64,000 nucleotides of DNA. Origin: Polynucleobacter hallstattensis. Lineage in GTDB: Bacteria; Pseudomonadota; Gammaproteobacteria; Burkholderiales; Burkholderiaceae. Below are positions 1 through 64,000 of this stretch, one piece after another. The position numbers were made by a program, and so were the translations under genes. Where the stretch lies: the NCBI RefSeq assembly GCF_018881835.1, contig NZ_JACVPO010000001.1, positions 186,001 to 250,000 on the forward strand, in the 5' to 3' direction. Every line of letters starts with the position of its first letter. The first letter of the stretch is position 1. The notes under the pieces are model-generated. The model had not been told where the DNA came from and ran no database searches. It was given only the letters and a program-made list of their open reading frames with translations.

Positions 1-1159
1 CTAATTTAGCCAGCGTATGCAGCGAGCCCTCCCAATCATTCTTAGGTTGGTGTGGATAAATCACATCGGTGTCTACCACTTTACCTGTCGCATCTACTAC
101 TGCAACTTTGACACCAGTTCTCATGCCGGGATCTAGGCCAATAGTAACCTTTGGTCCTGCAGGTGCAGCCAACAGTAAAGCCTTGAGATTACGTGCAAAG
201 ACATTAATCGCCTCAGCCTCTGAGCGCTCACGCAATGCACTCATGAGCTCAGACTCCAAGTGCATAGAGCACTTGATACGCCAAGTCCAACGCACAGTCT
301 CTGCGAGCCACTGGTCGGCAGGACGACCTTCGTTTTTAATCTTGAACTGATTGGCAATGCGGGACTCGCAAGGATTGTGTGGTGCGTCCCATTTGGGTTT
401 TTCTTCTTCAGTGTCTAGACGCAAGTTAACCATGAGCATTTGCTCACGACGACCTCTAAATAATGCCAAGGCACGATGCGACGGAATTGCCGAGATAGGC
501 TCTGAGTAATCGAAGTAGTCCGAGAATTTCTCACCCTCTTGCTCTTTACCGGCAATGAGTTTGGATTCCACAACGCCATGCTCCTGCAAATACGTTCTAA
601 GTGATTGGACCAGTCCAGCATCTTCAGCAAAGCGCTCCATCAAAATCTGACGAGCACCCTCAAGAGCGGCCTTGGTGTCAACCACACCAGGGTTATCACC
701 CTGATCGGATGTAAATGCCTCTTTGAGGTATTTGCTTGCTTCCGCTTCTGGATCCAGCATGGGGTTAGCCAATAAATCATTAGCCAAAGGCTCTAATCCA
801 GCCTCCAGAGCGATTTGCGCCTTAGTGCGACGCTTGAGTTTATAGGGGAGATAGAGATCCTCTAAGCGGGTCTTATCTTCTGCCAGCATGATGGCTTTGA
901 GCAACTCCGGAGTCATCTTGCCCTGCTCTTCAATCGACGCAACGATCGCTTTACGACGCTCTTCCAACTCTCTTAAATAACTGAGTCGATCCTCTAATAA
1001 ACGTAACTGCGTATCGTCCAAACCGCCAGTTGCCTCTTTGCGATAACGTGCAATAAAGGGAACGGTTGCACCTTCATCCATCAATGCGATGGCGGCAGCC
1101 ACTTGTGCAGGTTTAGCAGATAACTCTTGGGCAAGGCGTAGTTCAATGGATGGCAGCAT
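1..1159 (-). CDS. tex: Tex family transcription accessory / S1 RNA-binding protein (partial, 3' end outside window)
   Basis: The reading frame opens with ATG at 1159 (first residues [13 protein letters not shown]) and stays open to the window edge, so only about the first 386 residues are visible. They contain the Tex N-terminal helical region and, near the edge, the start of the YqgF/RNase H-like domain ([18 protein letters not shown]). The C-terminal helix-hairpin-helix and S1 domains lie outside the window. Tex is a conserved cytoplasmic nucleic-acid-binding protein linked to transcription elongation and RNA metabolism; its exact role is unsettled. It follows typA on the same strand but is separated from it by a terminator-like hairpin at 1205-1238, so it probably has its own promoter. 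Confidence 0.93.
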
Positions 1160-1204
1160 GAAATGATTAATTTACTAAGGTTTTGAGAATATTGCATTGG
1201 AGTA

Positions 1205-1238
1205 AAAATAAGAGCCACCCAAAGGTGACTCTTATTTA
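1205..1238 (-). terminator. Rho-independent terminator after typA
   Basis: An inverted repeat reads AAATAAGAG...CTCTTATTT with additional GGTG/CACC pairing near the loop. On the minus strand it is followed by a short T-rich run. It lies about 50 bases past the typA stop and before the tex start. Its near symmetry means it could also work on the plus strand. Confidence 0.75.
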
Positions 1239-1286
1239 CCAACTAGATGACTTATGAAAGTGCCTCAGTGAAGCAACTTCGCGAAA

Positions 1287-3104
1287 TTACTCGCGGGAAG
1301 CTTTCTTACGGTCATGCTCCTTCAAATAACGCTTACGGATTCGGACGCTTTTCGGTGTTACTTCAACCAACTCATCATCACTAATGAATTCAACAGCGTA
1401 TTCCAAAGTTAAATCAATTGGTGTCACCAAACGAACCGCTTCGTCAGTTCCTGAAGAACGTACGTTCGTTAATTGCTTACCTTTGATCGGGTTCACAACT
1501 AAGTCATTGTCGCGACTATGGATACCAATCACCATGCCTTCATAAACAGGATCGCCATGTTTTACAAACATACGACCACGGTCTTGTAGCTTCCAAATAG
1601 CATAAGCAACTGCTTCACCGTCATCTTGGCTAATTAATACACCGTTATGACGCTCGCCTAAGATGCCATCTTTGGCTGGAGCATAAGAATCAAATGTATG
1701 ACTCATCAAACCATTACCGCGAGTCATGGTCATAAAATCACCCTGGAAGCCAATCAGACCACGCGCAGGAATACGGTACTCAAGACGGGTACGACCTTTT
1801 CCGTCACTCACCATATCTTGTAACTCGCCCTTACGCTTACCCAAGTCTTCCATCACAGAACCTTGTGTAGCATCTTCTACGTCAACCGTTAAGTTCTCAT
1901 ACGGCTCCATCTTGACGCCATTCTCTTCGTGGAAGACAACGCGAGGACGTGAAACTGCCATCTCGTAGCCTTCACGACGCATCGTCTCTACCAAGATCGT
2001 AAGATGCAACTCGCCACGGCCTGATACTTCAAATACGGTGTCATCATCAGTTTCTTTTACGCGCAACGCCATGTTGGCTTTCAACTCACGGTCAAGACGC
2101 TCACGAATCTGACGGCTAGTCACAAACTTGCCTTCACGACCAGCCAATGGGCTGGTGTTCACCATGAAGTTCATGGTTAAAGTAGGCTCATCAATCTTGA
2201 GCATTGGCAATGGATCTGGTTTATCAACCGCACAAACTGTTGTACCAATTGCCAACTCTTCAATACCGTTGATGAGAGCAATATCGCCGGCAAATGCCTC
2301 GTCAACGATTTCACGCTCTAAACCTTTAAATTTCAATACTTGATTAATACGGCCTTTAAATGGCACACCATCAGGACCGTTCATGCAGACTACTTCCATG
2401 CCTGACTTCACACGTCCACGGCTAATACGGCCAACACCAATCTTACCGACATAGCTGTTGTAATCGATTGAAGAAATCTGGAATTGCAAAGGACCATCTG
2501 GGTCATCATCACGCACAGGGACGTATTTCAGGACAGCGTCAAACAATGGACGCATATTACCTTCACGGACATCCTCTGTAGTTCCTGCATAGCCGTTCAA
2601 GCCTGATGCATAAATGATTGGGAAGTCGAGCTGCTCTTCCGAAGCGCCTAACTTATCAAACAATTCAAAAGTAGCATTGATTACATAGTCACAACGTGCA
2701 CCTGGACGGTCAACCTTGTTAATCACGACGATAGGCTTCAAACCAAGGGCTAGAGCTTTCTTGGTTACAAAGCGAGTTTGTGGCATTGGGCCTTCAACCG
2801 CATCCACCAAAAGCAAAACACCGTCAACCATGGAGAGCACACGCTCTACTTCACCACCGAAGTCGGCGTGTCCTGGTGTGTCAACGATATTGATGTGTGT
2901 GCCGTCATACTCAACCGCACAGTTCTTGGACAAAATAGTAATGCCACGCTCTTTTTCCAAATCGTTTGAGTCCATGACGCGTTCGGTCATTTTTTCATTT
3001 GAGCGGAATGTGCCAGATTGGCGCAAGAGTTGGTCAACCAAAGTAGTTTTACCGTGGTCAACGTGGGCGATGATGGCGATATTACGAAGTGCGCGTTTAG
3101 TCAT
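1287..3104 (-). CDS. typA: Ribosome-associated translational GTPase TypA/BipA
   Basis: The 605-residue product has the usual length for TypA. The N-terminal G domain shows G1 AHVDHGKTT (residues 13-21), the switch I region RGITI, G3 DTPGHADF and G4 NKVD; EF-G-like domains and the TypA-specific C-terminal domain follow ([10 protein letters not shown], then [12 protein letters not shown]). Family knowledge: it is a cytoplasmic GTPase that binds the ribosome at the EF-G site and helps 50S assembly and growth under cold or other stress. It lies 63 bases downstream of truB on the same strand, so it may be co-transcribed with the translation cluster. A terminator hairpin follows it. Confidence 0.97.
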
Positions 3105-3167
3105 GTGAAGCTTCTGAAGTTAAGAATAGGGTTAATTAAGATTAATGAATAAATAAGTCAAAATGAT

Positions 3168-4079
3168 TTAATGGGCAGAAGAAATTAAACGCTTGGGATG
3201 CAATACCCCAGAGCGCCAATCTCCAGTACCGATAAAGTTGTGTGGAGCAGCAGTTGCGCGATAGATACGCACTAGCGCTTCTATCGAGGGTAAATTGAGT
3301 GGAACTCGTTGGCCCATCTCCAAACGTTTTGCTTGCTGCTCATCTACAGTGAGATGCGGCAAGGTTTGTAAGAGCACATCGACTGGCAAGATGTAACTAG
3401 AGCTTTCTTTCAAGCCCTTCTGAATGGATTCAATTGTGAAAGACTGCTCTAAAGTGAGGTGACCCACTTCAGTGCGGCGCAAGCCAACCAAATGTGCACC
3501 ACAACCCAAAGCTTTACCAAGATCTTCTGCCAAGACGCGGATATAAGTACCTTTGCTACAACTTACTTCCAAAGTGGCTTCAGGCCAATTGATATTAGTC
3601 CAGCGGATGGCATGGATCGTAATGTTTCGTGGGGCACGCTCTAACTCAACACCTGCACGAGCATATTCATATAAAGGTTTGCCATCGCGCTTGAGCGCTG
3701 AATACATTGGCGGAACCTGACTAATGGGACCAGTAAATGTCGGTAGTAATGACTCTAGCGCTAGCTTCAGGGCAACTTCATCAGCGAATACTGGGAGTGG
3801 TAACTCTTCAATGATGAGTCCCTCAGCATCACCAGTCTCAGTACGCTGACCAAATTTCACTTGAGCGATGTATGTCTTATCCGCTTCCAATAAATCCTGA
3901 GAGTACTTCGTTGCTTCACCTAAACAAATAGGGAGTAAGCCAGTAGCCATTGGATCTAAAGTTCCAGTGTGCCCAGCTTTTTCTGCATTAAATGCACGCT
4001 TTACAGCAGTAACCGCTCCTTGCGAGCTCATGCCAGCAGGTTTATCAAGCAAGACAACGCCGTCGATACGTACGGACAT
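3168..4079 (-). CDS. truB: tRNA pseudouridine(55) synthase TruB
   Basis: The 303-residue product starts with the TruB signature DGVVLLDKPAGMSSQGAV. The catalytic loop GHTGTLDPMATGLLPICLGEA carries the presumed nucleophile Asp42. A conserved KGTYIRVLAEDLG segment lies near residue 180. The enzyme isomerises U55 in the T-loop of almost all tRNAs and also acts as a tRNA chaperone. It starts 6 bases after rbfA, in the conserved order infB-rbfA-truB, which indicates one transcript. Confidence 0.97.
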   Translation of the reverse strand: MSVRIDGVVLLDKPAGMSSQGAVTAVKRAFNAEKAGHTGTLDPMATGLLPICLGEATKYSQDLLEADKTYIAQVKFGQRTETGDAEGLIIEELPLPVFADEVALKLALESLLPTFTGPISQVPPMYSALKRDGKPLYEYARAGVELERAPRNITIHAIRWTNINWPEATLEVSCSKGTYIRVLAEDLGKALGCGAHLVGLRRTEVGHLTLEQSFTIESIQKGLKESSSYILPVDVLLQTLPHLTVDEQQAKRLEMGQRVPLNLPSIEALVRIYRATAAPHNFIGTGDWRSGVLHPKRLISSAH

Positions 4080-4085
4080 AGCTAT

Positions 4086-4454
4086 TTACGCGTTCTCGTC
4101 TTTGCGATCACTATCCACCGCTTGATCAATTAAGCGAGACATTTCGATGCCGTGCTCAACAGAACTATCGTAGTGGAAATGCAGGGTTGGTACGGTATGA
4201 ATATGCAAACGCTTAAATAATAAGGAATGTAAATAGCCTGCTTTATCCTGGAGCGCCTTCAATGCCACTTCAGGCTCAGCGCCCAAAACAGTGAAGAAGA
4301 CTTTTGCGTGCGCCAAATCTGGCGTAAGTTCAATACTTTGTAAAGTAATCAAACCTAGGCTCGGGCTACGCAATTCACGAGGAATCAGCTCGGCCAGGTC
4401 TCGCTGAATTTGATCGGCGAGACGCTGGTTACGATGAGGGCTAGTTTTATGCAT
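4086..4454 (-). CDS. rbfA: 30S ribosome-binding factor RbfA
   Basis: The 122-residue product is a single KH-like domain protein: basic N-terminus ([18 protein letters not shown]), then the RbfA strands around [22 protein letters not shown] and a C-terminal [11 protein letters not shown] motif. It binds the immature 30S subunit and assists 16S rRNA 5' end maturation, especially in the cold. It sits 14 bases after infB and 6 bases before truB, as expected for a translation operon. Confidence 0.97.
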
Positions 4455-4468
4455 TAACTGGGTAGCTC

Positions 4469-7246
4469 TTACAGTGTTCTAGCGACTTCAGTCACTTCAA
4501 ATGCTTCCAGTTGATCACCCTCTTTGATGTCGTTGTAGCCTTTTAATGACAAGCCACACTCAACACCAGCACGAACTTCTTTTGCATCATCTTTAAAGCG
4601 CTTGAGAGAATCTAACTCACCGTTCCAGATCACTACGTTTTCACGCAATAGACGAACGCTAGAGTTACGCTTGACAACACCATCGAGCACCAAACAACCT
4701 GCAATCGCGCCAACTTTGGATACCAAGAAGACTTGACGAATCTCCACCATACCGGTGATTTCTTCTTTCTTATCTGGTGTCAACATACCGCTTAAGGCTG
4801 CTTTCACTTCATCAACCGCGTCATAAATAATGTTGTGATAACGAATATCTACACCATTATTTTCAGCTAGCTTACGCGCTGCACCATCCGCGCGAGAGTT
4901 AAAGCCAATAATGACTGCCTTAGAAGCAACTGCCAAATTCACGTCAGTCTCAGTAATACCACCCACTGCTGCGTGAACGATTTGGACCTTCACCTCTGCT
5001 GTAGAGAGCTTTTGTAATGATTGTGACAATGCTTCTTGCGAACCTTGTACGTCTGCCTTAATAATCAGCGGCAACAACTTAGCCTCTATCGCACCTTCTT
5101 CCATGTTTTCCATCATGGTCTCGAGCTTGAATGCTTGCTGTTTGGCCAACTTCACATCACGGAACTTGCCTTGACGGAAGAGTGCGATCTCACGTGCTTT
5201 ACGCTCGTCAGGAACCACTTGCACTGATTCACCAGCTGCAGGAACTTCAGATAAACCTTGAATCTCTACAGGGATTGATGGGCCAGCTTCATTGCATGGC
5301 TTACCGTTCTCATCCAACATCGCACGAACACGACCGTAAGTTGAGCCAGCCAGCAACATATCGCCACGCTTCAGCGTTCCAGACTGAACGAGAACAGTAG
5401 CAACCGGACCGCGCCCTTTATCTAAGCGAGCCTCAATCACTAAGCCTTGTGCCGGAGCTTCCTTAGCTGCTTTAAGCTCTAACACTTCCGCTTGCAAGAG
5501 AACGTTCTCGAGTAATGCATCGATGCCGTCACCCGTTTTGGCAGAAACACCAATAAATGGTACATCGCCACCGTATTCCTCAGGAACCACTTGCTCAGCC
5601 ACCAATTCAGTTTTGACACGCTCTAAATTGGCTTCAGGTTTATCAATCTTATTGATTGCGACAACGATTGGAACACCAGCTGCTTGAGCATGGTGAATCG
5701 CTTCTTTAGTTTGTGGCATCACGCCATCATCCGCCGCAACCACCAAGATCACGATATCTGTTGCCTTGGCACCACGAGCACGCATGGCCGTAAAGGCTTC
5801 GTGACCCGGAGTATCGAGGAAAGTAATCATGCCGCGTGGAGTTTCAACGTGATAAGCGCCAATGTGCTGAGTAATACCACCAGCCTCGCCAGTAGCAACC
5901 TTAGCTGCACGAATCTTATCGAGCAAAGATGTTTTACCGTGGTCAACGTGACCCATTACTGTGACGACTGGTGGACGCGGCAATAACTCTGCATCGTGAC
6001 CAGCAATACCCAAATCTAAATCAGGATCATCTAACTTAGCAGCATGAGCAGTGTGACCCATTTCCTCAACGATGATCATTGCCGTATCTTGATCCAAGAT
6101 CTGGTTGATCGTTACCATCTGACCCATACCCATCAAGAGCTTAATCACTTCTGCACTCTTCACAGCCATAGCGTGCGCTAACTCAGCCACAGTAATGGTT
6201 TCTGGAACATTGACATCACGCACAATAGCTTCGGTTGGTACCTGGAAATTGGTATCGACATTGGCTTCAGCAATTTGACGTTGCTTTCTTCTGCCACCGC
6301 CTGAACGCCAACCACCTACACCACCAGAACTATCACCCCGAGTCTTGAGGCCACCCGGTTTCTTGGCACCTTCTTCTTGCCAAGTAGATGAAGTCTCTGC
6401 AGACTTAATTGTCTTACCACCAACTTTAGCAACTGCTTTTTTCTTATCATCAGCACCTTCAGCCTTAGCAGGCTTATGAAGAGTGCCTTTTTTGGCTTCA
6501 TCAGCAGCAATTTCACTTGGTGCTTTGAGGACACGTGCAGGTGTACTCATCATGTCGCGAATCGCTAGAGCTTCAGCTTCAGCAGCGGCACGACGTTTAG
6601 TAATGTCCGCCAACTGCGCCTTATTGGCATCAGCAATATCTTTAGCAGCCTTGTCAGCTTGCGCTTTCTTTTCTACAGCTTTTACAGTCGCTGCATCGCC
6701 GACTGATTTAGCGGATTTCTCAATTGCTGGCTCAGCCGCACTTGCAGCTGCTGCCGCATCAGCCTCTTTTTGACGCGCATCTTCAGCCGCTTTCATTTCA
6801 GCTTCTTGACGAGCCAACAATTCAGCTTGACGAGTAGCTTCAGCAGCGCGTTTTTCTAACTCCTCAGCAGAAAGAATTGGCTTAGCAGATTCTGCAGGAG
6901 CAGCTTTCTTGGCCACTGGAGCTGGAGCCTCTTCGGGAGCTTTATCTCCCGCCTTAACTAGCACCCGCTTTTTACGAACCTCAACCTGAACGGTGCGAGT
7001 ACGCCCAGCAGAATCTGCCTGACGAATCTCAGAGTTTTCGCGCTTGATTAAAGTAATCTTTTTACGACTACCTGTATCAGCACTGCCATGCTCTTTCTGC
7101 AAATGCTCAAGCAGGACAGTCTTGTCCTTTTCGGTAATGCTGTCGTCCTCAGAACCTTTTTCGATACCAGCCGCCTTCAATTGCTCCAGCAGGTCTGGCG
7201 CGGTACGTTTTAATTCTTTAGCGAGTACTTTTACTGTTGTTGCCAT
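4469..7246 (-). CDS. infB: Translation initiation factor IF-2
   Basis: The 925-residue product is the long form of IF-2. An IF2_N domain covers residues 1-55. A long Ala/Lys/Glu-rich, probably helical and flexible linker runs to about residue 330, and a second IF2_N-like segment lies at about 335-395. The G domain follows, with G1 GHVDHGKT near residue 431, G3 DTPGHEAF and G4 NKID, then the fMet-tRNA-binding C-terminal domains. IF-2 delivers initiator tRNA to the 30S subunit and promotes subunit joining. It begins 13 bases after nusA in the rimP-nusA-infB operon. Confidence 0.98.
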
Positions 7247-7259
7247 GCACTACTTCCTC

Positions 7260-8741
7260 TCATGAAGTAAACCAATGTTCGCGCGCTTTCATGATGAGCG
7301 TTTTCGCGGTTTCTTCGTCAATTTGTGTCGCCTCAACTAGCTCATCAACAGCCAGTTCAGCTAAGTCGTCACGGGTATGAACTTGATTGTCAGCAAGCTT
7401 TGCAACCAATTCAGTGGTCATTCCCTCGAGGGAACGTAAATCTTGTGAAACTTCGCCAACGCGCTCTTCCTTAGCTAATTCCATAGTCAAGAGAGAGTCA
7501 CGCGCACGAGTACGCAATTCGTTTACGGTATCTTCGTCAAAAGAATCGATTTCTAACATTTCAGAAAGGGGTACGTAAGCAACCTCCTCCAATGTGTTGA
7601 AACCTTCTTCGATCAAGATATCAGCAACTTCTTGGTCAACATCCAATTTATCCATGAACAATTGACGAACAGATGCAGCTTCTTTTTCAGTTTTCTCGGC
7701 AGACTCTTCTGGAGTCATGATGTTGATCTGCCAACCCGTCAATTCACTAGCCAAGCGAACATTCTGTCCGCTACGACCAATCGCAATTGCCAAGTTCTCT
7801 TCATCAACCACCACATCCATGGCGTGACGCTCTTCGTCAACCACGATAGAAGATACTTGTGCTGGAGCCAAGGCGCCAATCACAAATTGCGCCGGATCTT
7901 CAGACCACAACACAATGTCTACTGCCTCGCCAGCTACTTCGTTACGAACTGCAGTAACGCGTGTGCCACGAACACCAACACAAGTGCCGATTGGGTCGAT
8001 ACGCTTGTCGTAAGTAATTACAGCAATTTTTGCGCGGATGCCAGGATCGCGAGCTGCGCCCTTAATCTCTAATAAACCTTGCTCCATCTCTGGAACTTCG
8101 TTCTCAAACAACTTGATCAAGAAATCTGGGCACGTACGTGAGAGCTCAATCTGCGGGCCACGGGCTTCACGATCTACTTTCAAAATATAGGCACGAACGC
8201 GGTCACCAGAACGCAAATTCTCTTTGGGAATCATTTGATCGCGACGCAGCAACGCTTCAACGCGACCAGACTCAATAATCAAACCATTCTTGTCGGCACG
8301 CTTCACAGTACCGGTCATGACTTTTTCGCCACGCTCAAGGTAGTCATTCAGAATCTGTTCACGCTCGGCATCACGAATGCGTTGCAAGATCACTTGCTTG
8401 GCAGCTTGTGCACCAATACGACCAAAGGCTAAAGATTCGATTTGCTCTTCGATGTGCTCACCAACTTCCATGTCCGGAAACTGCTCGAGGGCCTCGAAAT
8501 GCAGAATTTCTTTATCAGGCTCTTGGAGGCCTGCTTCATCAGGAACAACCAACCAGCGACGGAAGGTTTCGTACTCACCAGACTCGCGATCAATCGATAC
8601 ACGAATATCCACATCTTCTGTCGGATAACGTTTCTTAGTAGCTGATGCTAGCGCCATTTCTAGCGCCTCAAACACAATCGCTTGATCTACGTTCTTTTCA
8701 CGCGCTAAGGCGTCTGCCAACATGAGAACTTCTCGGCTCAT
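7260..8741 (-). CDS. nusA: Transcription termination/antitermination factor NusA
   Basis: The 493-residue product has the full proteobacterial layout: RNA-polymerase-binding N-terminal domain (about 1-130), S1 domain (about 135-200), two KH domains with [13 protein letters not shown] and [13 protein letters not shown], and two C-terminal acidic-repeat helix-hairpin-helix units (from about residue 370). It modulates pausing, termination and rRNA antitermination. Its start overlaps the rimP stop by 4 bases (ATGA), so the two are translationally coupled. Confidence 0.98.
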
Positions 8742-9229
8742 GACTTTCTTCCTTTGAAATCAATAACAGGGACCAACCGAGTCTTATCGACCTCGGCTAA
8801 AGAAAACTCCAATTGAGACTCAGCGCCATCGGCGCCTTCAAACAACAAACCAAATTTCGCATCAGGTGAATCCAATTCACCACTCAGCAAACCTTGCAAT
8901 ACACCACGAAACTTCTTGCGATCGCCAGCGGCAACCCGCAATTTCAAATCCACTTCCATTCCGGAGAAGCGCTCGTAATCAGCCGCCGACTTCACAGGGC
9001 GATCTAGACCAGGAGACGAAATCTCTAGACGCTCAAAGGGAATGTTTTCCACTGGCAAGGTGTAGCTCAGTTGATGACTTACCTTTTCGCAATCCTGGAC
9101 ATTAATCAAACGCTCATAATCCGGGTTTTCAATCGTGACACGCAGCAAACCTCCGGCCTCACGCTCGATCTCGACTAGCGTGTACCCTAAGTTTTCTACC
9201 TCTGCAGAAATAATCCGCTGATCCTTCAC
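8738..9229 (-). CDS. rimP: Ribosome maturation factor RimP
   Basis: The 163-residue product matches the RimP family: the N-terminal domain contains [21 protein letters not shown], the motif [13 protein letters not shown] lies near residue 70, and an Sm-like C-terminal domain follows. It is needed for 30S assembly. It is the first gene of rimP-nusA-infB-rbfA-truB. Two hairpins upstream (9253-9279 and 9344-9359) separate it from rluB, so the operon promoter should lie between them and the start codon or within that gap. Confidence 0.95.
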
Positions 9230-9252
9230 GAATACCCTTCAACCCAAAACGG

Positions 9253-9279
9253 CAAAAAAAAATGGGCTTTGAAGCCCAT
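9253..9279 (-). terminator. Rho-independent terminator before rimP
   Basis: On the minus strand a stem ATGGGCTT/AAGCCCAT is followed directly by nine T residues. It lies between the rluB stop (9403) and the rimP start (9229), so it ends the scpB-rluB transcript or acts as an attenuator in the rimP leader. Confidence 0.8.
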
Positions 9280-9343
9280 ATTCTCGAAATTCAGAACAGG
9301 CCGACTTACGTTGATCGCAACATCAGTCGGTAACAACTTAAAA

Positions 9344-9359
9344 CAGCAGCGAACTGCTG
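9344..9359 (-). terminator. UUCG-tetraloop hairpin downstream of rluB
   Basis: On the minus strand it reads CAGCAG-TTCG-CTGCTG followed by TTTT. The UUCG tetraloop makes a very stable hairpin. The T run is short, so it may be a first, weaker terminator in tandem with the one at 9253-9279. Confidence 0.55.
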
Positions 9360-9402
9360 CAAGACCAAAATTATAGCTGATTTAGAGGAAAACTCATCAA
9401 AA

Positions 9403-11163
9403 TCAGAAGCTTTCGCTTGGATTTCGCGGTTTTCGAGGACCTTTATTGAAGGGTTTGCGCCCTTTTGGTGCTCCGCGTTTAGGGCCATTTCCTGGGCTTT
9501 GCGGGCTTGCAGTTACAAAAGCAGACTGTCCGTGATGGACTTTCTTGCCTTTATTGCGGTTCTGACCTTGACCGCCCTGGCCGCCACCTTGACCGCCTTG
9601 AGTACCTGCGCCTGGACGCCCACCCTGGGTACGACCACGAAAAGGACCGCGCCCCTCGCTCGAACCACCACCGCCAGGTTTACCACCCCGACCTTGATGA
9701 GTGAGAGCGCCATGACCACTGGCCTGGGTTAAAGCATCCCGTGAGCCCCAATAAGAGACCGAGGTTTGCATTGGGTCTGGCTGAAAATCCCCGCTGGAAG
9801 CAGGATTACGGTCTCGTCCATGAGCTCCAGAACTGGGGCCACGACCCTTATCTTGGGGTTGAGGCATTTTTAAGCCTGCAAACTTCATTAAGTTATAGAT
9901 ACCGCCGGCTTCAATCTCTTCCCACTTACCCCGCCTCAAACGTGGAGGCAATAAGAAAATGCCATAACGCGTACGAATCAAACGAGAGACGACATGCCCG
10001 ACTGCCTCAAACATGCGGCGCACCTCACGGTTACGGCCTTCAGTCAAAGCAACGTGATACCAACGGTTCGCACCTTCCCCACCACCCATAGAAAGGCGTA
10101 AGAATTTGGCTTGGCCATCATCCAAGGTGATGCCACTCTTTAATTGAGCCATATTTTCTTGACTCAAATCACCCAAAATACGGACAGCGTACTCGCGCTC
10201 AACGCCGTAACGAGGATGCATCAAGCGATTCGCTAGCTCGCCTGAAGTCGTGAATAGCAATAGACCTTCCGTATTAAAGTCCAAACGTCCTACTGCAATC
10301 CAACGTCCTTGACGTGGCTTTGGCAAACGATCAAATACGGTTGGACGACCCTCTGGGTCGGACTGACTAACGATTTCACCGGAAGGCTTGTGATACATGA
10401 TCACGCGTGGCGGCTTAGTCTGAATCTTGCGATGTACTGGTTTGCCGTTAATGCGCACTTGATCGGTCGGCCCAATACGCTGGCCAATATGGGCTGGTAA
10501 TCCATTGACGGATACGCGCCCTTGAATAATCAAGTCTTCCATATCGCGACGTGAACCCATACCGACATCAGCCAGTACCTTGTGCAACTTCACAGTATCT
10601 TCGTCGTCAGCTTCGTCGTCTAAACCATCCAAGTCTGACCAAACTTCATCACGTAAGCTGAGCGGCAAGTCATCGATGTTGGCAAATTGCAGGCTACTCA
10701 TCTCATCATCGCTAGGCCCATCTGCATCATCGTCGTGACGAACACGTTGTGCGCGACGCTCTGCACCAGTTTGATGAGAGACCTCATTCTCATTCACACC
10801 ATCTGGGTTTTTAACTTCAATTACCTCAGGCGCATCTAATGCAGCATCGAATTCTCCAGAAACTACTGAAGCAAACAAGGCTTCGCTCTCTGCTGCATTC
10901 GGTGCCAGCTTGGCGGCTGAGTGGTTAGCTCCCTCACGCGCGCCGCCAGCCTCGCCCTCGCGACGAGGCCGATCCTTGTTAAATGGACGTTTCTTATTAA
11001 ATGGCTTACCGGCGCCCGCACCCTGACGGCGTGGACGACGTGGACCGCCCTCGCGTCCTTCGCCTTTTGCACCCTCTGAATGATTGGGTGCAGACTCAGA
11101 GCTAGAGGAGTTATCCGATGTAGGTTTAATCGGAGATGAATCGTTTTCGTTATGACTTGTCAT
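9403..11163 (-). CDS. rluB: 23S rRNA pseudouridine synthase, RluB/RsuA family, with disordered tails
   Basis: The 586-residue product is about twice the length of E. coli RluB. Residues 1-190 are low complexity, basic then acidic. An S4 RNA-binding domain covers about 191-245 ([20 protein letters not shown]). The catalytic domain carries [13 protein letters not shown] with presumed nucleophile Asp295, and ends near residue 425. The rest is a Gly/Arg/Gln-rich tail. The family makes pseudouridine 2605 in 23S rRNA. It follows scpB by 6 bases, a pairing common in bacteria. Confidence 0.92.
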
Positions 11164-11169
11164 TAATAA

Positions 11170-11856
11170 TTATTTTTGTTCGTCTGTTTTGTCTTCAGAC
11201 TCAGGAGTAACTTCTTCTACTACTTCATCATCTGTTGATTGAATAATAGGCTGTCCGTTTTCATCTAACTCGATGACGGTCTCAACAGTAGCGCTAGGAT
11301 CGAATTCCATGACTGCCTGACCTAGTTGCGCAGCAGCAGCCATTGGTGCAGCATCTTCCAACATTGGCAAGCTTTGTAAATTGGTGAGACTCAAGTCGTC
11401 TAAAAATTGCTTAGTAGTGGCATATAAACCTGGGCGACCAATCGTCTCTTTATGACCAATCACCTCAACCCAACCCCGATCCTCTAACTGCTTCATCACA
11501 TTACTACTTACCGCAACACCACGAATCTCTTCGATCTCACCGCGGGTCACTGGTTGGCGGTAGGCAATAATCGCCAAGGTTTCCATCACCGCACGAGAAT
11601 ACTTTGGTGGCTTTTCTGGGGTCAAACGATCAAGATATTCACGCATCGCTAAGCGACTCTGAAAGCGCCAGCCAGTCGCAATATGGACTAACTCCATGCC
11701 CTTGTCTTCCCAGGCTTTTTGAAGCTCCACAAGAGCATGATCAATTGCACCTGCAGCAATATCTTCGACAAATAAGCGCGTCAGATCGGCAACTGTGAGT
11801 GGTTCTTGCGCGCACAAGAGGGCTGTTTCAATTACGCGTTTATTGTGATCATCCAT
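11170..11856 (-). CDS. scpB: Segregation and condensation protein B
   Basis: The 228-residue product has the two winged-helix ScpB units: [22 protein letters not shown] at the N-terminus, then [20 protein letters not shown] and [16 protein letters not shown]. The C-terminal 50 residues are acidic and look unstructured. ScpB joins ScpA and SMC in the bacterial condensin that compacts and segregates chromosomes. No scpA or smc is in the window. It lies upstream of rluB on the same transcript. Confidence 0.95.
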
Positions 11857-12056
11857 AAAATTCGGGCTATCAGGTAAGGACCTGATGAGACTATAAAAAT
11901 GTATTTCAGTAATGGGTTGGTAGTGTTCTGGTGGCGCTATTTAGCTACAACGGGCAATTGAACTCCGAATATTCACATGGAGAACTACCCGCGCTGAAAC
12001 GAAGTCTTTTTCGCTCACCTCTAACTATTATAAGGGAGGCTCAATACAATAGCTAT

Positions 12057-12971
12057 ATGCACGAAATTACATCCCTAGCCCCTCTTTTATCCCCCGAGGC
12101 CGACACAAGACGACGTTTTCTGGGTTTAGGCCTAGGTTTAGGGGCTTTCATTGGGGGCTCAAGCCTAACTGGGTGTAGCCTAATGAGTAGTCGCAAGCCT
12201 GTCATTGGCCTTGTCTTAGGGGCGGGTGCCGCCCGAGGTTTTGCCCATGTGGGCGTTATTAAAGCATTAGAAGCGCAAGGTATTCGACCCGATATCGTGG
12301 TCGGGAGCAGTGCCGGAAGCGTTATTGCGGCACTACTTGCCTCTGGCGCTACCGGAAATGAGCTCAATCGACTTGCCCTAAATCTTGATGAAGCAACCAT
12401 TGCCGACTGGGGACTCCCTTTTGCTGGGAGATTTGGTGGCCTGATTAAAGGGGACGCCCTTCAAAACATGGTGAATCGTGAAGTACAAAATAAATCTATC
12501 GAACAAATGCGCATACCCCTGGGAATTGTGGCGACTGAACTGCAATCAGGCAAAGGTATTTTATTTCGCTCTGGCAATACAGGTCTTGCGGTGCGCGCCT
12601 CCTGTAGCGTTCCAGGCGTATTCCAGCCAGCAGTTATCAGCGGCAAAGAGTATGTTGACGGCGGCTTAGTTGCTCCGATACCAGTGAGTTATGCCAGGCA
12701 GATGGGTGCAACACTACTGATTGCGGTCAACATCTCATCAGAACCCGTTCATCAAGATGCCAGCGGAACCTTTGGCGTGATGCAACAAACCATTTCCATC
12801 ATGCAGCGAAGTATTAATCAATATGAGCTCAAAAGTGCTGATATTGTGATCACACCCCTTCTTAAACAAATGAGTAGCGGCGACTTCAGATCCAGAAATG
12901 CTGCCATCCTTGCTGGTGAGGTTGCAGCACAAGAGCAAATGGCGCTAATTAAAGAGAAGCTAAAGAACTAG
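12057..12971 (+). CDS. Patatin-like phospholipase, probable lipoprotein (RssA type)
   Basis: I chose ATG 12057 (304 aa) over the in-frame GTG at 11931 because it gives a complete signal: RRRFLG at residues 18-23 (Tat-like), a hydrophobic stretch and lipobox LTGC with Cys40. An AAGGGAGG motif lies 17 bases upstream, which is rather far. The patatin core follows: oxyanion hole GAGAARG (about 55-61), nucleophile elbow GSSAG with Ser85, and catalytic Asp201 in VDGG. The family hydrolyses acyl esters of lipids. It is transcribed away from scpB and towards the NlpC/P60-like gene; the physiological substrate is unknown. Confidence 0.85.
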   Translation: MHEITSLAPLLSPEADTRRRFLGLGLGLGAFIGGSSLTGCSLMSSRKPVIGLVLGAGAARGFAHVGVIKALEAQGIRPDIVVGSSAGSVIAALLASGATGNELNRLALNLDEATIADWGLPFAGRFGGLIKGDALQNMVNREVQNKSIEQMRIPLGIVATELQSGKGILFRSGNTGLAVRASCSVPGVFQPAVISGKEYVDGGLVAPIPVSYARQMGATLLIAVNISSEPVHQDASGTFGVMQQTISIMQRSINQYELKSADIVITPLLKQMSSGDFRSRNAAILAGEVAAQEQMALIKEKLKN

Positions 12972-12989
12972 AAATACTTAGCCGACGGC

Positions 12990-13673
12990 CTAGAGACTGC
13001 GAGATTTACGCTTGAGTTTATTCACTTCATTCAACAACTCTTTACGCTCTGTATCACCCAAGTTGTCACTGCCGTCTAAGCGTCGAGCGCCATCAAAGCG
13101 CTTATCCCAATAAAGACTACCGAGATCGTCTACACGCACGCTGGTACCTTTGGATGGGGAATGAATAAATTTATTGTCACCCACATAAATGCCGACATGT
13201 GAGAAAGTTAAGCGCATGGTGTTGAAGAACACTAAATCGCCAGGCTGCAATTCTTCACGAGTAATCGGTTTGCCCACTCGGCTCATTTGAGTCGATTTGC
13301 GTGGCAATAAAAAGCCTAATTTATCTTTGAAGACGTAGCCAACAAAACTACTGCCATCCAAACCAGATTGCGGCAACTCTGCATCCCAGCGATAACGCAC
13401 ACCAATCACTTCCATAGCGCGGTTAATTAATTCATCTGATTTACCGGTAACTGAGTCTGCCAAACGATCTGACACGCGAGCGAAGTAAGACTTGCCTGCC
13501 TGAAACATCGTTTCTTTGGGAGTCTCCTTAGCAAGCTCTGCTGAGACGTCTTTTGCAGCATCAGCAACAGCATCCACAGCTCGTGCAGGATTGGCAAGCA
13601 ATGTGATGGCAAGCAGCGTAGCGATCGGCAGTTGCTTAACAATCGCTGGTAGGAGGTCTTTTTTAAGGGACAT
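12990..13673 (-). CDS. NlpC/P60-fold protein lacking the catalytic cysteine
   Basis: The 227-residue product has a signal peptide (about 1-32), a linker and a C-terminal NlpC/P60 domain (about 83-200). Recognisable parts are GVRYRW, ELQPGDLVFFNT, SHVGIYVG (His159) and FIHSP (His171). The family motif DCSGF is here DGSSF: Gly107 replaces the nucleophilic Cys. Active members cut peptide stems of peptidoglycan; this one is predicted to be unable to do so and may only bind cell wall or a partner. The reading frame is intact and the other motifs are kept, so decay seems unlikely. Confidence 0.85.
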   Translation of the reverse strand: MSLKKDLLPAIVKQLPIATLLAITLLANPARAVDAVADAAKDVSAELAKETPKETMFQAGKSYFARVSDRLADSVTGKSDELINRAMEVIGVRYRWDAELPQSGLDGSSFVGYVFKDKLGFLLPRKSTQMSRVGKPITREELQPGDLVFFNTMRLTFSHVGIYVGDNKFIHSPSKGTSVRVDDLGSLYWDKRFDGARRLDGSDNLGDTERKELLNEVNKLKRKSRSL

Positions 13674-13811
13674 CGAACCATTCTAGCAAAGAAGATTCAT
13701 TTCACCAAGCGCTAACCCTTAGGGTAACCCTTTGTTTTCTATAGCATATTTACCAATATGGGGCGTAAATGCACCACTTTAGTACCTTGCAGAGCCTATT
13801 TAACTCAGGTC

Positions 13812-15479
13812 TTAGCTCAGTTCAGCGGCTGCAAAAAGCTCTTTGGTGTAAGTCTGGCGAGGGTGCTTAATGAGGGTCTCGGTGTCACCGAACTCCACCA
13901 CTTTGCCTGCTTTGAGCACCATCACCTCATGCGACATCGCCCGTATGACCGCTAGATCATGACTAATCATCAAATAGGCTAGGTTGTATTTCTTCTGGAG
14001 CTCAGTCAGCAAAGCGAGCACCTGTTTTTGAATCGATACATCCAATGCTGAAGTTGGCTCATCGAGCACCAAGATCTGCGGCTTCAGAATCAGCGCACGA
14101 GCGATCGCAATACGCTGTCTCTGACCGCCAGAGAATTCATGGGGATAACGCGTAAGAGCGGAACGATCAATTCCCACTTCTCGCAAAATATCGAGGACGC
14201 GGGCTTCACGCTCCGCTGCAGATAAATTCGGAAAATGCACATCCAAACCCTCTGAAACAATTTGCATCACATCCATGCGCGGAGAAAGTGAGCCAAACGG
14301 ATCTTGAAAAATCACCTGCAAACTCGAGCGCATGACTCGGCGCTCTAGTGGTTTTAAATTTTGCCAATCCCTACCTAGCACATCTACTGTGCCCGTGATC
14401 TCTGCTGCAGAATCACCCAACAAGCCTAAAACTGCCATGCCTAAAGTGGTCTTACCTGAACCAGACTCGCCAATCACACCGATGGTTTGCCCCTGCTTCA
14501 GCTCAAAGCCGACCTTACGCAGGACTTGATGACGTGGGGACTTTTTAAACCAAGAAGTAGATTCTGTGCCTGGATAAGAAACGGATAAGCTCTCCGTCTT
14601 TAATAACACCGGTGCTAAAGGCATTACTGGCGCTAAAGCGCGCACGGGCGCGCTGTTTACCAATGCTTTTGTATAAGCGTTATCCGGATGTTCAAACACT
14701 TGCTTCGTAGATCCTAGCTCCATCAGGTTACCTTGATTTAATACGGCAACTCTTTGAGCAAAGTGTTTTACTAAATTCAGATCATGAGAGATCAACAGAA
14801 TCGCCATGCCACCATGATCCCTAGACTCTTCTTGCAACTCTTTGAGTAAATCCAATATTTGCAAACGCAAGCTAACATCCAAAGCGGTAGTCGGCTCATC
14901 TGCAATGAGTAATCGTGGTTTACAAGCTAACGCCATTGCAATCATGGCACGTTGACGCTGTCCACCAGATAGTTGGTGAGGATAAGAGTGAAAGCGTTTT
15001 TCTGGCTCCGGAATACCGGTTTTCTTGAGCAGTTCAATTGCAGCAGACATTGCGTCGGCCTTAGAAATCAATGGCTCATAAATCTGCACTGCCTCAATAA
15101 TCTGATTGCCGATAGTAAACAAAGGATTGAGCGCGGTCATTGGCTCCTGAAAGACCATGGCAATCTCACGACCACGAATTTCACGAATTGCTTGTATTGG
15201 TAGGTCTAGTAAATTCACTGAAGGATTGCTGGCATCTGTACTCTTGCCATTCCACAAAATTCGGCCAGATGTTTTTGCACCCTCAGGTTCAAGGCGCAGT
15301 GGCGCCAGAGCAGTCAGCGTCTTACCTGAACCAGACTCTCCAACTAAAGCAACGCGCTCACCCACGCCAATTTCTAGATCAAGATGGCTGACCGCAAATT
15401 TTTCGCGCCGACCTGAACCGAATGAGATTGAAAAATCTTCATAGCGCAGGAGTGGAGTTGCAGTTTTCACGGAACTCAT
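13812..15479 (-). CDS. yejF: Oligopeptide ABC transporter, dual ATP-binding protein YejF
   Basis: The 555-residue product is a tandem ABC ATPase. The first domain has Walker A GESGSGKT at 47-54, signature LSGGQRQR and Walker B LLIADEP. The second has Walker A GESGSGKT near 337, signature FSGGQRQR and Walker B ILVLDEP. It powers peptide import by the YejBE channel. Its start overlaps the yejE stop by 4 bases. It is the last gene of yejABEF. Confidence 0.95.
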   Translation of the reverse strand: MSSVKTATPLLRYEDFSISFGSGRREKFAVSHLDLEIGVGERVALVGESGSGKTLTALAPLRLEPEGAKTSGRILWNGKSTDASNPSVNLLDLPIQAIREIRGREIAMVFQEPMTALNPLFTIGNQIIEAVQIYEPLISKADAMSAAIELLKKTGIPEPEKRFHSYPHQLSGGQRQRAMIAMALACKPRLLIADEPTTALDVSLRLQILDLLKELQEESRDHGGMAILLISHDLNLVKHFAQRVAVLNQGNLMELGSTKQVFEHPDNAYTKALVNSAPVRALAPVMPLAPVLLKTESLSVSYPGTESTSWFKKSPRHQVLRKVGFELKQGQTIGVIGESGSGKTTLGMAVLGLLGDSAAEITGTVDVLGRDWQNLKPLERRVMRSSLQVIFQDPFGSLSPRMDVMQIVSEGLDVHFPNLSAAEREARVLDILREVGIDRSALTRYPHEFSGGQRQRIAIARALILKPQILVLDEPTSALDVSIQKQVLALLTELQKKYNLAYLMISHDLAVIRAMSHEVMVLKAGKVVEFGDTETLIKHPRQTYTKELFAAAELS

Positions 15480-16501
15480 GAACGGCCTCCACTCATCGCG
15501 CCCGACTTACGAGAATCAAAGGCATCGCGTAAGGCCTCACCCATAAAAGTGAGCAAGAGTAAGGTGGCCACTAAAACAACAAAGGTCGATAGTGAAATCC
15601 ACCACGCATCTAGGTTACTTTTGCCTTGAGAGAGCAATTCACCAAGACTCGGTGTTCCTGGTGGCACACCTAAACCTAGGAAATCTAAACTGGTGAGTGA
15701 CAAAATCGCCGCACTCATTCTGAAGGGGAGAAAGGTAATAACGGGCGTCAGACTGTTCGGCAAAATATGACGGCGCATGATTTGAAGATTGGTTAAGCCC
15801 AATGCTCGGGCTGCACGAACGTACTCTAGCGCGCGATTACGGAAGAACTCTGCACGTACATAGTCAGATAAACCCATCCAACCAAATGCCGCCAGCAAAA
15901 TAACCAAAAGCCAAATGCTTGGGTTAAAGATAGAGGCAAAGATGATGAGTAAATATAACTCTGGCATCGCCGACCAAATCTCAATTAAACGCTGAGAGAC
16001 CAAGTCAAACTTACCACCAAAAAATCCCATTAAAGAGCCGGTGATGATGCCCACACTCACGCCAACAATGGTGAGTGCCAAGCCAAACAAAATCGATAGG
16101 CGAAAGCCATAAATTAAACGAGATAAGACATCGCGCCCACGATCATCGGTTCCTAACCAGTTATCAAGCGATGGCGGTGCAGGATTAGGTACTTTTGAGA
16201 AGTAATTGAGGGTTTCATAGCTATAAGGGATTGGTGGATAAATTGCCCAATTACCATTGCTAGTAATGTTGTGACGAATATCCGGATCTAAAAAATCGGT
16301 TGGTGTCGCAAAGTCACCCCCAAACACTCGCTCAGGTTGTGACTTCACAATTGGGAAATAGAATTTTCCTTCGTATCGAACAACTAGGGGTTTGTCATTC
16401 GCAATCAGTTCAGCCCCCATGGAAAGGCCAAATAGGATCATAAAGATCCATAGACCGGCATAACCCATGCGACTATTTTTAAATCGATGCCAGCGACTCA
16501 T
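15476..16501 (-). CDS. yejE: Oligopeptide ABC transporter permease YejE
   Basis: The 341-residue inner-membrane protein has an N-terminal segment (MGYAGLWIFMILFGLSMGAE), a periplasmic loop and a DppC-type permease core with the EAA-loop-like stretch RAEFFRNRALEYVRAARALG. The motif LGTDDRGRDVLSRLIYGFR is typical of DppC/OppC permeases. It overlaps yejB and yejF by 4 bases on each side (ATGA), which shows tight coupling. Confidence 0.95.
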   Translation of the reverse strand: MSRWHRFKNSRMGYAGLWIFMILFGLSMGAELIANDKPLVVRYEGKFYFPIVKSQPERVFGGDFATPTDFLDPDIRHNITSNGNWAIYPPIPYSYETLNYFSKVPNPAPPSLDNWLGTDDRGRDVLSRLIYGFRLSILFGLALTIVGVSVGIITGSLMGFFGGKFDLVSQRLIEIWSAMPELYLLIIFASIFNPSIWLLVILLAAFGWMGLSDYVRAEFFRNRALEYVRAARALGLTNLQIMRRHILPNSLTPVITFLPFRMSAAILSLTSLDFLGLGVPPGTPSLGELLSQGKSNLDAWWISLSTFVVLVATLLLLTFMGEALRDAFDSRKSGAMSGGRS

Positions 16502-17574
16502 GAGCCACCTCCCGCACCAAACTGGATGCGTGGGTCAATGTAGACATAGCAAAGATCTGAAATCAACTTCGTAAACAAGCCGATCAGCGTAAAGAGATAG
16601 AGTGTTCCGAAAACCACTGGGTAGTCACGTCGCATAACGGACTCATAGGAAAGCAAACCGAGTCCATCTAAAGAAAATAGGGTTTCGATCAGTAGTGAGC
16701 CCGTAAAGAAGGCACCAATAAATGCCGCTGGAAAGCCAGTCACCAAAGGAAGGAGCGCATTGCGGAACACATGTTTCCATAGCACTTGCTTTTCGGTGAG
16801 ACCTTTGGCTCTCGCAGTTAATACATACTGCTTACGAATTTCCTCTAGGAAAGAGTTTTTAGTCAGCATGGTGATCACGGCAAAGCTACCTAAAACTGAA
16901 GCGGTAATTGGCAAAACTAAATGCCATAAATAATCCATGACCTTGCCTATCATGCTGAGCTCACTCCAGTTGTCTGAAGTCAGCCCTCGTAAGGGGAATA
17001 TCTGCAAGAAACTGCCGCCACCAAAAATGACGAGTAAAAGAACGCCCAATACAAAGCCTGGAATGGCATAACCCACCAGAATCATCGTGCTCGTTACCGC
17101 ATCAAAGCGAGAGCCATCTCTGACTGCTTTGGCTATACCCAAGGGTATCGATACTAAATACGTGAGAAAGAATGTCCATAGACCTATGCTGATAGAAACT
17201 GGTAATTTAGAAACCACCAACTGCCAAACACTTTGGTGTTGGTAGTAGCTCTGGCCCAAATCAAATTGCGCAAAACGCTTGAGCATCATGAAATAACGTT
17301 CTAGTGGCGGCTTATCAAAACCATATAAAGCCTTCACCTCAGCCAAGCGCTCAGCATCTACTCCTTGGCGGCCACGATAGTTGCTGCCACCACCAGAGGA
17401 CTCTGCTCCACTCACAGCTGCATCACCCTTACCCTTAAGCTCTAGCATCAATTGCTCAACTGGGCCGCCCGGTACAAATTGCACCACAGCAAATGTCAGA
17501 GTTAAAACACCCAACAAGGTAGGAATCATCAAGAGCACACGCTTGAAAATATAAGACCACATTTGCCCCTGCAT
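16498..17574 (-). CDS. yejB: Oligopeptide ABC transporter permease YejB
   Basis: I chose ATG 17574 (358 aa), giving MQGQMWSYIF. It overlaps the yejA stop as TAATG and has GAGGGGG 5 bases upstream. A longer frame from 17613 would overlap yejA by 40 bases. The product is a DppB-type permease: first membrane segment VLLMIPTLLGVLTLTFAVVQ, then RYFMMLKRFAQFDLGQSYY, with the EAA-loop region LTARAKGLTEKQVLWKHVFRN. It forms the peptide channel with YejE. Confidence 0.94.
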   Translation of the reverse strand: MQGQMWSYIFKRVLLMIPTLLGVLTLTFAVVQFVPGGPVEQLMLELKGKGDAAVSGAESSGGGSNYRGRQGVDAERLAEVKALYGFDKPPLERYFMMLKRFAQFDLGQSYYQHQSVWQLVVSKLPVSISIGLWTFFLTYLVSIPLGIAKAVRDGSRFDAVTSTMILVGYAIPGFVLGVLLLVIFGGGSFLQIFPLRGLTSDNWSELSMIGKVMDYLWHLVLPITASVLGSFAVITMLTKNSFLEEIRKQYVLTARAKGLTEKQVLWKHVFRNALLPLVTGFPAAFIGAFFTGSLLIETLFSLDGLGLLSYESVMRRDYPVVFGTLYLFTLIGLFTKLISDLCYVYIDPRIQFGAGGGS

Positions 17575-19445
17575 TAGCGCGCCCCCTCTTTCCACCAATT
17601 GAGCAGAATCCAAGATTCAGCGGTGTAATACAAAGGCGGTTCTGGGTAGCGCATCTCTTTACGATACGCGATTCGATGTGTCGGGTTGTACCACTGAGGA
17701 ATCACGTAGTAACTATTCCAAAGGACCCGGTCTAAAGCTCTAGTAGCTGCACGTAACTCTTCGCGAGTCTGAGCTTTCACAATCGCATCTACCAAAGCAT
17801 CAACTACGGGTGATTGGACCCCAATCACATTGTCAGAGCCTTTTTCTTTTGCGGCCTGACTACCAAAGCGATCCCATAATTCATTACCTGGGCTTTGTGA
17901 ATCAGGGAAACGAATAGTGGTCATATCAAAATCGTATTCATCCATGCGCTTTTGATGCAAAGCAAAGTCACTGGTCCGAATATCCACCTGAATGCCTAGC
18001 TTCTCTAAATTGCGAACGTAGGATGAAATCACTCTCAAGAAAAATGGGCCATCCTCGACCATCTCAAAACGAAATGGCTCGCCCTGCATATTGCGTAAGG
18101 CACCATCGCGATATTGCCAACCAGCCTGAGCCAATAAATCACGCGCCTTGCGAAGGTTTTGACGCAAGCTATCGGGTGAGGCGGTTGAGGGTGCGGCTGG
18201 CATTGCATCAAAGACGGCATCCTGCACCCACTGAGGATATTGCGCTTTTAGAGGCTTCAGTAATTTCAATTCCGCTTCAGTCGGCTTACGGGGACCATCA
18301 AAATTAGCACTCAGATCACTGTTCGTGAAGTAACTATTGATACGGCTATATTGCTCGAAGAAGAGTTGGCGGTTTAACCACTCAAAGTCAAGCGCATAAC
18401 CTAAGGCTTGTCGTACCCGTGGATCCTGAAAAATCGGTCGACGTACATTCATTGCAAAACCTTGCATGCCTGCGCCATTGTGATTTAAGAAGGCCTTCTT
18501 TTCTAAGGTGCCATCATTAAATCTAGGACCCACATAACTCTTAGCCCAATTCTTCGCGCGGTACTCCACTAATGCGTCAAACTCTCCAGCCTTAAAGGCC
18601 TCTAAACGAACAGCATCATCACTATAGAGTTTGTAGTTCACGCGATCAAAGTTGTAAAAACCAACACGGACATTGAGTGGCTTACCACTTTGACCAGCCC
18701 AGTAATTGGGGTTACGTTTAAAGATCATGGTCTTGCCAGCTTTATAAGACTCAATCACATACGGGCCGCTCGCTATCGGAGCTTCAAAGGTCAACTTATC
18801 AAATGGTGTAATCGTGCCATCGGGTTTCTTGCCCCAGTTGCGAGAGAAGACCGGTAAGGTGCCTACCATCACGGGTAATTCAGGATTGCGATTCTTAAAG
18901 TCAAAGCGGATTACGCGATCCGAGACGACTACCGCCTGCTTTACATCGGCATATACCGTTTTAAATTGTGGATTAGCAAGTGAGCTCATCAAAGTATCAA
19001 AGCTGTGCTTGACATCACTAGCCAAAATAGGATTGCCATCTGAAAACTTCGCCTCAGGACGAATCCGAAACACCACTGACATCTTGTCAGGCGCTACCGC
19101 AATATCTTCCGCAATCAAACCATAGGCACTCGAGACCTCATCAGCACTGCCAACTGCCAAAGACTCAAACATCAGCTGAGCGATACCAGGCGCAGTCACG
19201 CCACGTAGCGTAAATGGATTGAACTTATCAAAGCTCGTTCGGCGATCGGGGTTAGGTAAAGTTAAGGTGCCGCCCCTTGGCGCTTGGGGGTTAACGTAAT
19301 CAAAATGGCTAAATCCATCAGCGTATTTGGGCTTGCCATATTGAGCGATCCCCTGCGCACCATGAGCCGAATCAAGCACCACCCCAGCCAGAAGGGCTAA
19401 GAGAAGCAAATTGGGGATTTGGCGGATGGCGAGGGGCATGGGCAT
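17574..19445 (-). CDS. yejA: Oligopeptide ABC transporter periplasmic binding protein YejA
   Basis: The product is about 623 residues from ATG 19445; ATG 19439 and TTG 19469 are alternatives, and none has a clear ribosome binding site. A signal peptide (LLLLALLAGVVLDSAHGA) is followed by a family 5 extracellular solute-binding domain with GGTLTLPNPDRRTSFDKFNP and YVIESYKAGKTMIFKRNPNY. It captures oligopeptides in the periplasm for YejBEF. It is the first gene of the operon and is divergent from fabI across about 50 bases, so the two promoters must overlap or lie partly inside coding sequence. Confidence 0.93.
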   Translation of the reverse strand: MPMPLAIRQIPNLLLLALLAGVVLDSAHGAQGIAQYGKPKYADGFSHFDYVNPQAPRGGTLTLPNPDRRTSFDKFNPFTLRGVTAPGIAQLMFESLAVGSADEVSSAYGLIAEDIAVAPDKMSVVFRIRPEAKFSDGNPILASDVKHSFDTLMSSLANPQFKTVYADVKQAVVVSDRVIRFDFKNRNPELPVMVGTLPVFSRNWGKKPDGTITPFDKLTFEAPIASGPYVIESYKAGKTMIFKRNPNYWAGQSGKPLNVRVGFYNFDRVNYKLYSDDAVRLEAFKAGEFDALVEYRAKNWAKSYVGPRFNDGTLEKKAFLNHNGAGMQGFAMNVRRPIFQDPRVRQALGYALDFEWLNRQLFFEQYSRINSYFTNSDLSANFDGPRKPTEAELKLLKPLKAQYPQWVQDAVFDAMPAAPSTASPDSLRQNLRKARDLLAQAGWQYRDGALRNMQGEPFRFEMVEDGPFFLRVISSYVRNLEKLGIQVDIRTSDFALHQKRMDEYDFDMTTIRFPDSQSPGNELWDRFGSQAAKEKGSDNVIGVQSPVVDALVDAIVKAQTREELRAATRALDRVLWNSYYVIPQWYNPTHRIAYRKEMRYPEPPLYYTAESWILLNWWKEGAR

Positions 19446-19495
19446 ATATGCAACAATTGTAGATAGCAAATCATATTTGAAGCAAAGGACACTAT

Positions 19496-20281
19496 ATGGG
19501 CTTTCTCGCTGGCAAAAAAATTCTGATTACCGGCCTTCTTTCTAACCGCTCTATTGCCTACGGTATTGCCAAGGCATGCCACCGCGAAGGGGCTGAGCTG
19601 GCCTTTACCTACGTTGGCGAGCGCTTTAAAGACCGTATTGTCGATTTTGCTAAAGAATTCAATACCGAGCTGATTTTTGACTGCGACGTTGGCAGCGATG
19701 AGCAGATTTCTGCCCTTTTTAAGGATTTGGCTAAAACTTGGCCGCAGTTTGATGGCTTTGTCCATGCGATTGGATTTGCTCCACGTGAAGCCATTGCCGG
19801 AGATTTTTTAGAAGGCCTTTCGCGTGAAGGCTTCAAAATCGCTCATGACATCTCTGCCTATAGCTTCCCTGCGATGGCAAAAGAAGCTCTACCTATGTTG
19901 CGTGACAAATCTTCTTTATTGACGCTCACTTACCTAGGTAGCTTACGTAACGTTCCCAACTACAACACCATGGGACTTGCGAAGGCCTCACTAGAAGCCT
20001 CGGTACGCTATATCGCTGGCTCAGTAGGACCTAAAGGCATACGCGCTAACGGAATCTCTGCTGGCCCGATTAAAACTTTGGCTGCTGCTGGCATTAAAGG
20101 CTTCGGCAAGATTTTGGAAGCAGTTGAGCAAACTGCCCCAATGCGTCGCAATGTCACGATTGATGATGTTGGTAACACTGCTGCCTTCTTATTATCTGAT
20201 TTAGCAAATGGCATCACCGCTGAAATTATTTATGTCGACAACGGCTTTAGCCAAGTCGTTGGTGGAATGGAAGAAGTTTGA
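19496..20281 (+). CDS. fabI: Enoyl-[acyl-carrier-protein] reductase (NADH) FabI
   Basis: The 261-residue product is a FabI-type short-chain reductase. It has the nucleotide-binding start GKKILITGLLSNRSIAYGIA and the active-site set Tyr146, Tyr156 and Lys163 (YLG, then YNTMGLAKASLE), in the same numbering as E. coli FabI. It reduces trans-2-enoyl-ACP in the last step of each fatty-acid elongation cycle. Its stop overlaps the TTG start of the following chrA-like gene. Confidence 0.96.
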   Translation: MGFLAGKKILITGLLSNRSIAYGIAKACHREGAELAFTYVGERFKDRIVDFAKEFNTELIFDCDVGSDEQISALFKDLAKTWPQFDGFVHAIGFAPREAIAGDFLEGLSREGFKIAHDISAYSFPAMAKEALPMLRDKSSLLTLTYLGSLRNVPNYNTMGLAKASLEASVRYIAGSVGPKGIRANGISAGPIKTLAAAGIKGFGKILEAVEQTAPMRRNVTIDDVGNTAAFLLSDLANGITAEIIYVDNGFSQVVGGMEEV

Positions 20282-21603
20282 TCGTTCCACTGCGCGAGGC
20301 CCTGAAGTTTTGGGCCAAGCTGGGCTTTATTAGTTTTGGTGGGCCCGCAGGACAAATCGCAGTCCTTCATCAAGAGCTGGTTGAAAAGCGTCGCTGGATT
20401 TCAGAGCGGCGCTTTTTACATGCGCTCAACTATTGCATGTTGCTACCTGGACCTGAAGCGCAGCAGTTAGTCACTTATATCGGCTGGCTCATGCATCGCA
20501 CTTGGGGTGGCGTTATAGCAGGCACTCTCTTTGTTATGCCCTCTCTCTTTATCTTGATCGGCCTATCTTGGGTCTACCTCACCTTTGGCCAAGTACCCTG
20601 GATTGCCGCAATCTTTTTTGGCATCAAACCCGCTGTCACTGCAATCATCCTCCATGCAGCAGTTCGCATTGGTAAGCGCACGCTTCATAATCGAGTACTA
20701 CGTTCGATTGCGCTTGGATCCTTTTTGGCGGTCTTTGTTTTTAATTTGGCTTTCCCGATCATCGTGATCGTTGCTGCATTGATAGGCGTCTGGGGCGGTA
20801 GACGCTACCCAGAATATTTTCAGCAAATCGCTGCTCACGATAAATCAATAGAGATACACGCTCCCGCATTGATTGATGATCACACCCCTACTCCAGACCA
20901 CGCCAAGTTCTCTAAAAAGAAACTGGTACTGCATAGCTCAGTTGTTCTCGTGCTTTGGTTAATTCCATTTATTGCTCTAGCGCTGATCTTTGGCTGGAAA
21001 ACGCTCTACCCACAAATTGCCTGGTTCTTTACCAAAGCCGCCTTCCTCACCTTTGGTGGCGCTTATGCAGTTCTGCCATACGTGTACCAAGGTGCAGTAG
21101 ATCAATTCCACTGGCTTAGCGCTGGTCAGATGATGGATGGTTTAGCTCTCGGAGAAACCACTCCAGGACCCCTCATCATGGTGGTGGCTTTTGTTGGATA
21201 TCTCGCTGGCCACATTCAACATTTGATTGGCAATAGCAATCCGTTTTGGTTCGGAGTACTTGGAGCCTGTGTTGCCACCTGGTTTACTTTTTTACCTTCT
21301 TTTTTCCTCGTACTAGTCGGTGGTCCACTCATCGAATCCACGCATGGCAAGCTGAGCTTTACTGCACCTCTGACTACCATCTCTGCAGCAGTGGTTGGCG
21401 TCATCGCTAATCTAGGCCTGTTCTTTGCATATCACGTCTTTTTTCCACATGGTCTTGGCGGCTCAATCTCATGGATTTCGATTGTGATTACCCTGCTTGC
21501 AGCTTTGGCACTCTTTAAGTTTCAAAAAGGGGTGATTAGCGTCTTAACTGGCTCAGCTCTGGCCGGCTTACTGAGCTATTTGCTAGCCAGTTTATTGATC
21601 TAA
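20278..21603 (+). CDS. chrA: Chromate transporter family membrane protein (ChrA, two CHR domains)
   Basis: The 441-residue product has two homologous CHR halves, each opening with a FGG motif: KLGFISFGGPAGQIAVLHQE with MLLPGPEAQQL, and AAFLTFGGAYAVLPYVYQG with GETTPGPLIMV. About ten to twelve hydrophobic segments are visible. Long-chain CHR proteins export chromate by proton antiport in characterised cases; the native substrate may differ. The start is TTG at 20278, overlapping the fabI stop by 4 bases; no ATG lies upstream in frame. Coupling to fabI is probably positional, not functional. Confidence 0.88.
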   Translation: MIVPLREALKFWAKLGFISFGGPAGQIAVLHQELVEKRRWISERRFLHALNYCMLLPGPEAQQLVTYIGWLMHRTWGGVIAGTLFVMPSLFILIGLSWVYLTFGQVPWIAAIFFGIKPAVTAIILHAAVRIGKRTLHNRVLRSIALGSFLAVFVFNLAFPIIVIVAALIGVWGGRRYPEYFQQIAAHDKSIEIHAPALIDDHTPTPDHAKFSKKKLVLHSSVVLVLWLIPFIALALIFGWKTLYPQIAWFFTKAAFLTFGGAYAVLPYVYQGAVDQFHWLSAGQMMDGLALGETTPGPLIMVVAFVGYLAGHIQHLIGNSNPFWFGVLGACVATWFTFLPSFFLVLVGGPLIESTHGKLSFTAPLTTISAAVVGVIANLGLFFAYHVFFPHGLGGSISWISIVITLLAALALFKFQKGVISVLTGSALAGLLSYLLASLLI

Positions 21604-21634
21604 GTCCACTTAATCAGGGACTGAAATTGGCATA

Positions 21635-22519
21635 ATGGAACTTATGCGAATCGAACCCCAAACTATTTCCCATCTCCAAGAATGGCTCGGTAAAACTGAG
21701 ACCCTTCAAGACATCATCACTGCAGCACCTGTCAGAGCTTTATCAGCAACGCTCGATCGACCTGATGTTGCGCCCGTTGCAGGAACCTTTCTGCCAGAGT
21801 TATGGCATTGGCTCTATTTTTTACCTTGCGCTCTTCAATCCGAAATTGGCCTTGATGGTCACCCAAAGCGTGGTGGCTTTTTGCCCCCCGTACCATTGCC
21901 GCGTCGCATGTGGGCCGGTAGTCGAGTTGAATGGTTAGCGCCTCTGGCAGTTGGCGATGAAATCGAACGCGTCTCTAAAATTGAATCCGTTACACACAAA
22001 GCAGGTCGTACTGGCGATCTTATCTTTGTATTGGTCAAACATACTATCTCTAATCACAATGGCTTGGCTTTAGTTGAAGAGCATGACATTGTGTATCGCG
22101 ATGCTCCCGGACCAGACGACAAGCCAGTTGCACCAACACCAGCCCCTACTGGAGCGACTTGGTCTAAAACAATGACTCCTGATGATGTCTTGTTATTCCG
22201 CTACTCAGCACTAACATTTAATGGTCATCGCATTCATTACGATCGTAAATACGTTACTGAAGTAGAGGGCTACCCCGGCTTAATTGTTCACGGCCCTTTA
22301 ATTGCGACTTTGTTAGTGGATCTTGTACGGCAAAGCATTTCAGGCTGTAATCTCAAGAGCTTTGAGTTCCGCGCTATTCGCCCTACTTTTGATATCAATG
22401 TATTTAAGGTCAGTGCTAAGCCTGATTTGGAGAAAGATCCTTCTGGAAAAACGATCTCCATTTGGGCAGAAGATCATGAAGGCTGGCTCACCATGCAAGC
22501 CACTGCAGTTTTAGCTTAG
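21635..22519 (+). CDS. FAS1-like/MaoC double hot-dog acyl-CoA hydratase, itaconyl-CoA or mesaconyl-C4-CoA hydratase-like
   Basis: The 294-residue product has an N-terminal FAS1-type hot-dog region (about 1-150, with PVPLPRRMWAGSRVEW) and a C-terminal MaoC-like region (YSALTFNGHRIHYDR near 190, then YPGLIVHGPL). This layout is that of mesaconyl-C4-CoA hydratase and of the itaconyl-CoA hydratase Ich. Such enzymes hydrate C5-dicarboxylyl-CoA esters to citramalyl-CoA. The next genes, MmgE/PrpD and a citrate-lyase-beta-like lyase, fit that pathway. The exact substrate is inference. ATG 21635 was chosen; ATG 21644 is also possible. Confidence 0.75.
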   Translation: MELMRIEPQTISHLQEWLGKTETLQDIITAAPVRALSATLDRPDVAPVAGTFLPELWHWLYFLPCALQSEIGLDGHPKRGGFLPPVPLPRRMWAGSRVEWLAPLAVGDEIERVSKIESVTHKAGRTGDLIFVLVKHTISNHNGLALVEEHDIVYRDAPGPDDKPVAPTPAPTGATWSKTMTPDDVLLFRYSALTFNGHRIHYDRKYVTEVEGYPGLIVHGPLIATLLVDLVRQSISGCNLKSFEFRAIRPTFDINVFKVSAKPDLEKDPSGKTISIWAEDHEGWLTMQATAVLA

Positions 22520-22533
22520 GGAATTTTGACTGA

Positions 22534-23904
22534 ATGACTACTCCACACTTATCTAAAGCCTTAGCTACATTTGCCTCTGAATTAAAGATTGGCGATATTC
22601 CCCAAGAGGTGATTGCGCGCACCGAAGATTTACTAGTAGATTGGTTTGGCTCTGCGATTGCTGGTAAAGGCTCGCGCCCAGTAGAAGCGATGACGCAGTT
22701 TGCGCAAAACATGGGTGGCTTCAATACCGCTAATCCAGGCTCTGCCGAAATTCTGATTAGTCGGAAAAACTCAAGCCCTTTTTTAGCAGCACTAGCCAAT
22801 GCCGCAGCATCACATGTAGCCGAGCAAGATGATGTTCACAATGGCTCTGTCTTTCATCCAGCTACCGTGGTATTTCCTGCGGCATTAGCAACGGCGCAAA
22901 CGATTGGCGCCTCAGGCGAAGATCTTCTAGTCGCTGCTGTTGCAGGCTATGAGGTCGGCATTCGGGTTGGAGAATTTCTAGGTCGCTCACACTACAAGAC
23001 ATTTCATACCACTGGTACTGCAGGTACCTTAGCTGCCGCCGCTGCAGTAGGTCATCTACTAAAACTAAACCCAATGCAAATGCTGCATGCCTTCGGTTCA
23101 GCCGGGACCCAATCCGCTGGCCTTTGGGAATTCCTACGTGATGCCGCTGACTCTAAACAATTACATACTGCGCACGCTGCTTCTACTGGCTTGATGTCAG
23201 CTTACCTGGCGCAATCAGGCTTTACTGGTGCCGCACACATTTTGGAAGGCAAGCAAGGTTTAGCAGCTGGCATGTCGAGTGATGCAGATCCTAGCAAGCT
23301 GATTGATCGCTTGGGTAGTCGCTGGACCATTGCTGAGACGAGCTTTAAATATCATGCCTCATGCCGTCATACTCACCCTGCCGCAGATGCCTTGTTACAA
23401 GTCATGTTGGCGCATCACCTTAAGCCTAGCGATATCGCCAAAGTAGAAACCTTGGTTCATCAGGGCGCAATTGATGTGCTTGGCCCAGTGACTGATCCTG
23501 CAACTGTTCACCAATCTAAGTTCTCTATGGGAACTGTATTAGCTTTGATTGCACACTATCAATTTGCAGGTCTACAAGAATTTGATCAACACTTTCATGA
23601 TCAAGCCATTTGCGCATTCCGTGATCGCGTCACAATGGTTCTAGATCCTGAAGTGGATAGTGCTTACCCTCAACGCTGGATCGGCAAAGTCAAAGTCTAT
23701 TTAAATAGTGGCGAAGTTTTAGAAGGGCGTGTTGACGAACCCAAAGGTGATCCTGGTAATACTCTCAGTCGCGCTGAAATTACCGATAAAGCTATGCGCC
23801 TTGCAGCATTTAGTGGCGGCGCAAGTCCAACTGAGATGAGCGCTGCTATTGAGCGCTTGTGGAATATCCGCAAGCAGTCCAAGATAGGTATGTTGATCTC
23901 CTAA
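22534..23904 (+). CDS. MmgE/PrpD family protein
   Basis: The 456-residue product matches the MmgE/PrpD family (2-methylcitrate dehydratase, cis-aconitate decarboxylase and relatives). It shows the N-terminal segment TEDLLVDWFGSAIAG, the Gly-rich HAFGSAGTQSAGLWEF and the FKYHASCRHTHPAADAL motif. Members act on small tricarboxylates or dicarboxylates. It starts 14 bases after the hydratase and belongs to the same operon. From memory, a gene of this family also sits in the Pseudomonas aeruginosa itaconate cluster, but its role there is unknown to me. Confidence 0.85.
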   Translation: MTTPHLSKALATFASELKIGDIPQEVIARTEDLLVDWFGSAIAGKGSRPVEAMTQFAQNMGGFNTANPGSAEILISRKNSSPFLAALANAAASHVAEQDDVHNGSVFHPATVVFPAALATAQTIGASGEDLLVAAVAGYEVGIRVGEFLGRSHYKTFHTTGTAGTLAAAAAVGHLLKLNPMQMLHAFGSAGTQSAGLWEFLRDAADSKQLHTAHAASTGLMSAYLAQSGFTGAAHILEGKQGLAAGMSSDADPSKLIDRLGSRWTIAETSFKYHASCRHTHPAADALLQVMLAHHLKPSDIAKVETLVHQGAIDVLGPVTDPATVHQSKFSMGTVLALIAHYQFAGLQEFDQHFHDQAICAFRDRVTMVLDPEVDSAYPQRWIGKVKVYLNSGEVLEGRVDEPKGDPGNTLSRAEITDKAMRLAAFSGGASPTEMSAAIERLWNIRKQSKIGMLIS

Positions 23905-23950
23905 ATCCTGGTTACTCATTTTTTGCCTCACATTTAATAAAGCTACAAAT

Positions 23951-24796
23951 ATGAATCCACTTGATACCCCCATCGGCTTTAGTAGCACTTTCTTATTCGT
24001 TCCGGGAACGCGCCCAGAGCGATTCGCTAAAGCGCTCGATAGTGGTGCCGATGGCGTCATCATTGATTTAGAGGATGCAGTTGCCCACGAAGATAAAGAA
24101 TCTGCCCGAGCTGCAATACGGGCGGCTTGGCCTTCGTTTACTGTAGAGCAAAAGAGGCGGTTGATTATTCGCTCAAATTCTCCTGGCAGTCATTTTTATG
24201 CGGCAGACCTGATTTTGGTCCAAGAGTTAGATGCAGCTTGCTTACTCATTCCAAAAAGTGAGTCTCTCGATCAAATCAATGGTGCAGCACAAATTCTGCC
24301 AAACACAGCCATTATTCCGATGATTGAGACTGCCATCGGTCTTGATCGCCTCAATGAAATCGCAGACTCTGAACAAGTGTTGCGCTTAGCCTTGGGTAAC
24401 CTTGATTTGCAAGCGGACTTAGGCATGGTCTGTGACGTACAAGAAACTGAACTGCAAACTGCGCGCTTTCAGATTGTGTTGGCCTCACGCTTAGCCCAGA
24501 TTGCCCCTCCAATTGATGGGGTTACCCCTTCTACTGACAATATTGAGCGCATCACCGATGATGCCGAGCGTGCCAAAAGAATGGGCTTTGGTGGCAAGCT
24601 ATGCATACACCCAAAACAGGTTTCCCTAGTGAAGGATTCCTTTATGCCTACTGCTGCAGAGGTGTCTTGGGCTCATCGCGTTATCGAGGCAGACAAGGCA
24701 TCCAAAGGAGGTGCAGTGAAATTAGATGGCCGCATGATTGACCGTCCAGTTGTTCTACTGGCCCAAAGAACCCTGGCGATTGCTGGTAAACCCTAA
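23951..24796 (+). CDS. HpcH/HpaI or citrate-lyase-beta-like CoA-ester lyase (CitE/citramalyl-CoA lyase type)
   Basis: The 281-residue product shows the CitE-like barrel: FLFVPGTRPERFAKALDSGA, then VIIDLEDAV, the Mg-binding Glu in IIPMIETAIGL and Asp in LGNLDLQADLG, and the late motif GFGGKLCIHPKQV. The family cleaves or forms C-C bonds in acyl-CoA such as citramalyl-CoA or malyl-CoA. Downstream of the hydratase, a (3S)-citramalyl-CoA lyase giving acetyl-CoA and pyruvate is the most economical guess. Confidence 0.83.
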   Translation: MNPLDTPIGFSSTFLFVPGTRPERFAKALDSGADGVIIDLEDAVAHEDKESARAAIRAAWPSFTVEQKRRLIIRSNSPGSHFYAADLILVQELDAACLLIPKSESLDQINGAAQILPNTAIIPMIETAIGLDRLNEIADSEQVLRLALGNLDLQADLGMVCDVQETELQTARFQIVLASRLAQIAPPIDGVTPSTDNIERITDDAERAKRMGFGGKLCIHPKQVSLVKDSFMPTAAEVSWAHRVIEADKASKGGAVKLDGRMIDRPVVLLAQRTLAIAGKP

Positions 24797-24855
24797 AGCC
24801 GATAGCATTTAATAGTGGCAAAATTAGTCAGCATCAAACAATAACGGAGACTTAA

Positions 24856-25848
24856 ATGAAATTAAAGAAAACCCTCTTTGCTGGAATTGCTGCAGTTGTC
24901 AGCGCCAGCACTTTATTGGGCAGCAATATTGCATCCGCCCAAAAAGATTGGCCAACGAAATCCATTTCCTTGGTTGTTCCTTTTGCAGCAGGCGGACCGA
25001 CTGATTCAATCGCACGTTTAATTGCGGTGCCAATGGGCCAGTCTTTAGGTCAGACAGTGGTAGTTGAGAACGTCCCTGGTGCAGGTGGCACGATTGCTTC
25101 CACTAAGGTCGCACGCGCAGCACCAGATGGTTACACGATCTACATTCACCACATGGGTATGGCTACTGCACAAGCTTTGTACGACAAACTGCCGTATGAC
25201 CCAATGACTAGCTTTGAGTACATCGGTCAAGTTGCTGACGTACCAATGGTATTGCTCGGTAAAAAAGATTTGCCAGCAAACAACTTTAAAGAGCTGGAAG
25301 CTTATATCAAGGCTAACGGTTCAAAAGTAACTATGGCCAATGCCGGTCCAGGCGCTGTGTCACAGCTATGCGGCTTGCTATTCCAAAGTCGTATGGGCGT
25401 TCGCTTGACTAACATTCCTTACAAAGGAACTGGCCCTGCTTTAACTGATCTCTTGGGCGGTCAAGTTGACCTCTTGTGTGACCAGACAACACAAACTATT
25501 CCTTACATCAAGGACGGTCGTGTGAAGGCATTTGGTACAACCACAATGAAGCGTTTACCTGCCATTCCTAACGTTCCTACTTTGAACGAACAAGGTCTCA
25601 AAGGCTTTGAAGTAAAAGTATGGCACGGTGTTTACGCTCCAAAAGGTACTCCAAAACCAGTTCTGGACAAAATCAATGCTGCACTCAAGAAAGCACTGAA
25701 TACTCCTGATGTGAAGAAGCGTTTGGATGATGCCAACATTGATATCGTGCCAATGGAGAAAGTATCCGCCAATGGCCTCAAGGATCACCTTGATAAAGAA
25801 ATCAACGTTTGGGGTCCAGTCATTCGTAAAGCCAATATTCCAGATTAA
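24856..25848 (+). CDS. Tripartite tricarboxylate transporter receptor, Bug family
   Basis: The 330-residue product has a signal peptide (AAVVSASTLLGSNIASAQ) and the Bug fold: ISLVVPFAAGGPTDSIARLI, a VVENVPGAGGTIA loop and IPYKGTGPALTDLLGGQVDL. Bug proteins bind carboxylates and hand them to TctAB-type permeases. No permease is nearby. Its position at the end of the C5-dicarboxylate operon suggests it binds that pathway's substrate. It has a consensus-like GGAG ribosome binding site about 8 bases before the ATG. A strong terminator follows. Confidence 0.92.
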   Translation: MKLKKTLFAGIAAVVSASTLLGSNIASAQKDWPTKSISLVVPFAAGGPTDSIARLIAVPMGQSLGQTVVVENVPGAGGTIASTKVARAAPDGYTIYIHHMGMATAQALYDKLPYDPMTSFEYIGQVADVPMVLLGKKDLPANNFKELEAYIKANGSKVTMANAGPGAVSQLCGLLFQSRMGVRLTNIPYKGTGPALTDLLGGQVDLLCDQTTQTIPYIKDGRVKAFGTTTMKRLPAIPNVPTLNEQGLKGFEVKVWHGVYAPKGTPKPVLDKINAALKKALNTPDVKKRLDDANIDIVPMEKVSANGLKDHLDKEINVWGPVIRKANIPD

Positions 25849-25866
25849 TTCCGGAATAGCGGTAAA

Positions 25867-25899
25867 CAAAAAAGCCAGCAAATTTCTGCTGGCTTTTTT
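25867..25899 (+). terminator. Bidirectional rho-independent terminator
   Basis: The stem AAAAAAGCCAGCA/TGCTGGCTTTTTT has A and T runs on both flanks. It lies after the Bug gene (ends 25848) and before the convergent membrane-protein gene (ends 25956), and can stop both transcripts. Confidence 0.9.
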
Positions 25900-25955
25900 G
25901 TTACCTAAAATTAAACGATGTGCCGAACTAATGAGCTAATTGGCTAACTCACTAC

Positions 25956-26579
25956 TCAACCCGCCCTAAAGAGGTGGCCTGAATGAGCTCTTTCGCGACG
26001 CTTCTGATAAATCGCATTCGGGATTGCTAGCAGAGCCCAAATAGCCAAGAAGGGATCTAAAAGATAATCCCAGAGGTTGGTGGATTCATGCCAATGAGTT
26101 GCCCAGGCAATAATCGCAAAGGACAGGATCCAAACGCCCTTAGTCCAGCCAGTAAGGCCGCACCATATGGCAAAGAAGATAGTGGCAATTAAAAGACCAG
26201 TAGAGCCATAGCCCCAAGCATAGGGATCGAGCATCCCAAGACCTAACGCTAAGGGGTAAAACACAATCGCAATTAATGCCACTGGTACTTTAAATCCCAG
26301 TGGTGTCTTTTTGGCAGCAGGAAGGATGGAGCTCCAAAGTAATAACATCGTCAAAATACTGAGCTCACCAGTCACCCCACGAACATAGGCAGATAAAGGC
26401 AACTCAAGCGACATTCCGAGCGGCCAGAAAAATAGATTTACCAGTAAGACGGCTGCGAGCAGACGAATCACGAATGGAATCTCTTTTGAAGATAGTTTTT
26501 GCGAGAGAATAATGAGCACTACCGCGCAGGTAAGCGACATCTCCAGTAGAGCGATTAGTTGTAAATAAGGAGTCATCAT
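25956..26579 (-). CDS. Multi-pass membrane protein of unknown function
   Basis: The 207-residue product has about six hydrophobic segments, for example LTCAVVLIILSQ, IRLLAAVLLVNLFFWPLG, VPVALIAIVFYPLALGLG and GVWILSFAIIAWA, and a basic C-terminus. I do not recognise a family. Its start overlaps the upstream sialidase-like gene by 4 bases (ATGA), so it is co-translated with it and with the glycosyltransferase before that. A role in a surface-glycan process is only guilt by association. Confidence 0.75.
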   Translation of the reverse strand: MMTPYLQLIALLEMSLTCAVVLIILSQKLSSKEIPFVIRLLAAVLLVNLFFWPLGMSLELPLSAYVRGVTGELSILTMLLLWSSILPAAKKTPLGFKVPVALIAIVFYPLALGLGMLDPYAWGYGSTGLLIATIFFAIWCGLTGWTKGVWILSFAIIAWATHWHESTNLWDYLLDPFLAIWALLAIPNAIYQKRRERAHSGHLFRAG

Positions 26580-27832
26580 TGCGCTTCCTTGTCTTTAAGA
26601 CTACTGACGGCATGCTTAAACCAGACAGCTGGAAAATACACATGCTTAATCTTTGTTCTATTCCAAGTATAGGCAAGATGAGCATCTACACCATTCGTAG
26701 AAATTAAATACGGATAGGAAAATTCTCGATGCTGATCATTGAGCAAAGATACGTCATCCTCGAGCACCTGCACTACCCGCCATTGAGGGGAATTTGGCTC
26801 ACGCATTACCATCACCAATCGATAGCGCGCTGCCTCGATGTTATTCAAGACCATCAATCTCGTGCCATTGGCTAGAGTAAGTGCAGCAAGCGCAGAATTG
26901 GGATTTGGAATCTCAAGGTCTTTCGTAACCGCCCAAGATTGTCCAGCATCCTTGGTTTGACTTACAGGGATTTGCTTTGGCTGGGAACTGGGTCGAGTTT
27001 GACGAAAGAAAGCCTCTGCTTCTTGTGGGCCATTAGCAAAAACTACCGGCTGAATTGCACCTCTACCCGAACTCATGCGTCGCTTATCAATAACCTGACT
27101 CGCATCGATTCTCAAAAACTCGCCAAAGCGACCAATCCACTCGTGATAAGCGGGTAAACCCAAGCGCCCATCCACAAATGGCATGGCTGGTGACTTTACT
27201 AAGGTGCTGAGATTAATCAGCGGGGAGCTGATTAGGCGCGCAGGCCGATCCCAAGTTAAGCCCTCATCATCTGAAATCATTGAAGAAATTGAACTGCCTG
27301 CCCAACCCCCAATAGAAACCGTTACAAAAAATAATTGCATGCGGCCATCAGCCATTCTGGCTGGCACAGGATTGCCCAACTTAGCAATGTAGCGAGACAA
27401 ACCTTTTTCAGCACTAACGCGATCCACCACAACTGTTGGGGCGCTCCATCGAGATGCCTGCGGATCAAAAACAGATGTATAGATGGCTACGTCTGGAGCA
27501 CCCTCTCGACTCCCTGCAAACCAGAAAGCCCTCACCGCACCATCCTTCAGTGCAATTAAAGATGCTGCATGCACTGAAGGGGCTCCAGTGTCAGGCAACC
27601 AATCTATCAGCAAGCTAGGCTGAACGGACTTTAGTGACTTTGCTGGCGCAGGATTTTTCAGCGCCTTAACTGGCTTAGCTTTCTCAGTTACCTCAGATGC
27701 ATCTTCAAGTTGATTAGCATTATTCATTAGGTGATCGCTTGCAAACGGCGACCATACTGGGCGACTGTCAATATGGAAATAACCCAGCACCGAGGCCAAC
27801 AATAAAAAACAGAAGGCAATCACACGACTCAT
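26576..27832 (-). CDS. Membrane-anchored sialidase-like (BNR/Asp-box) protein
   Basis: I chose ATG 27832 (418 aa): it overlaps the upstream stop by 4 bases (ATGA), whereas the longer frame begins at TTG 27838. An N-terminal hydrophobic anchor (VIAFCFLLLASVLGYF) is followed by a linker and a beta-propeller-like domain with two Asp boxes, SDDEGLTW and TKDAGQSW, and the family opening ALKDGAVRAFWFAGSREGAPD. Members include exo-sialidases and other glycan hydrolases; the real substrate is not evident. It faces the periplasm and is paired with a lipid-linked-sugar transferase. Confidence 0.8.
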   Translation of the reverse strand: MSRVIAFCFLLLASVLGYFHIDSRPVWSPFASDHLMNNANQLEDASEVTEKAKPVKALKNPAPAKSLKSVQPSLLIDWLPDTGAPSVHAASLIALKDGAVRAFWFAGSREGAPDVAIYTSVFDPQASRWSAPTVVVDRVSAEKGLSRYIAKLGNPVPARMADGRMQLFFVTVSIGGWAGSSISSMISDDEGLTWDRPARLISSPLINLSTLVKSPAMPFVDGRLGLPAYHEWIGRFGEFLRIDASQVIDKRRMSSGRGAIQPVVFANGPQEAEAFFRQTRPSSQPKQIPVSQTKDAGQSWAVTKDLEIPNPNSALAALTLANGTRLMVLNNIEAARYRLVMVMREPNSPQWRVVQVLEDDVSLLNDQHREFSYPYLISTNGVDAHLAYTWNRTKIKHVYFPAVWFKHAVSSLKDKEAQ

Positions 27833-29550
27833 CGACAAGCGTCCTTACCAACTAGTGGCAATGTAATGGTTGTAGGAGTAGCAATTAAATATTCATTCAC
27901 AAACAGGTGTTCTCCAATATGACCCTTGAGTATCGCCTGAATTTCTGCATCAGAATGGCGCGCTCGCATCTCCATCCGTTTACCTACTATCTTGCAATAA
28001 TCACACAGCGCGGGCTCGACACCAATCGCTGACTGCACTGCTACCAGTGGGTAATTTTTAGTCAGCAAGTCAATTTGACTGGCATCCTTTGCCAAATAGC
28101 CATGCAATACCGCCCCAGGCAATAAGAGTCGATACTCTTCATCCTTGGCACGATAGTCACAAGGTACCCAAACATCTTTTCCGGCAAGGCCTTGAATAGT
28201 CTCTTGCGAGTAACGACCCAAGCTACCCTCGAGAGGTGATAAGCCACTAGTGAGTGCGCAATAGCAAAGAAAGCATCCTGCTAGAGCGATTGATTTACTT
28301 TTGTCGCGATTAAATATACCAAGCAACACTAGGGCGATTGCAACTCCTATAAAAACCCAATGCCACAAGGAATAACTCCAAATACCGGGCTGACCTAAGA
28401 AGTTTGACAGTTGCAAATTACCACCTACCCAAACAAGCGCAGTAAGTAATAGCAACTGCAGTAGCAATGCAATCCGAAATCCCCATATAGGCAATCGATC
28501 CCAAAATATTGCGATCACAGCAGCAAATGCTGGCATCACTGGAAGCAGATATCGCCCAGAGCGCTGGCTTGGCAAACTAAACACAATAAAAAAGGCTAAG
28601 ACCAACAGCAGTAAAAGACTCTCTTCAAGAGACATAAAACGCCGCTCTCGCCAACATTGAATCAATGTGGAAATTAATACAAAGGCCAATAGTCCAGCAT
28701 TAGCCAAAGTCGTTAAAGCCAGCATCCAAACACTATCGCCACCCCGCACTAAATCCAAAAAATAGTTAGAGCTGCGCGCTTGAAACTTGCCGGCATTCTC
28801 GCCTAGAACAAATTCTTTCCAAACCGCTTCAGGGAAAGGATCTAGTACAAACCAAAGTGCAAATACGCCCAAAGCTAGAACGGCAATCAATAGGACTTTG
28901 TATAGGTCTTGCAATAAGACCTTGGGGATACTCCATTCACGCCAGCGCCAATAGAACAAGCCCAAAGCAAATGCGGCGGGAACAATGTAGGCAAAAGACT
29001 TTGACAGTAAGGCCATGCCAAAAGAGGCGCCTGCCAATACGGGAAAAAAAAGCTTCGATTCAAAAGCAGCTCTACCCCAATACAACAGCGCAAAGAATGG
29101 CAAGCTGAGCCAAAATACTTCGGGGGGGTCTGTTAAAAAAGGACGACCGTAGCGGTAAGTTGCAAAAAAGGAGAGCCATACTAAAGCCGCCAATAAGCCA
29201 GTCTGCCGTCTACCGCTAAAGCGAGATACAGTCAAAAATAAGAAAAGTGCGGTTAAGCCGGTATATAAAACACTGGGCCAACGCAGTGCGAAGAGTGTCC
29301 AGTCGCTTCCCCAACCGGTACTAACCATACCCTCCCAAAATACCAATGGAGGCTTCGTATTTTTAATGCCGTCCATCTCCGATTGCAGGGGTAACCAAGC
29401 ACCTGCATCCGCGGTCATTCGGACAATATGCATATAGGGGTATTCATCCCCATTCTTCGGAGCAAAGCGACTATCTAAACCGTATAGATAGGTAAATACA
29501 CCTAGAAGTAGGATGAAAATGGCATTTCGGTAAGTGAATGAGCCTCGCAT
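27829..29550 (-). CDS. ArnT/PMT-type glycosyltransferase family 39 membrane protein
   Basis: The 573-residue product opens with a membrane segment and a first periplasmic loop holding DSRFAPKNGDEYPYMHIVRM, where the acidic residues correspond to the GT39 catalytic loop. KPPLVFWEGM and a series of about eleven to thirteen hydrophobic helices follow. Family members move sugars from polyprenyl-phosphate carriers onto lipid A, proteins or other glycans in the periplasm. It is the first gene of a three-gene unit with 4-base overlaps. The acceptor is unknown. Confidence 0.82.
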   Translation of the reverse strand: MRGSFTYRNAIFILLLGVFTYLYGLDSRFAPKNGDEYPYMHIVRMTADAGAWLPLQSEMDGIKNTKPPLVFWEGMVSTGWGSDWTLFALRWPSVLYTGLTALFLFLTVSRFSGRRQTGLLAALVWLSFFATYRYGRPFLTDPPEVFWLSLPFFALLYWGRAAFESKLFFPVLAGASFGMALLSKSFAYIVPAAFALGLFYWRWREWSIPKVLLQDLYKVLLIAVLALGVFALWFVLDPFPEAVWKEFVLGENAGKFQARSSNYFLDLVRGGDSVWMLALTTLANAGLLAFVLISTLIQCWRERRFMSLEESLLLLLVLAFFIVFSLPSQRSGRYLLPVMPAFAAVIAIFWDRLPIWGFRIALLLQLLLLTALVWVGGNLQLSNFLGQPGIWSYSLWHWVFIGVAIALVLLGIFNRDKSKSIALAGCFLCYCALTSGLSPLEGSLGRYSQETIQGLAGKDVWVPCDYRAKDEEYRLLLPGAVLHGYLAKDASQIDLLTKNYPLVAVQSAIGVEPALCDYCKIVGKRMEMRARHSDAEIQAILKGHIGEHLFVNEYLIATPTTITLPLVGKDACR

Positions 29551-29712
29551 ATTGCTAGTTTATAGGTCTTGAAGTGGAATACCCTCATTTTTGGTTCTGA
29601 GCTTATTGAAAATCAATCTAAGTAAAACCACTAATCCCGTCCCCATCCGATTAAGATAGAGTTCATCAGCAGTATCCTAAGAACAGTTGTATGTAAGACG
29701 GAGATAATCCCT

Positions 29713-30042
29713 ATGCAAGTGAAGTATTTGAAACCCATTTTGGTGACTAGCGCCCTCATTGGCCTGAGCCAGTGGAGCGGACTGAGCTTCGCCCAAACCG
29801 CTGACCAACTCTATAAACGTGGACTTGCTGCTACCTGCGCCAATTGCCACGGCACAGATGGCAAAGGCGTTGTGGATGGTGGCATGCCGCTAATCAATAA
29901 TCTCACTGGCGAACAAATGCTCGCCAAACTAAAAGCTTATAAATCTGGAGCATTAGAGGGCACCATCATGCCTCAGCTAGCTAAAGGCTATTCCGACGAA
30001 CAACTCACTACTATTGCCAATCAACTTGGCAAGAAACAATAA
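29713..30042 (+). CDS. fccA: Monoheme cytochrome c, flavocytochrome c subunit (FccA-like)
   Basis: The 109-residue product has a signal peptide ending near residue 28 (GLSFAQ) and a single class I cytochrome c domain: heme-binding CANCH at 42-46 and the axial Met86 in TIMPQL. A GACGGAG motif lies about 9 bases before the ATG. The next gene, 9 bases on, encodes the FAD subunit of flavocytochrome c sulfide dehydrogenase, so this is probably its electron-accepting heme subunit in the periplasm. Confidence 0.85.
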   Translation: MQVKYLKPILVTSALIGLSQWSGLSFAQTADQLYKRGLAATCANCHGTDGKGVVDGGMPLINNLTGEQMLAKLKAYKSGALEGTIMPQLAKGYSDEQLTTIANQLGKKQ

Positions 30043-30051
30043 GGAGGCGCT

Positions 30052-31329
30052 ATGGATCGTCGACATTTTATTGGTCAGAGCGCTGCAGCAGTAGGTTTAC
30101 TTGCAGGTCTCTCAAGCCAAACTACAGCAGCTAATTTACAAAAAGCAGAAATCTTGGTCATTGGTGGTGGATATGGTGGCGCTACCGCTGCTAAATATTT
30201 GCGACTCTTTTCTAATAACACCGCCAGAGTGACTCTGATTGAGCCCAATACTTCTTTTATCTCTTGCCCAATGTCTAACTTGGTCATCGGTGGCTCACGT
30301 ACGATTGCTGAAATTACCTCACCGTATGACACCCTCAGTAAGCGCCATGGCATCAAGATTATTCAAGATAATGTCAGTAGCATTGATCCAGATAAGAAGA
30401 CAGTAACACTCGCTTCTGGAAAAACTTTGCGCTACGATAAAGCGATTGTGTCTCCCGGCGTCTCAATGAACTTCAAAAGCATTGAAGGCCTTGCACAAGC
30501 TAATAAAGATGGCGTAACACTACAAGCCTGGAAAGCCGGTCCAGAGACTGTTGCCTTACATAAGCAAATTGCTGCGATGCGTGAAGGTGGTACTTTTGCA
30601 CTCAGCATTCCAGAAGCGCCTTATCGTTGCCCTCCCGGACCCTATGAGCGCGCATGTCAGGTAGCAAACTATCTTCAGCAACATAACCCCAAGGGCAAGG
30701 TATTGATTTTGGATGCCAACCAAGATGTGGTCTCAAAAGGAGCCTTGTTCAAGAAAGTTTGGGCTGAGCAATACGCCGGAATGATTGAGTACCGCCCCAA
30801 GAGTAATGTCATTGGCGTTGATGCGAAAACCAAGACACTCAAGCTCGAAGTTGAAGATGATGTGAAGGCTGACGTATTAAATATCTTGCCGCAAATGGCT
30901 GCTGGTGAAATCGCCATTAAAACTGGATTAGCTAATTCCAATGGTCGCTGGGCGAATGTCAACTTCCTCAACTTTGAATCCACAGCACGCAAAGATATTC
31001 ATGTACTAGGTGATGCAATTCAGATTGCCCCATTGATGCCCAAATCTGGTCACATGGCTAATCAACATGCCAAAGTCGCAGCAGCAGCAATCGTTGCAGA
31101 ATTGAATGGCTGGGAAATCAATCCAGCGCCAGTTCTAACAAATACCTGCTATAGCTTTGTGAATAAACGAGAAGTAGTACACGTTGCTAGCGTCCATCAA
31201 TACAACGCCGCCGAAAAAACATTCAAGACCGTTCCGGGTTCTGGAGGTTTATCACCTGCACCTTCTATTCTGGAAGGTATTTATGCTTGGGGCTGGGCAC
31301 ATAACATCTGGGCAGATTCCTTGGGTTAA
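30052..31329 (+). CDS. fccB: Flavocytochrome c sulfide dehydrogenase, FAD subunit (FccB-like)
   Basis: The 425-residue product begins with a Tat signal (RRHFIG at 3-8). The FAD-binding GGGYGGATAAKYL lies near 38-50. The family motif YRCPPGPYERAC gives Cys193 and Cys202, and Cys366 is in NTCYSFV; Cys193 and Cys366 fit the redox-active cysteine pair of the family. The enzyme oxidises sulfide to sulfur or polysulfide and passes electrons to the heme subunit. A GGAGG motif precedes the ATG. Together with fccA it forms a two-gene operon ended by a strong terminator. Confidence 0.88.
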   Translation: MDRRHFIGQSAAAVGLLAGLSSQTTAANLQKAEILVIGGGYGGATAAKYLRLFSNNTARVTLIEPNTSFISCPMSNLVIGGSRTIAEITSPYDTLSKRHGIKIIQDNVSSIDPDKKTVTLASGKTLRYDKAIVSPGVSMNFKSIEGLAQANKDGVTLQAWKAGPETVALHKQIAAMREGGTFALSIPEAPYRCPPGPYERACQVANYLQQHNPKGKVLILDANQDVVSKGALFKKVWAEQYAGMIEYRPKSNVIGVDAKTKTLKLEVEDDVKADVLNILPQMAAGEIAIKTGLANSNGRWANVNFLNFESTARKDIHVLGDAIQIAPLMPKSGHMANQHAKVAAAAIVAELNGWEINPAPVLTNTCYSFVNKREVVHVASVHQYNAAEKTFKTVPGSGGLSPAPSILEGIYAWGWAHNIWADSLG

Positions 31330-31347
31330 AACGTATTTACGCTCATT

Positions 31348-31374
31348 AAAAAAGAGGCCTCGGCCTCTTTTTTA
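31348..31374 (+). terminator. Bidirectional rho-independent terminator
   Basis: The stem TAAAAAAGAGGCC/GGCCTCTTTTTTA with a 2-base loop centre has A/T runs on both sides. It lies between fccB and the convergent DUF3422 gene and can end both transcripts. Confidence 0.9.
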
Positions 31375-31378
31375 ATGT

Positions 31379-32734
31379 CTACAGCGATTTACCCATCTCA
31401 ATAATTCGTTTGCGTCTTCGCTTGCTGATGAACAAGAAAGTAATCGCCACTACTGGAGCAGCAATAGCAGCAATAATCTCCGGGTGAATGGCAAGACCAG
31501 CCTCTTTGCCACCCTTAGCCATATAGGCCAGCAAACTCACTGCATAGTAAGTCAACACCAGAACCGACAGGCTCTCCACAGTTTCTTGCAAACGCAATTG
31601 CAATCGCGCTCGCTGATCCATGCTAGCTAGCAACTTTTGTGTCTGCTCTTCATTTACGAATTCAATACGCGTCCTCAAGGTTTGGGTTGTCCTTGAGATT
31701 CGGTCAGATAATTCTTTTAATCTACGCTGAGTCCAAATACAAGTTCCCATCGCTGGCTGAAAACGTCGATCCATAAACTCGGAGAGGGACTGCACGCCTG
31801 GAATCGGAGATTCAGCTAGCTCGTATAAGTTTTTACTCAGCAATTGGCTGTAAGCCTCAGATGCAGTAAAACGCAATCCATATCCAGAGATCCATTGCTC
31901 GGCCCTTGAGGCTAAATTAGAGAGCTCACCTAAAAACTGACCATCTTTTTCGGTATGCACCCCTGACTCAGTTTGTATCTGAGAAATGCTTTCAGATAAA
32001 TCCGCTAATTCTGACTCTGCAGTTCTGAGTGGCATTGAAAGGCTCTTCGCTACTGGGAAGGCAATCATGGCTGCCATACGATAAGTTTCAGCTTCAGCGA
32101 TTGCACGTGCTACACGACCAGCCTGACGTGAGCCCAAAATATCGTGCGGAATAAAGTAAGAGATAAAGCCATCTTCATCCAAACGCAAATCCGTCCACAA
32201 CTGAGCCTTCTTGCTCGATAATATGTAACTGCCTAGTACGGTATTCCCGCTAAAGATGGAAGATACTTCTTGAGCTTCTATAAACAGGGGGCGATGCTCA
32301 AAGACCAGATCTAAGGCAGAAATTCTTTCGCCACCGGCCTCAACAATAGTTGGGCAGCCTAGGCTTTGAAGTAATACATCCAAACTCTTTTCCAGAGCGA
32401 GACGAGACTCCAATAACGGCCCCGTGATCTTGATGGGATTGTGTGTAATAGCCGCAATGGTTGCAAACTCACCATGCAACTCCCATTTAATTAATACCCT
32501 CTCCGGCTCAGGCGCCAGAGTCAACATCTTAAAGGAGTGATCCTGCTGATGATCATTTGGAATACCTAAGACGACGCTGAGCTTTTGAATCCAATCAATT
32601 TGAGTCTGGCGAGAACTTGCATCAAGTAAAAAAGATTGTGAAAGTACTCTCTCATTTGGCCAAAGCGCAATAGGTGGACGCGCATGCACCTCTTCGTGTA
32701 ATTGTTTTCGAGCAGGATGATCGTATGGTTTCAT
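31379..32734 (-). CDS. DUF3422 family membrane-anchored protein
   Basis: The 451-residue product opens with the family signature HPARKQLHEEVHARPP. It has a mixed globular part with LPGVQSLSEFMDRRF-like and RLKELSDRISRTTQTLRTRIE (helical) stretches, and two hydrophobic segments at the C-terminus (LVLTYYAVSLLAYMA and IIAAIAAPVVAITFLFI) followed by a basic tail. The function of DUF3422 is unknown to me. It starts about 30 bases after the TAXI receptor gene on the same strand, so the two may be co-transcribed. Confidence 0.85.
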   Translation of the reverse strand: MKPYDHPARKQLHEEVHARPPIALWPNERVLSQSFLLDASSRQTQIDWIQKLSVVLGIPNDHQQDHSFKMLTLAPEPERVLIKWELHGEFATIAAITHNPIKITGPLLESRLALEKSLDVLLQSLGCPTIVEAGGERISALDLVFEHRPLFIEAQEVSSIFSGNTVLGSYILSSKKAQLWTDLRLDEDGFISYFIPHDILGSRQAGRVARAIAEAETYRMAAMIAFPVAKSLSMPLRTAESELADLSESISQIQTESGVHTEKDGQFLGELSNLASRAEQWISGYGLRFTASEAYSQLLSKNLYELAESPIPGVQSLSEFMDRRFQPAMGTCIWTQRRLKELSDRISRTTQTLRTRIEFVNEEQTQKLLASMDQRARLQLRLQETVESLSVLVLTYYAVSLLAYMAKGGKEAGLAIHPEIIAAIAAPVVAITFLFISKRRRKRIIEMGKSL

Positions 32735-32763
32735 AGGGCTTGATTTAGATGACTGTACTTAAA

Positions 32764-34170
32764 CTATACGCCAACAGCATTCTCCTGAGATTGATACGGA
32801 TGAACGCCCCGATTTAGGCAGTTGCGAACATAGTCTATGCTGGCACGCAAGGCGTAGTAATCGCCAGACATACTTTTAGAGACTTTTAACTGTAATGCCT
32901 GGTACTCTAGTAAGTCTAACTTCTTTAGATATTCGTCTTTCACTTCTAACAAAAAATTTTCGGTAAGTTCTTGCTCGTAGCTTTTTAGAGTGCCATACAA
33001 CTTATCAATTTTTCGCTTCATTCGTTTATTACGATAGCCCGGCAAAGTGAGCAACACAGGGTATGCCACAGCACAAAATGGCAGCAACACAAAAATCAAG
33101 CGATTGATCAGTTCTGCCAACCAAAAAGGGAAATAGAGCATTAGCAATGGCGAGCCATTTTTTTCATAATGGAGCGCTACCGGACTTTCACTCACTCCAG
33201 TAGCGCTAAAGAAGGGAAACTCTCCCCGATCAGCAAAAAAACTGGCTTTACCGTTAATTTCACGGGCGGCCTCTAAAAATAAGAACTGAAGTGCGGGATG
33301 CATCCGGTCATCAATCAGCAAATTTGTTGTCGTTGCTAAGAGCTGAATATCATGGTCTGGAAAATTACGAATCAAACTAAAGCCCCCAGTGGGCACCTTT
33401 AAAATATGTAAATAAGGTAGGAGACGCGCATAAGCTTCAGCCCGTCTAAAAGAAGTAAGATTTAATGAAGGATCCGCCAATAGAGTCTGAACATTTTTCG
33501 ACTGGAAACCATCCACCAAAAAGGTGCCGTCAATTCGACCTTTTTTTAAAGCATCGACCGATTCATGGGCAGACATATATAGAAAGTTTTGACTCGCTTT
33601 AAATCCAGATACTGCCATTAGGCGCATCGCTTGCGCATGAGTGCCACTGCCCTCTATACCAACCGATATCTTCTTATCGAAAAAATATTTTAAGCGGCCA
33701 TTTTCATCCTCAAAGTCACTAGACTTTATTACGGGGCCACGATAAAAAAACCAAATCGGTTCGTAGTCAACGGAGCCCAATGAAGAAACCCCAGTAATTT
33801 CATGAGAATTAAAAACGCCAGCTTGGACAAATGCTGCCTGCAATGGATCTTTACGATCCGATAAACGCTGAATATTTTCCTGGGCACCTTGGGTATGAAC
33901 TAACTCCAAGGTAATTCCTTTTTTCTCAAAGAACGCAGCGTATTTTTTTCCTAAGACCTCGTAGGAACCACCAGTGGAGCCAGTAGCCATTAGTAAATGC
34001 CTAGGCGGTGGTGGATCAGCGTACCACCACACTCCGAGCAAAACCACCAACAGAATAGCTAAGATAGGCCAAGCCTCTTTGAGGAACTGAGCAAAATCAC
34101 CCAACTTTTCCTGAGCGGTCTCGTACAGACCGAGATAGGTTTCTTTAATGTCTTGTTTGATACTTCCCAT
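32764..34170 (-). CDS. TAXI family TRAP-type solute receptor with membrane anchors
   Basis: I chose ATG 34170 (468 aa); a longer frame begins at TTG 34197. A hydrophobic segment near 35-50 (AILLVVLLGVWWYA) is followed by the receptor domain: LLMATGSTGGSYEVLGKKYA, HTQGAQENIQRL and QAAFVQAGVF. A second hydrophobic segment near residue 350 (LIFVLLPFCAVAYPVLLTL) precedes a C-terminal, probably coiled-coil cytoplasmic part. TAXI receptors feed fused TRAP permeases, but none is nearby. A membrane-tethered sensor-like role is possible. Confidence 0.82.
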   Translation of the reverse strand: MGSIKQDIKETYLGLYETAQEKLGDFAQFLKEAWPILAILLVVLLGVWWYADPPPPRHLLMATGSTGGSYEVLGKKYAAFFEKKGITLELVHTQGAQENIQRLSDRKDPLQAAFVQAGVFNSHEITGVSSLGSVDYEPIWFFYRGPVIKSSDFEDENGRLKYFFDKKISVGIEGSGTHAQAMRLMAVSGFKASQNFLYMSAHESVDALKKGRIDGTFLVDGFQSKNVQTLLADPSLNLTSFRRAEAYARLLPYLHILKVPTGGFSLIRNFPDHDIQLLATTTNLLIDDRMHPALQFLFLEAAREINGKASFFADRGEFPFFSATGVSESPVALHYEKNGSPLLMLYFPFWLAELINRLIFVLLPFCAVAYPVLLTLPGYRNKRMKRKIDKLYGTLKSYEQELTENFLLEVKDEYLKKLDLLEYQALQLKVSKSMSGDYYALRASIDYVRNCLNRGVHPYQSQENAVGV

Positions 34171-34198
34171 GAAAGGCCAATCAGCAAATATGTCCAAA

Positions 34199-34217
34199 GC
34201 TAATGATAATGTGCTTA
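34199..34217. promoter_or_regulatory. Weak Fur-box-like sequence
   Basis: The sequence GCTAATGATAAT followed by GTGCTTA matches the left 12 bases of the 19-bp Fur consensus at 11 positions, but the right half matches poorly. It lies between the divergent TAXI receptor and pirin genes. Chance is a real alternative in AT-rich DNA. Confidence 0.25.
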
Positions 34218-34242
34218 TTCCTTTCCAGAAAAGACTCTACTC

Positions 34243-34947
34243 ATGCTGACCCTCCGAAAATCTCAAGACCGTGGCTATGCCGATCATGGCTGGCTTAAAA
34301 GCTTCCATTCCTTCTCTTTTGCCGGCTATCACGACCCCCGATTTATGGCTTGGGGTAATTTAAGGGTGATTAATGAGGATCGGGTCGCCGCTGGCATGGG
34401 CTTTGGCAAGCACGGCCACCGCAATATGGAAATCATCAGTTATGTTTTATCCGGTGAATTGGCTCACGAAGACAGTATGGGAAATATCAAAGGTATTCCA
34501 CCAGGTGATGTTCAGCGTATGAGCGCCGGAACTGGCGTCACTCATAGTGAATTCAATCATGCTAAAGATCAGACTACCCACTTCCTACAAATTTGGATAG
34601 AGCCGAATGCCATGGAAATCCCACCAAGTTATGAGCAAAAATCGATTCCAATCTCAGAAAAGCAAAACAAGCTTTGCTTGATTGCCTCGCCAGAAGGATT
34701 AGGAAATGCCGTTCAAATTCATGCGGATGCCAGAGTATTTGCTGGCCTTTTTGATGGTCACCAGCCCCAAAAATTAGATCTCGATTTACAGCGTAAGACC
34801 TATGTGCATCTAATAAGGGGCTCTCTACATGTAAACGACATTCTTCTATCCGGCGGAGATGCACTACTAGTAGAGAGTGAGGGCAGTCTACTCATTAGTG
34901 ATGGTAAAGATGCTGAGGTCTTGGTGTTCGATCTCAGTAGCAAATAA
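34243..34947 (+). CDS. Pirin family protein
   Basis: The 234-residue product shows the bicupin pirin fold. The N-terminal cupin has SFHSFSFAGYHDPRFM and the metal-binding set FGKHGHRNMEIISYVLSGEL with GTGVTHSEFNH, which supplies three His and one Glu. Some bacterial pirins such as YhhW act as quercetin 2,3-dioxygenases; others are regulators. The function here is not determined by context. It is divergent from the TAXI gene and convergent with the next Bug gene. Confidence 0.92.
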   Translation: MLTLRKSQDRGYADHGWLKSFHSFSFAGYHDPRFMAWGNLRVINEDRVAAGMGFGKHGHRNMEIISYVLSGELAHEDSMGNIKGIPPGDVQRMSAGTGVTHSEFNHAKDQTTHFLQIWIEPNAMEIPPSYEQKSIPISEKQNKLCLIASPEGLGNAVQIHADARVFAGLFDGHQPQKLDLDLQRKTYVHLIRGSLHVNDILLSGGDALLVESEGSLLISDGKDAEVLVFDLSSK

Positions 34948-34979
34948 AAAAAGGGTATCGACTAAGGTCAATACCCTTG
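34947..34979 (-). terminator. Rho-independent terminator after the sugar-acid operon
   Basis: On the minus strand the stem AAGGGTAT/ATACCCTT has a 12-base loop and is followed by a run of seven T residues. It lies 20 bases past the stop of the Bug gene at 34998 and abuts the convergent pirin stop. Confidence 0.8.
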
Positions 34980-34997
34980 CAATTAAGCTAGCTTAAA

Positions 34998-35969
34998 TTA
35001 ATCTAGCTTAATTTTTGCTTTTTCAATCACTACTTTCCATCTTGCAATATCAGAGACATATAAATCTGTAAATTGCTGGGTGGTCATAGGTGCAATTTGT
35101 ACACCCGCCTTCACAAAACGCTCCTTCATTTCTGGAGTATCGAGAATCTTCAAAATTGCTGCACTTAAGGTATTGATAATTGCGGGTGGAGTACCAGCGG
35201 GCACAAACATGCCTTGCCATAAGGCCATTTCATAACCCTTCACACCAGCCTCTTGCATAGTAAGTAAATCAGGAACACCACTAAAGCGATTCTTACTTGT
35301 CACAGCAAGTGCGTTTACCTTACCGCCTTTGTATAGCGGCAATCCAACCGGCATACCAGCAAAGTAAAAATCAATTTGACCACCCACTAAGTCAGTTGCA
35401 GCTGGTGACCCACCCTTATACGGAATATGAATCGCCTGCGTACCAGTGGTTGCCAAGAACAGCTCTCCAGCCATGTGGTCAGAATTGCCAATACCCGAAG
35501 AGCCAAAGCTCATCTTGCCCGGCTCTGCTCGGAGCATAGAAATTAAATCAGCCACATTTTTAGCTTTGGAATTGGTATTCACAATCAAAATATGCGGGGT
35601 AGCAGCCACTCCGACAACGGGTAGCAAATCTTTTTGGCCATTAAAAGGCAGTCTTGGGTTTGCAGCTACGTTAATTGCCAAGCCATTCTGCGCAAATAAA
35701 ACGGTGTAACCATCTGGAGTGCTTTTCGCAACCGCATCAGCTGCCAAGCTACCTGCAGCACCACCTCTATTTTCCACAATGACCGATTGCTTCAAGGCAA
35801 TACTGAGCTCATTCGCCACCATTCTCCCAACAATATCGGTTGAGCTTCCTGGCGCATACCCAACCAACATCTTGATTGGCTTATCTGGGTAGGACGCAAA
35901 GGCCGTCCCCAAAGCTAACGGCAATACTAAAGAACATAACACTATTTTTTTAATTGATTTTTTAATCAT
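34998..35969 (-). CDS. Tripartite tricarboxylate transporter receptor, Bug family
   Basis: I chose ATG 35969 (323 aa) because GGAGGA lies 8 bases upstream and a normal signal peptide follows (IVLCSLVLPLALGTAFA). The longer frame from 36017 would overlap the preceding gene. The Bug fold shows IKMLVGYAPGSSTDIVGRMV, VVENRGGAAGSLA and IPYKGGSPAATDLVGGQIDF. It is the last gene of the lactonase-GntR-dehydrogenase operon, so it probably binds a sugar acid or related carboxylate. No TctAB permease is in the window. Confidence 0.92.
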   Translation of the reverse strand: MIKKSIKKIVLCSLVLPLALGTAFASYPDKPIKMLVGYAPGSSTDIVGRMVANELSIALKQSVIVENRGGAAGSLAADAVAKSTPDGYTVLFAQNGLAINVAANPRLPFNGQKDLLPVVGVAATPHILIVNTNSKAKNVADLISMLRAEPGKMSFGSSGIGNSDHMAGELFLATTGTQAIHIPYKGGSPAATDLVGGQIDFYFAGMPVGLPLYKGGKVNALAVTSKNRFSGVPDLLTMQEAGVKGYEMALWQGMFVPAGTPPAIINTLSAAILKILDTPEMKERFVKAGVQIAPMTTQQFTDLYVSDIARWKVVIEKAKIKLD

Positions 35970-35989
35970 TTGCTGTCTCCTCCGGTAAG

Positions 35990-37039
35990 TTATAAATCTA
36001 ACACTGCTATCCCACACTCTTTGGCACAGTTGTTCAAAGACTCTTGTAATTCGCTTGAAATCGGAATGCCATATGAAAGTCGCTCTGCCGTCACCCTTGC
36101 AGCACCATCACCGGGCACCCGAATTTCATTCACACCTGGCAATTTCGAGGAGGCCTTCAAATCATCAACCAAAGCAATCACTCGCTCAATAAATTGATCC
36201 TGATCCCCAAAAGCACTTGGGTCGACTGCAATGATTGTTTGACCAGTATTGGTAATTAAATCATGATGAGCATTAAAGTCAATCGTGCCTTTGCCAACTG
36301 CAGCATTGTTGAGCGCTCCTGCAAGAAGACCAATCATGACGGCCAAACCGTATCCCTTATAACCGCCGATGGGAAGCAATGATCCCTCGCTCGATTTTTG
36401 TGGATCTGTTATTGGTTGACCCTGTCGATCAATCATCCAAGTATCAGGAATAGATTCACCCTTTTGGGCAGCAAGCTTTACCTTACCGTAGGCAGCGACT
36501 GTAGTCGCAATATCCAATAGAACGATCGGCTTATCACCGGCAGGAACTGCAATAGCAATGGGATTGGTGGATAACAATAAATCAATGCCGCCCCATGGCG
36601 CCATGTGATTGGCATTGCCAACCGCCATATAGATGCCGATATATCCCTGCTCGGCTAACTTTCTCACGTAGACAGATGCTGCACCAGAATGATTTCCATA
36701 GTGACTACCCACCCAACAAACGCTATGTTGCTTCACTTTTTCTATTGCAACCTCGACTGCCTTGTTCATGACTAAGTGACCTAAGGCATTGTCTCCATTG
36801 ATCAAAGCAGTTGCACCCTGCTCACGTTCAATCCGAATATGCGGATTCAAATTAATACCACCAGCACGAATCCGCTTAATGTAAGCGGGTAATCGGAAAA
36901 TTCCGTGGCCATCAGCGCCAACGAGGTCTGACTGGATCATCAACTGGGCTACCAGCTTGGCATCCACCAAAGGCACTTGATTAGCGTGCAATGCTTGTGC
37001 AATAAATGCCTCGGCCTTAGTGATAGATAAAAGTTTCAT
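35990..37039 (-). CDS. Ldh2/MDH2-type NAD(P)-dependent malate/lactate/sugar-acid dehydrogenase
   Basis: The 349-residue product belongs to the Ldh2 family (malate/L-lactate dehydrogenase type 2, with ureidoglycolate, sulfolactate and diketogulonate dehydrogenases). It has the opening helix, DLVGADGHGIFRLPAYIKRI with its conserved His, SHYGNHSGAASVYVRKLAE, and GNANHMAPWGG. Such enzymes interconvert 2-oxo acids and 2-hydroxy acids. Its neighbours (lactonase, UxaA-type dehydratase) point to a 2-keto sugar-acid intermediate, but the substrate cannot be read from sequence. It lies 15 bases after the GntR gene. Confidence 0.88.
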   Translation of the reverse strand: MKLLSITKAEAFIAQALHANQVPLVDAKLVAQLMIQSDLVGADGHGIFRLPAYIKRIRAGGINLNPHIRIEREQGATALINGDNALGHLVMNKAVEVAIEKVKQHSVCWVGSHYGNHSGAASVYVRKLAEQGYIGIYMAVGNANHMAPWGGIDLLLSTNPIAIAVPAGDKPIVLLDIATTVAAYGKVKLAAQKGESIPDTWMIDRQGQPITDPQKSSEGSLLPIGGYKGYGLAVMIGLLAGALNNAAVGKGTIDFNAHHDLITNTGQTIIAVDPSAFGDQDQFIERVIALVDDLKASSKLPGVNEIRVPGDGAARVTAERLSYGIPISSELQESLNNCAKECGIAVLDL

Positions 37040-37054
37040 GTTTGTTCTTGTGAT

Positions 37055-37804
37055 TTAATTCCCAGCATCACTCTTAAATTCCATCTTATAAGTGTATTTA
37101 TTGTGAGGATGATAAGTGAACGTTACCTCAAAAAGCTTATCCTGATTATCAAAGTAACGCCGAACAATTACCAAACACGGGTCATGCAGCCTCAACCCAA
37201 GCTTCTTAGCAATGTCAGTAGGCGCACTGATGGCATACACATCGACCTCAGCTCGATCAATTCGAGTGCCATACTTTTTCTCGATCTGCTCAAACACCAT
37301 CACCTGACTGTGCTCAGGCTCCGATGTCAAGGATGCGAATTGGGGAAGAATATAAATATCAGTCCAAGCAATCACTTCCTCGGTATCTCGCTGCTTTCGA
37401 ATAGCTCCAATGTGATACCAAGAGGATCCGACTGCACCGCCAATCATTTCACTTAGCGGCTTGTCGAGCTCAATAAATTCTTCAATAGTGTTTTGTCGAT
37501 AGGTATTTCTTGGATAACTCAAAATATCAACAGGTGAATTAAAGCTTTGGGTAAATCTTCTCACCTTTCGTCTTGAGATCACCTGGGTTGGCGCTCCTTG
37601 GCGACGCAATACCATGCCATCCCTCTCCAAGGTTTGAAGAGCATGTCTTAAGGTATGGCGACTTGCTGTAAAGCTTTTACAAAGCGCCGCTTCAGATGGC
37701 AAGTGAGACCCTACCGCCCAATCGCCCTCATAAATACGCTGAGCAAGCGCATTTGCTAAGGCCTTATAGAGCGGTAGAGATTCTTTCAACTTAGGAGAGA
37801 CCAA
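37055..37804 (-). CDS. GntR family transcriptional regulator (HutC/UTRA subfamily)
   Basis: The 249-residue product has an N-terminal winged helix-turn-helix (about 12-75; LYKALANALAQRIYEGDWAV, LPSEAALCKSF, SRHTLRHALQTLERDGMVLR) and a C-terminal UTRA ligand-binding domain (about 95-245). The frame opens at TTG 37804 inside the end of the SMP-30 gene (14-base overlap); no ATG precedes the DNA-binding domain, so TTG is likely. It probably senses a sugar-acid metabolite and controls this divergon. The palindrome at 38773-38791 is a candidate operator. Confidence 0.88.
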   Translation of the reverse strand: MVSPKLKESLPLYKALANALAQRIYEGDWAVGSHLPSEAALCKSFTASRHTLRHALQTLERDGMVLRRQGAPTQVISRRKVRRFTQSFNSPVDILSYPRNTYRQNTIEEFIELDKPLSEMIGGAVGSSWYHIGAIRKQRDTEEVIAWTDIYILPQFASLTSEPEHSQVMVFEQIEKKYGTRIDRAEVDVYAISAPTDIAKKLGLRLHDPCLVIVRRYFDNQDKLFEVTFTYHPHNKYTYKMEFKSDAGN

Positions 37805-38723
37805 ACATTTTTTTGCCAGCTACAGGCAGTCGCGCCTTCAAGATATCGCCAGAAAGAGATTCGGTAATGTACAAATCTCTACCATCTTCGCCACCAAAGC
37901 ACATGTTTGCTAAGTGATGGTGGTGTGGGTTATCCGAGTAAATCAAATGTGTTGGGAGCATATTGCTATCAAACCTCCAGATACCAATGCCTAAGTGGCA
38001 AACGAGCAAACCATTCTCAGAGTCCATCTCGATACCATCAGGTCCAGCCACGCCACCCGTTAACTGAATTGCAACGCCCGTTTTAGAAACAGAACCATCT
38101 GCCATCAATGGCAAACGCCAAATTTGCTGAGATCTTGTCGCCGCAACGAATACATGCTTTTCTTGCGTGTTTAAGGTGATGCCATTAGGGCTCGGTACAT
38201 TGATAGCCAAACGATCTAATTGACCATTGGCACGCAATCTAAATACCCTGCCTGTTGGATCTGCAATTCCAGTTTGGCCCTGATCAGTAAAGTACAGGTC
38301 ACCATTGGAGGCAAAGTGCAAATCATTCAGGCCCTTGAAGTTTTCGCTATACATGGACCCTAGGATTGTTTCCACTTTTCCAGTTTTAGGATCGAGGGCC
38401 AATAAGCCTAGCTTGTAATCACAAATAAACGCACGGCCATCTTTGTGGAACTTCAATCCATTCGGCCAGCCATCAAATTGAGTTACCAAATCCCAGTCGC
38501 CCTTCGGTGTAATTCTGAAAACGCGGCCAAAAGGGATATCCAGAAACCATAAGTTACCCTCACGGTCAAAAGAAGGGCCTTCTAAAAAGCACTCAACTTC
38601 AGCATTTTGGCGGTTAGGATCAGACCAAGCTGTGCGGGACTTCTTTCTAAACTTCCCAGGCATTGACATAAAGACTTCTGCCTTGATTTTCTCTATGGGC
38701 TGAAAGGGGTTATGCATTGTCAT
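37791..38723 (-). CDS. SMP-30/gluconolactonase/LRE family lactonase
   Basis: The 310-residue product is a six-bladed propeller of the SMP-30 family. Motifs include CFLEGPSFDREGNLWFLDIP with the metal-binding Glu, KGLNDLHFASNGDLYFTDQG, and PNGITLNTQEKHVFVA. The family opens aldonolactones or other lactones using a divalent metal. It is the first gene of the minus-strand operon and overlaps the GntR gene. It faces a divergent dehydrogenase gene, which supports a sugar-acid pathway. Confidence 0.88.
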   Translation of the reverse strand: MTMHNPFQPIEKIKAEVFMSMPGKFRKKSRTAWSDPNRQNAEVECFLEGPSFDREGNLWFLDIPFGRVFRITPKGDWDLVTQFDGWPNGLKFHKDGRAFICDYKLGLLALDPKTGKVETILGSMYSENFKGLNDLHFASNGDLYFTDQGQTGIADPTGRVFRLRANGQLDRLAINVPSPNGITLNTQEKHVFVAATRSQQIWRLPLMADGSVSKTGVAIQLTGGVAGPDGIEMDSENGLLVCHLGIGIWRFDSNMLPTHLIYSDNPHHHHLANMCFGGEDGRDLYITESLSGDILKARLPVAGKKMFGLS

Positions 38724-38772
38724 AGGAAAAGCTTTCTTTAGTTATACGGATAAGTTAAATGAAACACTGACT

Positions 38773-38791
38773 CATTAAAACATAATTAATG
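38773..38791. promoter_or_regulatory. Candidate operator palindrome in the divergent promoter region
   Basis: A perfect inverted repeat CATTAA-N7-TTAATG lies in the 138-base gap between the divergent SMP-30 and dehydrogenase genes. Its position, 50 bases from the lactonase start and 71 from the dehydrogenase start, suits a shared operator for the encoded GntR regulator. The region is AT-rich, so chance is possible. Confidence 0.35.
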
Positions 38792-38861
38792 CTAATCTAC
38801 AGTAATTGTATAGATCAAAATGTTTGCACCCTCCTTTAACTTAACCGCATAAGATGAAAAT

Positions 38862-39800
38862 ATGAATCAATACGTAGCTGTTATCGGTACCGGCACCATG
38901 GCCGCAGGAATTGCTGCAGGATTCATTTCTCACAGCATTCCTGTTGCGATACTGGGAAGAAACAAGGAGAAGTCCAGTGATTGCCTAAGGAAAGCCATTC
39001 AGCTAGCCTTCAAGATTGGTTTGCACGGTAAAAATGCTTTGCTTGATGCTGCTGCCATTGAGGCGACGCAAGTGAGCACCACTATGGAAAGCTGGGAGGC
39101 GTGGGGTGAATGCTCTTGGGTGATTGAAACTGTTTCCGAAAATCTGGAATTAAAGAAGCAAATTTTTGCCTACCTTGACGACAAAGTTCCGGCCGATATT
39201 CCGATCGGCAGCAATAGCTCCGGCTTTCCAATCACCAAAATCACTGCTGAACTGAAAACCGCTAACAGAATGATGGGTGCCCATTACTTTATGCCGGCAG
39301 AAGTTGTGCCATTAGTAGAGATTGTGATGGGAGAGAAAACGGACCCTACTTTTTCTGAAAGAGTATGTCAAATTTATAAAGCGATCGACAAAAAACCAGT
39401 ACTAGTGAAAAAAGATATTCCTGGATTTTTAGCGAATCGCATTCAACATGCTCTGATGCGTGAAGCGCTATCACTTATAGAAGAGGGTATTGCAAGCCCA
39501 GAGGACATTGATGATGCGGTACGTTACAGCTTTGGTTTTCGCTATGCCGCTGTTGGGCCCATGACCCAAAAAGAAATCTCAGGATGGGATGGAATGGCAA
39601 ATGCGGCAAAGGAAATTTACCCCTCCCTCTCCAACATCACCTCCTTACCACCAAAAGTGGTAAAACTTATGACCGAAGGAAAGACCGGCATGAAGGCTGG
39701 TGAGGGCTTCAGAAAATGGACTCCAGAAGAAATTCAGCAGACCTCAAATTCGTATTCAAAAAGGTTAAAAGCAGCCTTTGACGTACTCAATATGGACTAA
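38862..39800 (+). CDS. 3-hydroxyacyl-CoA dehydrogenase / L-gulonate 3-dehydrogenase-like NAD enzyme
   Basis: The 312-residue product has the N-terminal NAD-binding motif VIGTGTMAAGIAAGF and the family pattern SNSSGFPITKI, MMGAHYFMPAEVVPLVEIV and KKDIPGFLANRIQHALMREA. This family covers 3-hydroxybutyryl-CoA dehydrogenase, L-carnitine dehydrogenase and L-gulonate 3-dehydrogenase (lambda-crystallin). Next to a UxaA-type dehydratase and a lactonase, oxidation of a free sugar acid at C3 is plausible. It is 30 bases upstream of the dehydratase gene on the same transcript. Confidence 0.83.
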   Translation: MNQYVAVIGTGTMAAGIAAGFISHSIPVAILGRNKEKSSDCLRKAIQLAFKIGLHGKNALLDAAAIEATQVSTTMESWEAWGECSWVIETVSENLELKKQIFAYLDDKVPADIPIGSNSSGFPITKITAELKTANRMMGAHYFMPAEVVPLVEIVMGEKTDPTFSERVCQIYKAIDKKPVLVKKDIPGFLANRIQHALMREALSLIEEGIASPEDIDDAVRYSFGFRYAAVGPMTQKEISGWDGMANAAKEIYPSLSNITSLPPKVVKLMTEGKTGMKAGEGFRKWTPEEIQQTSNSYSKRLKAAFDVLNMD

Positions 39801-39830
39801 TTAATAAAACATATTTACTGAAAGTATTCA

Positions 39831-41378
39831 ATGATTGAAACATCTGGAAAAAAATTAGCCGGGCCAATTATTCGCCTACATCCTAACGATAATATTGTTG
39901 TTGCCCGCATAGATATTGGAATTGGTGAAAGTGTACCTAGCGAAAATTTGACTAGTCGCAGTCAAGTACCTGCCGGCTACAAAATTGCCGCAAAGAAAAT
40001 TCTGCAGGGTGAGCCTATCCTCAAATACAACGTAACAGTGGGCTTTGCTAATACTGATATTGAAGCTGGCATGATGGTTCATAGTCATAACACCGAGTTT
40101 CGTGAATTCGATCGTGACTATGCCTATGCTAGTGAATACAAGCCCACCACCCTCCTTCCAGAATCTGAACGTGCAACATTTGAAGGTTATGTGCGTGCCA
40201 ATGGAAAAGTAGGTACGCGTAATTTCATTGGCATTCTATCAACCGTCAATTGCTCTGCAACGGTGGTCAATAAAATTGCTGACTGGTTCACGCCCGAGAG
40301 GTTGAAAGACTATCCAAATATCGATGGCGTAGTTGCTTTTAGTCACGGCATCGGCTGCGGTATGGAAATGAGTGGCGAGCCAATGCAACTGCTTCGTAGA
40401 ACGATGGCGGGTTATGCGCAGCACCCTAACCTAGCTGCAGCCCTCATTATTGGCTTAGGTTGTGAGCGTAATCAGCTGAAAGGGTTGATGGAGCAAGAGG
40501 CATTACAAGAAAACTCTACTTTGCATACTTTCATCATGCAAGAGACTGGTGGCACACGTAAAACCATTGAAGCAGGAATTGAAGCTGTCAAAGCACTTCT
40601 GCCCGAAGCCAATAAAGTAAAGCGTCAAACTGTTTCTGCGAGCCATTTATGCGTTGGTCTGCAATGCGGTGGATCGGATGGATTCTCTTCCATTACCGCA
40701 AACCCCGCCTTAGGTGCTGCAATTGATATCTTGTCGCGCCATGGTGGCACAGGCATTCTTTCTGAAACGCCGGAAATTTATGGGGTTGAGCACACCCTTA
40801 CCCGTCGCGCAGCAAGCAAAGCCATTGGTGAAAAACTGATTCAACGGATTCGATGGTGGAAAGATGAGTATTCCGTTGGTCGTGATGTACAGATCAATGG
40901 GCAAGTGAGTCCCGGAAATCAAATTGGTGGCCTTGCAAACATTTTTGAAAAGTCACTCGGTTCCTCTATGAAAGGTGGTACCGGACCCCTGATGGAGGTC
41001 TATCGATATGCAGAGCCAGTCACAGCTAAAGGTTTTGTATTTATGGATACGCCAGGCTTTGATCCTGTCTCAGCAACCGGTCAAATTGCAGGTGGGGCAA
41101 ACCTAATTGCTTTCACTACGGGACGCGGCTCCATGTTTGGCTCTAAACCAGCGCCTTGCATTAAGCTAGCTACCAATACACCTATGTATCAAAGACTAAC
41201 TGAAGACATGGATATCAATTGCGGGGAGATCTTAGATGGTACGGTTTCCGTTCAGGAGATGGGGCAACGTATTTTTGAACTCTTCCTCAGGACAGCCTCT
41301 GGAGAGGCTTCAAAAAGCGAATTACTAGGCCTAGGTGATTATGAATTCGTGCCTTGGCAAGTGGGTGTCATGAGCTAA
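39831..41378 (+). CDS. UxaA/GarD family sugar-acid dehydratase
   Basis: The 515-residue product combines an N-terminal SAF domain (about 12-90; LHPNDNIVVARIDIGIGE) with the altronate/galactarate dehydratase domain (FEGYVRANGKVGTRNFIGIL, VVAFSHGIGCGMEMSG, LIIGLGCERNQLKGL, VGLQCGGSDGFSSITANPALG). The Cys and His residues fit the iron site of this family. It dehydrates an aldonate or aldarate to a 2-keto-3-deoxy acid. Length suits both altronate dehydratase UxaA and galactarate dehydratase GarD, and I cannot choose between them. A terminator follows. Confidence 0.87.
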   Translation: MIETSGKKLAGPIIRLHPNDNIVVARIDIGIGESVPSENLTSRSQVPAGYKIAAKKILQGEPILKYNVTVGFANTDIEAGMMVHSHNTEFREFDRDYAYASEYKPTTLLPESERATFEGYVRANGKVGTRNFIGILSTVNCSATVVNKIADWFTPERLKDYPNIDGVVAFSHGIGCGMEMSGEPMQLLRRTMAGYAQHPNLAAALIIGLGCERNQLKGLMEQEALQENSTLHTFIMQETGGTRKTIEAGIEAVKALLPEANKVKRQTVSASHLCVGLQCGGSDGFSSITANPALGAAIDILSRHGGTGILSETPEIYGVEHTLTRRAASKAIGEKLIQRIRWWKDEYSVGRDVQINGQVSPGNQIGGLANIFEKSLGSSMKGGTGPLMEVYRYAEPVTAKGFVFMDTPGFDPVSATGQIAGGANLIAFTTGRGSMFGSKPAPCIKLATNTPMYQRLTEDMDINCGEILDGTVSVQEMGQRIFELFLRTASGEASKSELLGLGDYEFVPWQVGVMS

Positions 41379-41406
41379 TAAAAGGCTCCAACTCACAGTA
41401 GCGATA

Positions 41407-41429
41407 AGCGGGCAATTAGCCCGCTTTTT
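41407..41429 (+). terminator. Rho-independent terminator after the UxaA-type gene
   Basis: The stem AGCGGGC/GCCCGCT with a 5-base AATTA loop is followed by TTTTC and T-rich sequence. It lies 29 bases after the dehydratase stop. Confidence 0.9.
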
Positions 41430-41509
41430 CTTTATTAAAAGAAGCCAGATATCAGCGCTGGGGACTGTAGAATTAATACTATTGAATTAATCAGGACTTC
41501 ATTAGGCTT

Positions 41510-42469
41510 ATGAAATTCAGGGACTACTATGAAACACTCGGTGTAGCGCGTGGCGCCACTGAAGCAGAAATTAAAGCAGCTTACCGAAAGTTGGCGCGCA
41601 AATATCATCCAGATGTGAATAAAGAAGCTGGGGCAGAAGACCAATTTAAAGAAGTTGGCGAGGCCTACGCCGTTCTCAAAGATACTGAGAAACGCGCTGC
41701 CTACGATCGTATGGGCGCTAACTGGAAGAATGGTCAAGACTTCACTCCTCCACCAAACTGGAATGAAGGGTTTGAATATTCTGATAGCAACTTTGGCGGC
41801 GGCTACGAGGGCGATCAAAGTGAATTCTTTGAATCCCTCTTTGGTAGAGGGCGTCACGCTCAAGGCGGTAGAGGTGGGAATCCCCGTCAAGGCATGAACT
41901 TCAAGGGTCAAGATCATCACGCCAAGATATTGATTGATCTGGCGGATGCCTATAACGGAGCACAACGGACTATCGCCCTGCATATGCCTACGCAAGATGC
42001 TAACGGTAATGTCAGTACCCAGGAACGTAAGCTCGATGTCAGTATTCCGAAAGGCATTAAGGCTGGACAAAATCTACGCTTAGCTGGTCAGGGCGGTCCA
42101 GGCATGGGCTCTGGTGGTGCAGGTGATCTGTATCTTGAGATTGATTTCCACTCCAATCCTATTTATCGCGTAGATGGCAAAGACGTTTATCTTGATTTAC
42201 CACTGGCCCCATGGGAAGCAGCGCTTGGAACTACCGTCAATATTCCAACCCCTGCAGGCTCAACTTTAGAACTGAAAATTCCGGTGGGCACAGTAGCAGG
42301 TCGTAAGATGCGACTCAAAGAGAAGGGCATCCCCAGCAAAGAGGCAGGCGATCTATACGTAGTGCCAAACATTGTTTTACCCGGTGCCGAAACAGATGCA
42401 CAAAAAGAAGCTTATCAAGCGCTGGAGAAAGCTTTTGATTTCAAGCCAAGAAACCATTTGAAGGGATGA
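41510..42469 (+). CDS. cbpA: Curved-DNA-binding DnaJ-type co-chaperone CbpA
   Basis: The 319-residue product has an N-terminal J domain (about 5-70) with the HPD motif in KYHPDVNKEAG, a Gly/Phe-rich linker (about 85-130) and two C-terminal beta domains, without the DnaJ zinc-finger region. This is the class B CbpA layout. It stimulates DnaK and, in E. coli, also binds curved DNA. Its stop overlaps the start of cbpM, the specific modulator, confirming the identity. Confidence 0.94.
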   Translation: MKFRDYYETLGVARGATEAEIKAAYRKLARKYHPDVNKEAGAEDQFKEVGEAYAVLKDTEKRAAYDRMGANWKNGQDFTPPPNWNEGFEYSDSNFGGGYEGDQSEFFESLFGRGRHAQGGRGGNPRQGMNFKGQDHHAKILIDLADAYNGAQRTIALHMPTQDANGNVSTQERKLDVSIPKGIKAGQNLRLAGQGGPGMGSGGAGDLYLEIDFHSNPIYRVDGKDVYLDLPLAPWEAALGTTVNIPTPAGSTLELKIPVGTVAGRKMRLKEKGIPSKEAGDLYVVPNIVLPGAETDAQKEAYQALEKAFDFKPRNHLKG

Positions 42470-42792
42470 TGAATATGACACAAACACAAATCACCTGGAT
42501 TACAGGTAGCGTTGTTGAGGAAGAGGTGCACATGAGCATTGTAGAAATTTCACAAGCAACACGTGCGCCAGAAGATCTCATCATGTCGTGGGTATCCGAG
42601 GGTGTTCTCAGTCCTGCGGGTTCATCTCCAGAGGACTGGCGCTTTAGTGGAGAGTCTCTCAAGCGCGCAAAAACTGCCGCTCATCTGACTCATGATCTAG
42701 AACTCAATACTCCTGGAGTCGCTTTAGCACTAGATCTTCTAGATGAAATCAGTCGTCTTCGCAATCAGCTGGTTCGTGAAAAAATAGTCTAA
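42466..42792 (+). CDS. cbpM: Chaperone modulator CbpM
   Basis: The 108-residue product resembles CbpM/MerR-like chaperone modulators: MSIVEISQATRAPEDLIMSWVSEGVLSP, GSSPEDWRFSGESLKRAK and a C-terminal helix with LALDLLDEISRLRNQL. CbpM binds the J domain of CbpA and inhibits it. ATG 42466 overlaps the cbpA stop (ATGA); ATG 42475, better spaced from an AAGGG motif, is an alternative start. Confidence 0.9.
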   Translation: MMNMTQTQITWITGSVVEEEVHMSIVEISQATRAPEDLIMSWVSEGVLSPAGSSPEDWRFSGESLKRAKTAAHLTHDLELNTPGVALALDLLDEISRLRNQLVREKIV

Positions 42793-42809
42793 GTCCCTTA
42801 GGGACTTAG
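42789..42809 (+). terminator. Hairpin at the end of cbpM
   Basis: The perfect stem CTAAGTCCC/GGGACTTAG with a 3-base loop includes the cbpM stop codon. No clear T run follows, so it may be a weak terminator or mRNA-stabilising structure. Confidence 0.4.
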
Positions 42810-42844
42810 TAACGATATATTTTGTAATTTAGGATAAAAAATAA

Positions 42845-43516
42845 ATGGCTGCATTGCCCTGCATTGAAATTGAAACCGCCTCCAATCCAAGTGCCGCTGT
42901 CATTTGGCTCCACGGATTAGGAGCTGATGGCAATGACTTTGTACCCATCATTCCCCAGCTCAATCTTTCTGAGTGCCCTGCTATTCGATTTATTTTTCCA
43001 AGCGCACCCTCTATGGCTGTCACGGTCAATGGTGGCTACGTGATGCCAGCCTGGTATGACATTACGGGGAGAGATATCAACGATCGCGAGGATATTGCTG
43101 GTATTCACAAATCAGCAAAAGCGATCTCGGAATTAATTGAACGAGAAGCAAGTCGAGGGATTGCCTATGAAAAAATTGTTTTGGCAGGATTCTCGCAGGG
43201 TTGTGCTATGTCCTTACAGGTTGGCCTACGCTTTCCACATAGATTGGCAGGCATCATGGCACTTTCGGGTTATCTGCCCTTAGCGAATTCACTGGCACTC
43301 GAGAGAAGTGAAGCCAATAACAAGACCGCTGTATTTATGGCGCATGGCGTTTGGGATGCAGTGATCACTCCAGAGCGCGCAGAAGCCTCAGCCGATACTC
43401 TGGAAAAATTAGGCTATCAGGTGGATTGGAATACCTACCCAATGGAACACTCTCTTCATCCAGATGAGCTGGTAGACATCTCCAGATTTTTGACTATGGC
43501 ACTTAGCAAGTCATAA
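42845..43516 (+). CDS. Carboxylesterase / acyl-protein-thioesterase-like alpha/beta hydrolase
   Basis: The 223-residue product is a phospholipase/carboxylesterase family hydrolase. The oxyanion region is VIWLHGLGADGNDFVP, the nucleophile elbow is LAGFSQGCAMS, the acid lies in MAHGVWDAVITPE and the catalytic His in YPMEHSLHPDEL. Members cleave short acyl esters or thioesters in the cytoplasm; the natural substrate is unknown. It follows cbpM by 52 bases and is convergent with uup. Confidence 0.92.
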   Translation: MAALPCIEIETASNPSAAVIWLHGLGADGNDFVPIIPQLNLSECPAIRFIFPSAPSMAVTVNGGYVMPAWYDITGRDINDREDIAGIHKSAKAISELIEREASRGIAYEKIVLAGFSQGCAMSLQVGLRFPHRLAGIMALSGYLPLANSLALERSEANNKTAVFMAHGVWDAVITPERAEASADTLEKLGYQVDWNTYPMEHSLHPDELVDISRFLTMALSKS

Positions 43517-43527
43517 ACCAGATTACA

Positions 43528-45447
43528 TTAAGATTCTGAGCGACTTAAGAGCAGCTCCCAGCGCTGTAATTTGATATCTAGATCGGCAGTGATTTCTGAT
43601 AAGCGCGCTTGCATGCTCGCCGCTAATTCAGGTTCATTCTTGTAGAGATCTGGATTACTCATGGCGATCCCAATATCAGCCTGCTCTGTCTCTAGCGTTT
43701 CGATCTGCAAAGGCAGGGCTTCTAATTCCTGCCGCTCTTTACCATTAAGCTTGCTGACTCCAGTTTTTGCAGCAGCGGGTTTTGATTCAACTTTTGCTTC
43801 TGGCTTGGATTCCGATTTCTCAGCAGCTTTCAGGCCACCGTTGGCTGCACGAATCTTATCTGAGCGCGCCTTCTGAATCTTCCAGTCCTCGTAGCCACCT
43901 TCATATTCGCGCCAAAATCCATCACCTTCATTAGCGATGATGCTAGTCACTACGTTATCCAAGAAGTAGCGATCATGGCTGACTAAGAATACGGTGCCCT
44001 TATAGTCTTGGAGTAATTGCTCAAGCAAGTCTAGGGTATCGATATCCAAGTCATTGGTTGGCTCATCTAAAACCAAGACGTTTGCAGGGCGTGCAAATAA
44101 ACGTGCCAACAATAAGCGGTTACGCTCGCCACCAGACAAAGTACTTACCGGTGAATTAGTACGCTCCGGTGCAAATAAGAAATCACTCAGGTAACTCTTC
44201 ACGTGTTTCTTATTGCCATTGATTTCGATCCACTCGCTACCTGGGCTGATGTAATCCTCAAGTGAAGCATTGAGATCAAGACCTTCACGCATTTGATCGA
44301 AATAGGCCACCTCAATACGAGTGCCCATAGTTGCTGTACCAGAGTCTGGCGCAATTGTTCCGAGAATTAGCTTCAGGAGCGTGGTCTTACCAGCACCGTT
44401 AGGGCCCAAAAGTCCCACTTTATCACCACGCAAAATCGTTGCCGTGAAATCCTTCACGATCGGGCGCTCGTATGACTTAGAAACATTTTGTAGATCAGCA
44501 ACAATCTTACCGCTTCTATCTCCTGCTGAAACTGCAAGCTTGACTTGTCCAACAGCATCACGTCTTTGCGAGCGAGTAGTACGAAGATTTTCTAGGCGTG
44601 CAATACGCGCAACGCTACGAGTGCGCCTAGCTTCAACGCCCTTGCGAATCCAGACCTCTTCTTGAGCAAGTAATTTGTCTGCACGTGCGTTAGCCAAAGA
44701 CTCTGAGTTCATTTCCTGGTCTTTTAATACCTCATAGGCCGAGAAATTACCTGGGTACGTACGCAAGATACCGCGATCAAGCTCAACAATTTGCGTGCAG
44801 ACGTTGTCCAAGAAAGCGCGATCATGGGTAACCAAAATCACAGAGCCTTTGTACTCTTTCAATAAATCCTCTAACCAAGAAATGGAATCTAAATCCAAAT
44901 GGTTGGTAGGCTCATCCAGTAGCAATACATCTGGCATCTCTACCAGCGCACGAGCAAGAGCAACCCGCTTCTTGGTTCCTCCCGATAACGTATTAATCTT
45001 GAGCTCAGCCTCTAAGTGCAGACGATCTAGCGTTTCATGAACGCGTTGTTCCCAATTCCAGCCGCTTAAGGCCTCTAGTTGCGACTGCACCTCATCTAGA
45101 CGATGGTGAGCGGCATCATCCCACTCTCCAACGCTAAGGGCTTCATATTCTTCACGCAGGGCTTTGGCTTGCGCCACGCCCTTAGACACAGCATCAAAGA
45201 CGGTCTCCTCAGCCTCAAATATAGGCTCTTGTGGAACATAGGCAATGCGGAGGCCCTGCTGATATTGCAGCAAGCCATCATCCATTTTTTCTATGCCGGC
45301 CAAGATCTTCAATAAAGAGGATTTGCCCGTGCCATTGCGGCCAATTAAGCCAACACGCTCCCCAGATTCAAGTGAGAAAGCAGTGTTTGCGAGGAGGTCA
45401 ACGTGGCCAAAAGCCAGTTTTGCATCAGTGAGTACGATTAAAGCCAT
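43528..45447 (-). CDS. uup: ABC-F family ATPase Uup
   Basis: The 639-residue soluble protein has two ABC domains: Walker A GRNGTGKSS near 36 and signature LSGGTKKRVALARAL; then Walker A GPNGAGKTT near 347 and signature LSGGERNRLLLARLF. Both have LDEPTNHLD/NDLD Walker B motifs. A charged linker joins the two domains, and the last 100 residues form a Lys/Glu-rich part and predicted coiled coil. Uup-type ABC-F proteins bind ribosomes or branched DNA and affect translation and transposon excision. No membrane segments are present. Confidence 0.93.
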   Translation of the reverse strand: MALIVLTDAKLAFGHVDLLANTAFSLESGERVGLIGRNGTGKSSLLKILAGIEKMDDGLLQYQQGLRIAYVPQEPIFEAEETVFDAVSKGVAQAKALREEYEALSVGEWDDAAHHRLDEVQSQLEALSGWNWEQRVHETLDRLHLEAELKINTLSGGTKKRVALARALVEMPDVLLLDEPTNHLDLDSISWLEDLLKEYKGSVILVTHDRAFLDNVCTQIVELDRGILRTYPGNFSAYEVLKDQEMNSESLANARADKLLAQEEVWIRKGVEARRTRSVARIARLENLRTTRSQRRDAVGQVKLAVSAGDRSGKIVADLQNVSKSYERPIVKDFTATILRGDKVGLLGPNGAGKTTLLKLILGTIAPDSGTATMGTRIEVAYFDQMREGLDLNASLEDYISPGSEWIEINGNKKHVKSYLSDFLFAPERTNSPVSTLSGGERNRLLLARLFARPANVLVLDEPTNDLDIDTLDLLEQLLQDYKGTVFLVSHDRYFLDNVVTSIIANEGDGFWREYEGGYEDWKIQKARSDKIRAANGGLKAAEKSESKPEAKVESKPAAAKTGVSKLNGKERQELEALPLQIETLETEQADIGIAMSNPDLYKNEPELAASMQARLSEITADLDIKLQRWELLLSRSES

Positions 45448-45548
45448 GGCGACATTATCGTCACTTCACCTAAAGTGGTGATATTTCCAATAAACATGGG
45501 ATTGAGAAGTAGAATTTATTCAGGGAACATCACCAAATAAAGGGATAA

Positions 45549-46145
45549 ATGACCTGTAAGCTCAGCCCTAGCGCTCCACGACTCATCCTCTTTGCCGGCC
45601 ATGCGGGCACTGGTAAAAGTACTTTAGCTAAAAAAGCACTGCCTCTCATTGTTGAGAAGACTGGAGAAAGCTTTTTCTTTTTAGATAAAGATACGGTTTA
45701 TGGCGCCTATAGCGCCCATGTTATGGAGCTCACTACCAATAACCCCAATGATCGAGATAGCCCTTTTTATCTGCAGAACTTAAGGGATTGGGAATATGCG
45801 GGACTCATTGCTATTGCCAAAGAAAACCTACATCTCGGAGTAAATGTGATCCTGGTAGGCCCCTTTTCTAGTGAAATCCAAAGCGGTCGAATGTTTAAGT
45901 CTGAAGAGCTTGGCGTGCCCAGCGTATCGAGCATCAGAATTGCTTGGATTGATTTAGACGAGAGTGAAGCTAAAAGCCGCATGGAGCGGCGCGCAGATCC
46001 GAGAGATGAATACAAACTACAGCACTGGGATGAATACACTAAGCGAAGAGTAGAACCACCAGAGCATGCTGCAATACAGCGTTTCGATAACTTACATTTT
46101 GATGAAGCTCAGTTTCAAAAGTTAATAGACCATCTTATTCAATAA
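45549..46145 (+). CDS. Small P-loop kinase / zeta-toxin-like AAA protein
   Basis: The 198-residue product begins with a strand and P-loop, LILFAGHAGTGKSTLAKKAL (Walker A at 17-25). A possible lid segment RMERRADPRDEYKLQHWDEY lies near 140-160. The layout is that of nucleoside or metabolite kinases and zeta-toxin-like P-loop proteins. I see no antitoxin gene next to it, so a metabolic kinase is equally possible. Confidence 0.72.
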   Translation: MTCKLSPSAPRLILFAGHAGTGKSTLAKKALPLIVEKTGESFFFLDKDTVYGAYSAHVMELTTNNPNDRDSPFYLQNLRDWEYAGLIAIAKENLHLGVNVILVGPFSSEIQSGRMFKSEELGVPSVSSIRIAWIDLDESEAKSRMERRADPRDEYKLQHWDEYTKRRVEPPEHAAIQRFDNLHFDEAQFQKLIDHLIQ

Positions 46146-46153
46146 ACCGTAGA

Positions 46154-46181
46154 TAAAAAAATAGAGTCTTAAAGACTCTAT
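46154..46181 (-). terminator. Rho-independent terminator after ompW
   Basis: On the minus strand the near-perfect palindrome ATAGAGTCTT/AAGACTCTAT is followed by TTTTTTATC. It lies 24 bases past the ompW stop and before the convergent kinase stop. Confidence 0.85.
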
Positions 46182-46204
46182 CGTAAGAACTAAATATTAA
46201 ATAC

Positions 46205-46825
46205 TTAGAACTTATATGCCACACCAATAGCTGGCATCCAAGGATTTAGCGTCAATTTACCTGCGCTCGCACCAGCAGCAGTAGTTACATTTGTCCTCAT
46301 AGTTGCATATTTCAAGTCAACGTTTAGACCCCAGTTTTTATCAAACATGTAATCCATACCAATTTGACCAACCGCGCCAAGGCTTGAGTTGTCAACAGAA
46401 TATGCCCCACCGCCTAGATTATTACGACTACTAAAGAGTGTGTAATTAACACCAGCACCAACATAAGGCTTGAATGCTCCAAAATCTGTAAAGTGATATT
46501 GCAGGAGAAGTGACGGTGGAAGGGCCTTGATGGTGCCTAATTTATTACCACCGGCATCAATCTGAATGGATTGTGGATAGGTTAATACCAACTCAGTAGC
46601 AATATTCTTTGTAAAGAAATAAGAAACATCAAACTCAGGAATCATTTGATCCTTAGCTTTTACGTCAAGTGTTTGAACGGCACTGGTTTGACCATTTTGC
46701 CAAAGTAAATCAACCACTCGAACACGAACCATCCATGGGTTCTCGTTTGAGGATTGGGCTTGAGCGACTACTGGAGCCAGTGAAGCAAGTGCTGCCATAG
46801 CAGCTACTATAGTTTTGATACGCAT
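46205..46825 (-). CDS. ompW: OmpW family outer-membrane protein
   Basis: The 206-residue product has a signal peptide (VAAMAALASLAPVVAQAQ) and an eight-stranded OmpW barrel: NPWMVRVRVVDLLWQ, EFDVSYFFTKNIATELVLTY, FKPYVGAGVNYTLFS and a C-terminal aromatic end (GVAYKF). OmpW proteins pass small hydrophobic molecules across the outer membrane and are linked to oxygen shift and stress. An AAGGAGT motif precedes the ATG. Two perfect FNR-type boxes lie upstream (46891 and 46963), so oxygen control is likely. Confidence 0.93.
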   Translation of the reverse strand: MRIKTIVAAMAALASLAPVVAQAQSSNENPWMVRVRVVDLLWQNGQTSAVQTLDVKAKDQMIPEFDVSYFFTKNIATELVLTYPQSIQIDAGGNKLGTIKALPPSLLLQYHFTDFGAFKPYVGAGVNYTLFSSRNNLGGGAYSVDNSSLGAVGQIGMDYMFDKNWGLNVDLKYATMRTNVTTAAGASAGKLTLNPWMPAIGVAYKF

Positions 46826-46890
46826 GGTGTACTCCTTTTTCGATTATCGATTTGATGGATCAATTTTCAAGTTGAAGATGGGGCATCGAT

Positions 46891-46904
46891 TTGATGCAAA
46901 TCAA
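46891..46904 (-). promoter_or_regulatory. FNR/Anr box 1 upstream of ompW
   Basis: TTGATGCAAATCAA is a perfect match to the FNR consensus TTGAT-N4-ATCAA. Its centre is about 72 bases upstream of the ompW start. If it works as a class II site at -41.5, transcription would begin about 31 bases before the ATG, which leaves a normal leader. Confidence 0.75.
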
Positions 46905-46962
46905 ATATATAGGCTACTGAAATTTTTTATTGGTATAAAAGCAACGCTATTTTGATGAGTTT

Positions 46963-46976
46963 TTGATCCAGATCAA
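46963..46976 (-). promoter_or_regulatory. FNR/Anr box 2 upstream of ompW
   Basis: TTGATCCAGATCAA is a second perfect TTGAT-N4-ATCAA match, 72 bases farther upstream than box 1. The interval is about seven helical turns, so two dimers could bind on the same DNA face. The gap around it (46826-47078) holds no gene. Confidence 0.7.
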
Positions 46977-47078
46977 ATAGCTCTGAATTTACAATCAACC
47001 AGAATAAAACTATGCTTCTTTTTTTTATTTGAAATGAGTTCCGGTAACAGAGAACTCTTTGGCAATCAGCCGATGAAT

Positions 47079-48689
47079 TTATTTAGAGAGATAGTCGAGC
47101 GCAACTGCTTCCGCCACCTTGATACCATCAACTCCTGCTGATAAGATTCCACCAGCATAGCCAGCGCCCTCACCTGCAGGGTAAAGGCCTTTGATATTTA
47201 AACTCTGAAGATTGCTACCCCGAGTAATGCGCAATGGTGAGGATGTGCGTGTTTCGATACCCGTTAGTACTGCATCCTTCATCGAGAATCCTTTAATCTG
47301 TTTCTCAAAAGCAGGAATCGCCTCTCGAATTGCTTCTATGACATAAGGAGGCAAGGCATCGGCGAGATCTGTCAGGTGAACGCCGGGTTTATAAGATGGA
47401 ATTACAGAACCGAATTCTGTAGAGGCTTTGCCAGCCAAGAAGTCCCCCACTAATTGACCAGGAGCTTCATAGGTAGATCCGCCTAAGTCGTATGCCTTAG
47501 ACTCCAAAGCTCTTTGAAACTCAATGCCGGCTAGAGGGCCGCCAGGATAATCTTCAGGAGTAATGCCAACCACGATACCTGCATTAGCATTACGCTCGTT
47601 ACGCGAATACTGACTCATGCCATTGGTGACAACCCGATTGGGTTCAGAGGTAGCCGCTACTACTGTTCCGCCAGGGCACATGCAGAAGCTATATACGGCA
47701 CGGCCATTCTTGGCATGATGAACTAATTTGTAATCAGCCGCGCCAATTAACTCGTTTCCAGCATGTGGTCCTAAGCGTGCTTTATCAATTAAGGATTGGG
47801 GATGCTCAATACGAAAGCCCACAGAAAACGGTTTGGCTTCCATATAAACGCCTGCCGCATGTAGAGCCTCAAAGGTATCGCGAGCGCTATGCCCCAAAGC
47901 AAGCACGACATGATTGGCAGGCAAATCAGAATGTCCTTCAATTTTGACGCCTGCAATCCGATCATCCTGAATATCAAAGCCAACTACTTTGTGCGAGAAA
48001 CGAATCTCTCCACCAAGTTCAATAATTTCTTGGCGCATTCTTTCAACAACGCCTACCAATCGAAAGGTTCCAATATGCGGCTTAGCTACATAACGAATTT
48101 CTTCGGGGGCGCCTGCTTTGATGAATTCGGCAATTACTTTACGACCGTAAAATTTCGGATCTTTAATTTGACTCCAAAGCTTGCCATCAGAAAACGTCCC
48201 TGCTCCCCCCTCACCAAATTGCACATTGGATTCTGGGTTGAGGACATTCTTGCGCCACAGACCCCAGGTATCTTGAGTACGTTCGCGTACTGGCTTGCCG
48301 CGCTCTAATACGATTGGCTTAAAACCCATCTGCGCCAACACCAAGGCAGCAAAAATTCCACAAGGGCCAAATCCAATGACAACAGGTCGATCAAAGCTAT
48401 CACTCTTCAATTGTGAGGCATTAGCCACAAAGTGATAACTCATATCCGGTGAGAGTCGAATATGAGTGTCATTCGAAAACTGTTTTAGTAATTTTTCTTC
48501 GTTCTTGACCGATAGATCCACGGTATAGATAAAGGCTAGAGCTACATTTTTTCTAGCGTCGTAGCTGCGCTTAAAAATATCAAACCGAATCAAGTCTTGA
48601 GCCTGGATATTTAAGCGCTGCAAGATCGCCTCTTCCAATGCCTCAGGGGCATGGCTGATAGGTAGGCGAAGTTCGGTAATACGGATCAT
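47079..48689 (-). CDS. FAD-dependent oxidoreductase (uncharacterised FAD-dependent dehydrogenase family)
   Basis: I chose ATG 48689 (536 aa), because the earlier GTG at 48707 only adds six residues. An N-terminal region (IRITELRLPISH, DIFKRSYDAR) precedes the FAD-binding PVVIGFGPCGIFAALVLAQMG near 100. Later motifs are FGEGGAGTFSDGKLWSQIKD and the end motif LYPAGEGAGYAGGILSAGVDG. This is the COG2509-type flavoprotein group of unknown reaction. It is divergent from yaeQ. Confidence 0.87.
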   Translation of the reverse strand: MIRITELRLPISHAPEALEEAILQRLNIQAQDLIRFDIFKRSYDARKNVALAFIYTVDLSVKNEEKLLKQFSNDTHIRLSPDMSYHFVANASQLKSDSFDRPVVIGFGPCGIFAALVLAQMGFKPIVLERGKPVRERTQDTWGLWRKNVLNPESNVQFGEGGAGTFSDGKLWSQIKDPKFYGRKVIAEFIKAGAPEEIRYVAKPHIGTFRLVGVVERMRQEIIELGGEIRFSHKVVGFDIQDDRIAGVKIEGHSDLPANHVVLALGHSARDTFEALHAAGVYMEAKPFSVGFRIEHPQSLIDKARLGPHAGNELIGAADYKLVHHAKNGRAVYSFCMCPGGTVVAATSEPNRVVTNGMSQYSRNERNANAGIVVGITPEDYPGGPLAGIEFQRALESKAYDLGGSTYEAPGQLVGDFLAGKASTEFGSVIPSYKPGVHLTDLADALPPYVIEAIREAIPAFEKQIKGFSMKDAVLTGIETRTSSPLRITRGSNLQSLNIKGLYPAGEGAGYAGGILSAGVDGIKVAEAVALDYLSK

Positions 48690-48779
48690 GGGGACTCTAC
48701 GATACACACTAAAAAGGGATAATTTTCGAAATAATACTGGGATACGCAGTGAAGACTATTTTAAGGGCGATAATATGCC

Positions 48780-49328
48780 ATGGCCCTACGCGCAACTATC
48801 CACAAAGCCGACCTTCATGTCGCAGATTCTGACCGCCACTATTACGGTAGTCACTCACTCACTATTGCCAAGCATCCTTCTGAAACCGAAGAGCGGATGA
48901 TGGTACGCATCATTGCGTTTGCCCTGCAAGCACAAGAAGAGTTAGCTTTTACTAAAGGCTTGAGCGATACCGATGAGCCCGACCTCTGGGTGAAAGACCT
49001 CACGGATGCCATTAAACTTTGGATTGAGATAGGCCAGCCTGACGAAAGACGTATTCTGAAAGCCTGTGGTCGATCTGATCAGGTTATCGTCTACTGCTAT
49101 GGCGGACATACCAGCAAAATCTGGTGGGATGGTATTGCCAATAAATTAACTCGCGCCCGCAATCTTCAGGTGATCTCCATTCCAGCAGAGCAGGCCAAAG
49201 AACTGAATAAGCTCGTCGAGCGGAGTATGGTTCTGCATGTGAATATTCAAGATGGGGAAGCATACGTTTCTTCAGATATGGGACAAGTCACTATCACCCC
49301 GGAAGTCTGGCGCAATCAACAGCAATGA
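48780..49328 (+). CDS. yaeQ: YaeQ family protein
   Basis: The 182-residue product matches YaeQ throughout: MALRATIHKADLHVADSDRH, HPSETEERMMVRIIAFAL, LWVKDLTDAIKLWIEIGQPD. The structure is reported to resemble the PD-(D/E)XK nuclease fold; its function is unresolved. The stop overlaps the start of the PIN-domain gene by 4 bases (ATGA), so the two are co-translated. Confidence 0.92.
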   Translation: MALRATIHKADLHVADSDRHYYGSHSLTIAKHPSETEERMMVRIIAFALQAQEELAFTKGLSDTDEPDLWVKDLTDAIKLWIEIGQPDERRILKACGRSDQVIVYCYGGHTSKIWWDGIANKLTRARNLQVISIPAEQAKELNKLVERSMVLHVNIQDGEAYVSSDMGQVTITPEVWRNQQQ

Positions 49329-49741
49329 GACCCGTAGTTCTAGACACCAATATCTTGCTAGATATTTTTGTCTTTAATGACAAAAGAGCCTTGCATTTAA
49401 AAGAAGTACTTTTTGATAAATCAATACGCTTCATAGCTAGCCAGAAAGCAATTGAAGAGTTTGCTGATGTCCTCTCGCGTCCTCTGTTTAAGCTTGATGA
49501 ACAAACTCAAGTAGGTCTTCTGGCTCAATGGCAATCTATCGCAGAGCAGCAGGATGATTCAAATTTAGCTCCCGCACCCTGGAAATGCAAAGATCCAGAT
49601 GATCAGATCTTCTTGGATTTAGCCTATCAACTTAAGCCCACGATACTGATTAGCAAAGATAACGCAGTACTTCAAATTGCTAGTAGAGCGGCCTCAGAAA
49701 ACATTCTGATTACCAGCGATTACAACGCCTTTAGGCTATAG
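49325..49741 (+). CDS. PIN-domain putative ribonuclease (toxin-like)
   Basis: The 138-residue product has the PIN acidic set: [12 protein letters not shown] near the N-terminus, Glu/Asp in [24 protein letters not shown] and the C-terminal [13 protein letters not shown] proteins of this group are often toxins that cut RNA. The upstream partner is yaeQ, which is not a known antitoxin, so toxin activity is unproven. Its 3' end overlaps the convergent luciferase-like gene by 11 bases. Confidence 0.82.
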
Positions 49742-50747
49742 AACTAAAGCGCAAGCCTTTGGCAGCTTCAGCAGCAATTTCAAAGGACTTGAGGCGAGCT
49801 TGATGGTCATAAATTTGACCTGTGATGATGATTTCATTAGCGCCGGTCTGATCTAGCCAATACTGCATCTCTTTTCTGACGGTCTGTAAAGATCCAACAG
49901 CAGAACAGCGCAAAGTCTGAGCAGCAGTCATTTTTTCATGTGGCTCGCAGAAGTGATCTATATCTTCTATTGGGGGAGGTAACTGCCCGCGGGTATTGCG
50001 GCGCATACGAATAACGTTTTGCTGCAAGGTTGTAAATAGATGAGCAGCCTCTTGATCGGTATCAGCAGCGACTACATTCATCAGAAATGCGCAATAGGGT
50101 TTGGCTAACTTATCTGACGGCTTAAATAGTTCGCGATAGGTGGACATAGCATCCAATAATTGCTCGGGTGCAAAATGTGACGCAAATGCATAAGGCAAAC
50201 CAAAGTGAGCCGCCAGTTGAGCGCCATACAAGCTAGAGCCTAATATCCAAATCGGCACCTCGGTATCCATACCTGGAATAGCCTTCACAACTTGCCCCTC
50301 TTGAATGGGGCCGAAGTAATGTTGCAGCTCGCGCACATCCTGCGGAAACCGGTCATCGCTCCCAAGCAAATCTCTCCGTAAGGCTCTAGCCGTCATTTGA
50401 TCTGACCCTGGCGCACGCCCCAAGCCTAGCTCAATTCTGCCAGGGTAAATAGATGCCAAAGTGCCAAATTGTTCTGCGATCACTAAAGGAGCATGATTTG
50501 GCAACATCACACCACCCGACCCAACGAGAATAGTTTTTGTACCGCCAGCAATATAAGCAATCAAAACAGCAGTGGCAGAGCTAGCATTACCCGTCATATT
50601 GTGGTGCTCAGCCACCCAATAGCGGGTGTAGCCTAAAGCCTCCGCATGTTGGGCAACATCTAAAGAGTTTCGCAAGGCATCTGCAGCAGTAAATCCCTCT
50701 GGGATCGGAGATATATCTAGAATGGAGTATGGAACGCAATTTGCCAT
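49731..50747 (-). CDS. LLM-class (luciferase-like) flavin-dependent monooxygenase
   Basis: The 338-residue product is a bacterial-luciferase-like TIM-barrel protein: [54 protein letters not shown] and [12 protein letters not shown] are typical of the YhbW-like subgroup. It uses reduced FMN; the organic substrate cannot be read from sequence. It is convergent with the PIN gene and divergent from the DUF1653 gene. Confidence 0.92.
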
Positions 50748-50780
50748 CTACAGATCATACTAAGAAAGCGATTTTTTGAC

Positions 50781-51020
50781 ATGAGTAAACTAGAGACGCC
50801 AACGATGCCAAAGATGGCAGATGCTAATGACGGCCTCTTTAAGCCAGGTGCTAAGCTAAGACACATTAAGACGGGCGGCTTTTATAAGGTGGTATTACTT
50901 GCTAACGTCGAAGCTAATTTAGAGCCAGCCTATGTCTATGAATCCCTTCAGTCGCACGATTTTTGGATAAGACCAAAAGCGGAAATGGAGGACGGTCGAT
51001 TTGAATTGGTCGACGCTTAA
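50781..51020 (+). CDS. DUF1653-like small protein
   Basis: The 79-residue product has KPGAKLRHIKTGGFYKVV, AYVYESLQSHDFWIRPKAEM and a short C-terminal strand, which fits the DUF1653 pattern (a single small beta domain). Function is unknown. It is 21 bases upstream of slyX on the same strand. Confidence 0.72.
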   Translation: MSKLETPTMPKMADANDGLFKPGAKLRHIKTGGFYKVVLLANVEANLEPAYVYESLQSHDFWIRPKAEMEDGRFELVDA

Positions 51021-51041
51021 GATAAAGATAAGGAAACTGAC

Positions 51042-51245
51042 ATGACCGATGATCGCATCACCAATCTTGAAATCAAACTCAGCTTTACTGAGGATTTGAT
51101 TGATCAACTCAATCAAACAATCTATCAGCAACAACAACAAATTGAATTTTTGTATCGTGAGCTCAAATCCATCAAGGAACAGGCTAGCGGTGGAGATAGT
51201 GCAGGTAATGGCAGCCTAAAAGATGAAATTCCTCCACACTATTAA
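51042..51245 (+). CDS. slyX: SlyX family coiled-coil protein
   Basis: The 67-residue product is a short coiled coil with the SlyX pattern: RITNLEIKLSFTEDLIDQLN, a Gln-rich stretch and the C-terminal PPHY end. An AAGGAAAC motif precedes the ATG. Its role is unknown beyond an association with slyD in E. coli. It may share a transcript with the DUF1653 gene. Confidence 0.87.
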   Translation: MTDDRITNLEIKLSFTEDLIDQLNQTIYQQQQQIEFLYRELKSIKEQASGGDSAGNGSLKDEIPPHY

Positions 51246-51299
51246 GCCCTGATAACATTTGTCATGGATAACGTAGTCTTATAAAGAAGGACACTCATC

Positions 51300-51647
51300 A
51301 TGGGTAACTTAGTACCATTTTTAGTCCAGTGGAGCTTAACTTCCCTATCCCTTTGGGTAGCTAGCTATCTATTTAGTGGCTTACGCTTTGCAGATGGTGG
51401 CTCGCTCTTGATTGCCGCTCTGCTACTTGGATTCGCAAACGCAGTAGTAAAGCCCTTATTAATTCTCTTCACGCTCCCACTGACAGTCCTCACCATGGGA
51501 TTGTTTCTTCTGGTAGTGAATGCCTTAATGCTGATGTTGGTGTCTGCACTAGTGAGCGGCTTTACGATTTCTAGCTTCTGGACTGCATTCTTTGCCAGTA
51601 TCTTTATTTCTTTATTCAGCCTCTTTATCAGCGGATTACTACTTTAA
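51300..51647 (+). CDS. Phage-holin-4-superfamily (PF04020-type) membrane protein
   Basis: The 115-residue product has four hydrophobic segments: LVQWSLTSLSLWVASYLFSG, LLIAALLLGFANAVVKPLL, VLTMGLFLLVVNALMLMLVSAL and WTAFFASIFISLFSLFISG. The ANAVVKPLLILFTLPLTVLT motif is typical of the conserved four-helix family that databases call mycobacterial phage holin. No phage genes are near, so it is most likely an ordinary inner-membrane protein. Confidence 0.87.
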   Translation: MGNLVPFLVQWSLTSLSLWVASYLFSGLRFADGGSLLIAALLLGFANAVVKPLLILFTLPLTVLTMGLFLLVVNALMLMLVSALVSGFTISSFWTAFFASIFISLFSLFISGLLL

Positions 51648-51650
51648 GAA

Positions 51651-53465
51651 TTACTCCGCTCCAGGATAAATATTAGACCAGGGGTGAAGCGCATCGCGGC
51701 ACGGGCTTCTCTTTGAAGTCATTGATCTGGCATTCTCAGCCAAAATACTTGCGCCGCCCGTTAAAAAACCAAGTCCAATAGAGACTGCGCTATTCACTAC
51801 TCCAGCTTGATTGATACCTGCCTTTGGATTTGCTAATGTCCCACCCATCTTTACCATTCCAGTTAAATCCAAGCCAGTTGTGAGGCCTGATTTCTCTTGT
51901 GGATCAATAGTGAGATTAATAGCCTCCGTCTTCAGATTAATAGAGCCAGCTAAAGCCACATCCAACCTATCGGTTTCAACTCCAACTGACTTAGCTATAT
52001 TAATCTGGCCGTTGTTAATTGGTAAATAAGCAACCGCACACTCTAAAATCGTCTCACTAGTTTTTTTACGTAGTGGGTTCATCGAATCCAACAGCGTCAC
52101 TACGAAATCACCAGCATCATTTAAAAAATTCGTACCCATACGAGCCTGGTTAATACTCAACTGAATCTTGCCATTTAAATTTGATGCCATTTGATGCAAA
52201 CTACTTCCAGATGTTTTCACATCAAACGCCATCTTCATACTGCCCCCGCTCACCTTGGAGCCCGGGTCAAGTCTAGCTAATAAGTTTTCCAGCGTGAAAT
52301 CCTTAGTCACCCCTTTGGCTGTGATTATGGGGGTTGCAGTATCGAACCCTGTGAGCTTAATCTGTAAATCAGCACTTCCCTTGCCCATCTCCAACCTCAG
52401 ATTTGGAATATCAATTGCGCTGCCATTCAATTGCAAGGTAGCTTGAAGATTTTCAATGGGCTTACGTTTTGGCAAATTCAATTCGACAATATTGATTACG
52501 ATTTTTCCCTTGGCTTGGGGTAGCACATCAAATGGAATCTTCTCATTGCTAAATAAGTACTTAGGCTGTGGATTTTGGGCTTGATGCACGACTGTTACTG
52601 ACTTGGCGCCATCTAAAGCACGCGGAGGATAATTGGGGGACACCCCAAAGATGGGCCAGTCAAATGCTTTGCTACTGAATGCCAAATTGATTGTTGGTAA
52701 GGTCTTCTGATTCTTGCTTAACTCACCTTGAATCATCATAGACTTGCCATTCATGGTGAGGTTCAGGTCGACTGGGAATTGCGCCGAGGAAACATTCCAC
52801 TCCTTGAGCAATCTAGAAAGTGAGCCCGTTTTTCCGCTGAGCTCAAGAGCTTGTTCTTGAAGCTTCATGTTGAGGGAGATGGCTGTTTTATCGCTACTAT
52901 CTGCCAACGATAAACGCTGAATTTGGTAGCTTGAAATAGTGTTTGAGGGATCTTGATACTGAATTTGAGCATCCGTAATCGAAACACTATCCATGGGGAT
53001 TAAATCATCGCTAACAGACGAGGTTTCTGTATTGCTTTGAGCGCTGGAAGACTCCCTAGGAGCGTCTGCACTGAAATCCCAATTAGCTTTACCAGTCCCA
53101 TTTTTTTGAAGAAATAGCTCCAGACCAACAAGCTTCACACTGCCAACCTCAATACGCTTACTCAGTAGCGGCAGAGTTTTAATACTTAAATCAATTCGCT
53201 TGAGCGTCAGCATCTCAGAATGAGATCCCCAAGATGCATTACTCAGACTTAAACTCTCTGCGGAAACAGAAATCCCCGGAAAAAAACTTAAGCGTACTGG
53301 GCCGGTGATTTTTAGATCTCTTCCAGTAGCATTTTTTACAGAGGAAGAGAGTAATTTGGTCAGCTGTGCTGGATCTACCGTTGAGGCTGTGTACCATGCC
53401 CCTATTGCAATAAGAATAATTAGTCCACCTAAGGCGCAAATAGTGGTTTTGACTAATTTACTCAT
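51651..53465 (-). CDS. AsmA family protein
   Basis: The 604-residue product has an N-terminal membrane anchor (TTICALGGLIILIAIGAWYT) and the AsmA N-terminal domain (LLSSSVKNATGRDLKITGPV, LSFFPGISVSAESLSLSNA). A long beta-rich region follows, then the AsmA C-terminal motif (GSKVSGGSMKMAFDVKTSGS, LNGKIQLSINQARM). AsmA-like proteins are inner-membrane-anchored periplasmic proteins linked to outer-membrane assembly and possibly lipid transport. It is convergent with the holin-like gene, with stops 3 bases apart. Confidence 0.9.
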   Translation of the reverse strand: MSKLVKTTICALGGLIILIAIGAWYTASTVDPAQLTKLLSSSVKNATGRDLKITGPVRLSFFPGISVSAESLSLSNASWGSHSEMLTLKRIDLSIKTLPLLSKRIEVGSVKLVGLELFLQKNGTGKANWDFSADAPRESSSAQSNTETSSVSDDLIPMDSVSITDAQIQYQDPSNTISSYQIQRLSLADSSDKTAISLNMKLQEQALELSGKTGSLSRLLKEWNVSSAQFPVDLNLTMNGKSMMIQGELSKNQKTLPTINLAFSSKAFDWPIFGVSPNYPPRALDGAKSVTVVHQAQNPQPKYLFSNEKIPFDVLPQAKGKIVINIVELNLPKRKPIENLQATLQLNGSAIDIPNLRLEMGKGSADLQIKLTGFDTATPIITAKGVTKDFTLENLLARLDPGSKVSGGSMKMAFDVKTSGSSLHQMASNLNGKIQLSINQARMGTNFLNDAGDFVVTLLDSMNPLRKKTSETILECAVAYLPINNGQINIAKSVGVETDRLDVALAGSINLKTEAINLTIDPQEKSGLTTGLDLTGMVKMGGTLANPKAGINQAGVVNSAVSIGLGFLTGGASILAENARSMTSKRSPCRDALHPWSNIYPGAE

Positions 53466-53705
53466 GATTAAGTGATTCTAAAGTACCTACCAGCCCTAGA
53501 CTAGGATTGATTTTTATATTACTAGGTTTGATGGCTTACGGCCCGTAAGTAGCCTTAGCTTTTTTTGAAGCTGAAATCAATTGGGCGCTCACACTCGATA
53601 TTGCAAGGTAAATCCCCATATCAGTATCAGCAAAAGTAGAAAGATCTGAAGTAAGATCAAAGGTGCAATAAGCACATTAACTACCAATAGGAAGGGCAAT
53701 AGACC

Positions 53706-54566
53706 ATGGCTACAAAGAAGTCTCCAGCAAAAAAGAAAGTAGCTACCAAGGTGGTAAAAAAAGCCCCTGCAAAGAAAGCCGTTAAAAAAGTTACCGCCAA
53801 GAAGGTAGTAGCCAAAAAGGCCGTCAAAAAGGTAGTGAAAAAAACAGTGGGCAAAAAGCCAGTAGCTAAAAAGGCGATTAAGAAAGTAGTGGCGAAGAAG
53901 CCGGCAGCCAAAAAGCCAGCTCCAAAGAAAGCTGCGAAGAAATCCCCTAAAGTAGCTGCGCCCAAGAAACTCAAAGTCGATCAGTACGGACTCGAGGAAG
54001 ATGATGAGTTTTACGGCCTGTACTTTGCCAAATCTACTAATAAGGGTTTAGTTGAAGTAAAACCTTGTACGTTCTCGCTAATGTATTGGTGGAAAGGCTT
54101 GCTTGGCTATCCTGACATGATTGAGATTTCTAAAGATAGCAATACAGCAATGTTGCAGTTTGAGTCCACCTTTGGCGGTGGCGATTCTGGTGAGACAGAG
54201 TTGACAGAGAAAGATGTGTTCGATGTTGACCACATTATTGAAATCGACGAACAAGAGCATTTAGTTTCTCTTTACTCTTACGTTCCTATTCCCGTGCCAG
54301 AAAAGCTGATTGGTGCATTAGGCCTCTCTATTTTGAATATCAATCCAGAAACTCGTTATGGCAGCCTGGAGATTTGTTCTACTGATAACGAAGAAGGTGC
54401 GAATGAGCACTTCCTACGCTATCGTGCAGCTACTTATTTGCGTGGCGTGAAATCTGGCAAGGTTGAGGCGATTGAAAGCATGGTCACCAATGGTTCAGAG
54501 TTCTTTGGCTTAGCTTTAGATGCAATGTGCGTTAATAAATCAATTAAGAAATGGCTACTGAGCTAA
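53706..54566 (+). CDS. Histone H1-like basic tail fused to an unknown globular domain
   Basis: The 286-residue product is two-part. Residues 1-90 are a Lys/Ala/Val/Pro-rich tail with repeated AKK, VKK and PAKK units, about 40 percent Lys, like bacterial H1-type DNA-binding proteins. Residues 91-286 are mixed and acidic (LEEDDEFYGLYFAKSTNKG, MYWWKGLLGYPDMIEIS, LTEKDVFDVDHIIEIDEQEH, NPETRYGSLEICSTDNEEGA) and I do not recognise a family. The tail should bind nucleic acid non-specifically. A GGAAGGGC motif lies about 9 bases before the ATG. The gene stands alone. Confidence 0.78.
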   Translation: MATKKSPAKKKVATKVVKKAPAKKAVKKVTAKKVVAKKAVKKVVKKTVGKKPVAKKAIKKVVAKKPAAKKPAPKKAAKKSPKVAAPKKLKVDQYGLEEDDEFYGLYFAKSTNKGLVEVKPCTFSLMYWWKGLLGYPDMIEISKDSNTAMLQFESTFGGGDSGETELTEKDVFDVDHIIEIDEQEHLVSLYSYVPIPVPEKLIGALGLSILNINPETRYGSLEICSTDNEEGANEHFLRYRAATYLRGVKSGKVEAIESMVTNGSEFFGLALDAMCVNKSIKKWLLS

Positions 54567-54577
54567 GGGGCTATTAC

Positions 54578-54847
54578 TTAATAGGTATTGCACACAAAAA
54601 TGTAGGTCATAGGAAAGCGGTCGTTCACTGTTTTACGAGTTTCGACAATAGTAGCGCTTCGCTTTCCTAGTTTTTTACACTCCTCTGCTGCAGCTGCTTG
54701 AGCCTCAGTATCTTTGGCGGATTTGGGGGCATGTACCCCAACGGTTCCATCTGACTGTCGATAGACTCCAAACTCGCTTGGGGGTGTTGCACAAGCAAAC
54801 ATGGTCATTGAGACAACAAACACCAAAGCACCCGAAATAATTTTCAT
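54578..54847 (-). CDS. Small lipoprotein of unknown function
   Basis: The 89-residue product has a lipoprotein signal with a hydrophobic core (GALVFVVSMTM) and lipobox FACA, so Cys19 should be lipidated. The mature part (EFGVYRQSDGTVGVHAPK, AAAAEECKKLGKRS) carries two more Cys that could form a disulfide. I do not recognise a family. It is convergent with the H1-fusion gene. Confidence 0.75.
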   Translation of the reverse strand: MKIISGALVFVVSMTMFACATPPSEFGVYRQSDGTVGVHAPKSAKDTEAQAAAAEECKKLGKRSATIVETRKTVNDRFPMTYIFVCNTY

Positions 54848-54912
54848 ATCGAAATCCAGATCTTTTGAATAATGGATTCATTCTAGCCATCTTTAGCTCT
54901 AGTAAATAGATT

Positions 54913-55968
54913 TTACTTATACCCAACACGATCAAGTAAGCGTTGAGCGGCAATTTGATTCCTGCCGATCGCCGCAATAGAGATATTTTCCGCCTTGAAC
55001 GGACCCAATATTTTGAGGCCTTCATTTTCAATTTTGACTGACTTCACCACAGGCCACTCATTATTGCCGTTAGCAAAATACTCTTGCGCAGAGTCACTTG
55101 CCAAGTATTCAAGAAATTGTTTTGCAGCCTGTGGATGCGGTGCACTCTTAGCAACCCCACCCCCCGCAATATTGATGTGCGCACCAGTTGTCTGCTGATT
55201 TGGCCAAATAAATCCAATTTTAGAAATAATCGCCTGATCTTCTGGCTTAGTTGAGCGTAAGAGCCTGACCAAGTAATAAGAATTTGTTAAAGCAACACCG
55301 CATTCGCCTGAGGCTACCGCCTTGATTTGATCGGTATCACCGCCTCTTGGAGGACGAGCCATATTGGCTACCATGCCCTTGGCCCACTCCTCAGTAGTAG
55401 TCTCGCCACGACGTTCAATCATTGCGCCGATTAAAGACAACATGTAGGGATGGGCGCCTGAGCGCGTACACACCTTACCTTTATTCATGGGCTCAGCTAA
55501 CTTCTCATAAGTATCAACGTCTTGTGGATTTACTTTTGCTTTGTTGTAGACCACCAGACGTGCTCTGGTTGAAAAGCCAAACCAAGTTGATCCCTCTGGC
55601 TCAGACTGAGAACGCAAGTTTGGCGGAATACGACTCTCTAAATACTTTGACTGTATTGGCTTAAAGAAACCATCGATTTGAGCGCGCCACAATCGAGCTG
55701 CGTCCACCATCAAAATCACATCTGCTGGACTATTAGCACCTTCGCTTTTTAATCTCTCCGCTAAAGCATTATCGTCAGCCTCAATACGGTTGATCTTGAT
55801 GCCGGTCTTTTTAGTGAAGTCACTGTAGAGCGCCTCATCAGTTTGATAGTGACGAGCTGAGTAGAGATTGAGTTCTTTCGCTTCTTGAGCCTGCAAAGGC
55901 AATGCTAAAAAAGCGCTCAAGACCAATCCAGAGTTGCCTAGGAATTTTCTTATTAGTGGGTTTGTCAT
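54913..55968 (-). CDS. fbpA: Ferric iron ABC transporter periplasmic binding protein (FbpA/FutA-like)
   Basis: The 351-residue product has a signal peptide (NSGLVLSAFLALPLQA) and the family 1 iron-binding fold. ELNLYSARHYQTDEALYSDF holds the N-terminal Tyr/His ligand region, and GVALTNSYYLVRLL supplies the Tyr pair that coordinates Fe3+. It captures ferric iron for the FbpBC importer. It lies 62 bases downstream of the permease gene, with a Fur-box-like sequence between, so it may have its own iron-responsive promoter. Confidence 0.93.
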   Translation of the reverse strand: MTNPLIRKFLGNSGLVLSAFLALPLQAQEAKELNLYSARHYQTDEALYSDFTKKTGIKINRIEADDNALAERLKSEGANSPADVILMVDAARLWRAQIDGFFKPIQSKYLESRIPPNLRSQSEPEGSTWFGFSTRARLVVYNKAKVNPQDVDTYEKLAEPMNKGKVCTRSGAHPYMLSLIGAMIERRGETTTEEWAKGMVANMARPPRGGDTDQIKAVASGECGVALTNSYYLVRLLRSTKPEDQAIISKIGFIWPNQQTTGAHINIAGGGVAKSAPHPQAAKQFLEYLASDSAQEYFANGNNEWPVVKSVKIENEGLKILGPFKAENISIAAIGRNQIAAQRLLDRVGYK

Positions 55969-56012
55969 TGCTGCATTTGCGATCAGAATCAGATTAAATC
56001 TAATGTATCACA

Positions 56013-56032
56013 AATACGAATGATTATCAATT
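56013..56032 (-). promoter_or_regulatory. Candidate Fur box upstream of fbpA
   Basis: On the minus strand the sequence contains TTGATAATCATTCG. Its GATAATCATT is identical to the central 10 bases of the Fur consensus, but the left arm matches weakly. It lies 45-64 bases before the fbpA start, partly over the permease stop codon, a suitable place for iron-repressed control. Confidence 0.5.
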
Positions 56033-57587
56033 AGGATTTAGAAATAACCCTTGAAAGTATTAGGACTGGGAAAAGCCCAACCAAAACAATGGTTAAGGAA
56101 GGTAATGCCAATTCAGCGAGGCGCTCATCTGCGGCCAACTGATAAGTTGCAACAGCCAGGGTATCGAAGTTAAATGGGCGTAGTAAGAGCGTTGCAGGCA
56201 ATTCTTTCATAACATCTACGAAGACAAAGAGGCCCGCAGTAATCAGACTGCGCTTGAGCAAAGGCACATGAACCCGCTTCAAAATCTGCATCCTAGAAAG
56301 CCCCAAGAGCGCCGCTGAAGAATCCATAGAGGGTGTGATACGTACCAGACCCGCCTCAACACTCTGCAAGCTAGAAGAAAGAAAGCGGACTAGGTAGGCA
56401 TAGATCAGCACCAACATGCTGGCAGACATCCACCAAGCAAGCTGAAAGATTTCTAGAAAAGAAAGGATGCCAATGGCCAAGACCGCACCGGGTAAAGCAT
56501 AACCAAAACCTAACAATCGATTAACCCAACTTAAACGTGCATTCATTCGTACGGAGTAAGCAAAAAATACGGCTAGTGCTACCGAGATAAAAGCCGTCAG
56601 AATCGAAACTAATAAAGAATTACTCAGCCAATCTAGGTATCGAATATCAATCGTGAGACCTTGCTTAAAGAGTAATTGCAGGAGGGCAAATGCAGGTATC
56701 AAAAATCCGCATAAGAGCGTAGCACCACAAAATGCAAATGCAAAAAAAGCTTTCTTACCCTGCAAAGACTTTGCCAGTGGCTTACCCCGAGTTGCAGAGG
56801 CATAACGTAATTTTGAGCGACTACTTTGCTCGATAAAGAAAATAAGTAAGACAAAACTTAAGAGGCCTAAGGCAAGCTGCACTGCCGCTACTCGGTCTCC
56901 AAATGAGAGCCAAGCCTTAAAAATACCGGTTGCAAAAGTCTGAACGCCAAAGTAAGAAACAGCACCAAAATCAGCTAATACTTCCATCAGCGCAAGGGCC
57001 ATGCCCGCAAAGATGGCTGGCCTTGCCATAGGTAATACCAATTTTACAAATCCTTGAAGTGGACTGTAGCCCAGTGTTTCTGAAACCTCAATCAATCGAC
57101 CACTACGCTCTAAGAATGCCGTACGAGTAATGAGATAAACATAAGGGAAGAGGCAGAATGAAAAAGACCAAATCGCCCCACTCAAGGATCTCGGATCTGG
57201 AAAGAACCAGAGTGTGTCGACTCCTAGTACAGCCCGCAGCGTACTCTGTATCGGACCCGAAAACTGCAAGAGATCAACAAAGAGGTAGGCCATGACATAA
57301 GTGGGCACCGCCAAAGGCAGAATGAGGGCCCACTCAAATATTTTTTTTCCTGGAAAATCATAGCTGGCAATGATCCAAGCATTACCTACACCGAGGATAA
57401 AGACTCCCACTCCGACACCAAGAATCAGTACTAAGGTCGAGGCAATATAGGCACCCAGTACATAGTTCCATAAATGACTGAGGGTGCCGGTGGCTAATAA
57501 CTCCTTCCCGGGGAATAGGAAAGGTGCTGCCAGACCAAAGAGGGGCAAAAATAACAACAGGGCAAGTGGCACCACAATACGATTCAT
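56031..57587 (-). CDS. fbpB: Ferric iron ABC transporter permease (FbpB-like, fused double permease)
   Basis: The 518-residue product has about twelve membrane segments in two homologous halves. Each has an EAA-type loop: GRLIEVSETLGYSPLQGFVK and MDSSAALLGLSRMQILKRVH. This is the layout of FbpB/SfuB ferric permeases. It passes iron from FbpA through the inner membrane. It is divergent from the ATPase gene at 57656 across 68 bases. Confidence 0.93.
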   Translation of the reverse strand: MNRIVVPLALLLFLPLFGLAAPFLFPGKELLATGTLSHLWNYVLGAYIASTLVLILGVGVGVFILGVGNAWIIASYDFPGKKIFEWALILPLAVPTYVMAYLFVDLLQFSGPIQSTLRAVLGVDTLWFFPDPRSLSGAIWSFSFCLFPYVYLITRTAFLERSGRLIEVSETLGYSPLQGFVKLVLPMARPAIFAGMALALMEVLADFGAVSYFGVQTFATGIFKAWLSFGDRVAAVQLALGLLSFVLLIFFIEQSSRSKLRYASATRGKPLAKSLQGKKAFFAFAFCGATLLCGFLIPAFALLQLLFKQGLTIDIRYLDWLSNSLLVSILTAFISVALAVFFAYSVRMNARLSWVNRLLGFGYALPGAVLAIGILSFLEIFQLAWWMSASMLVLIYAYLVRFLSSSLQSVEAGLVRITPSMDSSAALLGLSRMQILKRVHVPLLKRSLITAGLFVFVDVMKELPATLLLRPFNFDTLAVATYQLAADERLAELALPSLTIVLVGLFPVLILSRVISKS

Positions 57588-57655
57588 GAAATCGGCAATC
57601 CGTTTAGACTCTAGCTATGTATTAAACCACTAGCATTAATGAGAAAATTATAGAG

Positions 57656-58726
57656 ATGAACTCTGCTCGCACCCTGCTTTCGATCCAAGAACTGGAAATC
57701 GACTATCCCAGTCGAGATGGTCAAGGTCGTGTTACTGCGGTTAAAGACCTTAATCTCGATCTTGCTCAAGGCGAGATTGGCTGCTTATTGGGCTCATCTG
57801 GCTGCGGAAAATCTACTGTCTTGAGAGCAATTTGTGGATTTGAACCCGTTAAAGCAGGAAAAATACTCCTGCGTGATCAGGTGGTGAGCTCGGCCTCCAC
57901 TCATCTTCAACCCAATCAAAGGAAAGTCGGCATGGTCTTTCAGGACTTCGCCCTCTTTCCCCATCTCAGTGTTTTGGAGAATATTGCCTTTGGCTTACAA
58001 CACCTATCAAGCAATGAAAGATCTGTGGTGGCCATGAAGTGGCTTAAGAGGGTTTCGCTATCCGACAAAGCCGATGCATATCCTCATGAGCTCAGTGGCG
58101 GCCAACAACAGCGTGTGGCATTAGCCAGAGCAATGGCACCAGAGCCAGATTTAATTTTGCTAGATGAAGCTTTCTCTAGTTTAGATATTGAGCTTAGAGA
58201 GCGTCTTGCTGGTGAGATGCGAGAGATCCTTAAGGCAAATAACATTACCGCCCTACTAGTGACTCACGATCAATTTGAAGCCTTTGCCATTGCCGATAAG
58301 GTCGGCGTTATGACGGATGGCAAAGTACTTCAATGGGATGTCCCCTACGAGCTTTATCACAAGCCAGCCAATCGTTATATTGCCGACTTTATTGGTCGCG
58401 GGGTATTTCTGAAAGGTGTTGTCCAAGCTAACAACAAAGTCAGAATTGAGTTGGGTGAGCTCGACCTGGAAGAAGATCGCAGCGCTGAAGTTGGAAAAGA
58501 AATCGATGTACTCTTGCGCGCTGATGATATTCAGCATGATGATCACAGCACTCTGCTAGCAGAGGTCGTGCGCAAGACTTTTAGAGGAGCCGACTTCTTG
58601 TATACCCTCAAGCTCGCTTCAGGTGTTGAAATTTTTGCTTTTGTACCCAGCCACCATGATCATGCAATTGGTGAAAGGATTGGCATACACCTAGTGGCTG
58701 ATCACGTTGTGACCTTCAGCGAATAA
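57656..58726 (+). CDS. fbpC: Ferric iron ABC transporter ATP-binding protein (FbpC-like)
   Basis: The 356-residue product has Walker A GSSGCGKST near 46-54, signature LSGGQQQRVALARAM, Walker B LILLDEAFSSLD, and a C-terminal TOBE-like regulatory part (from about 240). Its place next to fbpB and fbpA makes ferric iron the likely substrate. Being divergent from fbpB, it needs its own promoter; the 68-base gap shows only weak Fur-like AT-rich hexamers. Confidence 0.92.
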   Translation: MNSARTLLSIQELEIDYPSRDGQGRVTAVKDLNLDLAQGEIGCLLGSSGCGKSTVLRAICGFEPVKAGKILLRDQVVSSASTHLQPNQRKVGMVFQDFALFPHLSVLENIAFGLQHLSSNERSVVAMKWLKRVSLSDKADAYPHELSGGQQQRVALARAMAPEPDLILLDEAFSSLDIELRERLAGEMREILKANNITALLVTHDQFEAFAIADKVGVMTDGKVLQWDVPYELYHKPANRYIADFIGRGVFLKGVVQANNKVRIELGELDLEEDRSAEVGKEIDVLLRADDIQHDDHSTLLAEVVRKTFRGADFLYTLKLASGVEIFAFVPSHHDHAIGERIGIHLVADHVVTFSE

Positions 58727-58761
58727 AGAAGTGCTATAGACGGGCAATCAATAAATACCTC

Positions 58762-59157
58762 ATGACATCAACAGCCTGCATAGAATTAAAAGACCTCCGA
58801 CTGAATACCCAGATTGGGACCTATGCGCCCGGCGCTATCATTCCTGATAAACATCTACTGAATCTGACTTTATGGATTAGCACTAAACTGATTTTGATTT
58901 CAGAAGATTTCATGGATCAGGTGTTCGACTACGATCCCCTCGTCCTTGAAATTGATCGCTTAGCTACCCATGGACATTATGAGACTCAGGAAAGATTAGT
59001 CACCAGGATAGTTGAGGCATGCGCTCGCTATTCAGAAATTGAGTCTCTAGAAATTAGCCTCAGGAAAACACCCGTACGAGAGAGCTCGGGCGTATTGGGG
59101 ATCAAGCTATACCTTGATGAAAGTAGCCTAACTAACATGAGAGCAAGGCTAGTTTAG
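58762..59157 (+). CDS. folB: Dihydroneopterin aldolase-like protein (FolB family, altered active site)
   Basis: The 131-residue product resembles FolB: LKDLRLNTQIGTYAPG, FDYDPLVLEIDRLATHGHYE with Tyr57 and the pterin-anchoring Glu74, and LEISLRKTPVRESSG with Lys102. In typical FolB the motif after IG-Y is DWE; here it is APG, so the conserved active-site Glu is absent (Gly24). If active, it would split dihydroneopterin in folate synthesis. It starts 35 bases after fbpC. The divergence leaves room for another function. Confidence 0.78.
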   Translation: MTSTACIELKDLRLNTQIGTYAPGAIIPDKHLLNLTLWISTKLILISEDFMDQVFDYDPLVLEIDRLATHGHYETQERLVTRIVEACARYSEIESLEISLRKTPVRESSGVLGIKLYLDESSLTNMRARLV

Positions 59158-59161
59158 GTGC

Positions 59162-59809
59162 TTAAGCTTCTTCCTCAAGGGCATTGATGAGATGGTCATA
59201 CTTTAAAAAATTTTCACGATGTCTTCTGTAGTACAAAAGGCCTTCACTCAGGCTGGCTACAGTAGCGCCCTGCTCGCGCATTTTGTCCCAGAGATTCCAG
59301 TCCTCCTGCGGATGAATACCATCGGCATATCTTTCCTTGTAGCCCACTTGTTGACCCAGAGAGGTTCGATACATCATTGAACCATGATGCTTTCCTTCGC
59401 GATCCCAATAGAGATCTCCCTGGTGAGACCGAGTCTCGCCAGGAACGCGGTCATGAATCTCTTCCTTTAACTCGCCAGTAACCACAATGTCATAAGTAAC
59501 GATATCTGCACGAGCATTGGATAACAACTCAATTGCATCCGATCTGAGCCAATTATCAGCACCAATGAAGAGAACATATTCAGTACCAACTCCCATTAGT
59601 ACATCATGGAAATTATCCACAGTGCCTAAATTCTGGGGCCTGAGAATATATTCAATATCGGGATATAAGTCAGGTAAATGGCCACAATCATACGCGCCAT
59701 CATCGATAAATAGAATTCTGGCGGGGGCTTTTGTTTGAGATAGCAAGGACTCAATACAATGCGCTGCAAGGTGGCCGTACTTATAAGAGGCGATAACGAC
59801 AGTAATCAT
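59162..59809 (-). CDS. Family 2 glycosyltransferase
   Basis: I chose ATG 59809 (215 aa), which gives the classic opening MITVVIASYKYGHLAAHCIE; a start at 59821 adds four residues, and the longer frame from 59929 would overlap yggT. GT2 features are ILFIDDG, LRPQNLGTVDNFHDVL and LFIGADNWLRSDAIEL. A C-terminal segment has DGIHPQEDWNLWDKM. It moves a sugar from a nucleotide donor to an unknown acceptor. It is divergent from yggT and convergent with folB (stops 4 bases apart). Confidence 0.85.
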   Translation of the reverse strand: MITVVIASYKYGHLAAHCIESLLSQTKAPARILFIDDGAYDCGHLPDLYPDIEYILRPQNLGTVDNFHDVLMGVGTEYVLFIGADNWLRSDAIELLSNARADIVTYDIVVTGELKEEIHDRVPGETRSHQGDLYWDREGKHHGSMMYRTSLGQQVGYKERYADGIHPQEDWNLWDKMREQGATVASLSEGLLYYRRHRENFLKYDHLINALEEEA

Positions 59810-59882
59810 AGTGCTGGGCATTAGAACACGAAAGTGTGATGCCTGAATGAAGCCCCACTTTAAACCCACATACAATAGAGAA

Positions 59883-60428
59883 ATGTTGATACAAATCGCC
59901 AATCTTCTTCTCCAGGTTCTCATTAGCATTGTTGCGGGGGCATGTCTCCTGAGATGCTATCTCCAGTGGCTCGCATTTAATCTGGGTTCAGGCCAAAGCA
60001 GGACTATTGGCGCATACGTGCTGCCACTGAGCAATTGGATTGTGATTCCACTTCGCAAGCTGATCCCCAGTGTTGGTCGCCTTGATGTAGCTAGCTTTTT
60101 AGCTGCTTACCTACTGGTTGCAGGCAAGACAGCGATCCTTTTATTACTGTCAGGAGCCACCTTAACAAATGTCTTTTGGCCTCTATTGGCCTTAACTGAT
60201 TTAGTGGATCTGATACTTTCGGGATTGGTTGGCTTGGTTTTTGCAAGCGTCATTCTCTCTTGGATTAGTGCTGGCTCCCAGATTCAGTACTTGGTCTCAC
60301 TACTGGTTGAGCCACTGCTGGCGCCAATCAGAAAAGCAATGCCCAACTTTGGAGGTCTAGATTTATCGCCCCTACTGCTACTGCTCATCTTGCAAGTTCT
60401 GCAGATTGTGGTGAGCAATCTGAGGTAA
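59883..60428 (+). CDS. yggT: YggT family integral membrane protein
   Basis: I chose ATG 59883 (181 aa) over the longer frame from 59847, because a membrane segment starts at once and AGAG lies just upstream. The product has two YGGT repeats, each with two hydrophobic helices: RCYLQWLAFNLGSGQS with LPLSNWIVIPLRKLIPSVGR, and SWISAGSQIQYLVSLLVEPL with APIRKAMPNFGGLDLSPLLL. The family is found near proC and folB in many bacteria; its function is unclear, with proposed links to osmotic stress. It is convergent with recQ. Confidence 0.9.
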   Translation: MLIQIANLLLQVLISIVAGACLLRCYLQWLAFNLGSGQSRTIGAYVLPLSNWIVIPLRKLIPSVGRLDVASFLAAYLLVAGKTAILLLLSGATLTNVFWPLLALTDLVDLILSGLVGLVFASVILSWISAGSQIQYLVSLLVEPLLAPIRKAMPNFGGLDLSPLLLLLILQVLQIVVSNLR

Positions 60429-60438
60429 CTCATGAAGT

Positions 60439-62274
60439 CTAATTAGCCTCAAGATGCTCCTGAATGACGTTGATAAAGTGTTCGCCATAACGCTCTAGCT
60501 TAGCCTGCCCGACTCCACCAATATGACTGAATTGATCTAAGGTTGTGGGCGTAGACTGCACCATCTCCTGCAAAGTGCTGTCATGAAAAATCACATAGGG
60601 TGGTACCCCTTGTTCACGTGCTAGTTCAGTTCGCTGAGCCTTAAGTGCCTCCCACAGTTTTTCATCTGCAACATTGCTAAAGGGATGAGTAGAACCCTTT
60701 CTTGCCCCAGATTTCGTAGCCTTACTCTTGGAATAGCCCGTTTCTTTTCGTAGCCAAACTTCTTGCTCTCCTCGTAATACAGGCAAAGCAATACTATCCA
60801 CCAACTTTAAACCGCCATGTAATTCAATATCAGCATCTAAATATCCACCAGCTACCAATTGACGATAGATACTGTTCCACTGAGCTTGATTCAGTTCTGC
60901 ACCAATACCGAATGTACTCACTTGCTCATGAAAATATTGTTTCACTCTGGGAGTTACTTTACCCAAAAGCACGTCAATTAAATGGGTCACACCAAAGCGT
61001 TGGCCTGTGCGATAGACACATGACAATGCCTTTTGTACTTCTTGCGTAGCATTCCAAGTCGCCACTGGTTCTAGGCAGTTATCGCAGTGACCACAACTAC
61101 CTGCATGTGTCTCTCCAAAGTAGCGCAGGATCGTTTGATGTCGGCATGTCGTAGATTCGCAATAGCCAAGTAAAGCATTGAGTTTTTGGCGCTCTACTCT
61201 CTTGCGATCTTCAGAAGCTTCACCGGAATCCACCATTTGCCGCAAGCTCACCACATCCCCAAATCCATAGGCCATCCAGGCATTGGCTGGCAAGCCATCG
61301 CGCCCCGCACGTCCGGTTTCTTGGTAATACCCTTCCATACTTTTGGGTAGATCTAGATGGGCCACAAAGCGGACGTTGGGCTTATCAATACCCATACCAA
61401 ACGCTACAGTTGCGACCATGATGACGCCCTCTTCACGCAAGAAGCGTTTTTGATTAGCGCTGCGGGTTTCCACGCTGAGGCCAGCGTGATAGGGCATGGC
61501 ATCCCACCCACGGTCTTGCAACCATTGCGCAGTTTCTTCTACACTGCGACGCGATAAGCAATAAATAATGCCAGAGTCATCCGCGTGCTCGGCATCTAAA
61601 AAATGTTCCAACTGTTGCTTGGCACTCTGCTTTTGCAGAACTCGATACTTAATGTTGGGACGATCAAAGCTAGAGACAAATTGCTCGGCAGACTCTAGCG
61701 AAAGACGCTCCACGATTTCTGCGCGAGTTGGCGCATCTGCTGTCGCTGTTAAGGCAATACGGGGAACTTTTGGAAAGCGCTCATGCAGAATGGTTAACTG
61801 GCGATATTCTGGACGGAAATCATGCCCCCATTGTGAAACGCAGTGGGCCTCATCAATAGCAAATAAGGCAATTCCCGGTCCAGCATGAAGTCGATCAAGT
61901 ATAGATAGAAAACCTGGGTTCATTAGGCGTTCTGGCGCCACATAGATCAAGTCAAGATCTCCAGCCAACAATTGAGTGCTTACTTGCTGTGATGTTGCCG
62001 CATCTAAACTGGAGTTTAGAAATGAAGCCTTAACACCCAACTGGGTTAGCGCATCTACCTGGTCTTGCATCAGCGCAATGAGGGGTGAAACTACCACCCC
62101 TACACCGCGTCGAATCAGTGAGGGAATCTGATAGCACAGCGACTTACCGGCGCCTGTGGGCATGAGGACCAAAGCATCACCGCCAGCAATTACATGCTCA
62201 ACAATAGACGCCTGAGCACCACGAAATTGATCAAAGCCAAAAACATCATGAAGTACTTGATGACTCGATTGCAA
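60439..62274 (-). CDS. recQ: ATP-dependent DNA helicase RecQ
   Basis: The 611-residue product is a full RecQ. The helicase core has [19 protein letters not shown] (motif I), [20 protein letters not shown] (motif II with DEAH) and [13 protein letters not shown] (motif VI). The RQC region has the zinc-binding Cys set ([19 protein letters not shown]). The HRDC domain fills the last 80 residues. It unwinds branched DNA in RecF-pathway repair. A terminator and a serine tRNA gene lie upstream. Confidence 0.96.
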
Positions 62275-62293
62275 CAGTAATGCTCCTTTGAAA

Positions 62294-62320
62294 TAAAAAG
62301 CCCCACGTCATGGCGGGGCT
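62294..62320 (-). terminator. Rho-independent terminator after tRNA-Ser
   Basis: On the minus strand the stem AGCCCCGCCATGACGTGGGGCT is followed by TTTTTA. It lies 41 bases past the tRNA-Ser end and 20 before the recQ start, so it separates the two. Confidence 0.87.
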
Positions 62321-62361
62321 TGATGAATATCTTCTCTATATTTACCAATACAGAATCTGGT

Positions 62362-62451
<90 letters not shown>

Positions 62452-62552
62452 GAACCGAACTTTAATTATAGCGAGTTGACTTGAATATCCTGCTTAAACT
62501 TAGGGAAATAAGGTAATGTTGACTCAAAGTAATTGCAATTGAATAATCAGAT

Positions 62553-64000
<1,448 letters not shown>

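Follow-up and report, generated by a model that had tools for sequence, protein, structure and literature searches.

The NlpC/P60 gene and its locus

The window, a stretch of 64,000 nucleotides of Polynucleobacter hallstattensis DNA, comes from a genome of 2.1 Mb in two contigs. The feature of interest is a gene of the NlpC/P60 family that stands at the end of a yejA-yejB-yejE-yejF run on a common strand (Table 1). The run is taken as a yejABEF locus because yejB scores over its cut-off and is joined by yejE, yejF and a gene for a family-5 solute-binding protein, all in the same orientation; yejF and yejE fall below their own NCBIfam cut-offs, though in each case that family is the best-scoring one. 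For the yejA-like protein no NCBIfam match was obtained at E <= 1e-40, and the true start of its gene is probably later than the first TTG. On the other side, the RssA-like patatin gene adjoins the NlpC/P60 gene tail to tail, as it does in most of the genus and family loci shown. A scan of 12850-14000 for promoters and terminators gave nothing beyond chance. Elsewhere in the window, a pseudouridine synthase (9403-11163, minus strand), which we take to be of the RluB type, has long Gly/Arg-rich extensions at both its N- and C-termini.

Table 1. Features of the locus, in window coordinates.
Feature	Position	Strand	Details and basis
Cys-less NlpC/P60 gene	12990-13673	-	227 aa; ATG-to-stop open frame; Pfam NLPC_P60, 90.2 bits
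Probable Sec signal peptide	13578-13673	-	Residues 1-32, ending ...NPARA, no lipobox Cys; by eye from the sequence
NlpC/P60 domain	13080-13403	-	Residues 91-198; Pfam match, AlphaFold2 model, PDB match
Gly107 codon, in place of the MepS catalytic Cys	13353-13355	-	MepS alignment, codon census
His159, first catalytic His, retained	13197-13199	-	115/115 and 14/14 distinct Cys-less sequences
His171, second His of the Cys-His-His triad, retained	13161-13163	-	115/115 and 14/14 distinct Cys-less sequences
Charged C-terminal tail	12993-13079	-	Residues 199-227; alignments
yejF-like ABC ATPase, directly upstream	13812-15479	-	138 bp gap; NCBIfam YejF, 576.6 bits, cut-off 834, best family
yejE-like permease	15476-16501	-	NCBIfam microcin C permease, 399.1 bits, cut-off 439, best family
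yejB permease	16498-17613	-	NCBIfam YejB, 462.9 bits, over cut-off 445
yejA-like solute-binding protein	17574-19469	-	Pfam SBP_bac_5, 228.7 bits, cut-off 32.4
RssA-like patatin, convergent neighbour	11931-12971	+	Pfam Patatin; RssA, 153.6 bits, below cut-off 272

An initial annotation of this DNA described an NlpC/P60-like protein whose nucleophile Cys had become Gly, with an open frame, a signal peptide and an otherwise intact domain. The interval that it gave, 13340-13673, marks a real feature but covers just the N-terminal half of the gene. The description itself stands. The bases at 13353-13355, GCC on the plus strand, read GGC (Gly107) on the minus strand, and two positions of the nucleophile motif are altered, D-C-S-G-F having become D-G-S-S-F. 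The whole protein contains no Cys. The frame runs from ATG to stop, and the N-terminus resembles a signal peptide when judged by eye. Elsewhere in the domain GVRYRW, LQPGDLVFFNT, SHVGIYVG and FIHSP are all found, and the protein matches the full length of the Pfam profile PF00877 (positions 1-105 of 105) with 90.2 bits, the cut-off being 23. Alignment to the structure of Escherichia coli MepS (2k1g) places the MepS DCSG motif at residues 106-109 and two MepS histidines at H159 and H171. An active C40 cysteine peptidase has its catalytic Cys at the start of the core helix, where this protein has Gly107; both catalytic histidines of such a peptidase are present in 129/129 distinct Cys-less sequences.

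Distribution of the Cys-less state

Orthologues were found at E <= 1e-35 in 180 of 186 Polynucleobacter genomes, and the motif was read individually in 99 of the 186. Gly or Ala occupies the nucleophile position in 83 of these 99, and Cys (DCSGF) in the other 16. When all 186 genomes were searched with a Cys-motif pattern, the same 16 matched and no others; 81 orthologues were judged solely by failing this pattern, which is weaker than individual reading. The Cys-less motifs are DGSSF (115 loci, duplicates included), DGSGF, DASSF, DASAF, DASGF and DASTF. The 80 loci from named contigs, which represent largely the same species as the genomes read, are all Cys-less. The state extends well beyond the source strain, and the refuting case foreseen in the initial annotation, a sister strain with Cys, is found nowhere but in a deep sister clade made up of 16 species genomes. 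Outside the genus the motif is uniform. A family search of 200 genomes from 25 genera gave a match in 22 of the genera, and in the 16 non-Polynucleobacter genomes where the motif was read, from 15 genera, all 16 loci have DCSGF.

In the Cys-less clades position 107 is exclusively Gly or Ala (GGN or GCN codons). Across 164 Cys-less loci, with duplicates counted, the alignment has no Cys beyond position 34, and this rules out a substitute cysteine elsewhere in the domain. The few cysteines that these loci do have are confined to the signal-peptide region and the part preceding it. Six genus genomes gave no match for the orthologue: five drafts of 75 to 93% completeness, in one of which (G025) the gene is cut at a contig end, and the genome G315.

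The Cys-bearing paralogue that the initial annotation suggested looking for is present. The source genome has a further NlpC/P60 gene at another site (G000:C2:626777-627181), and its motif is DCSGL. Two NlpC/P60 matches occur in 55/61 genus genomes, and in the 15 where the second copy was read it has DCSGL without exception.

Linkage to the yejABEF importer

The gene travels with the importer. Within the genus, clade C has the Cys and clades A and X do not. Immediately upstream, and in the same orientation, there is a yejF gene in 147/150 clade X, 14/14 clade A and 32/32 clade C loci; these counts include several duplicate loci from single genomes and some loci truncated at contig ends. The same holds in 15/16 loci of other Burkholderiaceae genera. 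Since the linkage is kept across the clades and in other genera, it predates Polynucleobacter. Of the matches in other families of the order, the 27 best were fetched and none showed it, so that it looks like a trait of Burkholderiaceae.

One complete genome lacks both genes. In G315, a single contig of 1.7 Mb that is 99% complete, neither yejB nor the NlpC/P60 orthologue gave a match, and the Cys-bearing paralogue is kept. An 80%-complete draft, G051, is also without yejB and the orthologue. The co-loss of yejB and the NlpC/P60 gene rests on one complete genome and favours a shared pathway.

AmpG is the usual muropeptide importer. It scores over its cut-off in 58/61 genus genomes, so that Yej need not be a muropeptide importer here, and the idea of Yej as the sole such importer is weakened.

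The other Burkholderiaceae genera deserve a remark of their own. Among 16 loci from 15 genera, 15 have yejABEF followed by an NlpC/P60 gene of the active type (DCSGF). This is a conserved pairing of peptidase and importer, and no discussion of it was found in the literature searched.

A probable single loss of the cysteine

The relationships of the three clades were examined with RpoB and an RpoC fragment in 21 genomes. Twenty-seven had been searched for rpoB; five were without a match, and G196 was left out because its rpoB is in two pieces. On this tree A and X form a clade with support of 100/99, and an AU test rejects the alternative groupings A+C (p 0.005) and C+X (p 0.002). When Yej and RssA are added (three of the 21 genomes having no Yej rows), A+X again has support of 100/99, and the alternatives have p 0.019 and 0.001. 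Trees of YejF, YejE and YejB only, on two thinned sets, leave the order of the clades unresolved: A joins C with support of 58 (62 rows) or 88/74 (49 rows), and the corresponding AU test does not reject A+X (p 0.365). Two independent losses of the Cys, as the yej-only trees would suggest, are thus rejected by the RpoB/RpoC tree. On that tree the Cys species are sister to the Cys-less ones, and therefore one ancient loss suffices. A single loss in the ancestor of A and X, after its split from clade C, would be the simplest history.

Selection and conservation

The domain is under strong purifying selection. Its median pN/pS is 0.034 in the crown group with DGSSF (71 loci, from named contigs only), 0.046 in the Cys clade (15 of 16 genomes, G027 being out) and 0.072 in clade A (10 of 14 loci), all of these values being rough because median pS is near saturation (about 0.7). 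For YejF in the same groups the medians are 0.123, 0.184 and 0.271. YejB (0.056) and YejE (0.079) in the crown group also lie above the domain. With or without the Cys, the domain is the most constrained stretch when compared with YejF, YejE, YejB, the RssA-like protein and its own N-terminus. Its pN relative to that of YejF is about 0.26 in the X crown, 0.25 in A and 0.20 in C.

The level of constraint has shifted to some extent. The ratio of domain change to YejBEF change, taken over residues 80-200 in 18 genomes on a fixed topology (single estimates without error bars), is 2.25 on the A+X stem, 1.43 on the A stem, 0.79 on the X stem and 0.39 on the C stem. The ratios within clades, obtained in the same way, are 0.36 in C (4 genomes), 0.75 in X (6 genomes, all subclades) and 0.17 in A (only 2 genomes). 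Taken over all its subclades, X is under looser constraint than C. The pattern looks like a burst of change in the domain on the branch where the Cys was lost, followed by renewed constraint that is clearest in the X crown.

Sixty columns show no variation across the family outgroup plus clade C; X retains 50 of them and A 46. Columns 97, 98, 107, 109, 112, 123, 125 and 174 are lost in both; the first five fall in the helix of the nucleophile or immediately ahead of it. In addition to the two histidines of Table 1, Tyr94, Asp106, Ser108 and Phe110 are kept in 115/115 distinct X sequences and 14/14 from A. With the domain so conserved overall, the fact that both histidines remain is not in itself proof that they are used.

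Clade A (L059-L062, L230-L239), which has larger genomes (2.3-3.2 Mb), differs in detail. One residue is missing in the loop before the nucleophile, and the C-terminal tail is shorter (median 16 vs 29 residues).

Predicted structure

An AlphaFold2 model of the full-length protein is poor (mean pLDDT 49.8) and was replaced by a model of the domain, residues 60-203, built with 44 sequences (mean pLDDT 86.6). The best PDB match of the domain model is the NlpC/P60 autolysin domain 7cfl, with Z 22.5 and an rmsd of 1.3 over 121 residues; Z is about 21 against MepS and 18 against RipD. The model predicts an intact papain-like NlpC/P60 fold. Before the domain, residues 53-82 are partly conserved in the crown clade, and a helix is predicted at low confidence for residues 53-72 (13458-13517, minus strand).

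A pseudo-peptidase and its possible role

The suggestion in the initial annotation of a preserved pseudoenzyme is supported by the census (83/99 Cys-less), by 164 loci with no Cys in the domain, by the very low pN/pS and by the intact predicted fold. The protein is very probably a conserved pseudoenzyme that does not hydrolyse peptidoglycan. A putative role as a wall-binding or regulatory subunit, also part of that suggestion, is plausible. The loss of the sole thiol, together with an intact cleft and strong constraint, argues for a binding function.

The explanation favoured here begins with a Cys-bearing NlpC/P60 protein of Burkholderiaceae encoded directly after yejABEF, which may have been a MepS-like peptidase working beside a peptide importer. 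A single loss of its nucleophile, in the common ancestor of the Polynucleobacter clades without Cys, would have left an exported pseudo-peptidase. The retained cleft (Tyr94, Asp106, Ser108, His159 and His171) could then hold a peptide in the periplasm without cutting it, perhaps a peptidoglycan stem peptide, perhaps another one. In view of the linkage to yejABEF, the peptide that it binds, or its partner, would most likely belong to the pathway of the importer, where the protein might present or gate wall-derived peptides. This full reading, a pseudo-peptidase that binds peptides in the Yej pathway, has somewhat less than an even chance of being right. Homology, an intact predicted fold, the loss of the Cys (once, on the RpoB/RpoC tree), purifying selection and the yej linkage are observed; the absence of hydrolysis, the ligand, the partner and the link to import are inferred from them. 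In a more specific and rather unlikely form, the peptidase would have turned into an accessory binder of the ABC importer, its cleft capturing wall-derived or environmental peptides and handing them to YejABEF; the Cys-bearing sister clade would then still display the enzyme of origin.

Other readings were weighed. The protein might serve another wall enzyme, such as the Cys-bearing second NlpC/P60 protein, as its allosteric activator, adaptor or decoy, the yej linkage being merely inherited gene order. An active-type partner does exist, as the DCSGL motif of the second copy in the 15 genus genomes read indicates, and the partly conserved stretch before the domain (residues 53-82) could be a binding surface. 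Against such a role stand a yej linkage kept across genera of the family and through three clades, and G315, which keeps the paralogue and is without yejB and the NlpC/P60 orthologue. An activator or adaptor seems a possibility of secondary standing, less probable than binding in the Yej pathway.

It might also be argued that the protein is still an enzyme with different chemistry, in which Ser108 or Ser109, a water activated by His159 and His171, or a metal bound by these residues replaces the thiol. Both histidines, Tyr94, Asp106 and Ser108 are indeed kept in all 129 distinct Cys-less sequences, and the residue in the pocket is always small, either Gly or Ala. Yet the Cys enzymes keep Ser108 just as invariantly, and some Cys-less members have Gly, Ala or Thr in place of Ser109, so that a new serine nucleophile is ruled out; and with conservation of the domain so high overall, the retention of single residues is not strong evidence. 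Altered chemistry is accordingly improbable. The one complete genus genome without the gene (G315) might suggest a strain mutation, a sequencing error or a gene that is being lost, but the Cys-less state occurs in 83 of the 99 genomes read, over many assemblies, and the domain pN/pS of 0.034 is not that of a decaying gene. The motif census and pN/pS together rule out a pseudogene or an error, and this last reading is hardly credible.

The pseudo-peptidase of Polynucleobacter offers a natural before-and-after pair in one genus and at one conserved locus, 16 genomes with the thiol and 83 without it among the 99 read. The transition from hydrolase to binding protein becomes directly testable with closely related natural proteins. 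The locus also hints that the YejABEF importer of Burkholderiaceae may have a partner that has gone unstudied.

Comparison with known systems

The closest characterized relative is MepS/Spr of E. coli, an NlpC/P60 enzyme that acts on murein as a DD-endopeptidase and LD-carboxypeptidase. It is the best match by sequence among solved structures (7v6s, E 4.8e-21) and the best NCBIfam match (95.3 bits), with the same fold and both histidines aligned; the score is below the cut-off of 186 for the MepS equivalog NF008096. Unlike MepS, the window protein has Gly for the catalytic Cys and is encoded after yejABEF. It also has no lipid-anchor Cys and hence is not a lipoprotein.

A functional parallel is provided by EnvC and NlpD, degenerate LytM factors in which a wall hydrolase fold without catalytic residues serves as an amidase activator. 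These differ from the window protein in having the unrelated M23 metallopeptidase fold and different partners.

The importer has its own parallel. In Agrobacterium, YejBEF, a transporter of the same family as the one encoded directly upstream of the window gene, imports muropeptides with YepA, and YepA rather than YejA is the muropeptide binder (PMC9790009). This suggests a wall-peptide theme for the Polynucleobacter locus as well. YepA was found by its authors only in Alphaproteobacteria, and the term NlpC is absent from the main text of that paper (PMC9790009). In the literature searched, no co-mention of Polynucleobacter with NlpC was found, and the sole co-mention found of yej, NlpC and Burkholderia was in a review of gut peptidoglycan.

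Inactive members of the wider fold have been described. DUF1175 (PF06672) is reported as an inactive, peptidoglycan-binding papain-like domain and is grouped with NlpC/P60, CHAP and amidases (PMC10318531). The window protein is different in that it matches NLPC_P60 and has no DUF1175 match up to E 1. RipD of Mycobacterium tuberculosis, described as a noncatalytic, peptidoglycan-binding NlpC/P60 protein (PMC12067865), resembles the window protein in combining this fold with the absence of the nucleophile. The window protein scores 37.1 bits against the RipD family NF033743, where the cut-off is 215. The triad of RipD is given as Ala-Ser-Glu (PMC12067865), whereas that of the window protein is Gly-His-His, only the nucleophile being gone. 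Unlike that of RipD, the Cys loss in the lineage of the window protein lies inside Polynucleobacter. A protein of this kind is already known from RipD and DUF1175; what is new here is a loss within Polynucleobacter that spared both histidines.
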